From positions 62,001 through 126,000 of the forward strand of contig BPJC01000004.1 in the NCBI GenBank assembly GCA_026004415.1: a DNA stretch of 64,000 nucleotides, in the 5' to 3' direction. A program made the translations under genes and the position numbers. The DNA comes from Patescibacteria group bacterium. Lineage in GTDB: Bacteria > Patescibacteriota > Microgenomatia > UBA1406 > GWC2-37-13. Below, one piece after another: positions 1 through 64,000 of this stretch. Within the stretch, counting starts at the first letter, position 1, and each line of letters opens with the position of its first letter. Below the pieces are notes generated by a model. That model saw only the letters and a list, made by a program, of their open reading frames with translations, searched no databases and had not been told where the DNA came from.

Positions 1-736
1 TTAATATTTTTTGTATTTTAAGTCCTGTTTCATAATCCGAATATTTTTGCACACTGCCTGTTTGGTGAATAACAATATAATTTTGACAAAGCCTATCTAT
101 GATATTAAAAATATGTTTATTAAGACTGTGCGCTCCTAAAGAACCTCCTGTAACATATATTACTGGTTTGTTTTTGTTAATTTTAAAGGGCTTGTTTATT
201 ATTTTGAAAACAGCAGATCTAACAGGGTTTCCAGTTACAATAATTTTTTTTCTTAAAAAAAATGGAAATTGTTTCTGGTTTTCATAAAAAGACACAAATA
301 CCTTTTTAGCAAAAAAAGCAATACAGATATTGCTTAAACCCGCTTGTCTGGTTTGTTCATGAGTAAATATAGGAACTCTATTTAAGAAACCAATCAAAGC
401 AATAGGCAAAGCTATATAACCTCCAAATGAAATTATTACATCTGGTTTTTCAGATTTTATAATCCTGTAGCTTTCCCAAAATCCTTGAATAATTCTAAAA
501 ACATTTTTAATCCAGTCAAAACTTAAACTCCTTATAAACTTGCCTGTTCTTAAATCATAAAACTTTATCTTTTTTTCAACAGCATTTTTATAATCTAAAG
601 AATAACCTTTATCTCCTTCTAAATTATATTTTCTGCCAACCAATATAATAGTTGAGTTTGGGTCTTTTTGTTTAAGGTAATCAATTATTGCAAAAGCAGG
701 AGCAGGATGTCCTCCTGTAATTAAATATTTTCTCAT
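1..736 (-). CDS. murG: UDP-GlcNAc:lipid I GlcNAc transferase MurG, 3' end cut by window edge
   Basis: Makes lipid II from lipid I at the inner membrane face. 245 codons are visible without a stop; the C-terminal third lies beyond base 1. The N-terminus has a shortened glycine loop (ITGGHPAPA, where the family usually has GGTGGHxxPA), then SFGGY near residue 105, a HEQTRQAGLSN stretch near residue 125 and TGNPVR near residue 170, followed by the TGGSLGAHSLN nucleotide-sugar region, all in the order expected for MurG (GT28 family). Its ATG overlaps the ftsW stop as ATGA, so it is the last visible gene of the murein operon. The missing glycines could be a lineage trait or could mark a relative of MurG; position next to ftsW and murD favours MurG. 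Confidence 0.88.
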   Translation of the reverse strand, partial: MRKYLITGGHPAPAFAIIDYLKQKDPNSTIILVGRKYNLEGDKGYSLDYKNAVEKKIKFYDLRTGKFIRSLSFDWIKNVFRIIQGFWESYRIIKSEKPDVIISFGGYIALPIALIGFLNRVPIFTHEQTRQAGLSNICIAFFAKKVFVSFYENQKQFPFFLRKKIIVTGNPVRSAVFKIINKPFKINKNKPVIYVTGGSLGAHSLNKHIFNIIDRLCQNYIVIHQTGSVQKYSDYETGLKIQKIL

Positions 737-1827
737 ATATGCTTGGCTATATTATAAACAATGCCTAACAAAAAAAAAGTTATAAGCAAATTAGAACCTC
801 CATACGAAATTAAAGGAATTGGCAAACCAGTAAATGGAATTATTCTTGCGATACCCGAGACATTAATTGCCAGATGTAGCATAAAAAAAAGCATAATTGC
901 GCCAGACAGTATAAACCCAAATTTATCTGGAGCTGAAATAGCTGTTCTGTAAAGGTTGAAAATTAAATAAAAATAAATAATTAAAACAATCATAAGACCT
1001 ATAAAGCCAAGTTCTTCTCCTATGATTGCCAGTATGGCATCTGTATGAGCCTCTGGCAAAAATAAAAACTTTTTTTCAGAAAACCCAATACCTCTGCCAA
1101 ACAATCCACCACTGCTTAAGGCCTCTCTCATCTGTGTTATTTGATAACCTATTCCTAAAGGATCAGACTCTGGGTTTAAAAAAGCAGAGAACCGTCTTAG
1201 TCTGTAGGGCGCAATTATAATGCCTACAGCACCAAGCATACCAGCTAAAGCAAAAAGATAGATTAAATAAACATAGCTTAATCCAGAAAAATAATAAATA
1301 CCTATTGAAAGCAAAAATATCAACAAACCAGTACCTAAATCAGGTTGATTCATAATAAGAAACATTGTCAAACCTAACAGTATTAGAAACGAGGCAAATT
1401 GTTTTCTCTCTTTTTTTAAAAACCATGAGGAAAGATATAAGATCATTGCAAGTTTAGCAAACTCAGAAGGCTGAAAATTAAAAAAACCTAGATCAATCCA
1501 TCTTCTGGCTCCTCCTATTTGTTTGCCAATACCAGGTATTAAAACAATTAGCAATGACAAGAAGTTTACAACAACTAAACTAAAAGCTAAATAATACCAT
1601 CTGTGATAATCTATTTTAGAGGTTATATAAAAAATTATTAGACCAACTATGAACCAAATGCTTTGAAGTTTTACATAATAAAATGGGTCATTAAAGTTAA
1701 CATAAGAGCTCACAGAACTTGCCTCAAAAATAAAAAAAATACCCATCAAATTAATCACCACTGCTGTGAACAGAATATTATTAGCCAGATTAACAATTGT
1801 TTTATGCTTAAGTTTTGATCTAATCAT
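733..1827 (-). CDS. ftsW: FtsW/RodA/SpoVE-family glycan polymerase, probably FtsW
   Basis: SEDS-family membrane glycosyltransferase that polymerises lipid II, normally paired with a class B PBP. 364 aa, about ten membrane segments. Family blocks are present: FQPSEFAKLA near residue 130, GYQITQMREALSSGGLFGRG near residue 230, FLPEAHTDAILAIIGEELGF near residue 255 and a C-terminal GLPIPLISYGGSNL near residue 340. It lies between murD and murG, the usual place for ftsW, and overlaps murG by four bases; the partner FtsI is encoded in the same cluster. RodA cannot be excluded by sequence alone, but the neighbourhood favours the division enzyme. Intact, about the usual length. Confidence 0.92.
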   Translation of the reverse strand: MIRSKLKHKTIVNLANNILFTAVVINLMGIFFIFEASSVSSYVNFNDPFYYVKLQSIWFIVGLIIFYITSKIDYHRWYYLAFSLVVVNFLSLLIVLIPGIGKQIGGARRWIDLGFFNFQPSEFAKLAMILYLSSWFLKKERKQFASFLILLGLTMFLIMNQPDLGTGLLIFLLSIGIYYFSGLSYVYLIYLFALAGMLGAVGIIIAPYRLRRFSAFLNPESDPLGIGYQITQMREALSSGGLFGRGIGFSEKKFLFLPEAHTDAILAIIGEELGFIGLMIVLIIYFYLIFNLYRTAISAPDKFGFILSGAIMLFFMLHLAINVSGIARIIPFTGLPIPLISYGGSNLLITFFLLGIVYNIAKHI

Positions 1828-1853
1828 AGTAAAATCACAATAAACAACTGTCT

Positions 1854-3204
1854 TTAAAAAATTTGGTTAATTAATTGATTAAAGGCTCTACCTCGATCGA
1901 ACTCATTATTAAATTGAGCAAAAGATGTTGCTCCAGGAGAAAACAAAACATAATACTGTCTGTCTTTACCCAAAAATCTTTTTTTGATATCGTTTAATAT
2001 AGGTTCTAATTCTTGTTTGACAGCAGATATTTTATCAGGATATAATCTGCCAATTTCAGGTTTTACTTCATCTGAGAAACTTCCTTTGAGAAAATACACT
2101 TTGTCTACATTTGCTATTTCTTTTACAACATCATCGTAAGGCAAGCCTTTAGTATTACCTCCCATGATTAGTATAATATTGCCTGACTTAAAAGATTGAA
2201 TTGCTTTAGTTAAAGCAATTGGAGTTGTTGAGGTTGAGTCATTTATAAAGATTAGGTTTTTAATCTTTGCGACCTGCTCTAATCTAAAAGCCACTGGTTT
2301 AAAATTAACTAAATAATCAACAACTTCCTGGCTGTCATTGCCCAAAACATCAACTAAAAGTTTATAAACTCCTGCTGAGTTTGTTTTATTATGTTGGCCT
2401 TTTAAGTATTTTAATTTATAATTAAAGTCTTTTTTATCATAATAAAGCAGTCTAGATTTAACTTTGTATTTTTCCAAATAATTTATAATTTGTTTATTTG
2501 CAATTAAAAAAATCTTCTGGTTTTTGATAACTAAAGATTGCAGATTTATCATAAAAATATTCATCCATAGAACTGTAATAATCTAAATGATCAGGATAAA
2601 AAGAAGTAAAAACCGCAAATTTAGGACTTTTCTTAACTCTATGCAACCCAGACAACATCCACGAAGAAAGCTCCATAACAACCCAATCTGATTGCTTAAG
2701 CTCAAACAAAGTTTGAAGATTTTTTGAGTTAGGAAGATTGCCCAACAAGTAAGTATTTTTTTTTGTTTTTAAAAAATTGTAAACCATTGTTGTAACAGTT
2801 GTTTTTCCTCTAGTGCCTGTAACACCAATAATGTTTTCAGTATTTACCAAAGTAAAGAACAGATCAATACCGTTTATGATTATAGCTTTTCTTGATTCTG
2901 CTAGTTTCAAAAACTTATTGGACCATTTGATTTTATGATTTTTTACAACCAAATCAGCAGTCTCAAAGTCTTGTTTTCTATGTTGGCCTAAAACAAATGT
3001 AATATTTTCAAAATCACCAAGCTGTTTGATTGAGTTTTTTAACTCGTGACTGCTCTTTAAATCAGTAACCACAACATTAGCATTAAGGCGAGCAAAAAAT
3101 ATTGCAGAATCAACTCCACCGCCCTGCAGACCTAGACCCATAATGACAACCTTGCGTCCTTTTATAAATTCCTTGAATTCAGATAAGCCTTTAAACTTCA
3201 ACAT
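1854..3204 (-). CDS. murD: UDP-MurNAc-L-Ala:D-Glu ligase MurD, one frameshift
   Basis: Adds D-glutamate to UDP-MurNAc-L-Ala in the cytoplasm. Two overlapping frames together give about 449 aa, normal for MurD. N-terminal Rossmann start GRKVVIMGLGLQGGG (residues 16-30), P-loop GVTGTRGKTT (127-136), a DHLDYY metal/substrate region, then INDSTSTTP and ILIMGG in the C-terminal domain. The frame changes inside a seven-A run (plus-strand 2506-2512); removing one base restores EDFLIANKQIINYL. No other damage is visible, so an error in the sequence is more likely than a dead gene. Stop lies 26 bp before ftsW; start is 6 bp after mraY. Confidence 0.88.
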
Positions 3205-3210
3205 TTGTTT

Positions 3211-4257
3211 TTAATTTATAAAAGCAATTGCTAAACCAAGAATAGCAAATAGAATAGAAAGCAACCAAAGCCTCATAGTAACCTTAGGTTCTGGCCAGCC
3301 TATATACTGTAAATAAAGATGCAATGGCGCAACAGGAAATAGTTTTCTTTTTCTAATTCTTTTTGATAATAGTTGTAAAAGTGAAGTTAAAATCTCCAAG
3401 GTCATAACACCACTTATGATAGGCATTGAAAAAGGTTTACCTAAGATCAAGCCAATTACTGCAAAAGTAGCACCAAAAGAAAGAGCTCCGCTATCACCTA
3501 AAAAAATTCTAGCCGGATAAATATTAAAATACAAAAAAGCAAGCAAACCACCCATTAAAATAGCAATAAACAACAAAGTTGGTATATCAAAAATAGATGC
3601 AGAGATTACCCAAAAAGCCGCCAGAGAAATTATTAACACACCAGAAGATAAACCATCAATGCCATCTGTAATATTTAAAGCATTGGCAAAAGCAGTAATA
3701 ACAAAGACAGCAAACGGCACAAAAAACCATCCTAAGTGCCAAGTTCCGATAAACGGAACATGAATAAAATCTATTTTAAGAAAATAAAAAATAGACAAAC
3801 TAACTGCACTGGCGCAGAATAGTTCTAAAAACAACTTATGCCTTAATCTTAAACCAAAAAACTTTTTCTTTTGCCAATAAAAGATCTTATTTAGGTCATC
3901 ATATAAACCTATTAAAAAAAACATTAGAAAACAAGAAAGAATTATCATCATCTCAGCAAACATATTAGGATAATTGGAAAACACTTTTTCTGGCGGCAGT
4001 TTAAGCAAAAACAATAAAACAAAACATAAATATAAAATAGAGGTTAACATAATTACTAAAATACCTCCACCAACAGGAGTTCCCTTTTTTGCTTTATTGA
4101 ATTTGTCAAATATTGGCGTTGGTTTATCAAACGGATCCTTAGTTTGTTGATCTTGGCGCCTAAATTTAAGATCATACAAAAAATCAATAAATGGAAAAAA
4201 TAGCAAAAAATGTATAAAAAAAGACATTAAAACAATACCCAAATAAAGCGATGTCAT
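3211..4257 (-). CDS. mraY: Phospho-MurNAc-pentapeptide transferase MraY, variant C-terminal motif
   Basis: Transfers phospho-MurNAc-peptide to undecaprenyl phosphate, giving lipid I. 348 aa, about ten membrane helices. Active-site blocks seen: adjacent aspartates LYDDLNK (119-123), NALNITDGIDGLSSG (192-206) and FLGDSGALSFG (252-262). The usual PxHHHxExxGWxE element is represented by PLHLYLQYIGWPEP (311-324): only the first histidine of the HHH triad is kept, while GWPEP is intact. The ATG overlaps the dgkA stop (ATGA) and murD follows after 6 bp. A WecA-like role is possible because of the missing histidines, but WecA enzymes lack GWPEP and the operon context is purely murein. Confidence 0.87.
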   Translation of the reverse strand: MTSLYLGIVLMSFFIHFLLFFPFIDFLYDLKFRRQDQQTKDPFDKPTPIFDKFNKAKKGTPVGGGILVIMLTSILYLCFVLLFLLKLPPEKVFSNYPNMFAEMMIILSCFLMFFLIGLYDDLNKIFYWQKKKFFGLRLRHKLFLELFCASAVSLSIFYFLKIDFIHVPFIGTWHLGWFFVPFAVFVITAFANALNITDGIDGLSSGVLIISLAAFWVISASIFDIPTLLFIAILMGGLLAFLYFNIYPARIFLGDSGALSFGATFAVIGLILGKPFSMPIISGVMTLEILTSLLQLLSKRIRKRKLFPVAPLHLYLQYIGWPEPKVTMRLWLLSILFAILGLAIAFIN

Positions 4258-4636
4258 AATAATGTCAGTATTAAATTATAAATCTTGGGCAAAAAGATTA
4301 CTCCTGCTGTAATCACTGAACAGATAGAAAAAATTAGCATAGCTGCAGCTGAGACATCTTTGGCTAACTTGATTTCTTGTTTCCATTCTCTAGTTATTGC
4401 ATTATTAGTTTGTTCTATAGCTGTGTTTATCATCTCAATTACCAACCCCATAGTTATAAAGACAACGATTGTTAAAAACTCTGGCAAAGTAATTTTAAAA
4501 ACTAAAACCTAATATTAAAAGCTAAAATGGAAAACAGAAAATGCGTTTTAAAGTTATTTTGCGTTTTTTAAAGCCCAAACTAATCCTGAATATGCGTTTG
4601 AAAATGAATTTTATTGTTTTTTTTTATACTATTCAT
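4254..4636 (-). CDS. dgkA: Diacylglycerol/undecaprenol kinase DgkA, several frameshifts
   Basis: Small trimeric membrane kinase; in Gram-positive-like bacteria it phosphorylates undecaprenol, feeding the lipid carrier pool used by the neighbouring MraY. The C-terminal 77 residues are open and contain the family hallmark EMINTAIEQTNNAI followed by AKDVSAAAML and a last membrane helix. Upstream, the rest of the family pattern (SNAYSGLVWALKNA, then THFLFSIL, then TLPEFLTIVV) can be read only by changing frame about four times between 4490 and 4605, each at a short A or T run. Start ATG at 4636 lies 11 bp after the yvcK stop. Total about 127 codons, normal for DgkA. Treated as a gene with sequence errors; decay is the alternative. 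Confidence 0.75.
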
Positions 4637-4647
4637 AAAAACATTTA

Positions 4648-5645
4648 TCAACCTAATTTCTGATCAATTATTTTAAGCAACACCTTGGCTGTTTTGCTAT
4701 AACTATGCCTTAACACACTTCTGACAACCTCATCTGATTTATGTTGTTTGTTAATCCTTTTTGACAACAGATTAGCTCTTATAACTCTTGGGATCTCTGC
4801 CCAGATTATCTTTGACCATCTCACTGTTATACTTTTTGTAATGATCAACAATCTCTTTTTTTTATGGGTTCTTTATTGATTATAATATAATCAAGAGGTC
4901 TTTGTAAATATTTCTCTATTACTTTTACATAATCTTGAGCTGTAAAACTGTGTGTTTCTCCTGGTTTAGTAAATAAATTAACAAAAAAAATGATCTTAGC
5001 TTTTGTGTTTTTTACAGCATCGCGAATTTTTTTAACCAGCAGAACAGGAATAATGCTTGTATAAATATCTCCAGGACCTAAAATTATATAATCGGAGATC
5101 TTAATCTGTTTTATTGCCTTTGGATTGGCTGAAACATCAGAGTCAAGATCCAGTTTAATTATTCTATCTTCTGTGTTTCTGTAGTTGTCAATCTCTGCCT
5201 CCTGTCTGAGAATCTTGCCGCTTTTATACTCTGCTATAAGGTGAGAATGATCAAAAGTTACAGGTATTACACTTCCTTTACATTGCAAAAGTATATGGCA
5301 ATAATCTAAAACCTGCTGATATGAATCAGTGATTTTTTCTAAAGCAGACAAAAATAAATTGCCAAAGTTGTGACCTTTTAAATCACCAGATTCAAACCTA
5401 TACAAAAAAAGCTGTCTCCAAATTAAATCTTTAGCAGAGAGAGCAACTAAACACTGTCTAAGATCTCCTGGAGGCAAAACTCCTAATTGATCTCTAAGTT
5501 TTCCTGTAGACCCTCCAGAGTCAAACATCGTAACTATTGCTGAGATGTCAAGCAGATTGCTGTATTTTTTAAGACCTGATAAAACAACAAAAGAACCAGT
5601 TCCACCTCCAATAACTGAAACAGCGATCTTTTTTTTAGCTGTCAT
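4648..5645 (-). CDS. yvcK: YvcK/CofD-family morphogenesis protein, two frameshifts
   Basis: YvcK-type protein (UPF0052; fold shared with CofD), a UDP-sugar-binding factor linked to cell shape and central carbon use in Firmicutes and Actinobacteria. N-terminal GGGTGSFVVLSGLKKY, then FDSGGSTGKLRDQLGVLPPGD near residue 40, FGNLFLSAL near residue 95 and LGPGDIYTSI near residue 195. After INKEPIKK (codon about 262) the frame breaks in an eight-T run (plus 4856-4863); dropping one base continues as EIVDHYKKYNSEMVKDNLGRDP, and one extra base in GGG (4790-4792) leads into PRVIRANLLSKR and the C-terminus. ATGA overlap with murA. Corrected length about 332 aa fits the family. Confidence 0.85.
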
Positions 5646-7003
5646 TTCTTAACAATATCTGCGCCTAAATTTCTTAACTGTTGGTCAAAATTAGGATAAC
5701 CCCTTTCAATTATATCAACACCATCTACAATAGACTCTCCATTGCAAGCCAAACAAGCAATTACCAGACAAGCTCCAGCTCGCAGATCATTGACCTTGAC
5801 TACACCATTGTGAAACCTAACTGGTCCTTTAATCTCAATTGTTTGAAAATAATCTTTTTTATTCGGATCAAGATTAAACTGGAATTTATCGTACTCAGAT
5901 TCTGGAGTTCTAATAAACTCAATCTTTGCGCCAAGTTTTTTAAGTTCAGCAACATAACCAAATCTATCTTCAAAAACATACTCAGATAATCTTGATTTTC
6001 CATGAGCTTGAGTCATTAGAACTGTCCACATTGCCTGCCAATCAGTTTTAAAACCAGGATATGGAGCTGTCTCAATATCAACTGGTTTAAGATTATCAGA
6101 TTTATAAAACTCAAACAGTCTGATGATCAATAATTTTAAACTCAGCTTCAGCTTTTTTTTAAATTGTCCAAAAAAAACCTGGTAATCCGAAACCTCTGCG
6201 CCAGAGACCTCTAATCCTTTTTCCAGACAACCAAACCTAAAACAGCATACGAAACAGCTTCATTATGATCGCCTTTTACAAAAACTTCAGTATTTAGCCT
6301 AAAATTTTTCTGCTCTGGAGGGTTTGCAATTATGGTTTTTGGATCATTTGGCAGTCTTTTAATATCAACGCCTGCTTTTTGAAACATTGCGATTAACTCA
6401 TCTACCTCTGGCTCCAAAGCTGAGTTTTTTAATAACAACCTGTTTATCTGCAAAAACAGAAAGCATTACTAAGGTCTCAGTGCCAGTGTGAGATGGTTTT
6501 GGAAAACAATACTCTCCGCCAATAGGCTTTTCTTTTTTTAAGATGATAATAACCATCAGACGAACTGTAAACCACATCGACTCCTAAAGCCTTAACACCA
6601 TCTATAATTCTATCAATTGGTCTGGCTCCTATTCTACACCCGCCTGGATTAGGAACAAAACATTCTCCGACTCTATATAAAAGTGGAGCTAAAAACATAA
6701 ACGAGACCCTTATTTTTGAGCCATGCAACCATATCTACCTTATTATAATTTAGGTTGTTAGATCTTATCTCAATTGTGTTTTCATCAATCCAATTAAACT
6801 CTCCGCCTAAATCTTTGATGATATGTAATACCTCATTAACATCTCTAATTCTTGGAATATTTTTTAACACAATGCCAGATTTAAAAAAACAAAGAAGCAA
6901 TAAGAAGTTTTAAACTAGAATTTTTGCCTCCAGTGACTCTAACATCACCTTCAAGCAGTTTGCCTCCGTTTATAACATAAACATTTTCAATAGCGTTATT
7001 CAT
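5642..7003 (-). CDS. murA: UDP-GlcNAc enolpyruvyl transferase MurA, many frameshifts
   Basis: First committed step of murein precursor synthesis. Assembled from at least five frame segments: GGKLLEGDVRVTGGKNSSLK at the start, KNIPRIRDVNEVLHIIKDLG, the catalytic-loop cysteine block PGGCRIGARPIDR (fosfomycin-target Cys), NSALEPEVDELIAMFQKAG, and the C-terminal PYPGFKTDWQAMWTVLMTQA and DLRAGACLVIACL. About nine single-base indels separate them, nearly all one base too many in A or T runs of 5-8 (for example 6153-6160, 6170-6177, 6893-6899). The amino acid sequence between indels is well conserved and total length (about 453 codons) is near normal, so this looks like an error-rich stretch. Start 3 bp after murB; ATGA overlap with yvcK. 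Confidence 0.85.
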
Positions 7004-7006
7004 ATT

Positions 7007-7949
7007 TTAAATTAATTTAACTTCTAATTTTAAGTTGACTCCAAATTTATTTTTTACTTTTTCTTTAATTATCTCAATTATTTTAAGCAAATCTTTGTAA
7101 TTGCCATTGCCCTTGTTAATAATAAAATTGGCATGTTTTTCTGAAACAACGAAATCTCCAACAGCAAAACCTTTCAACCCGCATTTATCAATAAGGTAAC
7201 CAGCTGAAGTTGTTGGAAGTTCCAGTTTGTTTTTTAAGATCCTCTGAAATATTTTGGAAAAAACAACCTGCTGTAAACACTCCAAAAGGCTGAGTTTTTT
7301 TTACGATACTCTAAGGCAGAGTTTGCTCTCTCAACTAAAATAGCCTTATTCAATTTCTTAAAACTTAAAACAACCTCTACTAAAAAATCTTTTGTGTCTT
7401 GTAATACGCTGTAGTCATAACTAAAATTAAAATAATCTGCTTTTTACCTCTTTGAACTCGCCTGCTCTAGTCAGAATTAAAGCTGATTCAACTACATCAC
7501 CAACATAGGATAATGGATTAGTCCATTTTGAATTCATAACAACAGCTCCACCCACAGTTCCAGGCAAACCCAAATGATACTCAATACCAGATAAACCCAT
7601 ACTAACAGTTTTCATTAACCAATTGGTTCATGTTATAACCAGATGAAACCTTTACTAAAACTGTTTCTTTATCATCAGCAATTATCTCTTTATGCCTATA
7701 CTGATTTAAGATATAAAAGGGATATTGATCTTTTATAATAACCATATTAGATCCTCCGCCGATAATTCCTGGCACAATCTTTTCTTTTTTTAGAAACTCT
7801 GACAGACTCTGCCAATCATGCTTTTGCCTTAACCTAACCAAGCAAGAAATCTTTTTTCTAACCTTGCTAGTTAAATAAGGAGCTATATCAATATTAAACA
7901 ATACCTGGTCAGGCGCAAAGTAGTTTAACAATCTTTCTTTTAGATTCAT
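7007..7949 (-). CDS. murB: UDP-N-acetylenolpyruvoylglucosamine reductase MurB, frameshifts
   Basis: FAD-dependent reductase converting the MurA product to UDP-MurNAc. FAD-binding pattern GIIGGGSNMVI near residue 63, then SGIEYHLGLPGTVGGAVVMNS near residue 130, a YRKKTQP region, AGCFFQN, and AGYLIDKCGLKGFAVGDFVVSEKHANFIIN at the C-terminus: a type II-like MurB of about 310 residues. Four frame breaks are seen, at runs of A (4, 5, 8 and 6 long on the coding strand), each repaired by dropping a single base. Start ATG overlaps the murC stop as ATGA; murA follows after 3 bp. Confidence 0.86.
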
Positions 7950-9339
7950 ATTTGTTTTATAGCAGGTATTAGCTTATAAACTTCTCCTGCTCCTATAGTA
8001 ACTATTATATCAGTTTTATCAGACAAAGATTTTAAAATCGTTAAAACCGAGTTAAAATCTTTAGCATAAAAAAAAATCTTTTTTTATCTAACTCAGAGAT
8101 TAACTGATAAGAGTTAATTACTCCAGTATCTGTTTCTCTTGCTGAAGCAAAAATAGGCAATATAATAAGATAATCTAACTGTCTAAAAGCATTAATAAAC
8201 TCCTGCTTCAGACTTAAAGTTCTTGAAAAAGTATGTGGCTGAAAAACATAAACTATTTTTTTGTTAGGAAAAACTTTGCCTTAAAGCGCTGTTTACAGCT
8301 AAAATCTCTGTAGGATGATGGACCATAATCATCAAAAATTTCTCTATTATCAGAGGTTTTACCATAATACTGCAGTCGTCTAACTAGTCCTGTAAATAAA
8401 GCAATAGTTTCTGCTATTTGTTTATAACTAAAACCAAGATTAAAAAGCAATGATATAACCAATGCTGAGTTGTAAATATTTTTTTCACCTAACAGTTTTA
8501 TGGAAAAACTCAAACTGTTGTTTTTTGTAAAACAATCTAAATTTGGAGCCTAAACTATTGTAATCTATACTTGAGACTGATAGATCAGAAGAGCCATTAT
8601 CTGACACAGTAATTATGTTTTTATGTTTGTCTTTAATAAGCTGATAAAGTTTTAAAACTCCTTTATCTTTAATGTTTAAATATACAGTAGATTCAGGATA
8701 GCTTAAAATATACTGATAGAAAGTTCTTAAAACATCGTCAAAATCTTTGTACACATCAGGATGATCATAATCCAAAGCAGGTATAATAAGATGATCAAAT
8801 TTATAAAGTTTAAGTTTAATTCTCATATCAACAGGAGGTGATACTGCATATTCATCAGCTTCCAACACAAAGTACTTATTTCCAAAAAAAGCACCTGCCG
8901 GCAAACCAGAAAACTCAGTAGTTCCCACATAGTAACCAATACTGGCAACAAGTTTATAAAGACAAAACGCTGTTAAAGATGTTGTTGTCGTTTTACCATG
9001 AGTGCCAGCAATAAGCACTGATTGCTGAAACTTATCTTGAAGCTGTCTAATATACTCAGATTGATGAAGCACTTTGATATTTTTGCTTTTAGCATAAACA
9101 ACCAAAGGGTTGTTTACTCCTCCATGGGCTCCAGTGTATACAACTAAATCTGGATTAAACATGTCTATATTTGATTCTTTCAAATCAGTATCATAAACAA
9201 TGCCTTTATTATCTAAATACTCATCTGTAGGAAACTTGTCTGCCACATCATAACCTGATACAGTGTGTCCTAAATCTTTGGCTAATAATGATAGGTTTAC
9301 CATACCCCAGCCTTTGATGCCAAGAAAATAGATTCTCAT
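7946..9339 (-). CDS. murC: UDP-MurNAc:L-alanine ligase MurC, frameshifts in 3' half
   Basis: Adds L-alanine to UDP-MurNAc. The first 284 codons are open: MRIYFLGIKGWGMVNLSLLA at the start (MurC normally has GIGGxGM), P-loop AGTHGKTTTTSL near residue 112, LEADEY near residue 160 and DYDHPDVY near residue 190. The rest (LGEKNIYNSALVISLLFNLG, then DDYGHHPTEILAVNSALRQ, then VYVFQPHTFSRT, ending in VTIGAGEVYKLIPAIKQI) is recovered by five one-base corrections in T5, CC, T5, A7 and T9 runs. Corrected length about 463 aa is typical. Overlaps pgeF upstream and murB downstream by four bases each. Confidence 0.87.
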
Positions 9340-10079
9340 AACTTTAGTATTAAACTAAGATTCTGCTGATTTAAGGCTTTATCTCTTCTATAAGAACAAA
9401 ATCTTTTATCACAACTTGTACAAAAAAGCCTATAATCAATCTGATTTTTATTTAATCCTGCTTTTTGATACTGTAATAAATTAAGTCTCAGCAAGTTTAA
9501 ATAAAAAGTTTTGTTAAACTTTCTAAGTATCAGGTCCTGCCAATTACTGTAAACAAGTTTAAACAAACTGGCTCTATCTGAATCAATTGAGTAACAACAG
9601 TCAGCTATGTGCGGACCAATGCTTATTTTAATATCATCCAGTTTTGCGCCCAGAAGCTGAAGTTTTAATATCATTTTCTCAGCAAAATTAGCCAAACTTC
9701 CAAGCCAACCTTGATGAGATACAGCTATAAATTTATCAGCAGTGTACAAAACAGGCAAACAGTCTGCTGTTTTAATAACCAAAACAGTATTGACTAAATT
9801 AGTCACAACAGCATCTGTATCAGGCAAAATTGTAAACTCTGAATTAAGATCATCTGAATTGTTTAAAAAGTTTATGTTAGTGCTATGAGTTTGTCCCATA
9901 AAAACTATCTTAAGTTTGCTTTTTAAAACACCTGTCTGTTTGCTGACAAAGTCTTTTATTTTTTCTGCGGTGGCAGTCAAGTCTTTGTTTTTAAATGACA
10001 ATCTTTTTTTTAAAACAAAGGCAGTAAAAATATTATTGTTTATCAAAGTTGATCTAAAGTAATTATTTTTTTCAACCAT
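9336..10079 (-). CDS. pgeF: Peptidoglycan editing factor PgeF (YfiH/laccase-domain family)
   Basis: Cytoplasmic enzyme of the DUF152/YlmD/LACC1 family; members act as purine nucleoside phosphorylase/deaminase and, in E. coli, prevent L-Ser replacing L-Ala in the murein stem. 247 aa. Catalytic pattern present: QTHSTN (63-68), ADCLP with Cys107, HQGWLG with His122 (family HAGWRG), then GPHIADCCY (155-163) and a C-terminal CTSCDKRFCSYRRD. It sits between murE and murC with overlaps on both sides (8 and 4 bp), right before the L-Ala-adding ligase whose specificity it would police. Unlike its neighbours it is free of frameshifts. Confidence 0.88.
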   Translation of the reverse strand: MVEKNNYFRSTLINNNIFTAFVLKKRLSFKNKDLTATAEKIKDFVSKQTGVLKSKLKIVFMGQTHSTNINFLNNSDDLNSEFTILPDTDAVVTNLVNTVLVIKTADCLPVLYTADKFIAVSHQGWLGSLANFAEKMILKLQLLGAKLDDIKISIGPHIADCCYSIDSDRASLFKLVYSNWQDLILRKFNKTFYLNLLRLNLLQYQKAGLNKNQIDYRLFCTSCDKRFCSYRRDKALNQQNLSLILKL

Positions 10080-11344
10080 ATTTTCTCTTTAAAAATTTAA
10101 GCAAAGCTTTCTTTTCATTCCAAGGCCATTCTTTACTACCTCTAGCTAAGCTTTTTTCGTGACTTTTGCCAGTTGCCAGAATTACATCTCCAGGCTTGGA
10201 TAATTTAACTGCAAGTTGAATAGCTTGTTCTCTATCGGCAATCTTGAAATATATTCTTTTTTCTGGTATTTTTTTGCTATTTTCATCTATTAACCTAAAC
10301 CTGTTTTTTAAGATACCTTTTTCAATCTCTGCAAAGATCTGGTTTAAATCCTCGTCTCTATAATCCTCTTCAGTTAAAATTACAATATCTGCGTTTTTGC
10401 TAGAGTAATAACCCATCATTGGTCTTTTGGCAAAATCTCTTTGACCAGCGCAACCAAAGATATGAATTAGTCTTGTATCTTTTGCATAATTTGACTTAAT
10501 AAAAGGTAGAACTGTTTTAAAGGCATTTTGGGTATGAGCAAAATCTATAATAGCTGTTACCTGTTTATCCCAGACTACCTCAACTCTGCCGGCTGGTTTT
10601 TTAAAAGACTTGATTGATGAAATAATCGTCTTTTCAGGAACACCTAAATGTTTTAAAATACTGTATCCCAAACTAAAATCTTCTTTTAAAAAATCAGGTA
10701 AGTTGCTCAACTGGTACCTTTTAAAATCAATTTTATAATCAGCCTTGGTTTTGTCTTTGAAGGCATAGGCAAAAAATTTTTTGTTGTGCTTTTTTAAAAA
10801 TCGTTTAATATAGTTGTAATTTTTATCATCTGCATTGATAAAACAATGATCTGATTTAAGCAATAATTTAAGTTTTGTATCTCTATATTTTTCAAAACTG
10901 CCAAAATAATCGCTAGAACTATCCTTTGACCTAATATGTTCTGCAGTTATATTAGTAATACCAGAAGAATTAAATCTGATACCCCAAACTCTGTTTTGAT
11001 CCAGACCGTGCGCTGTTACCTCAAGCACAGCAATACTCTATGTTTTCTGAAACTGCTTTTGATAAAAAAAATTGAATCTGCTTATTTGACGGCGTTGTTG
11101 TATGCAGGCCAGTATCATACTCTAACTTGCCGATTTTGGCATAAACTGAGGAGATAACCATTGCTTTTTTCCCCGCTTTAACCAAAGTGCTGTATATAAA
11201 ATGAGTTGTAGTTGTCTTACCGTCAGTGCCTGTAATACCAATAACTTTTAGTTTATCTGAAGGACGACCATAATAAAACCTGTAAAACCAGCCTGAAATC
11301 AGATGATAAATATTTTTAAGCTTTCTTTTAAACACTTCAATCAT
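10072..11344 (-). CDS. murE: UDP-MurNAc-tripeptide synthetase MurE, one frameshift
   Basis: Adds the third stem residue. P-loop GITGTDGKTTTTHF near residue 37, HTTTPSN near residue 78, VTAHGLDQNRV, a central PAGRVEVV, DFAHTQNAF (family DYAHTP), IHIFGCAGQRDFAKRPMMG and TGKSHEK near the end. The third-residue selectivity loop reads TEEDYRDEDL, neither the DNPR of diaminopimelate enzymes nor the usual lysine form, so the substrate is not assigned. A frame break at about 11029-11035 is repaired by dropping one base, joining ENIEYC to VLEVTAHGL. Corrected length about 423 aa is short but normal for this group. Starts 2 bp after ftsI and overlaps pgeF by 8 bp. Confidence 0.87.
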
Positions 11345-11346
11345 AA

Positions 11347-13008
11347 TCAGTAGGAACTAGCAATATTATAATAAAGTATTAAATCTTTAACAATTTCAAA
11401 AAACAAAGGCGCGGCTGTTTCAGAACCCCAGATAGAAGCAGACGGTTCTTTAAGCATAGTCATAACTATAAACTTAGGTTGGTCAGCTGGAAAAAAGCCA
11501 ATAAATGAGGCTAAAGTCTTTTCTGGATCATATTTTCCCTCAACAGCTATCTGAGCGGTTCCAGTTTTGCCGCCGATTAGATAACCATCAGGCACATCCC
11601 ACTTAACCTCTCCGCCTTTGACTACCTCAACTAATAGTTTTCTAATCTGTTGTGAAGTTTCAACAGAGACAACCCTACCTCTCTGTTGGGGTTTGATAAT
11701 CTTTGTCTTATCTCCCTGCATTATTTTTTCAACTACATAAGGTTTAAGAAGAACTCCATTATTGATAATTGCATCAAAAGCTGTAATCATCTGAATAGGA
11801 GTTACTGCAATTCCCTGACCAAAACTTGCAACAGCATAATCTATAGGATACCAGTTTTTTTTTGGTTTAATTACAGAAGAGACCTCTCCTTGCAGATCAA
11901 TGCCTGTTTTTTCCAAAAATCCAAATCTGTCTAAATACTCATAAAACAGGTCATTGCCTAGTTTTTCTTGAATCCTGATCATACCTACATTTGATGACCT
12001 TTGTAAAACTCTAGTTATAGAGATCTGTCCTTCGTATTTGTTATCCCAAGTTCTTATAAAATACTGTCCAAACTGCACAGGTCCTGACTCATCAACAACT
12101 GTCTCTGGAGTAATTTTCTTTTCCTCCAAAGCCATTGCCACTACCAAAGGCTTGAAAATTGAACCAGGTTCATAAACATTGGAAACAGTTGGATTGATAA
12201 AAGCTGAAGGAGAGGCTGTCTGATAATCATTTGGATCATAATCTGGCAAACAACTTAATGCTTTAATTTTTAAAGTTGCTACCTCAGCTACTATAGAACA
12301 ACCCAGTTTTGCTCCATACCTCTCATTTGCCAATGCAGTTCTTTTTTTAACAATGCTTTGAATTCCTTTGTCAACAGTTAGATAAAGATCTGCTCCGTTT
12401 ATTGGTTTAATTACTTCCTGCAAACCAAAGATTAAAGGTAGTTGACCGCCGCCTCTTTCACTTTTGAATACACCAGATAATCCAGTTAAAATATCATTAT
12501 AATAACCCTCTACTCCAAAATAACCAACATTTTCACCTTTGCTATTTTTGCCAACAAAACCAGTTAAGTGCGCACTGTCTGATGCTTCAGGATAAAATCT
12601 GCTATAACCTTCTTCAAAGTACAAAGGTTTTGTGTCAATTTTCTGCTCTAATCTTAGTTTTTGTTCCAAACTTAAGTTGTTTTTTATAGGCACCCAGACT
12701 GAGTATTTCTTTATCCTAGCTGAAACAGTTGCAGGATCAAGCTCCAATAAACTAGACAATTCTTGGGCATAGCTATCCCAATCCTCTGTCTTTGATTTAT
12801 CAAAGTACAAAGTATAGATTTTTTCATTTACAGCTAACAAACTGCCATTACTAGAATAAATCTTGCCTCTATCAGCGCTTAACTTTTTATTAAAGACATT
12901 AGCTGAGTTTAAGGTTTTGCTCATTACTTGAAAATGAAATAACCGGATTAATACAATAAACAGCCAAATTAAAAAAAGATAAAAAACAATCTTGACTCTA
13001 GCTTGCAT
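11347..13008 (-). CDS. ftsI: Class B penicillin-binding protein, FtsI/PBP2B type
   Basis: Septal transpeptidase, partner of FtsW. 553 aa: one N-terminal membrane anchor (about residues 8-27), a PBP dimerisation domain with RGKIYSSNG (47-55), and a transpeptidase domain with SxxK GSIFKP (Ser283), SSN (338-340) and KTGT (481-484), all intact and correctly spaced. No PASTA repeats follow. Located 21 bp after mutL and 2 bp before murE, at the head of the murein part of the cluster. Placing in the ftsI rather than the elongation (PBP2/MrdA) branch rests on context with ftsW and murE. Confidence 0.9.
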   Translation of the reverse strand: MQARVKIVFYLFLIWLFIVLIRLFHFQVMSKTLNSANVFNKKLSADRGKIYSSNGSLLAVNEKIYTLYFDKSKTEDWDSYAQELSSLLELDPATVSARIKKYSVWVPIKNNLSLEQKLRLEQKIDTKPLYFEEGYSRFYPEASDSAHLTGFVGKNSKGENVGYFGVEGYYNDILTGLSGVFKSERGGGQLPLIFGLQEVIKPINGADLYLTVDKGIQSIVKKRTALANERYGAKLGCSIVAEVATLKIKALSCLPDYDPNDYQTASPSAFINPTVSNVYEPGSIFKPLVVAMALEEKKITPETVVDESGPVQFGQYFIRTWDNKYEGQISITRVLQRSSNVGMIRIQEKLGNDLFYEYLDRFGFLEKTGIDLQGEVSSVIKPKKNWYPIDYAVASFGQGIAVTPIQMITAFDAIINNGVLLKPYVVEKIMQGDKTKIIKPQQRGRVVSVETSQQIRKLLVEVVKGGEVKWDVPDGYLIGGKTGTAQIAVEGKYDPEKTLASFIGFFPADQPKFIVMTMLKEPSASIWGSETAAPLFFEIVKDLILYYNIASSY

Positions 13009-13029
13009 AGTATTTATAAATATACAGAT

Positions 13030-14811
13030 TTATTTTCTTCTTTTAAACATCTTTTCAAGATCAGTTTTTTTAAATATAATTGCAGTTGGTCTGCCATGTG
13101 GACAAGTAAACCTAAAAAAAGTTTCATCCTCTAACTGGTTAATAAGTGTCTCTATTTCTTGATCTGTCAATCTATCTCCTGCTTTAACAGCTGTTCTGCA
13201 GGCAATTGTGGCTATGATTCTTTCAAGTCTGTCTGAATGAGGTTGATTTTGATTTTGACAAGATGACACAAGCTCAAAAAAAATTTTTTTTATGTCTTTT
13301 GATTGAATAAATTCTGGAACAGCAGTGATCTTAAGTTTATCAAAACCAAACTCTTCAAATTTAAAACCAAGCTGTTTTAACTCTTTCTGATACTCAAAAC
13401 ATACTGTTTGAAGATCCTTTGGCAGTTGAATTAATAAAGGAATTAAAAGGTTAACTGAGCTTAATGATTTAGTTTTAGACAGCTCTGATTTGATCTGTTC
13501 ATAAATTCTTCTTTCATCTGCGGCATGCTGATCAATAATTATCAGTTGATTATCTTTTTCCACGAGAATAAACAAATTAAAGATCTGCCAATACTTTAAG
13601 GTTTGGTCTAGTTTGTCTTGAAACAACAGTTGATCTTCTTTAAAACTCCAATTACTTAATGTTCTGCGAAACTTTGACTCAATAACAGCAAAGTCTTTAA
13701 AGTTTGTTTTACTTAAGTTAGATTGAGAAAGATTTTTAAAACTGGATTTATCTTTATTTGCAGAATCTGCAAAACTGCTTCTGAATTTAGTTGAGAAATT
13801 GCCGATGTTTTGTCTGTAAATTAAGTTTTTGCTTAACAGATCTTCAGAAACTGTTTTTTGGATAAAACTAAAAACCTTGTTATTATCTAAAAACTTAATT
13901 TCCTCTTTTCTAGGGTGAATATTAACATCATACTCGTTATACGGCAGATTAAAATAAACCAAGTAACTGAACTTTACAGATTCAGGGAAAAGCGTCTTTA
14001 GCCCAGTTTTTAATGCTGAAAAAATTAAACTAGAGTTTACAGGTCTTTTATTTACAAAGCAATAATTAAAATAAGGATACTCTGACACTTTGTCTGGTTT
14101 GACAACAAAAACAACTGCTTGCCAATCATCAATATTTTTACTAAACTTAACAAAATCATTTTTTAGATCTATCTTTAAAACCTCTGAAACTCTACTCTCT
14201 AAATCATTGGATTTAAAATTCAAAATAGTTCTATTGTTATGGACTAACTTAAATGAAACCTCAGGATATATTAAAGCGTAGTTTATAACTCGCGATAAAA
14301 TATGTTTGAATTCTGTAACATCTGATTTTAAAAACTTTTTTCTAGCAGGAAGGTTAAAAAAAAGATTTTCAACCACAATTCTAGTTCCTCTTGGCATTCC
14401 AACAGGTTTTTTCTCAACTAGTTTGTTTTCCAAAAAAACAGCTTGAGTACCGATCTCAGCGTTTGCCGACCTGGAACTTAAAGTAAGTTTGCTAACACTG
14501 GAGATACTGTACAAAGCCTCGCCCCTAAAGCCTAAAGTAGCAATCTTCTCAAGATCTGACACTGAACTAATTTTGCTTGTAGCGTGCTTAAAAACAGTTT
14601 TTTCAATATCATCAGACTCTATGCCTTCTCCGTTGTCAACAATCTCTATTCGTTTTTTTCCGGCTTTATCAATAATTATCTCAATAGCAGTTGAACCTGC
14701 ATCTATAGAGTTTTCTAGCAATTCTTTAACAACAGAGTCTGGTCTGTCTATTACCTCTCCAGCCGCAATTTTGTCTGCAACCTTTTTATCTAAAATCTGA
14801 ATTTTTGACAT
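13030..14811 (-). CDS. mutL: DNA mismatch repair protein MutL with endonuclease motif
   Basis: Mismatch repair ATPase. N-terminal GHKL domain: KELLENSIDAG near residue 30, DNGEGI near 58 and LGFRGEALYSISSV near 92. The C-terminal domain carries the nicking-endonuclease metal motif DQHAADERRIYE (DQHAx2Ex4E) near residue 425, ACRTAVKAGD near 540 and CPHGRP near 570, so this MutL should nick by itself and needs no MutH. 593 aa, normal. Start ATG at 14811 is preceded by TACAAT ending 7 nt upstream. Directly downstream of mutS (29 bp) and upstream of ftsI. Confidence 0.94.
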   Translation of the reverse strand: MSKIQILDKKVADKIAAGEVIDRPDSVVKELLENSIDAGSTAIEIIIDKAGKKRIEIVDNGEGIESDDIEKTVFKHATSKISSVSDLEKIATLGFRGEALYSISSVSKLTLSSRSANAEIGTQAVFLENKLVEKKPVGMPRGTRIVVENLFFNLPARKKFLKSDVTEFKHILSRVINYALIYPEVSFKLVHNNRTILNFKSNDLESRVSEVLKIDLKNDFVKFSKNIDDWQAVVFVVKPDKVSEYPYFNYCFVNKRPVNSSLIFSALKTGLKTLFPESVKFSYLVYFNLPYNEYDVNIHPRKEEIKFLDNNKVFSFIQKTVSEDLLSKNLIYRQNIGNFSTKFRSSFADSANKDKSSFKNLSQSNLSKTNFKDFAVIESKFRRTLSNWSFKEDQLLFQDKLDQTLKYWQIFNLFILVEKDNQLIIIDQHAADERRIYEQIKSELSKTKSLSSVNLLIPLLIQLPKDLQTVCFEYQKELKQLGFKFEEFGFDKLKITAVPEFIQSKDIKKIFFELVSSCQNQNQPHSDRLERIIATIACRTAVKAGDRLTDQEIETLINQLEDETFFRFTCPHGRPTAIIFKKTDLEKMFKRRK

Positions 14812-14818
14812 TGCAGAT

Positions 14819-14824
14819 ATTGTA
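14819..14824 (-). promoter_or_regulatory. Predicted -10 element of mutL (leaderless spacing)
   Basis: TACAAT on the minus strand, 7 nt before the mutL ATG, inside the 29-bp mutS-mutL gap. No Shine-Dalgarno is present. Suggests mutL onward can be transcribed separately from mutS. No convincing -35 box is seen. Confidence 0.4.
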
Positions 14825-14840
14825 AAAAACTATTTAAGTT

Positions 14841-17450
14841 TTAGCTACTTTGTTTTTTGGCAAGACGAACAAGGTTGTACAAAATATCCAACGCCTGCTT
14901 TGGTGAAATTGCATCTGGATCTAACTGTCTAAGTTTATCTATAATTTTATTTGAATAAGAACTGCTAAAAAGCGCAGGCTGACTAATAACAATTTTTTTT
15001 ACTGAGATCTTTTTAGTCTTACTCTCAAGAATCTTTAACACATGTTTTGCTGATTGAATAACTTCAACTGGCATATTGGCCATCTCAGCCGCATAAATAC
15101 CAAAACTATGGGAACTAGCTCCTCTTATGACTTTGTACAAAAATACAGGCTTGCCATCTTGTAGCTTTATTGCCATCTGATAATTTTTAATATTTTTATA
15201 CTTTGTCTCTAAATCTTGCAGTTCATGATAATGAGTAGCAAATAAAGTAAAAGCCTGTTTTCCTGGAGTTTCTGACAAATACTCAGCAATAGCCCAAGCG
15301 ATGCTAATGCCATCATAGGTGCTGGTTCCTCTGCCAATCTCATCTAATACAACAAAACTTCTATCTGTAATAGAATGCAAAATCTTTGAGGCTTCTATCA
15401 TTTCTAACATAAAAGTTGAGATGCCTTCGCTGATAATGTCTCCTGCTCCACTGCGCACACAAAGTCTGTCAAACACAGGCAAGACTGCAGTTTTGGCTGG
15501 TACAAACGATCCAATCTGAGCTAAATATGCAATTAAAGCAGACTGACGAATATAGACAGATTTGCCAGCCATATTAGGTCCTGTTAAAACCAAAATCTGG
15601 CTGTCTTTTTTATTCATAATCGTATCATTGGGAGAGAACAACTTATCAGACTGCGTCTTCTCTACTATGGGGTGTCTGCCATCAATGATTTTAAGTTTAT
15701 TCGAGTCTGAAAACCTTGGCCTGACATAATCGTTTTCAAAAGCTATCTGGGATAAGTTATGCAAACAATCAATCTCAGAAACACTTTCTGCCAATATCTG
15801 CAATGGCACTAAGTTTTTTAAAACCTTATCTTTTAACTGTTGAATAATTTCAGCCTCTAACTGCATTATTTTCTGTTCAGCTGTTAGTATTTGATCCTCT
15901 AATTCTTTTAATCTTGAGCTTATGTATCTTTCAGAGTTAACTAATGTCTGTTTTCTGATATAATCATCTGGAACCTTTTCCTGATAGCTTTTGCTTACTT
16001 CAATATAAAAACCAAAAACTTTATTGTATCCAATCTTCAAAGTTGGTATTTTGGTTTTATTTCTTTCTTCAGTCTCCATCTCTGCTATAATCTGTTGAGT
16101 GTTCTCAAGCAAATTTTTTAATTCATCTAGCTGTTTTGAAACTCCGGATTTGATTTTGTTTGTATCAGATCTTTCCAATGCATTGTCAATAACTGTTTCC
16201 TCAATTGAACTGGCTAAATCAATCAAACTGCCATCTATGACCTTTGTCAAGCTACCAAAAATCTTTTGTTCTTTGCCAAGAAGATTCTTAAGCTCCAAAG
16301 CATTAACAATTGAGGTCTTTAAATTAACTAAATCATCAAGATTAAATTTATTGTTTACAACCCGTGTTAGGATTCGTTCAACATCGTAAATCTGTGATAA
16401 TCTATCAGCTGTTGATTCAGATAATTTTTGATCATTAAAGAACTTTTCAACTGCGTTGAGCCTTTGTTCTATTAAATTCTGATCTGCCAAAGGTTGCAGA
16501 AACCATTTTTGCAATCTTCTTTTGCCGCCCGCAGTTTTGCAATGATTAAACAAATTAAATAATGAAGAGGTTTGAGATTGATATTTATAATGATCAAAAA
16601 CATCAAGATTATAAAGAGTGGCAAAATCTACAGCTAAATATTTACTTTCTGTTTCTTTTTTTATTGTAGTTATTTGAGCCAATGAATTTTTTTCAGCATA
16701 GATCAAATAATCAAGCAAACCAGCGCAAACATCTAAACTTAAAGAACCCGACTCAAGTCCAAACACTTTTAAACTAGCTACTTTAAAATGATTCTTGACA
16801 AAACTCTCAGAAGATTCCAAATTTAGATACTCAGGTTGATAAAAATGGGTATGCACCTGTCTGTGTTTTTTAATTGCTGTCTCAATCTCAAGAGCAATTT
16901 TGTCCTTTGATAGAAAAACAACCTCAGACACAGGCAGTGTTTTTACCAACTCAACTGCTTTATCCACAAGGCTGACTTCTGCAGTTTCATTAAAAACAAA
17001 CTCACCGGTTGAAACATCAGCGTAACAATAGGCAATTCTCTTGCCATTATAAGCAAAACTTATAATATAGGATAACTGATCATCTGAATCTGACAAATAA
17101 GCGTTTAAATTGCCGGGAGTAAGAATCTTTACAACATCCCTTTCAACTAAATTTTTGCCATCAGCTTCTGTTAACTCCTCGCAAACCACTACTCTATACT
17201 GATGGCTTATAAGTTTTTTTAAATAATTTTCTACAGAATGGTAAGGAATTCCAGCCATAGGAATTTTTTGATCAGATCTTTTTGATCTTGAGGTTAAAGT
17301 AATATTTAAAATCTTAGAAACTTTTTTAGCATCTTCATAAAAAAACTCATAGAAATCTCCCAACCTAAACATCACTAAATGATTAGGATACTTTTTTTTA
17401 ATTCTTAAATACTGCTTCATCATGGGAGTAAGGCCTTGTTGTTTTGCCAT
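14841..17450 (-). CDS. mutS: DNA mismatch repair protein MutS
   Basis: Mismatch recognition ATPase. N-terminal mismatch-binding motif GDFYEFF (F-x-E) near residue 30, connector and lever domains, then the ATPase with Walker A LTGPNMAGKSVYIRQ near residue 625, DEIGRGTSTYDGIS (Walker B and signature) near 705 and FATHYHEL near 740. About 869 aa, full length. The ATG at 17450 was chosen because TATAAT ends 8 nt upstream of it, while a possible TTG start three codons earlier would fall within that gap. First gene of the long minus-strand cluster; mutL follows after 29 bp. Confidence 0.95.
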   Translation of the reverse strand: MAKQQGLTPMMKQYLRIKKKYPNHLVMFRLGDFYEFFYEDAKKVSKILNITLTSRSKRSDQKIPMAGIPYHSVENYLKKLISHQYRVVVCEELTEADGKNLVERDVVKILTPGNLNAYLSDSDDQLSYIISFAYNGKRIAYCYADVSTGEFVFNETAEVSLVDKAVELVKTLPVSEVVFLSKDKIALEIETAIKKHRQVHTHFYQPEYLNLESSESFVKNHFKVASLKVFGLESGSLSLDVCAGLLDYLIYAEKNSLAQITTIKKETESKYLAVDFATLYNLDVFDHYKYQSQTSSLFNLFNHCKTAGGKRRLQKWFLQPLADQNLIEQRLNAVEKFFNDQKLSESTADRLSQIYDVERILTRVVNNKFNLDDLVNLKTSIVNALELKNLLGKEQKIFGSLTKVIDGSLIDLASSIEETVIDNALERSDTNKIKSGVSKQLDELKNLLENTQQIIAEMETEERNKTKIPTLKIGYNKVFGFYIEVSKSYQEKVPDDYIRKQTLVNSERYISSRLKELEDQILTAEQKIMQLEAEIIQQLKDKVLKNLVPLQILAESVSEIDCLHNLSQIAFENDYVRPRFSDSNKLKIIDGRHPIVEKTQSDKLFSPNDTIMNKKDSQILVLTGPNMAGKSVYIRQSALIAYLAQIGSFVPAKTAVLPVFDRLCVRSGAGDIISEGISTFMLEMIEASKILHSITDRSFVVLDEIGRGTSTYDGISIAWAIAEYLSETPGKQAFTLFATHYHELQDLETKYKNIKNYQMAIKLQDGKPVFLYKVIRGASSHSFGIYAAEMANMPVEVIQSAKHVLKILESKTKKISVKKIVISQPALFSSSYSNKIIDKLRQLDPDAISPKQALDILYNLVRLAKKQSS

Positions 17451-17458
17451 ATTGCACA

Positions 17459-17464
17459 ATTATA
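17459..17464 (-). promoter_or_regulatory. Predicted -10 element of mutS and the division/murein cluster
   Basis: TATAAT on the minus strand with 8 nt to the mutS ATG. The start point would fall at or within a few bases of the ATG, so the message is probably leaderless. No clear -35 box. It heads a 17-kb run of minus-strand genes. Confidence 0.5.
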
Positions 17465-17524
17465 GCTAAATCTCAATGAATATGTTTTTGAAAAAAATGG
17501 ACAACTTACAACAGCAACTAGGAT

Positions 17525-17530
17525 TATAAT
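17525..17530 (+). promoter_or_regulatory. Predicted -10 element of the 17539 glycosyltransferase
   Basis: TATAAT with 8 nt to the ATG at 17539, no Shine-Dalgarno between. It diverges from the mutS promoter about 60 bp away. Confidence 0.5.
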
Positions 17531-17538
17531 ATAAAGTT

Positions 17539-18282
17539 ATGAAGGAGAAAAAGGTTGTAGTAGTATTGCCTGCTTATAACGCTGAAAAAACACTGGAAAA
17601 AACAGTATCAGAAATACCTAAAGATTATGTTGATGAAATTATCTTGGTTGATGACGGAAGTTTAGACAATACCTACAAAATTGCCAAAAAACTAAAACTA
17701 ACCGCTTATAAACACAAAACAAATAAAGGCTATGGAGCAAACCAAAAAACCTGTTACAAACTGGCCCTGGCTCATAACGCAGATATTATAATAATGTTGC
17801 ATCCTGATTATCAGTATGATCCTAAAGTGATTAAATACTTTGTTGAGATTATCCAAGACGGTTATTTTGATATTATGCTTGGCACAAGGATCAGATCGCG
17901 TCAAGAGGCAATACAATCAGGCATGCCTATTTATAAGTACTTTGCCAACAGAATCCTTACCTTTATAGAAAATATCTTAAGCGGACAAAATTTAAGTGAA
18001 TGGCATACCGGATACCGTGCTTTTAGAAAAAAGGTTTTGCAAACAATACCATTTGAAAAAAACTCAGATGATTTTGTCTTTGATACTCAAATACTGTTTC
18101 AAGCAGTTGAAAGAGGTTTTAGAATCGGTGAACTATCTATACCGGCACGGTATTTGCCTGAGTCTTCAAGCATAAACTTTAAACGATCTATAATCTATGC
18201 AGTTTTAACATTAAAAACAGCAGTATTATATTTTTTAAGATCTTTAGTTACCCAAAACAAATATGAACCAAAAACAAAATAA
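17539..18282 (+). CDS. Family 2 glycosyltransferase, polyprenol-phosphate sugar synthase-like
   Basis: 247 aa cytoplasmic GT-A enzyme. VVLPAYNAEKTLEKTVSEIP at residues 8-27, ILVDDGSLDNT near 35 (nucleotide-sugar Asp), NKGYGANQKT near 60, and MLHPDYQYDP near 85, a variant of the DxD region. Resembles DPM1/GtrB-type enzymes that load a sugar onto a polyprenyl phosphate, but it has no C-terminal membrane anchors; a single hydrophobic stretch lies near residue 215. It overlaps the next gene, a GT-C-like membrane protein, by 20 bp, which fits a donor-and-user pair (lipid-linked sugar made here and used there). The sugar is unknown. Confidence 0.8.
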   Translation: MKEKKVVVVLPAYNAEKTLEKTVSEIPKDYVDEIILVDDGSLDNTYKIAKKLKLTAYKHKTNKGYGANQKTCYKLALAHNADIIIMLHPDYQYDPKVIKYFVEIIQDGYFDIMLGTRIRSRQEAIQSGMPIYKYFANRILTFIENILSGQNLSEWHTGYRAFRKKVLQTIPFEKNSDDFVFDTQILFQAVERGFRIGELSIPARYLPESSSINFKRSIIYAVLTLKTAVLYFLRSLVTQNKYEPKTK

Positions 18283-19858
18283 CTTAATTTATTTCATTTA
18301 CTTTCTTTTAACAACGCTTCTTATATATTTTCCAACAATTTTTTTTGATTTTACTTATTTTGATGACAATGAGCTAATTTTAAACAACCTCCATTTTTTA
18401 ACAAAGCCTCAAAACCTAATCAATGCTTTTAAAAAAGATGTTTTCTTTTCGCCTTCTCATGGTTTTTATTATAGACCACTATTAACTGTAAGTTTTATGC
18501 TTGATGCTTTTTTCTCAAAGTCATCTCCACTGTTATATCACATAAGCAATGTTTTTTATCACAGTTTAGCTGTATGCCTGTTGTTTATTTTTTTAAATGA
18601 ACTTAAAATAGACAGAGGCCTGGCCTTTAAATTATCTCTAATTTATCTGGTTCATCCTATTCTAACACCTGCTATTGCTTGGATTCCAGGCAGAAATGAC
18701 CCTCTAATGGCAATATTTTTATTTCCAGCTTTGATTTGGTTGTTAAAATACTTAAAATCAGATCAAGCAAAATACTTAATATATCATCTTATATTTACTT
18801 CGCTGGCTTTATTAACAAAAGAAACTGCCATAATGATAACAGTTGTTAGCATAACCTTTATTGTTTTAGTATTAAAAGACTACTCTAAACTGCCAAAAAT
18901 TATATTCAGCTGGATTGTTATTGTTACAGTAATTTTTATGATCAGGCAAGAAGTTTTAGGAAAATTAACATATCTTAATATCATAGAGCTTATCAACTCA
19001 ATAATTAAAAATCTACCTGCAATTGCTTTTTATATAACAAACTTTCTTGTGCCGATTCAGCTCTCTGTTTTTCCAATTCTTAAGGATATAAACATCTCCC
19101 TAAATCTTGCCATTAGCTTAATTTTTATAATAACAACAGCCATTTTAAAACCTAAAAAAAACAGGCTTTACTTATTTGGACTAATTTGGTTCTTATCCTT
19201 TAATATCCTTAATCTTATTAAGCCTAATATATCTACAGTTCCAGAGTTTTTAACTCACAGAAGCTACACTGCCATAGTTGGTTTGATTATAATGATAGCA
19301 AGTCTTAACAAAATTAAAGCATTACTTTCAAACAAATATGTATTTACTAGTTTGATAACAGTGCTTGCTTTTTTGTCATTTCTGTTTCAGTTCAATTTCT
19401 CTGACCGATTGACTTTTTGGTCAAAGGCTGTATCTGCTTCACCGCATTCATCTTTGGCACACAAAAATTATGGAGTAATGCTGTATTTTGAAAACGACTA
19501 TCAACAAGCGTTAAAACATTACCAAACAGCACTAAAACTTAACCCTCAAGAGCCGATTGTTCATAACAATATCGGTGTTATCTATATGGACCAAGGCAGA
19601 TATGAATTAGCCATTGATGAGTTTGAAAAGGAACTTAAGATTAACCCTAACTATGATAAAGCCTTGTACAATTTAGGCATTGTGTATTATCTGTTAAAAC
19701 AAGATCAGAAAGCTGAAAAATACTGGCTTGAAACTTTGAAAATAAACCCCAACCACGCTGGAGCATACTTTAGGCTTGCCAATCTCTACCAAGAAAAAAA
19801 AGATTATGATAAAGCAAAGCACTACTATAGTTTATGGCAAAACTTTAATCCTAACTGA
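18263..19858 (+). CDS. GT-C-like polytopic membrane protein with C-terminal TPR repeats (TMTC-like)
   Basis: 531 aa. About ten membrane helices (residues 8-390) with an acidic first external loop, TYFDDNELI near residue 33, as in GT-C enzymes that take polyprenyl-phosphate sugars, and WIPGRNDPL near 145. From about residue 395 four tetratricopeptide repeats follow (SLAHKNYGVMLYFENDYQQA, then NNIGVIYMDQGRYELAIDEF, and two more). This arrangement resembles TMTC-type protein O-mannosyltransferases and related bacterial GT-C/TPR proteins. Likely glycosylates exported proteins or a surface glycan; target unknown. Stop codon abuts the mltG stop with no gap (convergent). Confidence 0.75.
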   Translation: MNQKQNNLIYFIYFLLTTLLIYFPTIFFDFTYFDDNELILNNLHFLTKPQNLINAFKKDVFFSPSHGFYYRPLLTVSFMLDAFFSKSSPLLYHISNVFYHSLAVCLLFIFLNELKIDRGLAFKLSLIYLVHPILTPAIAWIPGRNDPLMAIFLFPALIWLLKYLKSDQAKYLIYHLIFTSLALLTKETAIMITVVSITFIVLVLKDYSKLPKIIFSWIVIVTVIFMIRQEVLGKLTYLNIIELINSIIKNLPAIAFYITNFLVPIQLSVFPILKDINISLNLAISLIFIITTAILKPKKNRLYLFGLIWFLSFNILNLIKPNISTVPEFLTHRSYTAIVGLIIMIASLNKIKALLSNKYVFTSLITVLAFLSFLFQFNFSDRLTFWSKAVSASPHSSLAHKNYGVMLYFENDYQQALKHYQTALKLNPQEPIVHNNIGVIYMDQGRYELAIDEFEKELKINPNYDKALYNLGIVYYLLKQDQKAEKYWLETLKINPNHAGAYFRLANLYQEKKDYDKAKHYYSLWQNFNPN

Positions 19859-20827
19859 TTATCTCAGATACTTGTTAATCTTTTCATTATGTTCCTGAAG
19901 AGTTTTTGAAAAATGTGTTTTACCGGTTTTGTCAGCTAAATAGTACCAATAAGGTGTATTTACATCAGCTAAAGCAACTGATTTAATAGAATCTAGCCCA
20001 GGATTGCAAATTGGAGCTGGAGGCAAACCTTTGTATTTATATGTATTATAAGGAGAATCTACCTCAAGATCTTTTTTAGTAAGGTTTTTTTTCCAATAGG
20101 TCTTTTCATCGTCAGAATAACCCAAAACATACTGAACAGTAGCATCTACCTGCAAAGGCCAATCGTTTTTTAATCTTTTAAGCAGTATGCTGGCTACAAC
20201 AACTTTTTCATCAAAACTCCTTGCCTCTCTTTCAACAAGGCTAGCCAATATCAAACCTTCGTAAAAACTTAAACCTTGCTTTTCAATATCAGACCTAATC
20301 TCTTGGGTTACCTTTTTATCAAAAGTTTTTGTCATTAAATTGATTAACAAATTTGCTGTGCTAAGTTTTGGAACTAAATAAGTGTCTGGAAAAAGATAAC
20401 CCTCTTTGCCTTCAGCCAATCTTAAAAACTCGTTTCTGTCAATATTTAATGTCTTTGCATATATGTCGGCAATCTCCTCTGCTCGCAAACCTTCTTGTAC
20501 TGTAACCCAAACATCATTGGTGCCTTTGGTAAGGGATTTGGCTATATCAAAAGCTGAAGCTGATGCTGTCAGATTAAAAGAACCGGCCTGTATCTTATTT
20601 TCTATCGCCAATTGTTTTACAACTAAAATAAAGGCTAATCTATTTTTAATCAAACCTTCTGCTTCAAGTCTTTTGGCAATATCAGCCAAAGACTCACCTT
20701 TTTTAATCACAAAACTTTTAGTGATCTGAGCATTTGGGTCAACAGGAGAAACTAAATAATTATAAACCCCATAACCAAAAATAGACAAAACAACAATAAG
20801 CAATAAAATTATTATTAGTTTTTTCAT
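19859..20827 (-). CDS. mltG: Endolytic murein transglycosylase MltG (YceG-like)
   Basis: Membrane-anchored lytic transglycosylase that cuts nascent glycan strands. 322 aa: N-terminal anchor (5-25), a LysM-like segment (IKKGESLADIAKRLEAEGLI, 41-60), GYLFPDTY (143-150), and the catalytic block ILASLVEREA with Glu199, then DATVQY and SPYNTYKYKGLPPAPICNPG. All key features are intact. Start overlaps the phosphorylase stop by four bases, so it belongs to the murJ-phosphorylase-mltG unit. Confidence 0.92.
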   Translation of the reverse strand: MKKLIIILLLIVVLSIFGYGVYNYLVSPVDPNAQITKSFVIKKGESLADIAKRLEAEGLIKNRLAFILVVKQLAIENKIQAGSFNLTASASAFDIAKSLTKGTNDVWVTVQEGLRAEEIADIYAKTLNIDRNEFLRLAEGKEGYLFPDTYLVPKLSTANLLINLMTKTFDKKVTQEIRSDIEKQGLSFYEGLILASLVEREARSFDEKVVVASILLKRLKNDWPLQVDATVQYVLGYSDDEKTYWKKNLTKKDLEVDSPYNTYKYKGLPPAPICNPGLDSIKSVALADVNTPYWYYLADKTGKTHFSKTLQEHNEKINKYLR

Positions 20828-22080
20828 TTAATCTCAAAAACCTGAAAAAGTTTTAATGTTTCTATGCCTGACTCTAACTTATCTTTATTTTCAGCGTAAA
20901 GCTCCATAATCGGCTGATCTTTTAAGACAAACTCTCCAGTGTTTACCAATAGTTTGATACCTGAAAACTTATGCTCAGGAGCTCCCAAAATCTTGCTGAT
21001 TGCAGACAAGTTATTGTTGTTTATTTTAGAAATTTTCCCTTCTTGATTTGCTTTAATCACCGAACAAACAGTATTTTTCTTTATCTTTTCAAACAAGTTT
21101 TTTGATGTAATTGAGTCATCGCCTTGTTGAGCTTTGACTATTTCTTTAAATTTTTTTAAGGCTTTGCCTGAACTCAAAACAGCAGACACCTCATCATAGG
21201 CTTTATCTAACCTAATATCTTTTACCAAAGCATATAATTGAGCTGAAAAATTTATAGCTTTTTGTTCTAAACGCAGATCTCTATCTTTATCTTGCTCCAA
21301 AATCTGCAAACAACTGAAACTCTCAAGCGCAGGACCAGATGTTTTACTTAAGTTATCGGTGCTGTAGTTTATAACAATCTTTGTTTTAATACCGAACATT
21401 TTAGTTAATTTTCTAAATTTGTTAGCAATTGCCTCTGCTTGTTTTTTTGTCTTAATTTTAAGAGATCTGCTATAGGGAATATCCAGTATAAGATGAGTTG
21501 CTGAAACAGCTAATTTTTTAGCCAAGATTGAAACAATGACCTTATCCTCAGACTCGATATGAATAGGCTTTTCCACAGCTATCAGCTCATCATCTGCAGG
21601 AGCGATATTAAGCCCGCCGCCCCAAACAATACAACCATTAGTTTTTTCAACAATATGTTTCAACTCATCAGGATCAAAATCTACTTTAGCTAAAACCTCC
21701 ATACAATCAGCAGTTCCAGCAGGAGATGTAATTGCCCTTGATGAAGTTTTTGGAATTTTAATACCCAAAGAAGCTATAATAGGCACTAAAATCATTGTCA
21801 CGCGATTTCCAGGAACTCCGCCAGTGGAGTGCTTATCTGCTACAGGAGGTTTAAACTTTACAACTGTGCCAATGTCAACCATAGCTTTGGTAAAATCATA
21901 CAGTTCAGGAATAGACGGAGGCGATTTATAAGTGCTTGCAGTAAAGTAAGTCATCAAAACTTCGTTTACTTTATTCTCTGCAATGGCTTTGAGCAACTTA
22001 TAATAATCGTCATACTTTAACCTTTTGCCATTTAATTTATTTTGTATTATTTCTACAATCTCTAGTTCTTCTGATGACAT
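20824..22080 (-). CDS. AMP/thymidine phosphorylase family protein, AMP-phosphorylase-like
   Basis: 418 aa nucleoside/nucleotide phosphorylase (DeoA fold). Phosphate/substrate motifs: DKHSTGGVPGN (82-92) and SSRAITSPAGTADCMEVL (113-130). The second is the form found in archaeal AMP phosphorylases (bacterial DeoA has a HTGGTLDK type element there). Archaeal AMP phosphorylase has an extra N-terminal domain of roughly 80 residues that is absent here, giving a DeoA-sized protein. AMP phosphorylase yields ribose-1,5-bisphosphate for the nucleotide-to-RuBisCO salvage route known in many CPR genomes; neither the isomerase nor RuBisCO is in this window. Lies between murJ (5 bp) and mltG (overlap). Substrate assignment is uncertain. 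Confidence 0.82.
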   Translation of the reverse strand: MSSEELEIVEIIQNKLNGKRLKYDDYYKLLKAIAENKVNEVLMTYFTASTYKSPPSIPELYDFTKAMVDIGTVVKFKPPVADKHSTGGVPGNRVTMILVPIIASLGIKIPKTSSRAITSPAGTADCMEVLAKVDFDPDELKHIVEKTNGCIVWGGGLNIAPADDELIAVEKPIHIESEDKVIVSILAKKLAVSATHLILDIPYSRSLKIKTKKQAEAIANKFRKLTKMFGIKTKIVINYSTDNLSKTSGPALESFSCLQILEQDKDRDLRLEQKAINFSAQLYALVKDIRLDKAYDEVSAVLSSGKALKKFKEIVKAQQGDDSITSKNLFEKIKKNTVCSVIKANQEGKISKINNNNLSAISKILGAPEHKFSGIKLLVNTGEFVLKDQPIMELYAENKDKLESGIETLKLFQVFEIK

Positions 22081-22085
22081 AATAA

Positions 22086-23714
22086 TTATTCAACTGATGT
22101 AAAATATTGTATCAAACTTTTTCTATATCTATCAATTTTTGATAAAACTCTTGGAATTATCAAAAACTGCTTTATATCAACCAACCAAGACAAAAAAATA
22201 AACATTGATCCAAAAACAACAAAGGTAAAAAACAATAAAATCAGCAATGTTATCAAGTTTATTGTTTCAATAAACAAGCCATCAACCAATCTCATAAAGT
22301 TATAAGAAACTACTGCGCTCAAAAAAGTTATTAAATAGATCTTGCCTATTTCTATAACAAAATGATAATCAACAAACCTAAACTTTTTATTAAGATAAAA
22401 TCCTAAAAACAGAGTATTGACAATATTTGTTATCGTAAACGCCAAAGCCAAATACCAAACCTGCTTATCAAGATACAAAATAAAATAATAACTTAACAGA
22501 ATAGAAACAAAAGTAAACAAACTATTAAATATCAAAGGAACTTTTGTTTTAAATAAAGCAAAATAAGTTTTATTGTAAAGATAAAACAAACTATGAAAAG
22601 GTATTGAATAAGCAAACATTGATACAGTATAAGCAGTAGTGACAGTAGCAGTCCAATCAAACTTTTCACCTCCGAAAAACACTCTTACAATAGGTGTTCT
22701 GGCAAAAATTAGAAAAAAAGAGATCGGCACAGTTGTAAAAATTATAAGCAATGTATTGTTTTTAATAATCTCAGCTATTTGTTTGGTTCTATTTTGTTCG
22801 CTTAATGAGGATATAAAAGGATATGCGGCCTGAGAGATAGATTGTCCGATTAAAGACACAGGCAAAAACTGCAGTCTTTGAGCAAGATAAAACGATGTAT
22901 AAGAGCCTAAACCTAACAGCGTAGATAACGCAAGCTCAACTGTGGACTCTAACTGCTTTACAGCTAAATTCACAACTCTAGTTGATGACAAAAACACGAA
23001 ATCCTTAAAAGACTTTTCTGGCTTAAAACTTAAAACATAAACAAAATCAGTCAAACGCAGTATTCCCAACTGTGAGATAGCATATAAAAAAGAACCTATC
23101 ACAACACCTAATATTAAAGCAAAAAGACCAAGTTTGTTGGCAAAGACTAATGTTGTTAAAATAATAGAGAGATTATAAGCTAAAGGCGCCAAAGCAGTGA
23201 ACAAAAACCGTCTCTCAACTTGAGCAAAAGAACTCAGAATTGATCCAATAGTTAAAAACGGCACCTGTGTGGCCAAGATAATACGAGTATAGTAAACTAC
23301 TGTATCTTGTTGCCTTAAATTAAATCCTGGTGTGATTAGCTTGACTAAATAATCCGCAAAAATTATAGATAAAACAACAACTATTAACAAAAAAAGCATA
23401 AAAAGATTCAGATTGACAGATATTGATCTATAAAAATCTTCTTTTGATCTTTTTTTATACCTTAAGATAATAGGAATCAATGAATAACCTAACACTCCAG
23501 AAACTATAGAGTCAAAGATTAAATCAGGCAACCTAAAACTAGCAAAAAACAGATCTAACTGTTCTACCGTAAAAAAATATGAAAATACTCTATATCTGAC
23601 AAAACCCAGCACACGAGAAAAACCAAACATAAAAGCAATAATTAAGGCTGATGAAAGAATACTATTTTGCTGGAAAAAAAACAGCTTTTTAAACTTTTTT
23701 ATAAACCTAAACAT
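22086..23714 (-). CDS. murJ: Lipid II flippase MurJ (MviN family)
   Basis: Polytopic MOP-superfamily protein, about 542 aa and 13-14 membrane helices, that moves lipid II across the membrane. Recognisable from FGFSRVLGFVRYRVFSYFF near residue 32, LDLFFASFRLPDLIFD near 55 and the LTPGF-like ITPGFNL near 125. The ATG at 23714 (MFRFIKKF) is preferred over a start five codons upstream, which would intrude on the mraZ promoter. First gene of murJ-phosphorylase-mltG; divergent from mraZ. Confidence 0.9.
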   Translation of the reverse strand: MFRFIKKFKKLFFFQQNSILSSALIIAFMFGFSRVLGFVRYRVFSYFFTVEQLDLFFASFRLPDLIFDSIVSGVLGYSLIPIILRYKKRSKEDFYRSISVNLNLFMLFLLIVVVLSIIFADYLVKLITPGFNLRQQDTVVYYTRIILATQVPFLTIGSILSSFAQVERRFLFTALAPLAYNLSIILTTLVFANKLGLFALILGVVIGSFLYAISQLGILRLTDFVYVLSFKPEKSFKDFVFLSSTRVVNLAVKQLESTVELALSTLLGLGSYTSFYLAQRLQFLPVSLIGQSISQAAYPFISSLSEQNRTKQIAEIIKNNTLLIIFTTVPISFFLIFARTPIVRVFFGGEKFDWTATVTTAYTVSMFAYSIPFHSLFYLYNKTYFALFKTKVPLIFNSLFTFVSILLSYYFILYLDKQVWYLALAFTITNIVNTLFLGFYLNKKFRFVDYHFVIEIGKIYLITFLSAVVSYNFMRLVDGLFIETINLITLLILLFFTFVVFGSMFIFLSWLVDIKQFLIIPRVLSKIDRYRKSLIQYFTSVE

Positions 23715-23717
23715 AGT

Positions 23718-23747
23718 TTGACAACTCACCTAATATTGGTGTAAAAT
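23718..23747 (+). promoter_or_regulatory. Promoter of mraZ-rsmH-ftsL
   Basis: TTGACA (23718-23723), an 18-bp spacer and TAAAAT (23742-23747), close to the sigma-70 consensus. The -10 box ends 8 nt before the mraZ ATG at 23756 and there is no Shine-Dalgarno, so the transcript should be leaderless or nearly so. Confidence 0.7.
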
Positions 23748-23770
23748 GGTTATATATGGTTTTCTTTGGT
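23737..23770 (+). promoter_or_regulatory. MraZ box: four TGGT repeats at 10-bp period
   Basis: TGGT occurs at 23737, 23747, 23757 and 23767, exactly 10 bp apart, across the spacer, the end of the -10 box, the start codon and codons 4-5 of mraZ. MraZ in E. coli and mycoplasmas binds short direct repeats containing TGG/GTG with a 10-bp period upstream of its own gene. The position predicts direct autorepression by blocking RNA polymerase. Confidence 0.72.
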
Positions 23771-24154
23771 GAATATTATATATCTTTAACAACTGGAAAC
23801 AGACTTGCTTTGCCTAAAAAGATTCGCGATCAACTTGAAAACCATACATTTATTCTAACAAAGGGATTTGACTTTTGTTTATCTGGATACAAAACACAAG
23901 ACTGGGAGAAAAAGGCAAAAGAACTTATGTCAGCTTCATTACTTGACAAAACCGATCTTAAAAAGAAAAGAATAATCTTTTCATCAGCTGTTTATCTGGA
24001 GTTTGATAAACAGGGCAGATTCATAATACCTAAAAACCTTCTAGAGTTTGCGGAGATAAACAAAGATGTGGTGATAATCGGCGTTGGTGATCATTTTGAG
24101 ATTTGGTCTAAAGAAAAATGGGAAGTTTATCAAAACCAAATTGACAATGAATAA
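23756..24154 (+). CDS. mraZ: Transcriptional regulator MraZ
   Basis: 132 aa, two SpoVT/AbrB-like halves. The first holds TTGNRLALPKKIRDQL (residues 11-26), the second KQGRFIIPKNLLEFA (about 84-98), the duplicated DxxGR-hhhPxxhR pattern of MraZ. Acts as a DNA-binding ring controlling the division and wall operon. First gene of mraZ-rsmH-ftsL; its promoter carries matching 10-bp repeats. Overlaps rsmH by 8 bp. In this genome the rest of the classic dcw genes lies in another block (1-13008), so its regulon may be small. Confidence 0.92.
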   Translation: MVFFGEYYISLTTGNRLALPKKIRDQLENHTFILTKGFDFCLSGYKTQDWEKKAKELMSASLLDKTDLKKKRIIFSSAVYLEFDKQGRFIIPKNLLEFAEINKDVVIIGVGDHFEIWSKEKWEVYQNQIDNE

Positions 24155-25004
24155 ACACACACCAGTATTACACAACAAGGTAATAAATGAATTAAAAGAC
24201 AATAGCATAAAAAAAATAATAGATGCCACAGCTGGACAAGGAGGTTATCTAAAAAATATTTTGGCTGATCCAACCAAAAAAGTCTTGGCAATAGATATAG
24301 ATCCCAATCAGATTAAAAGACTTAAAGAACAGTTTGACAAACAGATCAAAAACAAACAGCTTATACTCAAAAATGGCAATTTTGCCTATCTTGATAGATA
24401 TGCCAAACAACATAATTTTATCCCAGCTCAAGCAGTAATCTTTGATTTAGGATTATCATGGGACCAAATGATATCCTTTAAAAAGGGTTTTTCATATAAA
24501 CAAAAAGATGACCCCTTGGATATGAGATTCAATACACGCTTCAAATATACGGCCGCAGATTTAATTAACAATTTATCAGAAAATGAACTGCTTGACATCT
24601 TAATGAGTTTTGGAGAGGAACCATTAGCCTATGATTTAGCAAAAGAGATTATCAGAACAAGAAGTAAAAAATCTATAAAAACAGTCTCTGATTTGAACCA
24701 GATAATTGAAAAAATTAGTCTTACTGGAAATGAATCAGTTTTTAGACGAGTCTACCAAGCACTGCGTATTGCTGTAAACAATGAATATATCAATCTTAAA
24801 CAAGGGTTAAACTCTGCCTACAAAGTATTAGATAAAAACGGGAAAATTCTCTGCTTAACCTTTAACCCAACAGAAGACAGAATAGTAAAGCGATTTATTA
24901 AAGAAAAAAATCTGCAGAACAAAACCATTACTAATAAAAAAGCAAGAGCTAATTTTGAAAAAATTGCAACATTACGAGTTATTTTAAAAACCTATGACAA
25001 ATAG
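24147..25004 (+). CDS. rsmH: 16S rRNA m4C1402 methyltransferase RsmH (MraW)
   Basis: SAM-dependent methyltransferase acting on C1402 of 16S rRNA. 285 aa, slightly shorter than usual. HTPVLHNKV at the start, SAM loop DATAGQGGYLKNIL (family GxGGHS, here GGY), AIDIDPNQI, FDLGLSWDQM (family DLGVSSxQ), FSYKQKDDPLDMRF, and RVYQALRIAVNNE. The ATG at 24147 was chosen over upstream in-frame codons because HTPVL at residues 4-8 is the conserved family start. It overlaps mraZ by 8 bp and ftsL by 11 bp. Confidence 0.93.
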   Translation: MNKHTPVLHNKVINELKDNSIKKIIDATAGQGGYLKNILADPTKKVLAIDIDPNQIKRLKEQFDKQIKNKQLILKNGNFAYLDRYAKQHNFIPAQAVIFDLGLSWDQMISFKKGFSYKQKDDPLDMRFNTRFKYTAADLINNLSENELLDILMSFGEEPLAYDLAKEIIRTRSKKSIKTVSDLNQIIEKISLTGNESVFRRVYQALRIAVNNEYINLKQGLNSAYKVLDKNGKILCLTFNPTEDRIVKRFIKEKNLQNKTITNKKARANFEKIATLRVILKTYDK

Positions 25005-25269
25005 ATTTTACTTTATGGCTTTAATAATCTTGACTATAATGTTTACAGCTAATATTGCGCTTTACACCAAACTGTTATCATTTTCTAATGAAATAAAAAA
25101 ACTAGACCTATCAATAACCAAACTACAGTTGGAAAATAGCCTATATGAAAAAAAGGTATATAGCAAAAGCTCTCTTAAGGTAATAGAACAAAAAGCGAAA
25201 GTTTTAGGTCTTACTGATAAACAAACAATAGTCAATTTAAGCAGTCCAAAAATTGCCTTATCTAATTAA
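24994..25269 (+). CDS. ftsL: FtsL/DivIC-like septum protein
   Basis: 91 aa bitopic protein: short basic N-terminus, membrane helix (about residues 6-26), then a heptad-like coiled coil (LLSFSNEIKKLDLSITKLQL and on) and an ALGLT-like VLGLTDKQ near residue 72. Sequence similarity within this family is weak, so the name rests on architecture and on the mraZ-rsmH-ftsL gene order. Probably forms a complex with a DivIC-like partner and activates FtsW-FtsI. Convergent with ftsK, with a 1-bp gap. Confidence 0.75.
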   Translation: MTNRFYFMALIILTIMFTANIALYTKLLSFSNEIKKLDLSITKLQLENSLYEKKVYSKSSLKVIEQKAKVLGLTDKQTIVNLSSPKIALSN

Positions 25270-25270
25270 A

Positions 25271-27464
25271 CTAAGTAGATTGTTCAACCTGTCTTTTAAG
25301 AACTTTTCTTGGTTTAGAGCCTTCAGCAGGACCAACATAACCAGCTTTTTCCAACTGGTCCAAAATTCTTGCGGCTCTGGCATAACCAATAGACAAATAA
25401 CGCTGTAATAAAGACGCAGAAGCTGTTTTTTGACCAATAATTAAACTCAAGGCTTTATCAAACAAAACATCTTTGCCATCAATATCTATTGATGTTGATT
25501 TTTTAGATGTTTGAATATACTCTGTTGATCCTTGAATTATTTCTTTGTCATACTCAACCTCAGGGTTATGAGATTTTAGAAAATCAATAATTTTTTTAAT
25601 CTCAGAACTGCTTATATAAGGACCTTGAATACGGTTTGGCTTTGCCTGGTCGGGAGGCAGAAACAACATATCTCCTTTGCCCAATAATTTTTCAGCTCCA
25701 GGTCCATCTAAAATAACTCTGGAGTCTACCATAGAAGAAACATTGAAAGCGATTCTTGTAGGAATATTGGCCTTCATAAGACCTGTAATAACATCAACAG
25801 ATGGTCTTTGAGTAGCAAGCACTAAATGAATTCCAACAGCTCGCGCCATCTGAGCTAATCTTGTAATCAGTTCTTCCACATCTTTTGCGGCATACATCAT
25901 AAGATCTGCCAACTCATCTATTATAAAGATAATATAAGGTTTTTTTTTCTACATTGGGCAGTTCATTGTAATCTTGTATGTTTCTTACTCCTAAATCAGC
26001 AAACTCTTTGTACCTGTTATTCATCTCTTTTACTGTCCAACGCAAAGCAGACACAGTCTGGTCAGGTTCCACTATTACATCTGTCAACAAATGAGGTATG
26101 CCATTGTAAAGAGTTAACTCAACCCTTTTAGGATCAACCATAATCATCTTTAGCTCATCTGGTCTGGTTCTCATTAGAAAACTACAGACCCATGCGTTTA
26201 AAAGAACAGATTTACCAGAACCAGTAGCGCCAGCAATTAAAACATGAGGCATCTTTGAAATTGGATAAAATTTTAGCTCACCGCCAACATCCAAACCTAA
26301 AGGAACAATAGTAGGATCTGTCTCTTTTTGCAAAACAGAGCTTGATAATACATCTTTTAAAGTAACTATTTGTGGTCTTATGTTTGGCAGTTCTATTCCA
26401 ACTAAGGATCTTCCAGGTATCGGAGCTTCTATTCTTACCTGACCTTTTGGAGCCGCTAAATTCAACGCCAAATCATTTGATAAAGTAGTGATCTTTGATA
26501 ACTTAGTTCCTAATGGTATTTTTAAAGCATATTGGGTAACAGCAGGACCATAATTAATCTCAACGACATTAGCTCTGATTCCAAAACTGCTTAAAGTTTC
26601 CTCTATTGTCTGAGCATTTTTTTTAACATCACCTCTTTCTGCTGATTTTTGTTGAATATCTTCAAGCAAAGACAGTGGCGGAAATAAATACGATGACTGC
26701 AGATCTGAAGCTGGAAAAGGTTTTATAAGCTTCTCTTCTATCTTTGATTCTTTATGGTTCGATTCTTCCCTACTATTATCTTTAGGATTTGTTTGGTTGA
26801 CAAAAACCTCAGTACCTGGGTTTATTTTAATATCTTTTTTTTCTTCAGAAGACAACTGTTCAGCATTAGTTTTGTCAGTTTTATTTAAATCCTCAATCTT
26901 TGACAACTCGTCTTTTGTAGTTTCAAAAATCTTTTTCAAACTTAAATAGAATTTTTTTAGGTAATTTAAAAATTTAGCTAAAACTAAAACAATATCAGTA
27001 AATGACATATCAAAAAACAAAACTAAACCAAAAAGAAAACTAATCAGCAGAATGCCATAAGCCCCAGCTGAAGAAAATGCAAAAGAAATATTTTCAAACA
27101 AAAACTGACCATAATCTCCTGCTTTGTTTAATCCTATCAGTGAAATAAAAATTAGAATAAACCCTGCTGTAATATTCCATTTTATAACCTTTAACTTTTC
27201 ATTAGATAAAAAATGGCCTGATAACAGCAGAAAAATAAACGGCACAAAAAAAGCAAATCCAGAAAACTTAGAAAACAAAATCTCTCTAATAAACAAAGTA
27301 AATGCTCCCTGTAATGAAGGGCTAAAAAAACTTGCCAAAGACACACCTGTTATAATAGAAATTAACAAAAGTATAACAAACAATATATTATTAAAAGATT
27401 TTTTAGGAAGATTTAGTTTTTTGCCTAAAAAACTTATCTGAACAGCTTTTTTTCTTCTTGGCAT
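25271..27464 (-). CDS. ftsK: DNA translocase FtsK/SpoIIIE, one frameshift
   Basis: Pumps chromosome ends through the septum. About 730 aa: four membrane helices (residues 25-160), a charged linker, an alpha/beta motor with Walker A HVLIAGATGSGKSVLLNA near residue 400 and Walker B FIIDELADLM, QRPSVDVITG and a C-terminal winged-helix gamma domain (SASLLQRYLSIGYARAARIL) that would read KOPS-like sites. The frame breaks in a nine-T run (plus 25940-25948): taking one base out turns VEKKTLYYLYNR-stop into VEKKPYIIFIIDELAD. Everything on both sides is conserved. Sequence error or polymerase slippage are both possible. Confidence 0.9.
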
Positions 27465-27552
27465 ATACTTAACATCTTAACTTATTACCTAAAAAAAAGC
27501 AATAAAGATGGTTCAGATAAATAAATTTAGGAAGTATCAACAATAAACTTAT

Positions 27553-29628
27553 TTAAAGTTTTTCAACTAAAGATAAATTAACTCTGCCTAGATCGTCAAT
27601 CTTAATGACCTTTACCCTCACATTATCGCCAACTTTTACAACCTCTGCTGGATCTTTTACAAATTTTTTGCTTAAGTTAGACACATGAATCATACCGTCT
27701 TTTCCAGGAAACAGGTTGACTATAGCTCCAAAAGGAAGCAATCTGACTACTTGTCCATCGTAGACATCTCCAACCTGCACTTCTTTAATCATATTATTTA
27801 TATACTCTGACGCAAGATTTACTGACTCTTTGTCTATGCCGCTTATGACTGCCCGACCTTGTTCATCAATATTAACCTCAGCTCCGGTTTTGGCAATAAT
27901 TGATTTTATGGTTTTACCACCTGGACCAATAACCTCGCCGATCTTATCCTCTGGTAGTTTTATAACAACAATTTTGGGAGCAAATGAAGAAATCTCAGTT
28001 CTCGGTGTTGAGATAACAGCTTGCATTTTTTCCAAAATAAACAATCTAGCTTGTTTTGCTTGCAGAAGAGCCTTTTGTAGCATCTCATCAGTCAAACCTT
28101 CATTTTTTACATCAAGCTGAACTGCAGTTATGCCTTCAGAAGAACCCGCAACCTTAAAGTCCATCTCGCCTGAAAAGTCTTCAAGTCCTATAATATCGGT
28201 CAAAATCCTATAATCATCATCGGATTTACTGAACAAACCCATAGCAATACCAGCCACCATTGATTTTATAGGAACACCAGCATCCATTAGAGCCAAGGTT
28301 GAACCACACACAGAAGCCATTGAGGTTGATCCATTTGAAGATAACACCTCTGAAACAACTCGTATAGCATATGGAAATTCTTTCTCTGAAGGCAAAACAG
28401 GAATCAAAGCCTTTTCTGCCAATGCTCCATGACCTATCTCCCTTCTAGAAGGAGAACCAAGCCTTCCAACCTCTCCAACTGAGTATGGAGGCATATAATA
28501 ATGGTGCATATATCTTTTAATCTCTTGACCTTCAGAGCTTTCTATAAGCTGTTCAAGTCCTGGAGCGCCTAATGTAGCAACAGATAAAACCTGAGTATTT
28601 CCCCTTTGGAATAAACCAGATCCGTGTGTTCTTGGAAGAATAGAAACATCTACTTGAATCGGTCTAATCTCATCAAAATTTCTGCCATCAACTCTTTTGT
28701 TATCATCTAAAACAGACTTTCTAACAAACTCCTTCTCCAGTTTGAAGATAACAGATTCAATATCTTCTAAGTTTTGGTGTTCACTGGCGATTTTCTCTAT
28801 TAACCTTTGTTTTTCAGACAAGTACTTTTCATTATTAGATAAACGAAGAGTTACAAGTTGACCCACCTCGTTTAAATATTTATTTTTAAGTTCGTCGCCA
28901 ACTTCACTAGTCTTATCGTCAAACTTCATTTTTTCACTGCCAAACTCTTTTGCAAAAGTTCTTAATTGTTGAATAAGACTTTGGTTATACTCTTTAGCAG
29001 ATAACACAGCCTTAACAAAAACATCCTCAGGAACCTCTTTTGCCATTGACTCTATCATCACTACTTTTTTATCATTACTAGCTGTAAATAAATCTAGGTT
29101 TGAAAACTCTTTCTCATCTTCAGTAGGATTGTTTATAAACTGTGGGTTTTCACTTTCAATATAAGCTACCTCCGAACCAACTATTGGACCTGAAAAAGGC
29201 ACCTTTGAGATCATCAGACCTGCTGAAACAGCTAGCAAAGAAAGAAAATCTAAAGAATGAGATCCATCAACAGATAGCTCGGTTATAATAATCTGAGTTT
29301 CATAGTTAAAGTTTTTAGGAAAAAAAGGTCTAATTGACCTATCAACCAATCGCGATCTTAAAACAACCTCATCGCTTGGTTTACCTTCTCTTTTAATCCA
29401 TCTTGACCCTTTAATTCTGCCACCTGCGTACAGTTTTTCAACATACTCAACCTGTAATGGAACAAAATCTATACCTTCTCTTTGAGGACCCACAACAATA
29501 GTAACTAACAGACAGTTACCACCTTGTTTGGCCAAAATTGCAGAATCAGCAGATGGAGCAAGTCTTCCAACCTCTAAAACGACATCTGTAGGTTTGGTTT
29601 TTATTGTATATTCTTTAACTGTTTTCAT
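27553..29628 (-). CDS. pnp: Polyribonucleotide nucleotidyltransferase (PNPase)
   Basis: 3'-5' phosphorolytic exoribonuclease. 691 aa: two RNase PH domains (residues about 5-230 and 310-545; RGNTQVLSVATLGAPG in the second), a KH domain with IGEVIGPGGKTIKSI near 565 and an S1 domain VGDVYDGQVVRLLPFGAIVN near 625. Full length. Ten bases downstream of rpsO, the classic rpsO-pnp pair. The 88-bp gap to ftsK on the other side contains no recognised element. Confidence 0.95.
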   Translation of the reverse strand: MKTVKEYTIKTKPTDVVLEVGRLAPSADSAILAKQGGNCLLVTIVVGPQREGIDFVPLQVEYVEKLYAGGRIKGSRWIKREGKPSDEVVLRSRLVDRSIRPFFPKNFNYETQIIITELSVDGSHSLDFLSLLAVSAGLMISKVPFSGPIVGSEVAYIESENPQFINNPTEDEKEFSNLDLFTASNDKKVVMIESMAKEVPEDVFVKAVLSAKEYNQSLIQQLRTFAKEFGSEKMKFDDKTSEVGDELKNKYLNEVGQLVTLRLSNNEKYLSEKQRLIEKIASEHQNLEDIESVIFKLEKEFVRKSVLDDNKRVDGRNFDEIRPIQVDVSILPRTHGSGLFQRGNTQVLSVATLGAPGLEQLIESSEGQEIKRYMHHYYMPPYSVGEVGRLGSPSRREIGHGALAEKALIPVLPSEKEFPYAIRVVSEVLSSNGSTSMASVCGSTLALMDAGVPIKSMVAGIAMGLFSKSDDDYRILTDIIGLEDFSGEMDFKVAGSSEGITAVQLDVKNEGLTDEMLQKALLQAKQARLFILEKMQAVISTPRTEISSFAPKIVVIKLPEDKIGEVIGPGGKTIKSIIAKTGAEVNIDEQGRAVISGIDKESVNLASEYINNMIKEVQVGDVYDGQVVRLLPFGAIVNLFPGKDGMIHVSNLSKKFVKDPAEVVKVGDNVRVKVIKIDDLGRVNLSLVEKL

Positions 29629-29638
29629 AATTAATTAA

Positions 29639-30013
29639 TTACTTTTTCAAACCTAATCTGGAGATAAGTTTTGAATACCTTTCCTCATCAAACTGTTTTA
29701 AATAATGCAAAAGTCTTCTTCTTTTAGAAACAACCTTAAGCAAACCTCTTCTGGAGTGGTTATCTTTTTTATTGCTTTCCAGATGCTGAACAAGGTTTTC
29801 AATCTTTTTAGTCAACAAAGCAATCTGAACCTCAGGAGAACCAGTATCACCTTTATGAATAGCAAACATATCTATAATTTCCTGCTTATTATCTGGAAGT
29901 TTTACAACTCCTTTTCCATTAGTTTTGCTTTTGTTTGGTTTTTGAGTTTTTTCAGATTTTATTCCTGCAGTTTTTTCTGCTGTTTTTTTTGTTTTAGATT
30001 CTTCTTTTACCAT
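29639..30013 (-). CDS. rpsO: 30S ribosomal protein S15 with lysine-rich N-terminal extension
   Basis: 124 aa; the S15 core begins at about residue 40 ([20 protein letters not shown]) and contains [21 protein letters not shown] and [10 protein letters not shown]. The first 35-40 residues are almost entirely K, E, T, S and N, with no counterpart in the 89-residue E. coli protein; likely disordered and rRNA-binding. A -10 box lies 11 nt upstream. Forms rpsO-pnp. Confidence 0.93.
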
Positions 30014-30024
30014 AATAGTAAAGT

Positions 30025-30030
30025 ATTATA
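30025..30030 (-). promoter_or_regulatory. Predicted -10 element of rpsO-pnp
   Basis: TATAAT on the minus strand with an 11-nt gap to the rpsO ATG: room for only a 4-5 nt leader, too short for the structured autoregulatory leader of E. coli rpsO. Confidence 0.45.
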
Positions 30031-30063
30031 CATTAAAGAAACTAATAATACAAGATTTTAAAA

Positions 30064-30101
30064 TTTTACATTGCTTTTATTTTTTTAAAAACAATGTAAA
30101 A
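30064..30101 (-). terminator. Possible terminator hairpin at the end of the 30085-33084 gene
   Basis: Perfect 10-bp inverted repeat (TTTTACATTG at 30064-30073 against CAATGTAAAA at 30092-30101) overlapping the stop codon at 30085. AT-rich and followed by only four T on the minus strand, so a weak candidate; it would insulate rpsO from upstream transcription. Confidence 0.35.
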
Positions 30102-33084
30102 AAATGTCAAAACAAGTATGCCAAAACCCAAAAACTGCAAGTACTGAGGCCAAAAAAACAATTATAATTTGTATCGGTTTTTCATTTTCCGTTTCTTCAA
30201 TAAGCACTTTGTCAATTTCCCATCCATTTGCCCAATTATTTACCAAAACATGCTCCTTTATCTCTTTGCCGAAAATAAAAGGAAAATAAATATCAATCCA
30301 ATTTTTTATTTCTAATTTTGAATTTTTAATTTGAAAAGCCTTCCAACCGGAGTGATAGGATTGGGAGAGGTAAATAATTAAGTTATCTTGGGTTTTCAAA
30401 TTTTTTGGGAGTTTGACTTCGTACAAAAAATAGCTGTGTTTTTTAGTTTCGAAAGAATAAAGATCTTGTTTAGAAGATTTTGTATTTTCTGGATTAAAAT
30501 CTTTTTTTATAAATTTTAGAGATTTTAAATACCAGTAAGGTACTTGATAAATTTCTACGCTTTTTAAAATATTTTCAACTTTTTCCTTACCTTCAGAGAT
30601 ATTATCAAAAAAAATTTCATAATTTAATTCATAACTACCTCTCCGTGGTATTATAAAATAGTAAGTTTTTTCTTTTCCATCATTTTCCAAATAAGTTTCA
30701 AGGTCACTTTTTTTTGTTGTTTTATTAATAAAATTCACTAAAAAGCCTCTTATATTATCATTTTTAACCTTAACTTTAACTAAATAACCATTTCTTAATA
30801 ACATATTCGAGGTTACAACTTTAATACAGTTGTGGGAATTGATTGATGTTAAAACAAATTCATTATTTGATTTATTTAATTTAGCTAAACCTTCAGAGTT
30901 TTTATTACAAGCATTATTTTCTTGATTAATAAATTGTGGGTCATTTTTACTATCATAAATAAGAGTTTTTTCTTTTGGAATTTTGATTTTTAATTGTTTA
31001 TTTTCAATTAACAAATCTATATCAAAATCTAATGCTTTTTCTTGTTTTAGGATTTTAAATTCATAATTGTTTCTTTTTTCGACCAGTTTATATTGATGGT
31101 TATTTTTAGGAACATTGGCTAAAAAGTAAAGATAATTGCTGTCTTCTATTATTTTGTGTTCAAAATCTGAAGGCAATTTTCCGCTGAATAAGCTTCTAAA
31201 TGGATAATACACATTTGGTTCTTGATTTTTTGAAGTTAAATAATCTCCAAAATCTAAATAAGCTTGGTCTAAATTATTATAATTGTATTCGGGGTGGATA
31301 TTGAGTAAATTTGTCTTTATCTCAATAAAATTTTTTAAATCTTTACCAGTTAATTTGAAAACTTTAATATTGTTAAATTGAAAAATTTTTTTTACCAAAC
31401 CAGTTTTTTTAATTAGATCCTCATAAACTTCATAATCAATTTTCTTGCCAGCATTGTTTAAAATATTTTTATCTAAATAAATCCAAGAGATATCATATTT
31501 TTCTAAAACTTTTCTCAAAAGAAAAGAATTATTACTAAATATTGCTTGTTCTAATTCCCAGTAAAAATTTTCGTTTTGTTTACCCCAAGGAGTAAAAGCT
31601 AAATCAGTTATTGGTTGCGGTATTCCATACCAAATGAAGCCAGAATTTATTGTTCCCCATTTAGGTTGTACCCAAGCCCAGTACCAAGGAATAGGCAGTA
31701 TTGCTATTCTTTGATTTTTGTCTTGTTTTTGGAAAAAATCAAAGACTTGGAAATATTCATCAGGGATTTTAACTGCTAGATCTTCATAAAATAAATGACC
31801 TTTAAAAGCAGGAAGAGAATGGAAAATAATGATAATAAAAAAAATTATCGCCAAAATTTTTTTTATTTTATCATTTTTAAGATATTCAAAAAGATAGAAA
31901 ATTCCTAAACCAATCATTATTGAGTATGACAAAGCATAAATGATAGAAAATTTTGTAAATGTAAAGCGAAAGATTGTTGCAAATAAAGGAATATATTTTC
32001 TAGCTAATTCGGTAATTAAGCTAAATATTGGAACATCAGTTGCTAGCATAGTTAAAGAAAAGAAATACAAAACCACAAATGGTAAGTATTTTTTGTTTTT
32101 ATTTTTTAGAGTATTAAAAATCCCAAATAATGCTAAAAAGAAAAAAACAAAACAAGTGGCTTTATAAAAAGGACTATCAATATGTTTTCTCCAATCAATC
32201 ATCATAAAGTCAACATAACCTTTTTTTGTGTTTCAAATACTTAAAATCAATTGTTAGGCTCTTCATATAAATAATATCGGCAAGATTGGCATATTTTTTA
32301 TTGCGGTAAAAGATGTCATTACTTGCCATTTGATAGTTTTTGGCATTAGCAACAGTTTTTGAATAAGTCAAAAATGAATAGGTTGTTGGTAAAAGCCAAA
32401 ATGCATTAACAATCAAAATTGTTAAAAATGCAACTAAAGTATTTTTTAAATCTTTTGGCTTTAAAAAAATATTTGTTAATAAAAAAACAGAAACCCCTAA
32501 AAGATATACCGCAAATAATGTGGGTATGTGAGCTTGAGAGGTAGTTAAAAGTAAAATTAGAGCAAAGATAATCAATCCTTTTTTTCTTTTTTTTGAAGAA
32601 AATTTAATAATGATAAAAAAAGCCACGGTAAAGCACTAAAATGAATTACAAATGGTTCAAAAGGTAGAAAAAATTGCTGAATAATATAAAAGTTTAAGAG
32701 ATAAAATAGTGCGCTTAAAATACTGATAAATTTATTTTTTATAATTTTTTTAAGTAATAAATATTGACCCAATCCTCCTAAAAAATATAAAGAAAATACA
32801 AAAAACCAACGGACAAATGAGATAGGAAAAAACAAAGAAATAAAAAATCTATATAAATCATGAATTAAATTAGCGGCGTGTGAAAAATTATCCAAAGCAC
32901 CAAGTCCTCGATAATGTTGCCAAGAAGAAAATAATGTTCTTGTAATATTTTCCTTAAAATTAAATTCAGGGAAAAGATTATCCCAGCCAATAAGATATGT
33001 TTCAGATTTATAATTAATAAAAAATAATATTCCTGATGAAAGTAAAATTAAAGAGAGGAAAAAAATTTTTTTTAATAGACTCAT
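30085..33084 (-). CDS. Very large polytopic membrane protein (YfhO/AftD-like GT-C candidate), two frameshifts
   Basis: Three frame segments join to about 1000 aa. Residues 1-550 or so hold more than ten membrane helices; after the first comes an external loop LIGWDNLFPEFNFKENI, reminiscent of the N-terminus of arabinofuranosyltransferase-like and YfhO-like GT-C proteins. The C-terminal half is a long soluble, beta-rich looking region ending with one more membrane helix. Breaks: the A8-G-A7 stretch at 32579-32594 (one base missing) and an A7 at 32221-32227 (one base too many); correction gives KKRKKGLIIFALILLL and KHKKGYVDFMMIDW. Follows a family-2 glycosyltransferase by 11 bp. Likely adds sugars to a surface polymer; substrate unknown. 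Confidence 0.65.
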
Positions 33085-33095
33085 ATATCTTTATT

Positions 33096-34010
33096 TTAGC
33101 GGAAAGCAAAATGAAATTTTGAGAGAAAATATTCAAAAGAAAGTTTTTTAATTAATAATTTTTTTAGTAAAGGCATTTTAAAACGCCAGAATTCATAGAG
33201 AGAAATTATTAAAAAATTTGGCAAAAAAGAAACAATTAAAATTTGAACAATATTAATAAAAATACCTCTAATTGATGGTTTATAATTCCAATACAGAATT
33301 GCTTTAATTCTAGATTTAAAAGTGAGATAAAATGTTTTTTTTGGATTTTTTAAAGAATTTGAATCGTAATGAATGCGGTATTTATATAGAATTTCCTTAG
33401 TATTGGCAAATTTACCTTTTGATAGAAGTTTGAAAAAAAGATATGCATCTTCAGCAGTAGTATGATTTTGATAAGAAAACTTTTTAAAAATTTTGGCATA
33501 GGTCAAAATAGTTGCATGTTGAATAGGCATAATTTCTATCATTTTTTTATAAATTGTTTGATGATCACAAGGGAAAAATTTTTTAGCTATAGATTTACCT
33601 TTTGTGTTAATTATTTCCACTTGTGTTCCAACTAAAATAACATCTTTATGTTTATTAAGATATTTAATTTGTTTTTCTAATCTTTGAGGATGAGAGATAT
33701 CATCTGCGTCCATTCGCGCAATATAGTATCCTCTTGCTTTTTTTAAACCTAGATTTAATGCAGAAGCTAGTCCCTTATGTTTTGGTAAGCGAAAAATTTT
33801 GATTCTCTTATCTTTTTGACTATATTTTTTTAATATCTGCCAACTTTTATCTTTTGAACGATCATCAATAGCGATTAATTCCCAGTTTTTATATGTTTGT
33901 TTTCTAATACTTTCAATTGCTTCCACTAAGAAATTGCCTGCATTATAAACAGGCATAATTACAGAAACTAAAGGATTATTTCCCCTCTTCTTTGAATTAT
34001 TGCTTTTCAT
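33096..34010 (-). CDS. Family 2 glycosyltransferase
   Basis: 304 aa. GT-A fold: PLVSVIMPVYNAGNFLVEAI at the N-terminus, IAIDDRSKD near residue 47 and ARMDADDISHP near 95 (DxD metal site), with GTQVE near 125; a hydrophobic C-terminal segment (about 240-270) may touch the membrane. Start ATG at 34010 is chosen because GTAGAGGAAAA sits directly before it, one of the few clear ribosome binding sites here; an in-frame ATG seven codons upstream lies inside a hairpin (34022-34042). Pairs with the large membrane protein downstream. Confidence 0.85.
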   Translation of the reverse strand: MKSNNSKKRGNNPLVSVIMPVYNAGNFLVEAIESIRKQTYKNWELIAIDDRSKDKSWQILKKYSQKDKRIKIFRLPKHKGLASALNLGLKKARGYYIARMDADDISHPQRLEKQIKYLNKHKDVILVGTQVEIINTKGKSIAKKFFPCDHQTIYKKMIEIMPIQHATILTYAKIFKKFSYQNHTTAEDAYLFFKLLSKGKFANTKEILYKYRIHYDSNSLKNPKKTFYLTFKSRIKAILYWNYKPSIRGIFINIVQILIVSFLPNFLIISLYEFWRFKMPLLKKLLIKKLSFEYFLSKFHFAFR

Positions 34011-34021
34011 TTTTCCTCTAC

Positions 34022-34042
34022 CAACAACCATTTTAGTTGTTG
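34022..34042 (-). promoter_or_regulatory. Hairpin just upstream of the glycosyltransferase start
   Basis: Perfect 7-bp stem CAACAAC/GTTGTTG (34022-34028 with 34036-34042), 7-nt loop. On the minus strand it ends about 11 nt before the start codon, immediately before the ribosome binding site, and includes an alternative ATG. Could tune translation or mark an RNA end. Confidence 0.4.
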
Positions 34043-34083
34043 ATATAGGAAAAATGAGGCCTTTTCGGATTTTTATTTATTAT

Positions 34084-34155
34084 CTGGCGTAAAGCCAGGG
34101 TCCACTTCATTGTGGACCAATCCTAGGCTGTATTCTCCCTTTTGATCGGGAGAAT
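34084..34155 (-). terminator. Row of three perfect hairpins downstream of the secreted-protein gene
   Basis: ATTCTCCC/GGGAGAAT (34132-34139 with 34148-34155), GGTCCAC/GTGGACC (34099-34105 with 34112-34118) and CTGGC/GCCAG (34084-34088 with 34094-34098), separated by only 0-13 nt. On the minus strand they lie 40-110 bp after the stop codon of the 34195-34749 gene. They could be terminators, although the sequence after them is A-rich rather than a T tract, or a structured RNA end or element terminus. Confidence 0.45.
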
Positions 34156-34194
34156 TACAGTCAGGGCCTCTATTAACATGTTAAGGATCAGGTT

Positions 34195-34749
34195 TCAGGG
34201 CCGTTGAACAATGTAGGCATGACCGTTGCTTCGACTGGGTGTTTTATAAACCCATTCAAACACACTTCCTGTCTCGATACGGCCGTTGCCGGATGGCACG
34301 AGACGACCGTCCACGCGAATGGGGTTCCCTGCAACGCTGTCGAACAGTAATGTGACTGGGCTTGGAAATTCAGTTCTACAATACGCTGTATTGACCCAGA
34401 TGGCACTAGACAAAGAATCATCCATGTACCCTCTGAGTTGGACTGGATCCCAAGCCAGCGAATGCGTTGCTACGCCGTCTGTCAGCTGGGTGACTCCCAA
34501 CTGACAGAAAGCTTCAATTGGTTTAATGACGGCCGTCGCTGCGGTCGTGGGCTCGACCGTCGCCGTGGCCGTCGCTGTTGGTGTGTCCGTCGGCGTGTCA
34601 GTGGATGTGTCCGTCGGCGTGTCAGTGGGTGTGGCCGTGGGTGCCGCCGTCGGTGCAGGTATGGCTGGCGCTGGTCGTAGCCAGCCCGGCCAGAGGAAGG
34701 CTCCAACGGCCAACACGACCACTAAAACTGTCAGAAGCAGTCGAATCAT
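34195..34749 (-). CDS. Exported Thr/Pro-rich linker protein of foreign composition
   Basis: 184 aa, no family recognised. An N-terminal hydrophobic helix (about residues 3-22) acts as anchor or uncleaved signal, then a T/P/D/A repeat linker (TPTDTPTDTSTDTPTDTPTA, about 38-72), then a globular domain of about 100 residues with two cysteines (FCQLG and YCRTEF) that could pair outside the cell. The coding sequence is roughly half or more G+C in a genome of about one third, and has a strong AAGGAGGTGG site 5 nt before the ATG, unlike the surrounding genes. Second gene after the zinc-ribbon gene (19 bp). Such Thr/Pro stalks are common in Chloroflexi surface proteins; origin by transfer is inference. 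Confidence 0.7.
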   Translation of the reverse strand: MIRLLLTVLVVVLAVGAFLWPGWLRPAPAIPAPTAAPTATPTDTPTDTSTDTPTDTPTATATATVEPTTAATAVIKPIEAFCQLGVTQLTDGVATHSLAWDPVQLRGYMDDSLSSAIWVNTAYCRTEFPSPVTLLFDSVAGNPIRVDGRLVPSGNGRIETGSVFEWVYKTPSRSNGHAYIVQRP

Positions 34750-34768
34750 GTTCCACCTCCTTTTTACT

Positions 34769-34930
34769 CTACCACCACTTGTCCATGAACTTCTTTATCC
34801 GTTGGTGAAAAGATTCCTGAGTCTGATGCGGATATTGGCGTTTCCGCGATGTTAGCTTTGCTCCACATCTACATTTTTCTGCTTCCTTCTTCACAAATTT
34901 GCCACATTTTGGGCACTTCGGTGTTGCCAT
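34769..34930 (-). CDS. Small zinc-ribbon protein
   Basis: 53 aa. Two knuckles, CPKCG at residues 6-10 and CRCGAKL at 21-27, give a four-cysteine zinc ribbon; the remainder is basic with aromatic residues, ending DKWW. Preceded by a perfect CAAGGAGGTGAATC ribosome binding site directly before the ATG. Function unknown; could bind nucleic acid or the structured RNA transcribed from the same strand just upstream. First gene of a two-gene unit with the exported protein. Composition is GC-richer than the flanking genome. Confidence 0.72.
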   Translation of the reverse strand: MATPKCPKCGKFVKKEAEKCRCGAKLTSRKRQYPHQTQESFHQRIKKFMDKWW

Positions 34931-34932
34931 GA

Positions 34933-35226
34933 TTCACCTCCTTGTTAGAATTTGTTGATAGGGCATTCGCCCACTCTGAGGAGAAAGAGCGTCTTGGAAC
35001 TTGGAACGTGGAACGTAAAATTTATTTTTTTGGGAATGTTTGCGAATTAGACTGTATAAGATTTTTGCTAATTTGTTTATCTCTTTCATCATTTCTTGAT
35101 AAAACTTTTTTTCTATAAGCTTAAACTGTTCTTTAATCATATCATGTTCTAAGTTCTAAGTTCCACGTTCTATATTTTTCTCCCCAAGGTGGGCGAGCCC
35201 TATCCGGATTACTTCAAGGAGGTGAA
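34933..35226. repeat. Imperfect inverted repeat, arms of about 80 bp
   Basis: Left arm about 34933-35020 and right arm about 35146-35226. Matching blocks in inverted order: TTCACCTCCTTG (34933-34944) with CAAGGAGGTGAA (35215-35226), GATAGGGC and CGCCCAC with GTGGGCG and GCCCTATC, and tandem GGAACTT/GGAACGT units (34994-35015) with GTTCTAAGTTCTAAGTTCC (35146-35164). The arms enclose the four-helix-bundle remnant, and the left arm contains the ribosome binding site of the zinc-ribbon gene. Confidence 0.7.
34934..35140 (-). pseudogene. C-terminal remnant of a four-helix-bundle (S23/Avd-like) protein
   Basis: Open frame of 68 codons. Its first 38 residues (KLIEKKFYQEMMKEINKLAK, ILYSLIRKHSQK) resemble the last helix of the S23-type four-helix-bundle proteins found as inserts in rRNA genes and scattered through CPR genomes; the usual protein is about 115-120 aa, so the first three helices are missing. 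The frame then reads through the GGAAC-type repeat and is probably not functional. It lies between the arms of an inverted repeat. Confidence 0.5.
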
Positions 35227-35231
35227 CCAAT

Positions 35232-35453
35232 TTTTTCGAACCACGCCGTTGCCACGCAACGACCGTTTATAGTTGACCCGTAACCTGACCCCGTTGGGAT
35301 TTTCTCCTGATAACCTTCTCTCCAACGCAAGCAAATTGCGTTGGTTAGGTTTCCGGACTAAATCCCTTTTTAAAGGTGCCCCGGTCTAAATTACCGGGAA
35401 GCAATTTTCCCGGCCTTTAAACCGGACAACCATCTGCCTCTGCAGATAATATG
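35232..35453 (-). ncRNA. Predicted structured RNA of unknown class
   Basis: About 220 nt without a coding frame but dense in nested perfect stems. Outer stem TTTAAACCGG/CCGGTCTAAA (35416-35425, 35381-35390) encloses TTCCCGG/CCGGGAA (35407-35413, 35394-35400). A second domain nests AAATCCC/GGGATTT (35360-35366, 35296-35302), AGGTT/AACCT (35347-35351, 35312-35316) and TTGCGTTGG/CCAACGCAA (35336-35344, 35322-35330). Also ATCTGC/GCAGAT (35432-35447) and CGTTGC/GCAACG (35247-35261). The first stem begins a few bases after the start point predicted from a minus-strand promoter. No match to RNase P, tmRNA, SRP, 6S or riboswitch cores I know. With 34931-35231 and 35454-35554 this fills the largest gene-free gap of the window. 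Confidence 0.55.
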
Positions 35454-35459
35454 ACTTAT

Positions 35460-35487
35460 AGTATATCATATAATAATAATTAGTCAA
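35460..35487 (-). promoter_or_regulatory. Promoter reading into the structured RNA
   Basis: Minus strand TTGACT (35482-35487), 16-bp spacer, TATACT (35460-35465). The predicted start, about 35453, is just ahead of the first stem at 35447. The remaining 35488-35554 up to the pyrG stop is AT-rich and shows nothing else. Confidence 0.55.
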
Positions 35488-35554
35488 GTTTATAAAATCC
35501 TTATAGTTTTATAAATGTATTTCTGTAAATTGAGATTTATAAAAAAATTAGGAA

Positions 35555-37183
35555 TTAAGCAAAACTGTTTTTAAGAGCTTCTTTCAAAAACCTTACAAAA
35601 ACCGGGTGTGGATTTAATGGACGAGATTTATATTCAGGATGTCCTTGCACTGCAAAATAGAAAGGGTGGTCTTTTTGGTTTAGTTCTATAATCTCGCAAA
35701 GATTCTCTACTGTTGATCTTGCACTTATTACTAGACCAGCTTTTTCAAACTCTTTGGCAAATTTGTCATTAAACTCGTATCTATGACGATGTCGTTCTGA
35801 GATAATTGTTTTTTTGTATATTTTATAGGCTAATGTATTGCGTTTGATCTTTGCTTGCCATGCGCCTAATCTCATCGTTCCTCCATAAGCTCTCTTTTGC
35901 ATATACTTCCTCTGTTTGGGCATAAGATGAACAACATCGTACTCTGTTTTAGGATCATTTTCTGTTGTGTTGGCCAAAGGCCAACCTAGTACATCTCTGG
36001 CAAAAGCCACTACTGCCAACTGCATACCATAGCATAAGCCTAAGTATGGAATCTTGTTTACCCTTGCGTAAGAAGCTGTTTTTATCATACCTTCTGCTCC
36101 TCTTTCTCCCCAGCCTATAGGAACTATAATGCCATCAGGGTTTCCAATTATAGAGACGCCTTTTTTCTCAACCTTTTCAGCAGAAATTAGCCTAAAATCA
36201 ATGCTAATGTTTAATTTCCAACTAGCATGATCCAAAGCATCAAATAATGATGAGTAGGCGTCTTTTAACTCATAGTCTCCGCTGTCAAAGTATTTTCCAA
36301 CTATTGCTATCTGAATTGTTTTATCTTTCTTTTTATGAATTTTATTTACTAATTTTTTCCATTTAGTAATATCAGGAGACCTAACTTCTAGATTAAGTTC
36401 TTTTAATACTTTTTCTGCCAGTTTCTGTTTGTTTAATATCAATGGCACTTCATAGGGGTGGTACACATTTGGGTTTGAGATTATATTCTCTGGTTTTACA
36501 TTACAGTACAAAGCAAACTTATCTATGCGTCTTGCGTCAAGAGGTTTTTCTCCTCTGGCAATTATAAAATCTGGCTGAATTCCCATTGAGTTTAAAATCA
36601 TTACTGAAAGTTGTGTTGGCTTTGTCTTAGGTTCTCCTAAATGAGAAGGTGTTGGCACATACGAAACATGTATATGAACAACATCACCGGGTTTTTTTAA
36701 AGCAAGCTGTCTGGCTGATTCATAGTAGAAAACATTTTGGTATTCACCAACTGTGCCGCCTAACTCAATTAGCACTATATCTGCCTGTTTTGTTTTACCT
36801 AAATGTTCTATTCTTTCGATAATCTCATTAGTGACAAATGGTATGGCTGAAACATCTTTGCCCTGATACTCAAACCTTCTTTCTTTATCAATTACTGTTT
36901 TATAGATCCTACCCATTGTAACAAAGTTGTCTTTACCCATATCTTCATCTAAAAATTTTTCATAGGTTCCAATATCCATATCTGCCTCAGTTCCATCTTC
37001 ACACAAAAAAACATCTCCATGCTCAATGGGGTTTATAGTACCTGCATCTAAATTCAGATAGTTTTCAAATTTTATAGGAGCTACTTTGTAACCAGAGCTT
37101 TTAAGCAGAAGAGCCAAGGAAGCTGTTGTGATACCTTTGCCAATGCCTGAAATAACACCTCCAGAAATGAAAATATACTTCAT
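35555..37183 (-). CDS. pyrG: CTP synthase PyrG
   Basis: Makes CTP from UTP, ATP and glutamine. About 542 aa: synthetase domain starting MKYIFISGGVISGIGKGITT with P-loop, then HGDVFLCEDGTEADMDIGTY, and a class I glutaminase domain with the nucleophile in LGLCYGMQ near residue 380 and GHPEYKSRP with the His-Glu pair near the end. The usual KxDPYxNxDPGT reads KFENYLNLDAGT. The second in-frame ATG (37183) is the start: TATAAT ends 7 nt upstream, and the first ATG (37192) lies within that -10 box. Confidence 0.94.
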   Translation of the reverse strand: MKYIFISGGVISGIGKGITTASLALLLKSSGYKVAPIKFENYLNLDAGTINPIEHGDVFLCEDGTEADMDIGTYEKFLDEDMGKDNFVTMGRIYKTVIDKERRFEYQGKDVSAIPFVTNEIIERIEHLGKTKQADIVLIELGGTVGEYQNVFYYESARQLALKKPGDVVHIHVSYVPTPSHLGEPKTKPTQLSVMILNSMGIQPDFIIARGEKPLDARRIDKFALYCNVKPENIISNPNVYHPYEVPLILNKQKLAEKVLKELNLEVRSPDITKWKKLVNKIHKKKDKTIQIAIVGKYFDSGDYELKDAYSSLFDALDHASWKLNISIDFRLISAEKVEKKGVSIIGNPDGIIVPIGWGERGAEGMIKTASYARVNKIPYLGLCYGMQLAVVAFARDVLGWPLANTTENDPKTEYDVVHLMPKQRKYMQKRAYGGTMRLGAWQAKIKRNTLAYKIYKKTIISERHRHRYEFNDKFAKEFEKAGLVISARSTVENLCEIIELNQKDHPFYFAVQGHPEYKSRPLNPHPVFVRFLKEALKNSFA

Positions 37184-37190
37184 TCTTTTC

Positions 37191-37196
37191 ATTATA
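37191..37196 (-). promoter_or_regulatory. Predicted -10 element of pyrG
   Basis: TATAAT on the minus strand, 7 nt from the ATG at 37183, no Shine-Dalgarno. It decides the start codon, because the upstream ATG overlaps it. Confidence 0.55.
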
Positions 37197-37230
37197 TCAT
37201 ATACACTAATCTTTAAAAAAATTCTTTAAT

Positions 37231-37617
37231 CTATATATCTGCGCAGGTGGTCTCACAGTTTAATAACTGATCAGGGTTGCCTTCATACTTTTGTTTACAA
37301 TCTAAAACACAGCTTTTGCAAGCATTGAATTTATCATTGTAATTTGGTTGACAGTTATTATTTACAACCGCGCATTCTGCATACTTTCTGCAAGCATCGC
37401 CAACTGCATACTCCATTGTACAGATCTCTGCTTTTTGAGGTCCACACTCAATCTCAAGCCCATGACAGTTGGCAATATAGCAGGCTGAATCTGTTTGGTT
37501 AATCTGGTCATCTGGATTATAATCATATTGCAATCTACTGCCAAACAACAATAAAATTGCCAATATAGCAAATACAACAAAAGGCAAGATAAATTTAAGC
37601 TGGTTTTTATTTATCAT
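37231..37617 (-). CDS. Membrane-anchored cysteine-rich extracellular protein, unknown family
   Basis: 128 aa. One N-terminal membrane helix (about residues 9-27), then a roughly 95-residue external domain with twelve cysteines (CYIANCHGLEIECG, ICTMEY, DACRKYAECAVV, NCQPNY, ACKSCVLDCKQ, NCETTC). Even spacing suggests a disulfide-knotted small domain. No family recognised; an adhesin, inhibitor or redox-sensing role would be guesswork. Follows the corrected dtd stop by 6 bp, so co-transcribed with dtd, and is convergent with nothing; pyrG follows 47 bp later with its own promoter. Confidence 0.72.
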   Translation of the reverse strand: MINKNQLKFILPFVVFAILAILLLFGSRLQYDYNPDDQINQTDSACYIANCHGLEIECGPQKAEICTMEYAVGDACRKYAECAVVNNNCQPNYNDKFNACKSCVLDCKQKYEGNPDQLLNCETTCADI

Positions 37618-37623
37618 AAGTTT

Positions 37624-38059
37624 TTATGTTTCTAATATAATAGTTACTGGACCATCGTTTTGCAAAAAAACCTGCATATAATGACCAAACAAACCTGTTT
37701 TTTAATGAGATTTTTTTCTTTAGTTCATCAACTAAGATTTGATACAATTGCTTTGCTTTCTCTGGTCGTTCAGCTTGGATAAATGAAGGCCTGTTGCCTT
37801 TTTGAGTATCTGCAATAAGAGTAAACTGCGAAACCAACAATAGTTCTCCTTTAATATCAAGCAAACTCTTATTCATTTTTTTGCTTTCATCTTCAAATAT
37901 TCTAAGTTTTACAAGTTTGTCTGCTAGTTTTTTTGCTTGTTCTACTGTGTCTCCTGTTTTAATACCTACCAATACTAACATTCCTTTACCAATCTCTGCA
38001 ACAACTTTGCCTTCTGTCTCTACTTTGGCATAATTAACTCTTTGAATTATTGCTTTCAT
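37624..38059 (-). CDS. dtd: D-aminoacyl-tRNA deacylase Dtd, one frameshift
   Basis: Removes D-amino acids from mischarged tRNA. 145 aa after correction: MKAIIQRVNYAKVE start, VGIKTGDT, LLVSQFTLIADTQKGNRPSF (SQFTL active-site block) near residue 78. The second conserved GPVT block is out of frame as given: a six-T run (plus 37698-37703) carries one base too many; removing it gives KTGLFGHYMQVFLQNDGPVT, ending at a TAA at 37624-37626. The corrected end leaves a 6-bp gap to the next gene, whereas the uncorrected frame would overlap it. Overlaps the PBP1A gene by 26 bp. Confidence 0.9.
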
Positions 38060-40373
38060 TTTGTTTTGGCTTTAACTTATCAACATTAACAGTTGTTACA
38101 GGAAGATTTTGATTATTGCAGTCTAAACAATAAAGTCCAAATGGATCTTCTATAATAAGTTTTTCTCGCATCTCAACCGAAGGATCATCTGTCTTTGTAA
38201 GTTGGTCAGTATCTCGGTTAACTGGCACAACTCTTTTTAAGTTCTCTACTGCAGTTGGTTCTGTTCCTTTTATAAAATACTCAAACCGAGTCTGACAAGG
38301 AGATTCTGGATTTGGTCTTAAACCAGATAAAACGCAGACTTCAGCTCCTACTACATCTTCAGGTTTTGTAGGCCATAGATCCTCTTGGTCTTTTAATACA
38401 TAGCTGATAACCCTATTCCATATTGAAGAAGCTCCTGTAAGTCCAGAGGCAATGCCTTTCATAGGAGAGTTGTCGTTATTGCCTACCCAAACAGCAGTTA
38501 AAAAATTAGGAGTATAGCCTATAGTCCAGTTATCGCGCAGGTTATTAGTTGTTCCTGTTTTTACTGATACTGCTTTACCTTTTATAACTAAATCAGAGTT
38601 AAAACCAAAAGCCTGAGATCTAGCGTTATTATCAAGCAGTATATGAGATATTAGATAAGCGGTTTCTTTTGAGATTACTCTTCTGCCTTCTATAGCCAGA
38701 TACTTTGGTGGTTTTAAATTTTTATGAATATCTTGTTCAAAGTTAGGGTCCTTATACTCGTAAACTGTTTTGCCTAATTTATCAACAACTTTTATTATAG
38801 AAACTAAATCTTTTCTTACACCTTGGTTGGCAAAAACTCCATAAGCCTCTGCCATATCTGTCATTCTGACTTCGCCACCTCCTAAGGTTAAAGATAATCC
38901 ATAACGGTTTGGGTCTTTGAAGGTGTCAATGCCAAAAGCAGAAGTTGAAGCAATAAATTCTTCTACGCCATTTAATGCCAACATTTTTACTGCTGGTATA
39001 TTGTATGAATTTGCCAATGCAAATCTTAAAGCTGTAGGACCATGAAACTGGCCGTCATAGTTTACTGGACAATAAGATTTAGGTTGGCCAACAGCAATAA
39101 AGCAAGTAGGTGCATCTATAAAAACGCTTGCTGGAGTCACTATTCTATTTTCTAGTCCCACTGCGTAATTTAGAGGCTTAATAGAGGATCCAGGTTGTCT
39201 TAAAGCTGTTGTAACATTGTATGATCCTGATGGCGTTGCAAAAAAATCTACTGACCCTACCATTGCCAATATCTCTCCTGTGCTTGGCCTGGTTACTAAT
39301 ACAGCTCCATTGCTTACATTCAAATCTTTAACTTTCTCTATCTCCTCTTTTACTATCCTCTCTGCTTCCTCTTGTATCTGCAAATCTAAACTCGTATAAA
39401 CTCTTAAACCCCCTTCTTCTACCATGTCTCTGCCATACATCTCCTCTAACTTCTGTCTTACATAAAATACAAAATGCGGTGCTTTTATCTTTATCTTGGC
39501 TGGTTTTACTTTTACCTCTGTCTTTATGCTCTCTTCATACCTGTCTTTGTTTATATAACCTTGCTCATACATTGCCTTAAGCACTGTGTCTCGTCTTGCC
39601 TTTGCCAATTTTATGTCATTGTATGGTGAATACAACGATGGCGCCTTTGGTAATCCTGCCAGTAACGCCGCCTCCTCTAAACTTAAATCCTTGGCGCTCT
39701 TTTCAAAATACAACTGCGATGCTTCTTCTATACCATACGCTGACCCTCCATACGGTATCTGGTTTAAATACATCTGCAATATCTCATCTTTGCTATATAT
39801 CCTCTCTGCCCAGAGTGCCAGTATTATCTCTTTTATCTTCCTTTCTATTGTCCTCTCTGGTGTTAATAAACTCGTCTTTATCAATTGTTGTGTTATTGTT
39901 GATCCTCCTTGCAGTTCTTGTTTTAAAAGGATCTCCTTTGTCGCTCTTAATATCCCTCCTATCGGTGAAACTCCGTTGTGTTTGTAAAAGTCTTTGTCTT
40001 CTATTGCTATTGTTGCTTGTTTGACATACTCTGGCAGATCCTGTAGTTTAACCGCCGTCCTGTTTTCGTCTCTGTAAACTTCATACAACAACCTGCCATT
40101 TCTGTCGTATATATGCGTTGATAAAGGAGTAACTTTATAATCTCTTAACAAATTTGGATTGGGTAAGTCTTTGAATATTTTAAGGTAAAAAACAACAGCT
40201 AACGCAATAGAAAACACTAACAGAACAATTATAAACTGCTTAAAATTCAGTTTTATTTTAAAAGTTTTGCTGAACCGTATATTTTTTCTTTTAAATTTAA
40301 GTTTTTCAACTGAAAATTTATAGCTAAAAAAACTTGTTATCTTTTGTTTGACTAACCAAAAGAGATTTTTCAT
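38034..40373 (-). CDS. Class A penicillin-binding protein (PBP1A type), first copy
   Basis: Bifunctional murein polymerase/transpeptidase, about 779 aa. N-terminal basic region and membrane helix (about 45-65), GT51 domain with catalytic Glu in EDKDFYKHNGVSP and GGSTITQQL, linker, then transpeptidase with SSIK near residue 395, SYN near 455 and KTGT near 604. The ATG at 40373 is used; the frame can be extended five codons to a TTG. Residues about 83-400 are encoded by a 953-bp block repeated in the second PBP1A gene (61607). The C-terminus is short and ends with an Asn/Lys-rich tail. Downstream of metG by 18 bp. Confidence 0.92.
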   Translation of the reverse strand: MKNLFWLVKQKITSFFSYKFSVEKLKFKRKNIRFSKTFKIKLNFKQFIIVLLVFSIALAVVFYLKIFKDLPNPNLLRDYKVTPLSTHIYDRNGRLLYEVYRDENRTAVKLQDLPEYVKQATIAIEDKDFYKHNGVSPIGGILRATKEILLKQELQGGSTITQQLIKTSLLTPERTIERKIKEIILALWAERIYSKDEILQMYLNQIPYGGSAYGIEEASQLYFEKSAKDLSLEEAALLAGLPKAPSLYSPYNDIKLAKARRDTVLKAMYEQGYINKDRYEESIKTEVKVKPAKIKIKAPHFVFYVRQKLEEMYGRDMVEEGGLRVYTSLDLQIQEEAERIVKEEIEKVKDLNVSNGAVLVTRPSTGEILAMVGSVDFFATPSGSYNVTTALRQPGSSIKPLNYAVGLENRIVTPASVFIDAPTCFIAVGQPKSYCPVNYDGQFHGPTALRFALANSYNIPAVKMLALNGVEEFIASTSAFGIDTFKDPNRYGLSLTLGGGEVRMTDMAEAYGVFANQGVRKDLVSIIKVVDKLGKTVYEYKDPNFEQDIHKNLKPPKYLAIEGRRVISKETAYLISHILLDNNARSQAFGFNSDLVIKGKAVSVKTGTTNNLRDNWTIGYTPNFLTAVWVGNNDNSPMKGIASGLTGASSIWNRVISYVLKDQEDLWPTKPEDVVGAEVCVLSGLRPNPESPCQTRFEYFIKGTEPTAVENLKRVVPVNRDTDQLTKTDDPSVEMREKLIIEDPFGLYCLDCNNQNLPVTTVNVDKLKPKQNESNNSKS
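39175..40127 (-). repeat. 953-bp near-identical inverted repeat, copy 1 (inside PBP1A)
   Basis: Compared base by base with 62207-63159 in opposite orientation: 952 of 953 positions agree; the single difference (CTC versus CTT, leucine of ALWAE) is silent. Identity starts at CCTTTATCAACGCAT (codons PLSTH) and ends at ATTAAGCC (codons SIKP). Immediately outside, the two genes are only moderately similar. Confidence 0.95.
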
Positions 40374-40391
40374 AGATAAGTAATACAATAT

Positions 40392-41831
40392 TTAATTGTT
40401 ATCAGCAATACTAGGAAATAGAGCTTGAGCTTTAGAGATCTTGCCTGACACTGATTTAAGTATTTTACCGGCTGTGTCTGGCAAAAACGGTCTTAAAACA
40501 AAACCGAGTTTATGCAAATGGGATAACATATCAATCAAAAACTTTTGTCTTTCTCCTGAAGATTTTTTCCAAGGCTGAAAGGTATCTATCTTTTTGTTAA
40601 GCTCTTTTATATAAGCATTTATCTCTGCCATAGCTTGATGGTAATTGAAGTTTTCAACTAATTCAGACAGATCTTTACCATTAAGGCTAAAGTCGTACTC
40701 TTTGTCGCTGAACTCAACTTCAAGACTATCTTTTTCAGCCAATGTTGTAACTCTAACAACAAGATTCCCTAATTCATTGGACAACTCGGATTTATAAATC
40801 TCATTAAATCTCTGCCAACTGAAATCTCCATCTTCTGCTGTTGGAATCTCTCTTAAAAAATAGTATCTTACAGCATCGGTTCCATATTTATAAACCAAGT
40901 CATACGGTGAGATAACATTTCCTAAAGTTTTGCTAATCTTTTGTCTATTAACTGTCAAAAAGCCATGAACAAAGACTTTATTTGGCAAAGGCAGTCGTGC
41001 TGAAAGCAACATTGCAGGCCAGTAAATTAAATGGAACTTAATAATATCTTTTCCTATAAAATGAATTTTGTTGTTGTTGTCAAGCCAAAAAGTTTTGAAG
41101 TTTTCAGACTCTGTGCCAAAACCTAATCCTGATACATAGTTGATTAAAGCGTCAAACCAAACATAGATCTTCTGAGATGAGTCCCCAGGCACATCTATGC
41201 CCCAGTTATATGCTCTGTCTGCTGGTCTGGAGATTGAAAAATCTTCTAGTCCTTGATTTATAAAGTTAAGAATCTCTGTTTTCCTATATTGAGGCTCAAT
41301 CTGAATTTTGTCTTTGCTTATAATATCAAATAGCTGTTTCTGATACCTGCTTAAAGCAAAAAAATAGTTTTCTTCTTCTATTGTCTCAAGAGGCTTTTTA
41401 TGATTAGGGCAGATATTGTCTTTAAACTCTCCATCTTTGTAAAAACTTTCACAACCAGAACAATAAAGACCAACATACTTTTTTTTGTAAATATCTTTTT
41501 GACAAAGTAGCCAAAACTTTTGAGCAGACAAATGGTGATCTGGAGATGATGTTCTTATAAAAAAATCAAAACTAAGATTCAAAACAGATTTAAGATCATA
41601 AAACTGTTTAGCATAATCATCAACCATTTTTTTTACATCTAAACCTAGCTCCTGAGCTTTTTGAGCATTTTTTATAGCATTTTCATCAGTTCCTGTTAGA
41701 AAAAAGGTTTTAACAGATAAAGATTTGTAGTATCTAGCCAAGACATCTGCTTGAATAATCTCTAAAGCAAAACCAATATGCGGATTGCCATTTACATAAG
41801 GAATTGATGTGGTTATATAGGCTTTTGTCAT
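40392..41831 (-). CDS. metG: Methionyl-tRNA synthetase
   Basis: 479 aa class I synthetase. SIPYVNGNPHIGFALE with the HIGH-type motif at about residues 18-21, a zinc knuckle CSGCESF and CPNHKKP near 125-145, KISKTLGN (KMSKS-type) near 300 and an anticodon-binding helical domain. No C-terminal tRNA-binding (Trbp111-like) domain, normal for short bacterial forms. Start confirmed by TATAAT 6 nt upstream. PBP1A follows after 18 bp. Confidence 0.95.
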   Translation of the reverse strand: MTKAYITTSIPYVNGNPHIGFALEIIQADVLARYYKSLSVKTFFLTGTDENAIKNAQKAQELGLDVKKMVDDYAKQFYDLKSVLNLSFDFFIRTSSPDHHLSAQKFWLLCQKDIYKKKYVGLYCSGCESFYKDGEFKDNICPNHKKPLETIEEENYFFALSRYQKQLFDIISKDKIQIEPQYRKTEILNFINQGLEDFSISRPADRAYNWGIDVPGDSSQKIYVWFDALINYVSGLGFGTESENFKTFWLDNNNKIHFIGKDIIKFHLIYWPAMLLSARLPLPNKVFVHGFLTVNRQKISKTLGNVISPYDLVYKYGTDAVRYYFLREIPTAEDGDFSWQRFNEIYKSELSNELGNLVVRVTTLAEKDSLEVEFSDKEYDFSLNGKDLSELVENFNYHQAMAEINAYIKELNKKIDTFQPWKKSSGERQKFLIDMLSHLHKLGFVLRPFLPDTAGKILKSVSGKISKAQALFPSIADNN

Positions 41832-41837
41832 ATCAGT

Positions 41838-41843
41838 ATTATA
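41838..41843 (-). promoter_or_regulatory. Predicted -10 element of metG
   Basis: TATAAT on the minus strand, 6 nt before the metG ATG; no ribosome binding site, so probably leaderless. Confidence 0.5.
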
Positions 41844-41856
41844 CCATTAACCAGAT

Positions 41857-42156
41857 TTAGAGTATAAAAAAAATAAAGAAAGCAAATACAGACAAAATAA
41901 TAATATTTAAAATATTTAAACCTGATAAAAAAATCGTTAAGCAAAACACAGTATAAACAACCAAAAACTTGATCAGATCTTTTTTATAAAAAAAATAACT
42001 TAAAAAACTCAAACCTAAAGACACTAGCAGACAAAAACTCAGTATTATAAACAGCGTTTCAGGAGGGATATTGAAAAAAATATATCCGGCCAAAGATAAG
42101 CAAACCAAAGACAAAATTAAATATTTTTTACCGGAGTAATGAGCAAGTTTTCTCAT
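41857..42156 (-). CDS. Small polytopic membrane protein, unknown
   Basis: 99 aa, about four short hydrophobic segments (roughly 14-30, 35-55, 62-80 and 82-99) and a basic N-terminus (MRKLAHYSGKKY). No family recognised. ATG at 42156 is taken as start because TATAAT lies 6 nt upstream; a longer reading would run through the divergent gene's start. Lies 25 bp before metG on the same strand. Confidence 0.55.
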   Translation of the reverse strand: MRKLAHYSGKKYLILSLVCLSLAGYIFFNIPPETLFIILSFCLLVSLGLSFLSYFFYKKDLIKFLVVYTVFCLTIFLSGLNILNIIILSVFAFFIFFIL

Positions 42157-42162
42157 ACATAA

Positions 42163-42170
42163 ATTATAAT
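42163..42170. promoter_or_regulatory. Shared palindromic -10 of a divergent gene pair
   Basis: ATTATAAT reads TATAAT on both strands (42165-42170 plus, 42163-42168 minus). The gap between the divergent ATGs is only 21 bp; the box is 7 nt from the plus ATG (42178) and 6 nt from the minus ATG (42156). -35 elements would have to lie inside the opposite genes and are not clear. Confidence 0.5.
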
Positions 42171-42177
42171 TAAGAGT

Positions 42178-43878
42178 ATGATAAAACAGTTGCAGAAAAT
42201 CTTTAAGATAAGTTTGTTCTTTACAGCAGTTGCAATTATTGTTGTAAGAATAAATCCTTTTGACAATGAATACTTTGTCTATCATGACCAAACCCAGCCA
42301 GCTAGATTAACAGAGTTTTACCTAAATATTGCCAACCTAAAACTGCCTCCTAGATTAGCTCCAAACTTTTATTTTAATCTAAGTTATCCTGTGTTCAATT
42401 TTTACAGCCCAGCATCTTACTGGTTTTCTTCAATCTTTATGATGTTTCATCTTAATAGCGGCCAAGCCATAGAGCTTAGTTTTAATCTTATTATGGTTTT
42501 AGGATTTGTCAGCATGTTTTTGTTTTTAAAAGATTATTTTAGTTTTCTGCCTAGTCTTCTTGGCGCAGTAGCTTATGTCACAACACCTTATTTGGCAGTT
42601 GAGATCTTTGTCAGAGGCAATTTGGGAGAGTTGTTTTTTTGGGCAATACTGCCCTTAACTCTCTATTTTTTAAACAAACAGTATTTGTTTAGAGCTTCTT
42701 TGGCTGTGTCCTTACTGCTGACATCGCACAATGTCCTTTCAGCTATGTCTATACCTTTACTAATAATCTGGGCTTTAACCAGGAAATCAAGATTAAGTTT
42801 AATCTCTGTTGTTTTTGGCTTTTTAATTTCTCTCTATTTTTTACTGCCTGCTTTGCTGGAGCTCAACTTGACCTGGGCAAAAGATATTGCCAAAATGACT
42901 AATTATCAAGATCACTTTCTTTGTCTAAAACAGCTTTGGGCAGATAATGGTTGGATGTTTGGCGGATCTGTAGCTGGTTGTTATGATTATTTAAGCTTCA
43001 AACTAGGCAAACTTCATATTTTAATCTTTGCATTAGCTTTGATTTATTTTAGCTATACTGTAGGCAAAAACAAAAATATTATGAAATACAAAGATCAAGT
43101 TATTATTTTGCTATTTGGGGTTTTAGCCACTTTTTTTACATTAAATTACTCAAAATTTATCTGGGATAAACTCAGTTTTGCGATTGCTGTTTTTCAGTTT
43201 CCTTGGAGATTTTTAATCTACACTATATTTAGTTTAAGTTTTTTTATACCCTACTCTGTTTATCTGTTAAAGTCAGCAAGACTTAGTTTTAAGCTGGCTT
43301 CAATAATGCTAATATTTTTATTGCTAAGTCTAAACCAAAAATATTTTATTTACAGAATAAACATTAGTCAACAAGAGTTCCAAAGAAAATATTTATCTAA
43401 AGATTATATCCAGTATGTTGTGGTCAAACATATTCCTGAGTATTTAAGCAAAGATAGCGATTATAAGTATGTTTTAAAAGAACTTGCAGAAATTAACAAA
43501 AAATTTTCAGACAACCAAAGCTTGGATGAATACGACAAAAGACCATCTTCAACCAATAAAATAGCTGTCTTAAATTACAATAATAAGCTGTTTTATAAAG
43601 AATTAAAACTTGAGGTCTTTGAAAAATCAGAGTTTAGTCTGCCTATTCATTTTGTCACTAACTGGAGCATAAACCTTAACAATCAGACAATTGAACCCAA
43701 AAGGTATGACAGCTATGGAAGACCTATACTAAACTTAGAACCTGGAAAGCACTTAATAAAAATAAAGTACAAACAGACACCAACGCAAAAAATAGCCAAC
43801 ATTATAACCATAGTTTCATTTATAATCTTGACAATCATAAGCTATAATTTATCAAGAAAAAATGCGAAAAAACTTTGA
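42178..43878 (+). CDS. Polytopic membrane protein, PTPS-related/GT-C-like
   Basis: 566 aa, about twelve membrane helices, then a soluble beta-like domain (about 430-540) and a last helix. The first external loop (YHDQTQPARLTEFYLN near residue 33, PPRLAPNF, YPVFNFYSPASYW near residue 75) matches the pattern of the so-called 6-pyruvoyl-tetrahydropterin-synthase-related membrane family, which are GT-C-like proteins despite the name. Heads the extracellular glycan locus and overlaps the next glycosyltransferase by 17 bp. Confidence 0.7.
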   Translation: MIKQLQKIFKISLFFTAVAIIVVRINPFDNEYFVYHDQTQPARLTEFYLNIANLKLPPRLAPNFYFNLSYPVFNFYSPASYWFSSIFMMFHLNSGQAIELSFNLIMVLGFVSMFLFLKDYFSFLPSLLGAVAYVTTPYLAVEIFVRGNLGELFFWAILPLTLYFLNKQYLFRASLAVSLLLTSHNVLSAMSIPLLIIWALTRKSRLSLISVVFGFLISLYFLLPALLELNLTWAKDIAKMTNYQDHFLCLKQLWADNGWMFGGSVAGCYDYLSFKLGKLHILIFALALIYFSYTVGKNKNIMKYKDQVIILLFGVLATFFTLNYSKFIWDKLSFAIAVFQFPWRFLIYTIFSLSFFIPYSVYLLKSARLSFKLASIMLIFLLLSLNQKYFIYRINISQQEFQRKYLSKDYIQYVVVKHIPEYLSKDSDYKYVLKELAEINKKFSDNQSLDEYDKRPSSTNKIAVLNYNNKLFYKELKLEVFEKSEFSLPIHFVTNWSINLNNQTIEPKRYDSYGRPILNLEPGKHLIKIKYKQTPTQKIANIITIVSFIILTIISYNLSRKNAKKL

Positions 43879-44785
43879 TTTGAGCATAATTATAATCTCA
43901 TACAATACCGCAAAGATTACCAAAGACTGTCTTGTATCTATAAAAAATTCGTTAAAACACTCTAAATTAAGGGTTCAGATCATTGTTTTAGACAACAACT
44001 CAAAAGACAACTCCAAAGAGGTTTTAAAATCTTTACAAAAACAATTTAAAAATAATTTAGAGTTAAAACTTGTTTTTTCAAAAGAAAATCTCGGCTTTTC
44101 CAGAGGTAATAACAGAGCTGTTTCTGAAGCAGATTCTGACTATCTACTGTTTCTTAATTCAGATACAATAATCTTAAATCAAGCAATAGATAAACTCTAC
44201 AGATTCTATATAAAAAATGAAAATAAATACCAGTTTGTAGGACCAAAACTTTACTACCCCAACAAACAACCTCAACCTTCTGTGGGAAAGTTTTATAATC
44301 TTTGGGTTGTGTTTTTAACCTTTTATTTGCAAGGCAATAAATTAGGCTTAACTAGAACCTCGCCTGATAAAATAACAGAGTCAGATTGGTTGCATGGAGC
44401 CTGCTTTATGACTAAAAAAGATTACTACAACAAATTAAACGGCTTTGATGAACAGATCTTTATGTATATGGAAGAAGTAGACCTGTTTTATAGAGCAAAA
44501 CAAAAAGGTTTTAAATCAGTTTTTTACCCTAAAGCAAAGATTATCCATCTTGAAGGAGCTTCAAGTAAAACCAAGATCAAACGAACATTTCCAATTATAC
44601 AACTGTATCAAGGACTGCTTTATTTTTATAAAAAACACAGTTATTCAAAAGCATCTATGTTTGTTCTTAAAGCTCTTTTGCGAATTAAGGCTGAACTTCT
44701 TTTTTTTATTGGTAAAATTATCAATAATCAGTATTTAACAGAAACCTATGGACAGGCTAAAAAAATTGTCGCAGATTTTAGATAA
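43862..44785 (+). CDS. Family 2 glycosyltransferase, rhamnosyltransferase-like
   Basis: 307 aa. LSIIIISYNTAKITKDCL at the start, VLDNNSKDNS near residue 48, GFSRGNNRAV near 80, LNSDTII near 98 (DxD variant NSD), WLHGACFM near 178 and FMYMEEVDLFYRAK near 200: the WbbL/RfbF-type pattern of enzymes transferring rhamnose or a similar deoxysugar. C-terminal hydrophobic stretch. Overlaps both neighbours (17 and 38 bp), so it is tightly co-translated. Confidence 0.85.
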   Translation: MRKNFDLSIIIISYNTAKITKDCLVSIKNSLKHSKLRVQIIVLDNNSKDNSKEVLKSLQKQFKNNLELKLVFSKENLGFSRGNNRAVSEADSDYLLFLNSDTIILNQAIDKLYRFYIKNENKYQFVGPKLYYPNKQPQPSVGKFYNLWVVFLTFYLQGNKLGLTRTSPDKITESDWLHGACFMTKKDYYNKLNGFDEQIFMYMEEVDLFYRAKQKGFKSVFYPKAKIIHLEGASSKTKIKRTFPIIQLYQGLLYFYKKHSYSKASMFVLKALLRIKAELLFFIGKIINNQYLTETYGQAKKIVADFR

Positions 44786-46376
44786 CAACTTATTGACTGC
44801 ATTGATTTGGATCTTTTTTATAATGATTCCTTTGTACCCTAAACTGCCTCTTATTCCAGTCACCTTTACATACATCTCAATCAGGTTTGAAGATCTTTAT
44901 ATGGCTGTTTTGACATTGGTATTTACAATATATTTTTTAAGAAAAAAAGTGACTGTAGACAAAGGCATAGCCTTATATTTTCTCTTATATTGGACAGCTA
45001 TTTTTATTTCATATTTTGCCGGCGTATATATTTTTGAAACAATTGATTACAAAAAGTTAGGCTTTTTGCATACTTTAAGGCGCGTTGAGTATATGCTTCC
45101 TTTCTTCTATACCGCCAGCCTTATTCATAAACCAAAAGATCTGCTAAAGTTTATAAAAGTAGGACTATTTATAGTTTTTCTTGTCTGCATTTATGGAATA
45201 GGACAAAAGTTCTTGGGTTTTCCAGCGATCCAGACAATGAATGACGAGTACTCAAAAGGGCTTATATTAAAACTTACTTCAGATGCAAGAATATCATCTA
45301 CCTTTGGCGGACATTATGATCTTGCGGCTTATCTGGTTTTCTTTATACCCTTGATAATTGCTTTAAATTTATACAGCAATGATAAAAAATACTTTGCTCT
45401 TTTAATCCTATCGGTTTACAGCCTTATTCTTACAGCCTCAAGAATTTCTTTTATCGCCTACATACTTTCTGTTACTATATTTTTGATAATTCTCAAAAGG
45501 TTTAGGTATCTACTGCTAATAATTTTGCTAACAGCAATACTTGCTGTATCAGACAAAACTATAATAGAAAGATTTTCCAGGACCATACAGATAAAAAAGG
45601 TTGTAAAAACCGACAAAGATGTTTATATTCCCCAAGAAATACGGCCCGATGAACTTCCGGCAGGAAGTTTTAATATTGAAACAAAGATACCTTTTTTAGA
45701 AAAAATTGCCGAAGAAAAAACCTCTGAAGAAGACCTTGAAAAAGCAAAAAAGAAAGCAATTGAAGATCTGGCAATATCTGCAGGCTTCAAACCTCATGAA
45801 GCCAAACAAATTGCCGAAAAAAAAGATATAGCCACGATTGAAGCAAAGATTAAGGAAACTAAAAACAAAGATTTGTTAAGCCAACTACAAAAACTGAAAC
45901 CAATAATTTCAGATGAAGATTTAAAACAAAACAGAGAACAGGCTGTCAATATTTTAAAGCCAGCCACAGCAATACTAGCAGATATCTCATTTGCAACCAG
46001 AATTCAAGTAGAGTGGCCTAGAGCAATAGGGTCTTTCCTAACCTCGCCACTTATAGGTTTAGGAGCCAGCACCATAACTGAAGCTACAGACAACAGCTAC
46101 TTAAGAAGCCTGGGAGAGTTTGGTTTACTTGGCAGTTTCTTGTACTTCTGGTTGTTAATAAAACAGATTACCTACAGCATATACAAATTTGCCAAGAATC
46201 TGCAAAAGCAAAAAAATAAACAGTATGTTATTTATCTGGGTTTTGTTTTTGGCATAGTTGCTCTGTTAATCAATGCCAGCTATATAGATGTGTTTGAGGC
46301 AAGCAAAGTTGCGTTTATGCTTTGGATGGTTTCAGGAGTATTTTATAAATCAATGAAACTTGCCAGCAAAAAATAA
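44748..46376 (+). CDS. O-antigen ligase/polymerase-like membrane protein with large charged insert
   Basis: 542 aa. About eleven membrane helices. The external loop has SSTFGGHYDLAAYLVFFIP near residue 185 and, after helix 8, a catalytic-type periplasmic region. Between about residues 285 and 410 it carries a Lys/Glu-rich, mostly helical insert (KTSEEDLEKAKKKAIEDLAI and following) not seen in ordinary WaaL/Wzy proteins. The end (LIGLGASTITEATDNSYLRS) has the family's conserved GxG...D...L pattern. Probably polymerises or transfers the glycan made by neighbouring enzymes outside the membrane. Confidence 0.75.
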   Translation: MDRLKKLSQILDNNLLTALIWIFFIMIPLYPKLPLIPVTFTYISIRFEDLYMAVLTLVFTIYFLRKKVTVDKGIALYFLLYWTAIFISYFAGVYIFETIDYKKLGFLHTLRRVEYMLPFFYTASLIHKPKDLLKFIKVGLFIVFLVCIYGIGQKFLGFPAIQTMNDEYSKGLILKLTSDARISSTFGGHYDLAAYLVFFIPLIIALNLYSNDKKYFALLILSVYSLILTASRISFIAYILSVTIFLIILKRFRYLLLIILLTAILAVSDKTIIERFSRTIQIKKVVKTDKDVYIPQEIRPDELPAGSFNIETKIPFLEKIAEEKTSEEDLEKAKKKAIEDLAISAGFKPHEAKQIAEKKDIATIEAKIKETKNKDLLSQLQKLKPIISDEDLKQNREQAVNILKPATAILADISFATRIQVEWPRAIGSFLTSPLIGLGASTITEATDNSYLRSLGEFGLLGSFLYFWLLIKQITYSIYKFAKNLQKQKNKQYVIYLGFVFGIVALLINASYIDVFEASKVAFMLWMVSGVFYKSMKLASKK

Positions 46377-46380
46377 AATT

Positions 46381-47820
46381 ATGTTAAAGTTAAAACAACT
46401 GATAGTTTTTTCTATACTTGTTTTAGGCGTTATTGCAAGACTTTACAATATTACAGCACCTTTGGCTGATTACCATTCTTGGAGACAAGTAGATACAGCT
46501 TCAACAGCAAAAATTTTTGTAGAGGAAGGGTTTAATCTTATGCTACCTAGATACCATGATTTATCTAATGTGCAGTCTGGACAAGATAATCCTGAAGGGT
46601 ATAGAATGGTAGAGTTTCCGCTTTATAATGCTATATTTGCTTTTTTATATCAGCAGTTTAATTATTTCAGTATTGAGTTTTACGGCAGATTGGTAAGTAT
46701 CATTGCCTATTTAGTCTCTGGCTTAATTATTTATTACCTACTGTCATCAGAGCTTAACTACCCATCAGCAATAGTAGGATTAACCAGCTTTAGTTTTATG
46801 CCGTTTATGGTATTTTTCACACGAGTTGTTCTTCCAGAGCCAACTGCAATGGCCTTTGGTCTGATTGCTATTTTTTTCAGCTATAGATTATATAAAGCTG
46901 AAACTAAACTAAAGGCTCTTATTTTTTATTCATTATCTCTGCTATTTTTCGCAAGCTCAATTTTAATAAAACCAACAGCTATTTTTTACGGAATAATTAT
47001 GCTCTATTACTTTTTTAAACGCTATGACATCTTTGTGTTTACCCGTCCACAGTTTTATCTTTACTATATCTTGTCAATAATACCTTTTGTGCTTTGGAGA
47101 ATTCATATTGCCAAATATCCAGAAGGCATACCTGCCAGCAATTGGTTAATTACACAAGTCCAGACAACATCTGGCGTTCAGACAATTTTTTTCAGACCTT
47201 CGTTTTTTTACTGGGTATTTTTCAAAAGAATCACTAATCTAATTTTAGGAGGCTTGCTAGTTTTTTACTTAATCTACGGTGTAATTAAAAACAAAAATTG
47301 GCTATTCAGAACATTTTTTATAAGCATGTTGGCTTATCTTTTTGTTTTTCAAGGAGGCAATGTCCAACATGAGTATTATCAAATCTTAATTTTTCCAGCA
47401 ATCTCTATTGCAATCTCAGCTGGGTTTTATAGCTTCTCCAAAGAACTTAAAAACAATGGACTTTCTGTATTTGTTTTTATTTTATTATTTATCTCCTCTG
47501 TTTACTTTTCCTTTGTAGATGTTAAAGGTTACTACAGAATACCACCTGATCTGATTAGCTACAGCAGAATTATTGACATAATCACCCAACCTAACAGCCT
47601 GATTGTTACCGATAGAAATGGAGATACAACTTTGCTTTATCTATCAAACAGAAAAGGTTCTCCTGTTTTAATAGAAGATCTTGAGAAATTGAAAAAATAT
47701 AACTATAAATACATAGTCCTAACTGATCAAAACAAAAAAAATGAGTTGTTACAAAAATATCCAGATAATCTAAAAGAGGTCTTCAAAAGTGATGAGTTAA
47801 CTATACTTGAGGTTTTATGA
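46381..47820 (+). CDS. GT39/ArnT-like membrane glycosyltransferase
   Basis: 479 aa with about eleven membrane helices. First external loop APLADYHSWRQVDTA near residue 25 contains the D-x-x-x-W-R-x-x-D pattern of polyprenyl-phosphate-sugar-dependent GT-C enzymes, with YRMVEFPLYN near 75 and RVVLPEPTAMAF near 145. ATG at 46381, 4 bp after the previous stop, is preferred to an in-frame TTG seven codons earlier. Likely adds a sugar outside the membrane using the lipid-linked donor route (compare the gene at 17539). Overlaps the next gene by 4 bp. Confidence 0.78.
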   Translation: MLKLKQLIVFSILVLGVIARLYNITAPLADYHSWRQVDTASTAKIFVEEGFNLMLPRYHDLSNVQSGQDNPEGYRMVEFPLYNAIFAFLYQQFNYFSIEFYGRLVSIIAYLVSGLIIYYLLSSELNYPSAIVGLTSFSFMPFMVFFTRVVLPEPTAMAFGLIAIFFSYRLYKAETKLKALIFYSLSLLFFASSILIKPTAIFYGIIMLYYFFKRYDIFVFTRPQFYLYYILSIIPFVLWRIHIAKYPEGIPASNWLITQVQTTSGVQTIFFRPSFFYWVFFKRITNLILGGLLVFYLIYGVIKNKNWLFRTFFISMLAYLFVFQGGNVQHEYYQILIFPAISIAISAGFYSFSKELKNNGLSVFVFILLFISSVYFSFVDVKGYYRIPPDLISYSRIIDIITQPNSLIVTDRNGDTTLLYLSNRKGSPVLIEDLEKLKKYNYKYIVLTDQNKKNELLQKYPDNLKEVFKSDELTILEVL

Positions 47821-49013
47821 AAAAAAAGATTTTGATGATTACTCCATATGTTCCTTATCCACCAGCCTCAGGAGGACAAATTAGAACACTTAACCTGCTT
47901 AAGTATTTAAAAAAAGATAATGATATTACTTTAATCTGCCTTTACAAAACAGAAGAGGAAAAACAATTGGCTAAAAAGCTGGAAAAATTTTGCAACAAAT
48001 ATTATCTATGCAAAAGACCAGAAAAACCTTGGAAACTAAGTTTAATACTTAAAACAGGTTTTTCCACTAAACCATTTCTAATTACCAGAAATTACTCTAA
48101 ATCAGCAGAAAGACTAATAAACAAGATCTTAAACACTGAAACATACTCTGCTATTCATGCTGAGACATTCTACACTATGCCACACCTGCCAGAAACCAAC
48201 CTGCCTATAATCTTAGTTGAACAAACTATTGAGTACAATGTCTATAAACATTTTGTGGACTCTTTGCCACCAGTAATAAAGCACCTGTTATACATTGATA
48301 TCCTAAAACTTAAAAGATGGGAAAGGATTTTTTGGAAAAAAGCAGATATAGTTGCCTGTGTCAGCACTAGCGACGAGCAAGAAATCTTAAACAATGATAC
48401 AAATATTAAGACTGTTATTATCCCTAATGGAGCAGGCGATGAGATGTTTGTAAAAAAACTGCCTGAACTTAAAAACAAAAAACCAATACTGCTTTTTGTT
48501 GGAAACTTCCTCTGGTTACAAAACACAGAAGCCGCAAACTTTATAATTGAACAGATAGCTCCAAAACTTCAGAATCTAGAGAATCTAAAGATTGTTATTG
48601 CAGGACAAAATATAAAAAAGAACCTTACTAAAAAACAATATAAAAATCTCAAATTAATTGAAGTTAGACCTGAAGATTCACAAACAATTAAAAAACTCTA
48701 TAGAGAATCTTTTGCCTTTATCTCTCCGATTCAAGGACCAGGTGGAACCAGGCTAAAAATATTAGGAGCAATGGCTTCTGGATTACCTATTATAGGAAGT
48801 AAAGTCTCGGTTTCAGGCCTAAATGTCTCTCAAAACAAGGAGTATATCCTGGCTGAAAAACCTGAAGATTATGTAAAAGCTGTAAAACTTTTGCTTAAAA
48901 ATAAAGACCTGTACCAACAGATTCAAAAAAATGCTTATGATAAAGCTGTAGCTGAGTATAGTTGGAAAAACATAGCCAAAAAATTAAATGGAATTTACAA
49001 TTCATTAATCTGA
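47817..49013 (+). CDS. Family 4 glycosyltransferase
   Basis: 398 aa, GT-B fold. N-terminal acceptor domain begins ILMITPYVPYPPASGGQIRT; the C-terminal donor domain has IPNGAGDEMF near residue 205, LFVGNFLWLQN near 225 and SPIQGPGGTRLKILGAMASG near 305, with the donor Glu region reduced (family ExxGxxxxEAMAxG). ATGA overlap with the GT39-like gene. Sugar and acceptor unknown. Confidence 0.82.
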   Translation: MKKKILMITPYVPYPPASGGQIRTLNLLKYLKKDNDITLICLYKTEEEKQLAKKLEKFCNKYYLCKRPEKPWKLSLILKTGFSTKPFLITRNYSKSAERLINKILNTETYSAIHAETFYTMPHLPETNLPIILVEQTIEYNVYKHFVDSLPPVIKHLLYIDILKLKRWERIFWKKADIVACVSTSDEQEILNNDTNIKTVIIPNGAGDEMFVKKLPELKNKKPILLFVGNFLWLQNTEAANFIIEQIAPKLQNLENLKIVIAGQNIKKNLTKKQYKNLKLIEVRPEDSQTIKKLYRESFAFISPIQGPGGTRLKILGAMASGLPIIGSKVSVSGLNVSQNKEYILAEKPEDYVKAVKLLLKNKDLYQQIQKNAYDKAVAEYSWKNIAKKLNGIYNSLI

Positions 49014-49014
49014 G

Positions 49015-50157
49015 ATGATCACAATAGATATTTCTCAATCTGTGTATAAAGGAACAGGCTCTGCTAGATTTATAACAGATTTGACCAAAACCATAATTGA
49101 CCAAGAAGATAATAAAGACTTTTCTTTCTTTTTTTCAGGTTTAAGACAACAACTTGACCCAAATTTACAAAAAGCGATTATCAAAAAAAGATTTAAACTA
49201 TACAGATCTATGATACCGCCAAAACTTTTGGCCTTTCTTTGGAATCAACTTCATTTATTGCCTATTGATTATTTGGTTAAAAGCAATATTTTTATATCAT
49301 CAGACTGGACTGAACCTCCAGCTTTAAAAATAAAAAAAGCAACTATAGTGCATGATCTTGCGTTTTTAAGATACCCTAATGTCATACACCCTTTAATCTT
49401 AAAACATCAAAGACTAAGACTAAAATGGATTATAAAAGAAAGCAGTATCATCTTTACTGATGCCAAAACCACAGTCTCAGATATAAACACCCTTATACCT
49501 AAACACAAAGATTTACTTCAGTTGTCGAATAATGACTTGTCCAGACTCGAATCAGAGATAAAAATTAAAGTTATCTACCCTGGAGTTTCAATTCCTATTG
49601 TCTCTAAACAAGAATCCACTAAAACCATAAACAAACTGAAGTTAAAACCTAAACAGTTTTTTTTAACAGTTGGAAAAATTGAACCAAGAAAAAATTTATC
49701 AAGATTAATTTCAGCATACAATCAACTAAAAACTGACAAAATTTTAGTTGTGGTAGGACCTTCAGGTTGGGACAAGTTATCGAAGTCTGAGTTTAATCCT
49801 CAAAAGATAATCTTTACAGGTTATATATCAGACACAGAACTGTTTAGCTTGTACAAACAAGCCTATGCTTTTGTATTTCCATCTCTCTGGGAGGGATTTG
49901 GGTATCCGCTTATAGAATCTGCTTTATCTGAAACACCAATAATTTGCTCTGATATACCAATTTTTAAAGAACTAATTGACAAATACGCTTTATTTTTTAA
50001 TCCCAAAGACAGCTCTGATATTAGAACAAAACTACAGTTGGCAGAAGAACAGCCTAATATTATTTTAAAAAATATCAAACCAGCCTTTAGGTTTTCCCAA
50101 AGATACAGCTGGATAAATTATTATAATTCAATTAAGCAAATTCTGTCCAACTTATAA
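49015..50157 (+). CDS. Family 4 glycosyltransferase
   Basis: 380 aa. MITIDISQSVYKGTGSARFI start (glycine loop), ATIVHDLAFLRYPN near residue 115, VYPGVSIP near 185, LTVGKIEPRKNLSRLISAY near 212 and PSLWEGFGYPLIESALSETP near 290 with the E-x7-E donor motif. Mannosyltransferase-like by general pattern. One base after the preceding stop, two before the next ATG. Confidence 0.85.
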   Translation: MITIDISQSVYKGTGSARFITDLTKTIIDQEDNKDFSFFFSGLRQQLDPNLQKAIIKKRFKLYRSMIPPKLLAFLWNQLHLLPIDYLVKSNIFISSDWTEPPALKIKKATIVHDLAFLRYPNVIHPLILKHQRLRLKWIIKESSIIFTDAKTTVSDINTLIPKHKDLLQLSNNDLSRLESEIKIKVIYPGVSIPIVSKQESTKTINKLKLKPKQFFLTVGKIEPRKNLSRLISAYNQLKTDKILVVVGPSGWDKLSKSEFNPQKIIFTGYISDTELFSLYKQAYAFVFPSLWEGFGYPLIESALSETPIICSDIPIFKELIDKYALFFNPKDSSDIRTKLQLAEEQPNIILKNIKPAFRFSQRYSWINYYNSIKQILSNL

Positions 50158-50159
50158 CT

Positions 50160-51272
50160 ATGAAAATTGCAATAGAAGGAAATGAAGCTAATACCCAAAA
50201 CAGAGTTGGTGTTTCCAATTACTGTTTTTACTTAATCAAAGAATTTGCCAAATTAAAGACAGACAACATTAAGTTTGAGATTATCTTAAAAAACCAACCT
50301 TTAGATGATCTGCCTACAGCCAATAACCAACTACAGTATAAAGTTGTCAAGGGCAGTCCTCTCTGGTTGAGGTACTGGGTCAGTCTACACCTGCTAAAAA
50401 AACGAATCACCAGAGATTATAATCTCTACTTTGCTCCTGCTCATTATACGCCAAAATTTATTTTTCACCCATTGGTAGTCACTATTCATGATTTAGCCTA
50501 TATTTATTTTCCAAACGAGTTCAAAAAGATTGATCTTTACAAACTTAACAACTGGACGAAAGAAGCTGTATTAAAAGCAAAACAAATAATTGCGGTCTCC
50601 AAAACAACTAAAAAAGACTTAATTGTAAACTACCAACTTCCTGAAGAAAAAATAAAGGTTATCTACAATGGATTTAATCCACCGACTAATGAATATCAAA
50701 CTCAACAACTAGGGTTTAACCTAACTGAAAAAAAATACTTTATCTTTATAGGCACTATTCAACCAAGAAAAAATATTGCCAGACTAATAAAAGCCTTTGA
50801 GATCTTCAAAGACAAGACTAACTCAGAGTTTAAACTAGTTATTATAGGCAAAAAAGGTTGGTTCTACAATGAAATCTTTCAACAAGCCAACAAAAGCAGG
50901 TACAGTTCGGATATTATTTTTACAGATTATGTTGCTGACAAAGTTAAAAACAAGCTATTATCATCGGCTTTTGCTTATATTAACCCCGGTCTTTATGAGG
51001 GTTTTGGCATGCCAGTACTAGAGGCGTTTTACTTTAAAATACCATCAGCAATAAGTTTTACCGGAGCCTTACCAGAAGTAGGAGGCAAGGCTGTAGAGTA
51101 CTTTAATCCTTATAAAGAACAAGAGATTGCCAAATCTATGTATAATTTATATCAATACCCAAAACTTCGCAGAACCTTAATAAAAGAAGCTAGCAATAGG
51201 TTAAAAGAGTTCAGTTGGAAGTCTACAGCAGAAAAAACCTTAGAAGTTTTTATTGCCAATGCCAGAAATTAA
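50160..51272 (+). CDS. Family 4 glycosyltransferase
   Basis: 370 aa. MKIAIEGNEANTQNRVGVSN start, VVTIHDLAYIYFPNEFKK near residue 108, AVSKTTKKDL near 145, FIGTIQPRKNIARLIKAFEI near 195 and NPGLYEGFGMPVLEAFYFKI near 280. Closely parallels the preceding gene in layout, suggesting successive additions to one oligosaccharide. Overlaps the FemAB gene by 14 bp. Confidence 0.85.
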   Translation: MKIAIEGNEANTQNRVGVSNYCFYLIKEFAKLKTDNIKFEIILKNQPLDDLPTANNQLQYKVVKGSPLWLRYWVSLHLLKKRITRDYNLYFAPAHYTPKFIFHPLVVTIHDLAYIYFPNEFKKIDLYKLNNWTKEAVLKAKQIIAVSKTTKKDLIVNYQLPEEKIKVIYNGFNPPTNEYQTQQLGFNLTEKKYFIFIGTIQPRKNIARLIKAFEIFKDKTNSEFKLVIIGKKGWFYNEIFQQANKSRYSSDIIFTDYVADKVKNKLLSSAFAYINPGLYEGFGMPVLEAFYFKIPSAISFTGALPEVGGKAVEYFNPYKEQEIAKSMYNLYQYPKLRRTLIKEASNRLKEFSWKSTAEKTLEVFIANARN

Positions 51273-52245
51273 AGTATTAGAAAAAAATTTTGATATAAAA
51301 GAATACGAAAAATACAGCAGACACCCTATGCAATCATATTATTGGGGACAGGCAAGATCAGAAACAGGAGTTGAAGTATATAGATTTGGCAAATTTGTTA
51401 ACAACAAATTAACAGCTGTATTTCAAATGACGGTTCACAAACTGCCTTATCTGAACTGGAAGTTGGGTTACCTAGCCAGAACCAATGAAGTTAACGAAGA
51501 CCTGCTTAGGTTTTTAAATCAATTTAGCAAAGACAACAATATATTTTTAATTAAAATAGAGCCGTATATATTTGTAACTGACAATTATAAACTGCCAAAA
51601 CTAAAAAATTTTGTAAAATCAACAACTCCATTATTTCCGGAATGGACACAGATTTTAGATCTTTCACCATCTGAATCCGAACTGCTTTCAAAAATGAAGC
51701 CAAAGACAAGATACAACATCAGACTTGCTCAAAAAAAAGGCGTTATTGTGAAAGAAATCTCCAATGATTATGGGTTTAAAATTTTTTCAGATCTTTATTT
51801 TCAAACCTGCAAAAGACAAAACTACAAAGGACATAATGAGTTTTACCATAAAGTAATCTGGAGAAATTTAAAAAACAAAATAGCGCATATTCTAATTGCC
51901 TTCTACAAAAACAAACCTCTGGCGGCATACGAGATCTTTTTATACAAAAACAGATTATACTATCCATACGGAGGCTCCAGTACCAAGTATAGAAACTTAA
52001 TGGCTAGCAATCTGCTTATGTGGGAAACAATAAGGTTTGGCAAAAGAAATCAGGCTGAATTTTTTGATATGTGGGGATCTTTACCTCCAAACTACAATCC
52101 CAATGACCCATGGGCTGGTTTCACAAAATTCAAACAAGGATACGGCACCAAGTTTGAGCAAACAGTTGGCAGTTGGGACTTAGTGATTAATAACTTAAAG
52201 TATCAGATTTTCAAACAACTCTGGAAACTAAGAAAAACCTTCTAA
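51259..52245 (+). CDS. FemAB-family aminoacyl/acyl transferase
   Basis: 328 aa, two GNAT-like halves. QSYYWGQARSETGVEVYRFG near the N-terminus, SELLSKMKPKTRYNIRLAQK near residue 145 and YPYGGSSTKYRNLMASNLLM near 235, DMWGSLPPNYNP near 270: the FemXAB/MurM pattern. Such enzymes add amino acids from aminoacyl-tRNA to the murein stem, or act on surface glycans. ATG at 51259 is preferred over a TTG two codons earlier. Last gene of the plus-strand glycan locus. Confidence 0.83.
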   Translation: MPEIKVLEKNFDIKEYEKYSRHPMQSYYWGQARSETGVEVYRFGKFVNNKLTAVFQMTVHKLPYLNWKLGYLARTNEVNEDLLRFLNQFSKDNNIFLIKIEPYIFVTDNYKLPKLKNFVKSTTPLFPEWTQILDLSPSESELLSKMKPKTRYNIRLAQKKGVIVKEISNDYGFKIFSDLYFQTCKRQNYKGHNEFYHKVIWRNLKNKIAHILIAFYKNKPLAAYEIFLYKNRLYYPYGGSSTKYRNLMASNLLMWETIRFGKRNQAEFFDMWGSLPPNYNPNDPWAGFTKFKQGYGTKFEQTVGSWDLVINNLKYQIFKQLWKLRKTF

Positions 52246-52246
52246 C

Positions 52247-53113
52247 TTAAGACTCGTTTGATTTTTCTTTAACTGAGGTATCTAAACCAAGCAAATTTAT
52301 AAGTTGGGCATTGTTTGGTATTATATATTTAACATTTTTTGCCAGTGTCTCTCTAGCTGTTTCAAACTGTTTCCAAACCTGAGCATTATCTTTAAAATGA
52401 AGATTAGCAGAATGAGAAACCATCTCAATAGCTTTGGCCTCAGCCTGAGCCTTTAAAGCTATAGCCTGAGCCTGTCCTTGCGCCTCTAACACCTGCTTTT
52501 CTTTTTTACCTTCTGCTTCCAAAATCTGGCTTTGTTTTATACCCTCTGCCTTAAGAATCATCGCTCTCTTTTCTCTCTCTGCTTTCATCTGCAAACTCAT
52601 AGCGTCAGTTATCTCAACAGGAGGATCAATTTTTTGAACTTCAACTCTAGTTATTTTTACACCCCAGTTATTGGTAGCTTCATCCAAAACATCTCTTAAA
52701 TTTTCATTAATAATATCTCTGGCTACCAATGTTTCATCTAAAGTTTTATCACCAATGATGTTTCTCAAGTTGGTCTGTGCTAAAGTTGTTGCGGCATAAT
52801 CAAAATCTTCTACCTCAAACTCTGCTTTTACAGGATCAACAACTTTATAATATATAACAGCATCAACCTCTACAGTAACATTATCCTTTGTTATAACTTT
52901 CTGAGGATCAACATTAATAACCCTTTCTCTGACATCTACCTTAATAACTGAATCTAAAAAAGGAAAAATAAAGTTTATTCCAGGCTGAATCAATCTATGG
53001 TATTTTCCAAATCTTATCACAATGCCGCGCTCAAATTGTTTTATAACATATATAGACTTTGTTAAGCTGACAATGCCCAAAATAGAAATTATTATTGAAA
53101 AAGCAGAATCCAT
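52247..53113 (-). CDS. Stomatin/SPFH (band 7) protein, slipin type
   Basis: 288 aa. N-terminal hairpin membrane helix, then band 7: VIKQFERGIVIRFGKYHRLI near residue 23, VDVRERVINVDPQKVITKDN near 60 and AEFEVEDFDYAATTLAQTNLR near 95, followed by a long coiled coil rich in Ala, Glu and Gln (about 185-245). Forms membrane scaffolds. Paired with nfeD 2 bp upstream, the common slipin/NfeD arrangement. Convergent with the FemAB gene, 1-bp gap. Confidence 0.9.
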   Translation of the reverse strand: MDSAFSIIISILGIVSLTKSIYVIKQFERGIVIRFGKYHRLIQPGINFIFPFLDSVIKVDVRERVINVDPQKVITKDNVTVEVDAVIYYKVVDPVKAEFEVEDFDYAATTLAQTNLRNIIGDKTLDETLVARDIINENLRDVLDEATNNWGVKITRVEVQKIDPPVEITDAMSLQMKAEREKRAMILKAEGIKQSQILEAEGKKEKQVLEAQGQAQAIALKAQAEAKAIEMVSHSANLHFKDNAQVWKQFETARETLAKNVKYIIPNNAQLINLLGLDTSVKEKSNES

Positions 53114-53115
53114 AA

Positions 53116-53553
53116 TTATTTTTTAGAAACTTTTAATGTAACTCCTTCTACTGACTTTATTATAACATCATTTCCTTCAGTAAGATCGTTATCAGACTCA
53201 AACCTCCATTTCTCAGAGTTTACCTTAACTATGCCTGATTTTTTATCGTCATTTAATTTTATAATTCTACCAGTTTTACCAATAAGGTTGTCAATATTAG
53301 TATTATGAGTCATTACGGAGGTTCTTTGTTTAATAAACTCTCTACCTAAAAAAATATATATAAATGAAAGCACAAACAAGGAGATTAAAGCAGAATAAGG
53401 ATAGCCTGTAAATCTTTGGACAAACGCTGAGATTAAAAAATTTAAACCAATAAAAAAAAGATCTAAACCTGTATCAACGCCTATAATTAACTCTAAAAGT
53501 ATTAAAATAAGACCCAAATATATATATAAATCAGGGTTTAGCACAAACTCCAT
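53116..53553 (-). CDS. NfeD-like membrane protein
   Basis: 145 aa: three or four membrane helices (about 8-75), then an OB-like C-terminal domain (LIGKTGRIIKLNDDKKSGIV near residue 92, GNDVIIKSVEGVTLKV at the end). This is the short NfeD1b-type protein without the protease domain. Partner of the slipin gene downstream. Confidence 0.87.
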   Translation of the reverse strand: MEFVLNPDLYIYLGLILILLELIIGVDTGLDLFFIGLNFLISAFVQRFTGYPYSALISLFVLSFIYIFLGREFIKQRTSVMTHNTNIDNLIGKTGRIIKLNDDKKSGIVKVNSEKWRFESDNDLTEGNDVIIKSVEGVTLKVSKK

Positions 53554-53560
53554 ATGGCTT

Positions 53561-53566
53561 ATTATA
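53561..53566 (-). promoter_or_regulatory. Predicted -10 element of nfeD-slipin
   Basis: TATAAT on the minus strand, 7 nt from the ATG at 53553; no Shine-Dalgarno. It lies just outside the end of the nfo gene. Confidence 0.45.
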
Positions 53567-53577
53567 TCATACTCATT

Positions 53578-54408
53578 TTATATTTTTCTAAAAAGTGATT
53601 TTAGAATGTCCATATTCTTTTTGTCAGGTCCTTTATTGTCAAAACCAGGAGTCTCCAAGATCATTGGCAGAGCCTTGAAATCAGAGATCTTAAGAATATT
53701 TAAAAATCCTGCCTCACCAATACTTCCTTTTGTTAAGTTTTCATGCCTGTCTCTTAACGAACCTAAAGTATCTCTACTGTCATTTAAATGCCACAGAATT
53801 AGTTTATCTTTTCCAATAAGCCTGTTAAACTCTTGCCAATAAGATTCTAAAGTTTCAAAATCTCTTATATCTACACCGCTGGAAAATAAATGACATGAGT
53901 CCAAACAAACAGCGACCCGATCTGAGTTTAATTTGTCAACTATTAAAGCTATCTCCTCAAGATCTTTGCCTATTTTTCTATTACCTGCATTCTCTATAAT
54001 AAACAAAGATTTTGGATCTGTTGCTGACAATACGGTGTTAATATTATCAATCAATGTCGCATAATCTTTATCAGCTTGTTTAAAAGAACCCAGATGAACT
54101 ACACTTCCCTTAATACCCATTTTAGCCGCCAAATTAAGTTCTTCAATTAAAATATTGACTGATTTCCTACCTGTATCATTTTTATCAGCTAAATTTATCA
54201 AATAGGAAGCATGAAAAAAGATTGGCGAAACATTATACTCTTTTGCAGTTTCCTTAAATGCGTTTATCTCTTCATCAGTAAAACCTTTAAAACTCCAACT
54301 GCGCGGAGATGTAGCAAATATCTGAAGACAGTTCCCACCTTTTGAGACCATATCTTTTACTGCATAACTCAGACCTTTTGAGATGGACAGATGTGCTCCG
54401 ATTAACAT
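53578..54408 (-). CDS. nfo: Endonuclease IV (AP endonuclease Nfo)
   Basis: 276 aa zinc TIM-barrel enzyme that cuts DNA at abasic sites. MLIGAHLSISKGLSYAVKDM, FATSPRSW near residue 33, VVHLGSF near 105, IENAGNRKIG near 140, CLDSCHLFSSG near 172, LWHLNDSRD near 210 and ILETPG near 255 carry the metal-binding His, Asp and Glu set. The ATG at 54408 is chosen (a TTG two codons upstream is possible), 2 bp after the surface-protein stop. Confidence 0.94.
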   Translation of the reverse strand: MLIGAHLSISKGLSYAVKDMVSKGGNCLQIFATSPRSWSFKGFTDEEINAFKETAKEYNVSPIFFHASYLINLADKNDTGRKSVNILIEELNLAAKMGIKGSVVHLGSFKQADKDYATLIDNINTVLSATDPKSLFIIENAGNRKIGKDLEEIALIVDKLNSDRVAVCLDSCHLFSSGVDIRDFETLESYWQEFNRLIGKDKLILWHLNDSRDTLGSLRDRHENLTKGSIGEAGFLNILKISDFKALPMILETPGFDNKGPDKKNMDILKSLFRKI

Positions 54409-54410
54409 AA

Positions 54411-56765
54411 TCAATTTAAACTAAACAGATTTATATTGTTTGCATTTAAGTACTCATTATTCAGCTTGATAAACTCTGCCAAACTCATATTGTAGACTCT
54501 GCCGTTATCTTCAACGATTCTTAAATAAAACGGAAGTTTAGGCAGTTGATCATAAGACAAATCTACAAAACCAGAGTCATCAATTAAATGTTCAGAGTAG
54601 ATCTGGTGATTAGACTTTAAAATCAAGCTGAGTTTTTTGGCTGATTTAATATAACCTTTAATTTTTACAGGAGGGAGATTAAACTCAGTGCCAGATATTC
54701 GGTCTTCAGCAGAGATATCGAATCTAAAAAGGTTTAAAATAGCATCCCAAAGCTCTTGTAAAAACCCCTTTTCTTCAACTGCATAATACTTGGTATTTTT
54801 TTCAAAAACCGGTATTAAGGTTTGATTCTTATTAACCTGATCCCTGTTTATAACAACCTCATAAGAACCGTACTCGTTTGCTGTTGTCTGAGCGATTACT
54901 TTTTTTCCTTGAACAATTTTAATTATTGTAAACGGATGACTTACCCTGCCTACGATCTTAACAATGTTCTCATTGGTAGACGGTAGAATTTCAAAATCTA
55001 ATGATTTTACAGGATAGGATCTGCCTTTGCCATCTTTTGGATACAAAGCAATATCTTTTTTAACCGGATTATTGGCAGTCTCTACTATAACCTCATTAGG
55101 CTTATACGGTTCTGTGTAAATCAGCTTATAATTTTTATTGATACTTGAGTTATTGCCAAACTCATAATCTTCAGGCGGAGTCACAGACAACTTATAACTG
55201 CCATTCTCAACTAAAAAGTTATATACGCCATCTACTCCAGTTACAACTGGGTTAATTAACCCTGGTCTAGAGTAAACCTGTCCTGATTCTGTAAGTATCT
55301 GTACTCTAACATTAGGAATTGGCTCTAAGCTTAAGCTATCAAACACTCTGCCGTAAGGATCCCAGTATATTGCGACACATTTCTTGATCTCCTCATCTTT
55401 TTGACCAAATCCTATAGTGCCATACTGTACAGAACTCTGATTGCCATCTGGAGCAGAGCCTCCAGAGAGTGAAGAAAAGAACACAGCAAAAAATGTATGA
55501 GTTGCAGTAGTCTGAGTATGGCTATAAACAACCTTTGTCAACTGACTGCCCTGCTGGGTTAACTGCAATGGATTAGGAGGATCAACTATAAACTCATGAT
55601 CACTCGCTTTGTTTATAGATAAAGTTTGGTCATGAGCAGTATTTCCAGTTGTACAAGCAACATTACCATCTCTGGAAACACAACCTACTATGTATATATC
55701 CTTGTTGGCAGGCAAGTTGTTTACCTTAAGCAGTAATCTATGGTCTTGTTTGCCTCCGGGTTTAATAGCTCCATTATAGTACTCTGACTGCATACAGTAC
55801 CAAGTCTGACCTGGTTTTAACACAGGAGCTTTAGTTCCTGTTTGATTATGGCTTGGCGTTGGAAAAGCTGTAACTATAAAAGTCGGTGTTGGAGTTGGCG
55901 TGTTAGTTGGTGTTGGACTCGGTGTTGGAGTATTTGTAGGAGTAGGCGTAGCAGTTGGCGTTGGAGTAACTGTTGGAGTTGGAGTCACTGTTGGTGTGGC
56001 TGTTGGTGTTGGAGTTGGTGTTGGCAAAGGCGTGAATCTAAACAAAAAATCAAAACCTGTTTTATTTTCATAGTTTCCAAAACCTTCTTCATAAAAATCT
56101 GCTTCAACCCATCTTTCTCTATGATCTTTAATATACCACTTGCCAGATGTATGTGATAAACCTTGATCTATTAAGTTTTGAGGCAGTCTATATCCATCCG
56201 GGAAATACGGTCCCCAACGATGAGGATTTTGTCCACAGTTAAAGCCGCACCAATTAAGCTCATAAGAATAAACAGGGTTGTTGGTTTCTGTACATAGTAG
56301 AATATTAGAGTCACAGATTTGCAAAGCATCTTGAGATATTGAACAAACTCTATTTTCCTGAAACAGCCTTCTGGTAGGGCACCGAGTAGCTCCTCTAGAT
56401 GTTTTACACATAGGAGCTGGGTCTGCGTTATTTTCAACCATATCATTGCCCATATAATATGTTCCATCAGCTTTTACTGTTGTCTCAACAACATCGTTTA
56501 TGCCCCAACAATAATAGGCGTTCTCAACTCTACAGTCATCATCATTGCATAGCTTTCCATTCTCAGCATTACAGTAGCTCCAAGCCCACCAATCAAGCCT
56601 GTAGATTTTAACTCCGGGCAAAGGTATTCTTGTACCATCAGGCAGTTCGCCCCAAACTCTTCCTCTAACTGAAGCTGGAATCCAAGCAGACACAGGACCA
56701 GCATAAATCAATTGTAAAAAAAATACAAAAACAAAAACCAACCCTAAACTTAATTTTTTACTCAT
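54411..56765 (-). CDS. Large secreted surface protein with Thr/Pro stalk
   Basis: 784 aa. Cleavable signal (residues 1-27, AGPVSA before WIP). A cysteine-rich N-terminal domain opens with [20 protein letters not shown] (carboxypeptidase-regulatory-like) and has about sixteen cysteines; a Thr/Pro repeat stalk of about 55 residues ([20 protein letters not shown], near 252-307) follows; then a beta-rich domain, another regulatory-like repeat ([20 protein letters not shown]) and at least two more beta-sandwich segments. No sortase motif or C-terminal helix is seen, so its attachment is unclear. Followed within 2 bp by nfo, preceded by the parvulin-like gene (6 bp). Confidence 0.78.
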
Positions 56766-56771
56766 AAATTA

Positions 56772-57729
56772 TTATTTGATTTGTAAAACTAAACCTTCTT
56801 TTCTTCTAGCTTCCAATAATTCTTGTACAGAGTCAAACTCTTGAATCTTTTTTTCATTAACTTTTATAACTATATAATACGCTTCATACCAGCCAAACTC
56901 AGGAGCAAAATCTCTTCCCACCAAAACAGGCGAGACCTGGCCTTCTTCCATCTTCCAAAGATAATCATTGAGTATATCATCATGATAATATTTATGATCT
57001 TTTTTTAAATATAAAAATTCCTGATAAGCATTCCATTTATATGCCTCGTCTATTTGAAACAAAGATTTATTTGACTTAATCTTATCTCCTGCCTGCTTCA
57101 TACTCAACCTACCTGAAGCAACTTGATTTCTAAGGTCCTCAATAAACGATCTTGTGATCTCTTTAGCCTTTTCAACACCCATTGCAGGAGGATTTACATT
57201 ATAAAACCACACAGAGATTGACTCACCGGAGATATAAGTTGTGCCTTTAGTCTCAAAGTAGTCTCTGGCAAAGTTGGCTCTTGCTGGCGTAAATTTGTTG
57301 TCAGAATAAAAAACAACGCCTTTTCTAACTGCTTCATTTTGCAGTATGATATCATCTGTTAACCTGTCAAAAACAACTTGCCATTTTTGAGGATCTTTTC
57401 TATTCTCTACAGTATTTTCAAAACTATACTTAAACCTCTGATTAATCTCATCAAGTCCGACTTTGACAGCGCCCACCTGTATGCCATCTTTAACTTTATC
57501 TATAGAAAAAGGATATATGCTATCTATTTGTTCTGGATTTATGTTTTTTACCAAGATCAAGATTGGTTTTTGGATTTTTGGCTGAAGTATCTAAAGAGCT
57601 GTCTGCATTTTGTTTATTTGAAGAGAGATTTAAGATTACAAAAACAATTATTATAATTAAAATTAGTATGCCAAGAGTTAAAAAAACATAAATTCTTTTT
57701 TCTGTTAGAAAATCAATTATACTCTGCAT
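56772..57729 (-). CDS. Membrane-anchored parvulin-like (PpiC/SurA) protein, one frameshift
   Basis: About 318 aa after joining two frames. N-terminal anchor (about residues 14-34), Asn/Ser linker, a SurA-like N domain (VKVGLDEINQRFKYSFENTV) and a parvulin-like region (RSFIEDLRNQVASGRLSMKQ and WKMEEGQVSPVLVGRDF) before VIKVNEKKIQEF. The frame breaks at a GG (plus 57551-57552); one base less joins NPKTNLDL to VKNINPEQIDSIYPFS. Likely an extracytoplasmic folding catalyst, perhaps for the surface protein encoded 6 bp downstream. Catalytic competence is uncertain. Confidence 0.65.
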
Positions 57730-57793
57730 GCTTATTATAAAGCATACTTGGTATCAAGCACAAAATCAAGTAAGAAAAACTGTCCTTAATCAG

Positions 57794-57878
<85 letters not shown>

Positions 57879-57921
57879 AGTATATCTATTATATCTAAAA
57901 AGCTAAAGTTTTTATTAGTTG

Positions 57922-58518
57922 TTATCTAAACAAAGCAGGTCTGCCTAGTCTGTAGTTTAGCTTTTTAAGTTTTCTTTCTCCTATAATCTTAGCAGGAACA
58001 CCTGCGGCTATGGCAAAAGGAGGTATGTCTTTGGTTACTACTGCTCCTGCGGCAATAACTGCTCCTTTGCCTATTGTCACTCCAGGCAAAATTATTGCTC
58101 TAGGACCAACGAAAACATAGTCTTCTATAACAACCTTTTCAGTTGTAGCTGTAAAGTTTTCATCATTTATATTATGCTCAGAGTTGTAAATCAAAACACC
58201 AGAGGCAATATCAACATGGTCTCCAATAATCAATTTATCTCTTCCATCTAATACGCAAAACTCTCCAATTATAGAGTCATTGCCTATCTTAATATTTACA
58301 GGGTTGTAAAACCTTGCAAACATATGAATAGTAGAGCCTTTGCCTATTTTTATGCCAGAGATTCTATATATTGTTTTTCGAAACAAATGACTTGGCACAC
58401 AACCTGTCAAATGAAGTAAAAAAACCTCAAACTCTAAAAGCACTGCCTTGATTCTATTGATAACTTTATCCAGAAACTCCGAAAAACTTAACGATCTGCC
58501 AGTTTTATCTTTAAACAT
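57922..58518 (-). CDS. Left-handed beta-helix acyltransferase
   Basis: 198 aa with hexapeptide repeats from about residue 57 ([29 protein letters not shown]) to 180 ([20 protein letters not shown] and [10 protein letters not shown]), the maltose/galactoside O-acetyltransferase or colanic-acid-type pattern, with SEHN near residue 112 as the catalytic histidine region. The N-terminal 45 residues are helical and hydrophobic. Overlaps the transglutaminase-like gene by 8 bp. Probably O-acetylates a surface glycan. Confidence 0.82.
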
Positions 58519-59353
58519 TGTAATATTTTAACACATTCTGAATCAGCACAATCTTTCTGTCAAGTTCTTTAATAAAATGGTTAACTCCATAAGACAGATT
58601 GATGTGATAAGAGCTAATTTTGCCAAAACCACCTAGTCTGGAACTTAACCCAAACTTGTTCCTCCAATCAACAGAAGGATCAAGAGGAAAGATACTGCCT
58701 GTTTTTAAAGGAATTTCCAACCAAACATGCATTGAAGTAGATTTGCTTTTGCTAGAATAAAGCTGACCAACAGCCAAATCAACAGAGATGCGCCTTGTCA
58801 AAAGAATACTAGACAACAGTGTACAAAAACCTCCACAATCAACCTCTGGCAAAGTTAATGCTTGCTTGTAGGAGTATAAACCTTTTATTGGTTTGCCGTA
58901 CCTTAACTTAGCAATAACTAAATTATAGGATTTTAGAACAAACTCTGGAATAGAGTTCGTTTTTATTTGTTTGGCCAAACTCTGGATTTTTTTATCATAG
59001 GGATTTATCTTGTCAATCAAATTTTTGTCAAAAGAGTCCAAAGGTTTGAAAAGATTGAGCTTAGAAATATCTTGATAAACTGGTTTTACAGATACAGTAT
59101 AAACCAGATTTAATTTGCAATCAGAATCTGGTTTTGCTGTTATAATTCTGTACTGTCTGCTGAAACAACGGTTGGTTTTTAGATTCACATCATACTCTAT
59201 CAACCTTTGACGGCAATTATCTAAAGGCAGTGGCAGAACTACTGTCTGACGAGATTTAACAAAGACGGTTTTAGAAACACGCAGTCTTTGAGGTCTAGAC
59301 TCTTTAGTAAGAGCAAATCTATTTAGGATCTGCTTAATCTTTAACTTTATCAT
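58511..59353 (-). CDS. Transglutaminase-like cysteine protease-fold protein
   Basis: 280 aa. The C-terminal part has the transglutaminase core triad: [18 protein letters not shown] with Cys177, SMHVWLEI with His209 and FPLDPSVDW with Asp225. The N-terminal 100 residues look beta-rich ([20 protein letters not shown]), as in prokaryotic transglutaminase-like proteins. No signal peptide is evident, so the site of action is probably cytoplasmic. Function in prokaryotes ranges from peptidase to crosslinker; here the neighbours suggest envelope modification. Divergent from the DegT-like gene. Confidence 0.78.
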
Positions 59354-59364
59354 TGTCCTTTTAT

Positions 59365-59372
59365 TTTATAAT
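59365..59372. promoter_or_regulatory. Overlapping divergent -10 elements
   Basis: TTTATAAT: TATAAT on the plus strand (59367-59372), 6 nt before the ATG at 59379, and TATAAA on the minus strand (59365-59370), 11 nt before the ATG at 59353. The minus-strand gene has a weak AAGGA before its ATG. The whole divergent gap is 25 bp. Confidence 0.45.
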
Positions 59373-59378
59373 TTTAAT

Positions 59379-60560
59379 ATGAGCTTGAATAATATTCTGC
59401 CTACTGTAACTGATAAAGAATTAACTCATCTAATCAAAAATCTTAAAAACTATAAATATTTTAAGCAACAAACAATAAAAGAACTAAAAACATATTTTCC
59501 CAACAGTAGTTTTTTATTTTTCGACTCTGCTCGTTCCAGCCTTAAATTTTTAGCTGAGACTGTTTTAAACAAACAAAGCAAAATAGCTCTCCAATGTTTT
59601 ACCTGTTCTGCAGTAATCCACCCCTTTTTAACCTCTCAAGTTAGGCCTGTTTATCTAAGTTTTGATTTTGACAGTTTTAATTTTGAGATAAAACATCTGC
59701 TTGAAAAAAAATCCTCTGAAATAAAGGCTGTCTTAATTCAGTACACCTTTGGCATAACGCCAAAGACACTGCATAAAATAATAAGTTTTTGTCGCAAAAA
59801 CAATATTTTGATTATTGAAGACTTAAGTCATAGTTTTGGCAATAAAGTTAACAAACAGTTCTTAGGCAATTTAGGAGATTTTGCAGTCATCAGTTTTGGC
59901 AAAGACAAAGTAATCAACTGTTCAACAGGAGGCTGTCTGGTAATTAACAATCAAAACTATAGCAGGTTATTAAAAGAAAAGTTTCATTATATACCAGAGA
60001 TAACCTTTCAAAAAAAGCTACAACAATTTTTTTATTTGTTTTTTATGCAGTTTGCCAAAAAATACTATGGGTTTAAACTTACAAGAGGATTAATTTTTTT
60101 ACTTCAAAGCATTGGTCTGCTACAAAAATCAGTATCCAATAGAGAAAAACAGTTAAAGCAAGAAGATATTTATAGATTTAACAAATACCTGTTTCCTTTG
60201 CTTTATACACAGATAAAGAAACTTAAGTCAAACTCATCAGAACGATGGCAAAACACCCAGTATTGGAACCACATATTTTCTAAAAACTACAATACCTCTC
60301 TGCTTAAGTTTCCAATCTCAGTAAGGAATAAAAAGGAGATTTTAAAAGAGCTTCAACAAAAAAAGATTTTTTTATCGACTTGGTATGCTAATCTCATAGA
60401 TCCTGCAGATATTGATCTTTCAAAGTATCAAATTAATCTTGATAATTTTATAAAAGAAAAAAAGTTTGCAGAGCATATCATAAACCTACCCACTTTTAAT
60501 CTGTCAAAACAACAGGCAAGTATTATTTATAGCATATTAAAAAAATATGAAGGTTATTGA
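59379..60560 (+). CDS. DegT/DnrJ/EryC1-like PLP-dependent protein
   Basis: 393 aa, aspartate aminotransferase fold type I. LFFDSARSSLKFLAE near residue 47, CFTCSAVIHPFL near 75, IEDLSHSFGNK near 145 (PLP-pyridine Asp) and ISFGKDKVINCSTGG near 170 with the lysine expected to hold PLP. Sugar aminotransferases of this family make amino-deoxysugars for surface glycans; this member is diverged and helix-rich in its second half, so substrate and even activity are uncertain. Overlaps the FemAB-like gene by 14 bp. Confidence 0.75.
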   Translation: MSLNNILPTVTDKELTHLIKNLKNYKYFKQQTIKELKTYFPNSSFLFFDSARSSLKFLAETVLNKQSKIALQCFTCSAVIHPFLTSQVRPVYLSFDFDSFNFEIKHLLEKKSSEIKAVLIQYTFGITPKTLHKIISFCRKNNILIIEDLSHSFGNKVNKQFLGNLGDFAVISFGKDKVINCSTGGCLVINNQNYSRLLKEKFHYIPEITFQKKLQQFFYLFFMQFAKKYYGFKLTRGLIFLLQSIGLLQKSVSNREKQLKQEDIYRFNKYLFPLLYTQIKKLKSNSSERWQNTQYWNHIFSKNYNTSLLKFPISVRNKKEILKELQQKKIFLSTWYANLIDPADIDLSKYQINLDNFIKEKKFAEHIINLPTFNLSKQQASIIYSILKKYEGY

Positions 60561-61552
60561 GATTAAAGATAAATCAAGATGGGAAGCGTTTATCTTGTCC
60601 TCAAACTGGACGCCGTTTTTTCAGTCATGGTCTTTTGGAGAATCTCAAAAACAAAGCAACTGCAGTATCTACAGAATTGCTGTTGTAAACCAATCAAAGA
60701 TCACTATGGCAGTTCAAATTTTTGATATAAAAGCTAAAAAAGGCAGATTCTTTCATTTAAGACACGGTCCTGTGTTTAATAAATTTTCAGAACCTGCTTT
60801 TAATTTGCTTTTAAAACACCTATTAAAAATAGGCAAAAAAACAAAATATCTGGTGGTTAAGAATGAGCCCTTTAATCTCAACTGCTGAATACTTAAACTA
60901 TTTTAGCAAATACCGCTTTATAAAGTCTCCTACAGCCAATCAAGATGCCCAAAACTGTATTGTTATAGATCTCAATAAAGATTTACAAACAATTTTTTCC
61001 CAGTTTAAAAAAAACACCAGAAACTTAATACGCAAAGCTGAAAAAATTGGAGTTGAGATTATTGAGTCAACTAAGTTATCAGATTACAAACTGTTTGAGC
61101 AGTTATATTATAAAACTGCAGAAAGACAGAGCTTCACTCCCCATCAAGGCATTTTGTCAGAGTATAAAACCTTGCTAAAGGAAAACCAGATCAAACTCTT
61201 TTTAGGTTATTTTAAACAACAATTATTATCTGCGGCTTTAATAGTATTTTACGGCAAACAAGCAGTCTACCATCATTCAGGCAGTATTCCCAGCAAAATA
61301 CCTGTAAACTACTTGCTGCAATGGAAGGTTATTCAAACTGCCAAACAACAAGGATTTAGATATTACAATCTCTGGGGAGTCTCTCCAAAAGACAAACCCA
61401 AACATCCCTGGTCTGGTTTAAGTTTTTTCAAGAGAAGTTTTGGCGGAAAAGAGATAAACTTTGTCCATAGCGTAGATTTACCATTAAAAAAACTGTACTG
61501 GTTATCATACTGTTATCAAAAACTCTGGCTATGGCAAAAAGGATATTTATAA
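60547..61552 (+). CDS. FemAB-like transferase, second copy, one frameshift
   Basis: About 335 aa after joining two frames. N-terminal WTPFFQSWSFGESQKQSNCS, LRHGPVFNKF; C-terminal SQFKKNTRNLIRKAEKIGVE, YKTAERQSFTPH, YHHSGSIPSKIPVNYLLQW and YNLWGVSPKDKPKHPWSGLS, the FemXAB pattern also present in the gene at 51259 but with low similarity. The frame breaks at CCC/TTT (60868-60873): one base less joins VKNEP to LISTAEYLNYF. Follows the DegT-like gene with overlap; the PBP1A gene starts 54 bp later. Confidence 0.78.
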
Positions 61553-61570
61553 AAATCCTATATAATTAAA

Positions 61571-61599
61571 TTGAATCTAAAAACAAGATATGTTAAAAT
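61571..61599 (+). promoter_or_regulatory. Promoter of the second PBP1A gene
   Basis: TTGAAT (61571-61576), a 17-bp spacer and TAAAAT (61594-61599), 7 nt before the ATG at 61607. No Shine-Dalgarno; predicted leaderless. Confidence 0.6.
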
Positions 61600-61606
61600 T
61601 CGCGAT

Positions 61607-64000
61607 ATGAATTTTATAAATTTTAGTAACCTATCAACCTACATTTTAAATATAGTAGTAACCTTTCTTAACTTTATAGTAAAACTGTTCTATTTTATAG
61701 GATATTACACAATTATAGTTATAAAGTTTTCAATCAAGTACCTGCTGTCAGCTCAAACAGAGTTTTTTAAATTTTTAAGCAAAACAATTAAAACCATTCT
61801 TAGATCAGTACAAAAAATAAACACCAAAATAACAAAATCTATATTGAAGACATTTGAGTTAATAAAACAGAACATTAACAACTTTAAAACAAAGTTGTCA
61901 AAAACAATGCAAAACAGTATATATACGCTCTCTTACTTAACAAAGTTTGCAATCAAGTTTTTTAGACTACCCAAACTATTGACTATCAAACTAAAACAAA
62001 CTAAACCCAAACAGAAAACAACAGCAAAAACAACAACTTTAGAAAAACCAACAGTATCCAAACAATTAGCTAAACCAAGCATTAAAAACCAGTTGCTTGC
62101 CTTTGTTTTCGGAATCCTATTTGCAAGTGCTATCTTTGTAAGCTATAGAGCTTATGTTTTTTTCAACAATTTACCAAAACCTGATAGTTTAACCACTAAG
62201 CATATACCTTTATCAACGCATATATACGACAGAAATGGCAGGTTGTTGTATGAAGTTTACAGAGACGAAAACAGGACGGCGGTTAAACTACAGGATCTGC
62301 CAGAGTATGTCAAACAAGCAACAATAGCAATAGAAGACAAAGACTTTTACAAACACAACGGAGTTTCACCGATAGGAGGGATATTAAGAGCGACAAAGGA
62401 GATCCTTTTAAAACAAGAACTGCAAGGAGGATCAACAATAACACAACAATTGATAAAGACGAGTTTATTAACACCAGAGAGGACAATAGAAAGGAAGATA
62501 AAAGAGATAATACTGGCACTTTGGGCAGAGAGGATATATAGCAAAGATGAGATATTGCAGATGTATTTAAACCAGATACCGTATGGAGGGTCAGCGTATG
62601 GTATAGAAGAAGCATCGCAGTTGTATTTTGAAAAGAGCGCCAAGGATTTAAGTTTAGAGGAGGCGGCGTTACTGGCAGGATTACCAAAGGCGCCATCGTT
62701 GTATTCACCATACAATGACATAAAATTGGCAAAGGCAAGACGAGACACAGTGCTTAAGGCAATGTATGAGCAAGGTTATATAAACAAAGACAGGTATGAA
62801 GAGAGCATAAAGACAGAGGTAAAAGTAAAACCAGCCAAGATAAAGATAAAAGCACCGCATTTTGTATTTTATGTAAGACAGAAGTTAGAGGAGATGTATG
62901 GCAGAGACATGGTAGAAGAAGGGGGTTTAAGAGTTTATACGAGTTTAGATTTGCAGATACAAGAGGAAGCAGAGAGGATAGTAAAAGAGGAGATAGAGAA
63001 AGTTAAAGATTTGAATGTAAGCAATGGAGCTGTATTAGTAACCAGGCCAAGCACAGGAGAGATATTGGCAATGGTAGGGTCAGTAGATTTTTTTGCAACG
63101 CCATCAGGATCATACAATGTTACAACAGCTTTAAGACAACCTGGATCCTCTATTAAGCCAATACTTTATTCTCTGGCCCTGCAAAAAGGCTTTACATCTG
63201 CAACAATTATTCACGACTCTCCTGTAAGTTACAGGCTGCCTAACGGAAGAATATATCAACCAGAAAACTATGACGGCAGATTTCATGGACCAGTGCCACT
63301 ACGCTATGCTCTAGCTAACTCATACAACATACCTGCTGTTAAGACCTTGAATAAAATCGGCGTGACAGAGTTTATAAACTATGCCCAAAAATTAGGCATC
63401 TCAACATGGGACAACCCCTCAAGATTTGGATTATCAATTGCGCTAGGAGCAGGAGAAGTAAAAATGATAGATATGGCCAAAGCCTATGGAGTTTTAGCCA
63501 ATAAGGGTTTTCTAACAGATCTTAATCCATTTATTAGAATAACTGATAAAAACGGAATTGAGATCTTCAAACCCATAAACGGCAAAAAGCAGGTGATTCC
63601 AGAGTCAGTAAGTTTTATAATCTCAGATATTTTATCAGACAATCAAGCCAGAACACCTGCTTTTGGACCAAACTCATTGCTAAACATACCTGGATTTAAA
63701 ACAGCAGTAAAAACAGGAACAACAAATAATCTGCGTGACAACTGGGCTATAGGATACACTCCAGAGTACTTAACAGCTGTTTGGGTTGGAAACAATGACA
63801 ATTCGCCAATGAAAAATATTGCCTCTGGAATAACAGGAGCAACACCTATATGGAACAGAACTATGAGCTATATTTTGCAGAACTTTCAACTGTTTGATAT
63901 CTGGTATAAAATACCAGATGATATAGTCTCAAAACCATGCTCCTACAAATCAGTTGAGTACTTTATAAAAGGAACAGAAACTATAAACTGTTTCTACAAA
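61607..64000 (+). CDS. Class A penicillin-binding protein (PBP1A type), second copy, 3' end cut by window edge
   Basis: 798 codons are open to the last base, with no stop yet. The N-terminus is unusual: a hydrophobic start (residues 8-46), about 100 basic, helix-forming residues, then a membrane helix near 165-185. The GT51 domain (EDKDFYKHNGVSP, GGSTITQQL) and linker follow, then transpeptidase with SSIK near 513, SYN near 573 and KTGT near 702. Residues about 201-517 are encoded by the 953-bp block shared with the first PBP1A gene; the regions outside differ clearly. Start fixed by a good promoter with the -10 box 7 nt upstream. Confidence 0.9.
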   Translation, partial: MNFINFSNLSTYILNIVVTFLNFIVKLFYFIGYYTIIVIKFSIKYLLSAQTEFFKFLSKTIKTILRSVQKINTKITKSILKTFELIKQNINNFKTKLSKTMQNSIYTLSYLTKFAIKFFRLPKLLTIKLKQTKPKQKTTAKTTTLEKPTVSKQLAKPSIKNQLLAFVFGILFASAIFVSYRAYVFFNNLPKPDSLTTKHIPLSTHIYDRNGRLLYEVYRDENRTAVKLQDLPEYVKQATIAIEDKDFYKHNGVSPIGGILRATKEILLKQELQGGSTITQQLIKTSLLTPERTIERKIKEIILALWAERIYSKDEILQMYLNQIPYGGSAYGIEEASQLYFEKSAKDLSLEEAALLAGLPKAPSLYSPYNDIKLAKARRDTVLKAMYEQGYINKDRYEESIKTEVKVKPAKIKIKAPHFVFYVRQKLEEMYGRDMVEEGGLRVYTSLDLQIQEEAERIVKEEIEKVKDLNVSNGAVLVTRPSTGEILAMVGSVDFFATPSGSYNVTTALRQPGSSIKPILYSLALQKGFTSATIIHDSPVSYRLPNGRIYQPENYDGRFHGPVPLRYALANSYNIPAVKTLNKIGVTEFINYAQKLGISTWDNPSRFGLSIALGAGEVKMIDMAKAYGVLANKGFLTDLNPFIRITDKNGIEIFKPINGKKQVIPESVSFIISDILSDNQARTPAFGPNSLLNIPGFKTAVKTGTTNNLRDNWAIGYTPEYLTAVWVGNNDNSPMKNIASGITGATPIWNRTMSYILQNFQLFDIWYKIPDDIVSKPCSYKSVEYFIKGTETINCFYK
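62207..63159 (+). repeat. 953-bp near-identical inverted repeat, copy 2 (inside PBP1A)
   Basis: Mate of 39175-40127, opposite orientation, 22 kb away; 952 of 953 bases equal. It covers the GT51 domain, the linker and the start of the transpeptidase domain up to the SSIKP motif. Codon choice within it (many GAG, AGG, GCG, ATA) differs from the flanks of both genes. Confidence 0.95.

Follow-up and report, generated by a model that had tools for sequence, protein, structure and literature searches.

A short GC-rich island on a Patescibacteria (CPR) contig, in which a structured RNA, a zinc-ribbon gene, a gene for an exported protein and a row of hairpins are read from the same strand, raises the question of what holds these parts together and what the RNA does for the genes behind it. 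An earlier note on this DNA had taken the island for a foreign-looking, possibly mobile RNA-plus-protein unit. Here, we analyzed the island within the window (the whole stretch of 64,000 nucleotides under study) together with its counterparts in related genomes, and we consider it on balance probable that it is a surface-protein expression locus under the control of a large structured mRNA leader. Little work has been done on regulatory RNAs in Patescibacteria, and the 13 loci and the covariance models described below offer a starting point for learning what these bacteria sense.

Layout and composition of the locus

The features of the island are given in Table 1. Its parts form one unit, as the earlier note had proposed, and this unit recurs in other genomes: the leader RNA was found in 13 genomes belonging to six genera of a single CPR family, and the order of parts is broadly constant, running from the promoter through the leader RNA, the anti-Shine-Dalgarno (anti-SD), a hairpin, an extended Shine-Dalgarno (SD), a small gene (often a zinc ribbon) and a GC-rich exported protein with a Thr/Pro/Ala linker to hairpins and a glycosyltransferase. 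The promoter stands exactly where it had been placed, ties for the top score of the region in a consensus scan, and has TATACT-type counterparts at the corresponding place in relatives. Dense hairpins are present on both sides of the island, but with arms that are 91% and 82% complementary the word 'perfect' used for them is slightly too strong.

Table 1. Features of the island and its surroundings, in the direction of transcription (positions in the window).
Feature	Position	Strand	Basis or remark
Flanking hairpin beyond promoter	35495-35556		82% complementary
Sigma-70-type promoter, TTGACT-16-TATACT, extended -10	35460-35487	-	Consensus scan 10/12, TG before second hexamer
Structured leader RNA, type II; hairpins 35432-35447 and 35381-35427	35215-35456	-	Fold z -4.5; homologous leaders in 12 other genomes; no Rfam family
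Leader core, GCACCUUUAAAAAGGGAUUU..hairpin..AAAUCCCAACGGGGUCAGGUUAC	35280-35379	-	Covariance model R1; 5-pair stem kept in 9/9 loci
Anti-SD, GGUUCACCUCCUUG	35215-35228	-	Duplex with SD 34931-34944
D-stem, 5' arm	35184-35204	-	14 pairs in 10 genomes
Probable decayed IVP (23S-rRNA-intervening-sequence-type) element, apical loop of D-stem	34981-35182	-	Flanks are complementary GAACNTAGAAC-type repeats
ORF remnant inside IVP element	34934-35140 (ORF as called)	-	
D-stem, 3' arm	34957-34979	-	14 pairs in 10 genomes
Masked SD of zinc-ribbon gene, CAAGGAGGUGAAUC	34931-34944	-	
Zinc-ribbon protein, 53 aa	34769-34930	-	Zn_ribbon_3, E 7.5e-5, below Pfam cut-off
Second strong SD, AAAAAGGAGGUGGAAC	34750-34765	-	
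Exported protein, 184 aa: N-terminal hydrophobic helix, Thr/Pro/Ala stalk, orphan C-terminal domain	34195-34749	-	GC3 0.56
3' element: AACCUGAUCCUUAACA at stop codon (34179-34194), then hairpin domain closed by GAGGCC/GGCCUC (34171-34047)	34047-34194	-	Read from sequence
Hairpin enclosing glycosyltransferase start codon	34007-34057	-	22-nt arms, 91% complementary
GT2 glycosyltransferase, next gene; likely start 34010 (ORF called from 34031)	33096-34010	-	Glycos_transf_2, E 5.2e-42

The island is markedly richer in G+C than its surroundings, as had been noticed: the twelve GC-richest 500-nt segments of the 64 kb all start within 34001-34551, with a maximum of 58% against a mean of 32.7%, and the exported-protein gene has a third-position GC (GC3) of 0.56, where 45 ORFs of the window average 0.27 (sd 0.06). 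The enrichment is not uniform, being only moderate in 35200-35450 and interrupted by an AT-rich section at 34990-35190, which is the probable IVP remnant and has an origin other than that of the rest of the island. The island occurs once in its 1.0-Mb genome (14 contigs). Exported-protein genes of several genera are equally GC-rich (GC3 about 0.5-0.64); since high GC is common to these orthologous loci, it is a property of the locus and no mark of recent import, and the recent foreign origin that the composition had suggested is not supported.

The abrupt change in GC could also betray contamination or a chimeric assembly at 34080 or 35470. The junction with the GT2 gene, however, recurs with a matching GC step in independently assembled genomes, the contig is 144 kb long and the contamination estimate is 2.7%, and we regard such an artefact as exceedingly remote; the absence of any similar unit elsewhere together with signs of chimerism, which the earlier note had named as refuting its reading, was not what we found.

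Leader RNA and Shine-Dalgarno pairing

The structured RNA proposed earlier is supported by a predicted fold of the minus-strand RNA 35456-35180 of -105 kcal/mol (z = -4.5), better than 200 of 200 shuffled sequences. When this RNA part was compared by BLAST with 96 relatives, mostly its AT-rich middle and the repeats therein were matched. One match, contig 37 of genome G017, carries the parts in the order of the window and encodes another exported protein; the DNA upstream of it can be aligned with the RNA of the window over GCACYUUUAAAA, a stem, a hairpin and a closing stem, followed by UCAGGUUAC. A covariance model built from these two sequences (R1; one A of the window omitted to keep the register) and run within the family only (72 genomes) matched G678 at E 9e-8 and, more weakly, G011, and at both loci promoter, RNA, anti-SD, SD, exported protein and glycosyltransferase are all present; the other R1 matches with E between 0.01 and 1 were rejected after reading their contexts. 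Regions upstream of GT2 orthologues and of exported-protein relatives added G001, G010, G030, G058 and G679, as well as G038 for the D-stem only. R2, a second model for which G030, G058 and G679 were used and G011 was left out, matched G020, G675, G677 and G059 and, independently, G011 at E 1.8e-5; outside the family, it had no match among 281 genomes of the class. Each genome holds one convincing copy according to the RNA models.

Two sequence patterns were also rejected: GCACNTTTAAAA..CAGGTTAC gave eight matches in viral contigs, all apparently coding DNA without structure, and TTTAAAA..CAGGTTAC, found class-wide in 49 genomes, occurs at about the rate of the reversed control and is attributed to chance. 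Using the Rfam 15 covariance models at curated score on the window and 11 relatives, only tRNAs were found and the leader matched none, the sub-threshold matches being chance. Group I and group II introns, tmRNA, diversity-generating retroelements and OLE/ROOL RNAs were rejected on the grounds of no Rfam match and no reverse transcriptase; for a diversity-generating retroelement in particular, no reverse transcriptase is seen in the unit and IVP is only distantly Avd-like.

Two side observations concern the sampling of loci. The L141 sequence (UBA6130) shows by eye, at 5340-5700, GCACUUUUACAAUUGGG and a long pairing CCAUACUCCUU / AAGGGGGUAUGG upstream of an exported protein, and is a probable further member. 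The G059 leader lies at the end of contig 15 (end of L203), and contig 21 (start of L204) opens with an extended SD, behind which come an exported protein and then GT2.

The leaders fall into two types. Type II leaders (window, G017, G678, G001) are short. Type I leaders (G030, G058, G679, G677, G020, G059, G675, and G011 by its parts) extend over 370-460 nt to UCAGGUU, as measured in seven aligned leaders, and carry near their start an intrinsic-terminator-like hairpin, e.g. CCCAGGAAU..AUUCUUGGG followed by a U run, the 3' half of which could, in most of them, pair alternatively with the following GCCCAAG. A terminator is called in the G011 leader, and the window leader is without this hairpin. 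Both types have a core in common, consisting of GCACYUUUA, a stem, a terminal hairpin and a closing stem.

In the covariation check that the earlier note had asked for, three helices covary. All five pairs of the core stem form in each of nine loci, and every position shows two or more standard pair types among them. The hairpin before UCAGG (or its counterpart) is paired in 48 of 48 cells over eight leaders, with a covariation of 1.083 compared to 0.230 +/- 0.079 for shuffled sequences and at most 46% pairing in slid versions. The 14 pairs of the D-stem are 91.4% paired over 10 genomes (slid versions at most 46%; 0 of 500 shuffles), with 28 double-changed cells against 9.5 +/- 2.2 and a covariation of 0.617 against 0.208 +/- 0.037 in shuffled sequences; the distal part of the stem (CACUUUGG/UYAGAGNG) shows sequence conservation, and the proximal part shows compensatory variation. 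The stem arms were aligned by hand because MAFFT alignments of the whole leader lose register, for which reason no single model spans both leader types; the slide controls argue against hand-aligned stems being an artefact.

The earlier note had contrasted strong ribosome binding sites in the island with their absence at most other starts. Indeed, when 45 ORFs of 150 aa or longer were compared, a match to the extended SD exceeding 6 nt was seen for the exported-protein gene alone, where it spans 10 nt (AAAGGAGGTG); the SD of the zinc-ribbon gene is AAGGAGGTGAATC. Three of the five copies of AGGAGGTG in the window lie inside the island, and the one at 35217 (+ strand) is the anti-SD of the leader. 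The duplex of this anti-SD with the SD of the zinc-ribbon gene is predicted at -23.7 kcal/mol (z -8.5), and the helix lies outside the D-stem, which it closes. The SD/anti-SD duplex is better than anti-SD-side shuffles (fraction at most 0.02) in nine of the 13 leaders (window, G678, G017, G010, G011, G058, G030, G038, G020) and no better than these in G679, G001, G677 and G059 (0.13 in G059). Where the SD deviates, as with GGAGAU in G020 and GGAGGCG in G030, the anti-SD deviates to match. At the G678, G030 and G058 loci, the masked SD has no good start codon behind it, and masking may thus not be its role there, or not its only one. AGGUUA, complementary to UAACCU of the anti-SD, is put forward as a possible anti-anti-SD.

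Taken together, these results suggest a model in which a strong sigma-70-type promoter would yield a transcript with a multi-helix fold at its 5' end. At the end of the leader, the anti-SD would pair with the over-long SD, closing the D-stem and hiding the ribosome binding site of the first gene; upon refolding or cleavage of the leader, the exposed SD could capture ribosomes, leading to translation of the small gene and then of the GC-rich gene for the exported protein. In type I leaders transcription may, in addition, stop early.

S-layer protein mRNAs have structured leaders, and the island resembles these in having a structured leader before a surface protein gene of the abundant type. A long stable leader might simply support constitutive high expression of an abundant, S-layer-like surface protein with no switching, the structure protecting the message and the long SD raising initiation, as the strong promoter, the strong SD, the unusual codon composition and the structured RNA flanking the coding part on both sides would allow. 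The SD, however, is not open but paired with a matched anti-SD, changes in one being followed in the other, and the terminator-like hairpin of type I leaders would lower expression; we consider constitutive expression unlikely. Unlike S-layer proteins, the proteins here are small, with orphan, exchanged tip domains, and the RNA chassis is more constant than its product.

Control by the leader, in contrast, has parallels in translation-masking leaders such as riboswitch expression platforms, RNA thermometers and ribosomal-protein leaders. Two features of an SD-masking leader, helices with covariation and an SD paired with an upstream anti-SD (here a predicted pairing), are found in this long structured 5' leader, and type I leaders share with them a terminator-like hairpin with a competing pairing. 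The CPR leader differs in that it belongs to no Rfam family, precedes a surface protein instead of a metabolic or heat-shock gene, and has an SD that is a nearly full-length complement of the 16S tail.

A probable IVP element in the loop of the D-stem

The apical loop of the D-stem spans 466-501 nt in the IVP carriers G017, G678 and G030 and 204 nt in the window, compared to 17-20 nt in the nine leaders without IVP in which it was measured. The ORF remnant in the window loop resembles, by a weak match, the C-terminus of four-helix-bundle proteins. At the corresponding place, G678 has a PF05635 23S_rRNA_IVP gene (E 9.2e-10) with one stop, G017 a frameshifted IVP gene and G030 an intact PF05635 gene (E 8.6e-31), which looks like a different subfamily. 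The GAACNTAGAAC-type repeat ends are complementary and extend the D-stem in the window, G017 and G678. The gene remnant listed by the earlier note as one of the parts of the unit is hence present, but it is a separate thing, probably a decayed IVP element in a hairpin loop. Overall, these results indicate that an IVP selfish element entered the apical loop more than once and that the window probably holds a decayed copy.

Intervening sequences (IVS) replace loops of rRNA helices (PMC4990558), and IVP is present in CPR rRNA (PMC11270868). As in IVS of 23S rRNA with PF05635 IVP/S23 genes, a PF05635 ORF lies in leaders of this family between complementary ends that lengthen the host hairpin and replace the loop of a structured RNA. 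Unlike in those, the host is the mRNA leader of an operon, no rRNA family being matched in the window, and different IVP subfamilies occupy the corresponding loop of different genomes; the element is therefore IVS-like but located outside rRNA. In the literature searched, we found no report of an IVP element in an mRNA leader, the class being described there only in rRNA, which the present case extends. It also makes testable whether IVP targets RNA hairpin loops in general, and how excision affects the message.

GGAACTTAGAAC-type repeats, like those flanking the IVP remnant, occur elsewhere in relatives (L004, L005, L007, L012, L013, L015, L016), with several per genome in G084, and may mark additional IVP elements located outside rRNA. 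The G678 and G030 leaders have also been entered by REP-like hairpins, TCATGCTGAACTTGTTTCAGCATCT and its relatives (L131:2150-2215; D region of L172).

Exchange of tip domains and exchange or movement of the locus

The first small gene encodes a double zinc ribbon at the corresponding place in G011, probably a zinc ribbon in G677 and G679, and different short proteins in other genomes. The exported protein belongs to no Pfam family, and a search with its C-terminal part in 380 genomes of the phylum gave two marginal matches and no convincing relative; the whole protein matched 119 genomes of the class, mostly via the Thr/Pro linker, and these matches were set aside. PADLOC and PDB searches gave no match, PHROGs no more than weak matches, to families whose function is unknown, phage DNA no match, plasmid DNA only short unconvincing matches, and neither protein had relatives in viral contigs. 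The C-terminal domain differs between genomes and the RNA chassis is constant. One such domain is common to G678, G011, G010, L140 and L141; in G678 and G011 it is preceded by a second module, which in L141 comes after it, indicating that tip domains are swapped and reordered while the chassis stays the same. For the tip domain of relatives, structure modelling (mean pLDDT 58) gave a small beta domain with no significant fold match.

In relatives, the neighbours of the locus include DUF11 or sortase genes and glycosyltransferases, and we infer that the exported protein is probably a glycosylated surface protein, in which a membrane helix and a Thr/Pro/Ala stalk would carry the exchangeable tip domain. 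Such a protein probably meets a partner cell. The constancy of the leader RNA, set against the turnover of the protein encoded behind it, suggests a switch for the surface protein. More tentatively, the leader may represent a new class of large regulatory RNA, type I combining an attenuator with an SD mask, that switches a hypervariable CPR surface protein on and off and offers IVP selfish elements, in its apical loop, a landing site other than rRNA. As a side observation, DUF11 proteins are encoded just upstream of the locus in relatives (L131:642-1310, L134:5939-6577, L141:3824-5349), two of them ending in a PSAGPE-type sorting signal, and a sortase gene lies just upstream in L141.

GT2 orthologues follow the unit in relatives. 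Between the two, the window has a divergent counterpart, recognized by eye and missed by model R3, of a 3' element of G017, G678, G001 and G030 that has a consensus fold and one copy per genome; the glycosyltransferase start codon is paired in the window, G017, G001 and G030. The structured 3' element and the hairpin over the next start codon might set the glycosyltransferase apart from the genes before it.

The 5' neighbour of the locus varies (pyrG, uppS, a DUF11 gene, a NYN gene), pyrG is without an adjoining unit in 27 relatives examined, and leader and 3'-element types cut across genera, as in G678, which belongs to the genus of G020 and G058 and yet has a type II leader. These findings indicate that the locus has been moved or exchanged. 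Furthermore, the 3' element is 77-88% identical between genomes, compared to 67-72% for GT2 and 65-72% for pyrG. A small mobile or exchangeable RNA-plus-protein element travelling between genomes would fit these findings, but selection on the RNA could also explain the conservation of the 3' element, and the features of a transposable element or integron cassette (a mobility gene, several copies or defined ends) were not found. The search for similar copies with conserved borders, as suggested earlier, did retrieve the unit in other genomes, but with one copy per genome, no defined or inverted ends and no target duplication, and the glycosyltransferase comes after it; no transposase, integrase or reverse transcriptase is seen in the unit, as stated before. 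A travelling element thus appears distinctly unlikely, the small mobile unit of the earlier note is not supported, and 'exchangeable surface locus' describes the unit better than 'mobile element'.

The structured parts on the 5' and 3' sides might also be processed into a free large noncoding RNA of the OLE/ROOL type, with the coding genes riding in a loop. OLE, ROOL and GOLLD RNAs (PMC12286853) are likewise several hundred nucleotides long, with many helices and few host species, and the size and complexity of type I leaders would suit such an RNA. In addition, AACCUGA at the stop codon complements UCAGGUU of the leader in the window, G017, G678 and G030, and might possibly join it, which we put forward as a suggestion only. 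Against this, a local ACCUGA can pair instead in G679, G058, G020 and G675, G001 is without both motifs, and, unlike in those RNAs, there is no Rfam match (OLE, ROOL and GOLLD included) and coding genes with a masked ribosome binding site come after the leader. We hold a free RNA to be very unlikely and retain the mRNA leader as the preferred reading.

Downstream of GT2, a membrane-protein gene (window 30085-33084, minus strand), known in relatives as 'GWDxLxPE' proteins, is broken into three ORFs (32572-33084, 32210-32626 and 30085-32205), which reflects either a pseudogene or homopolymer errors.
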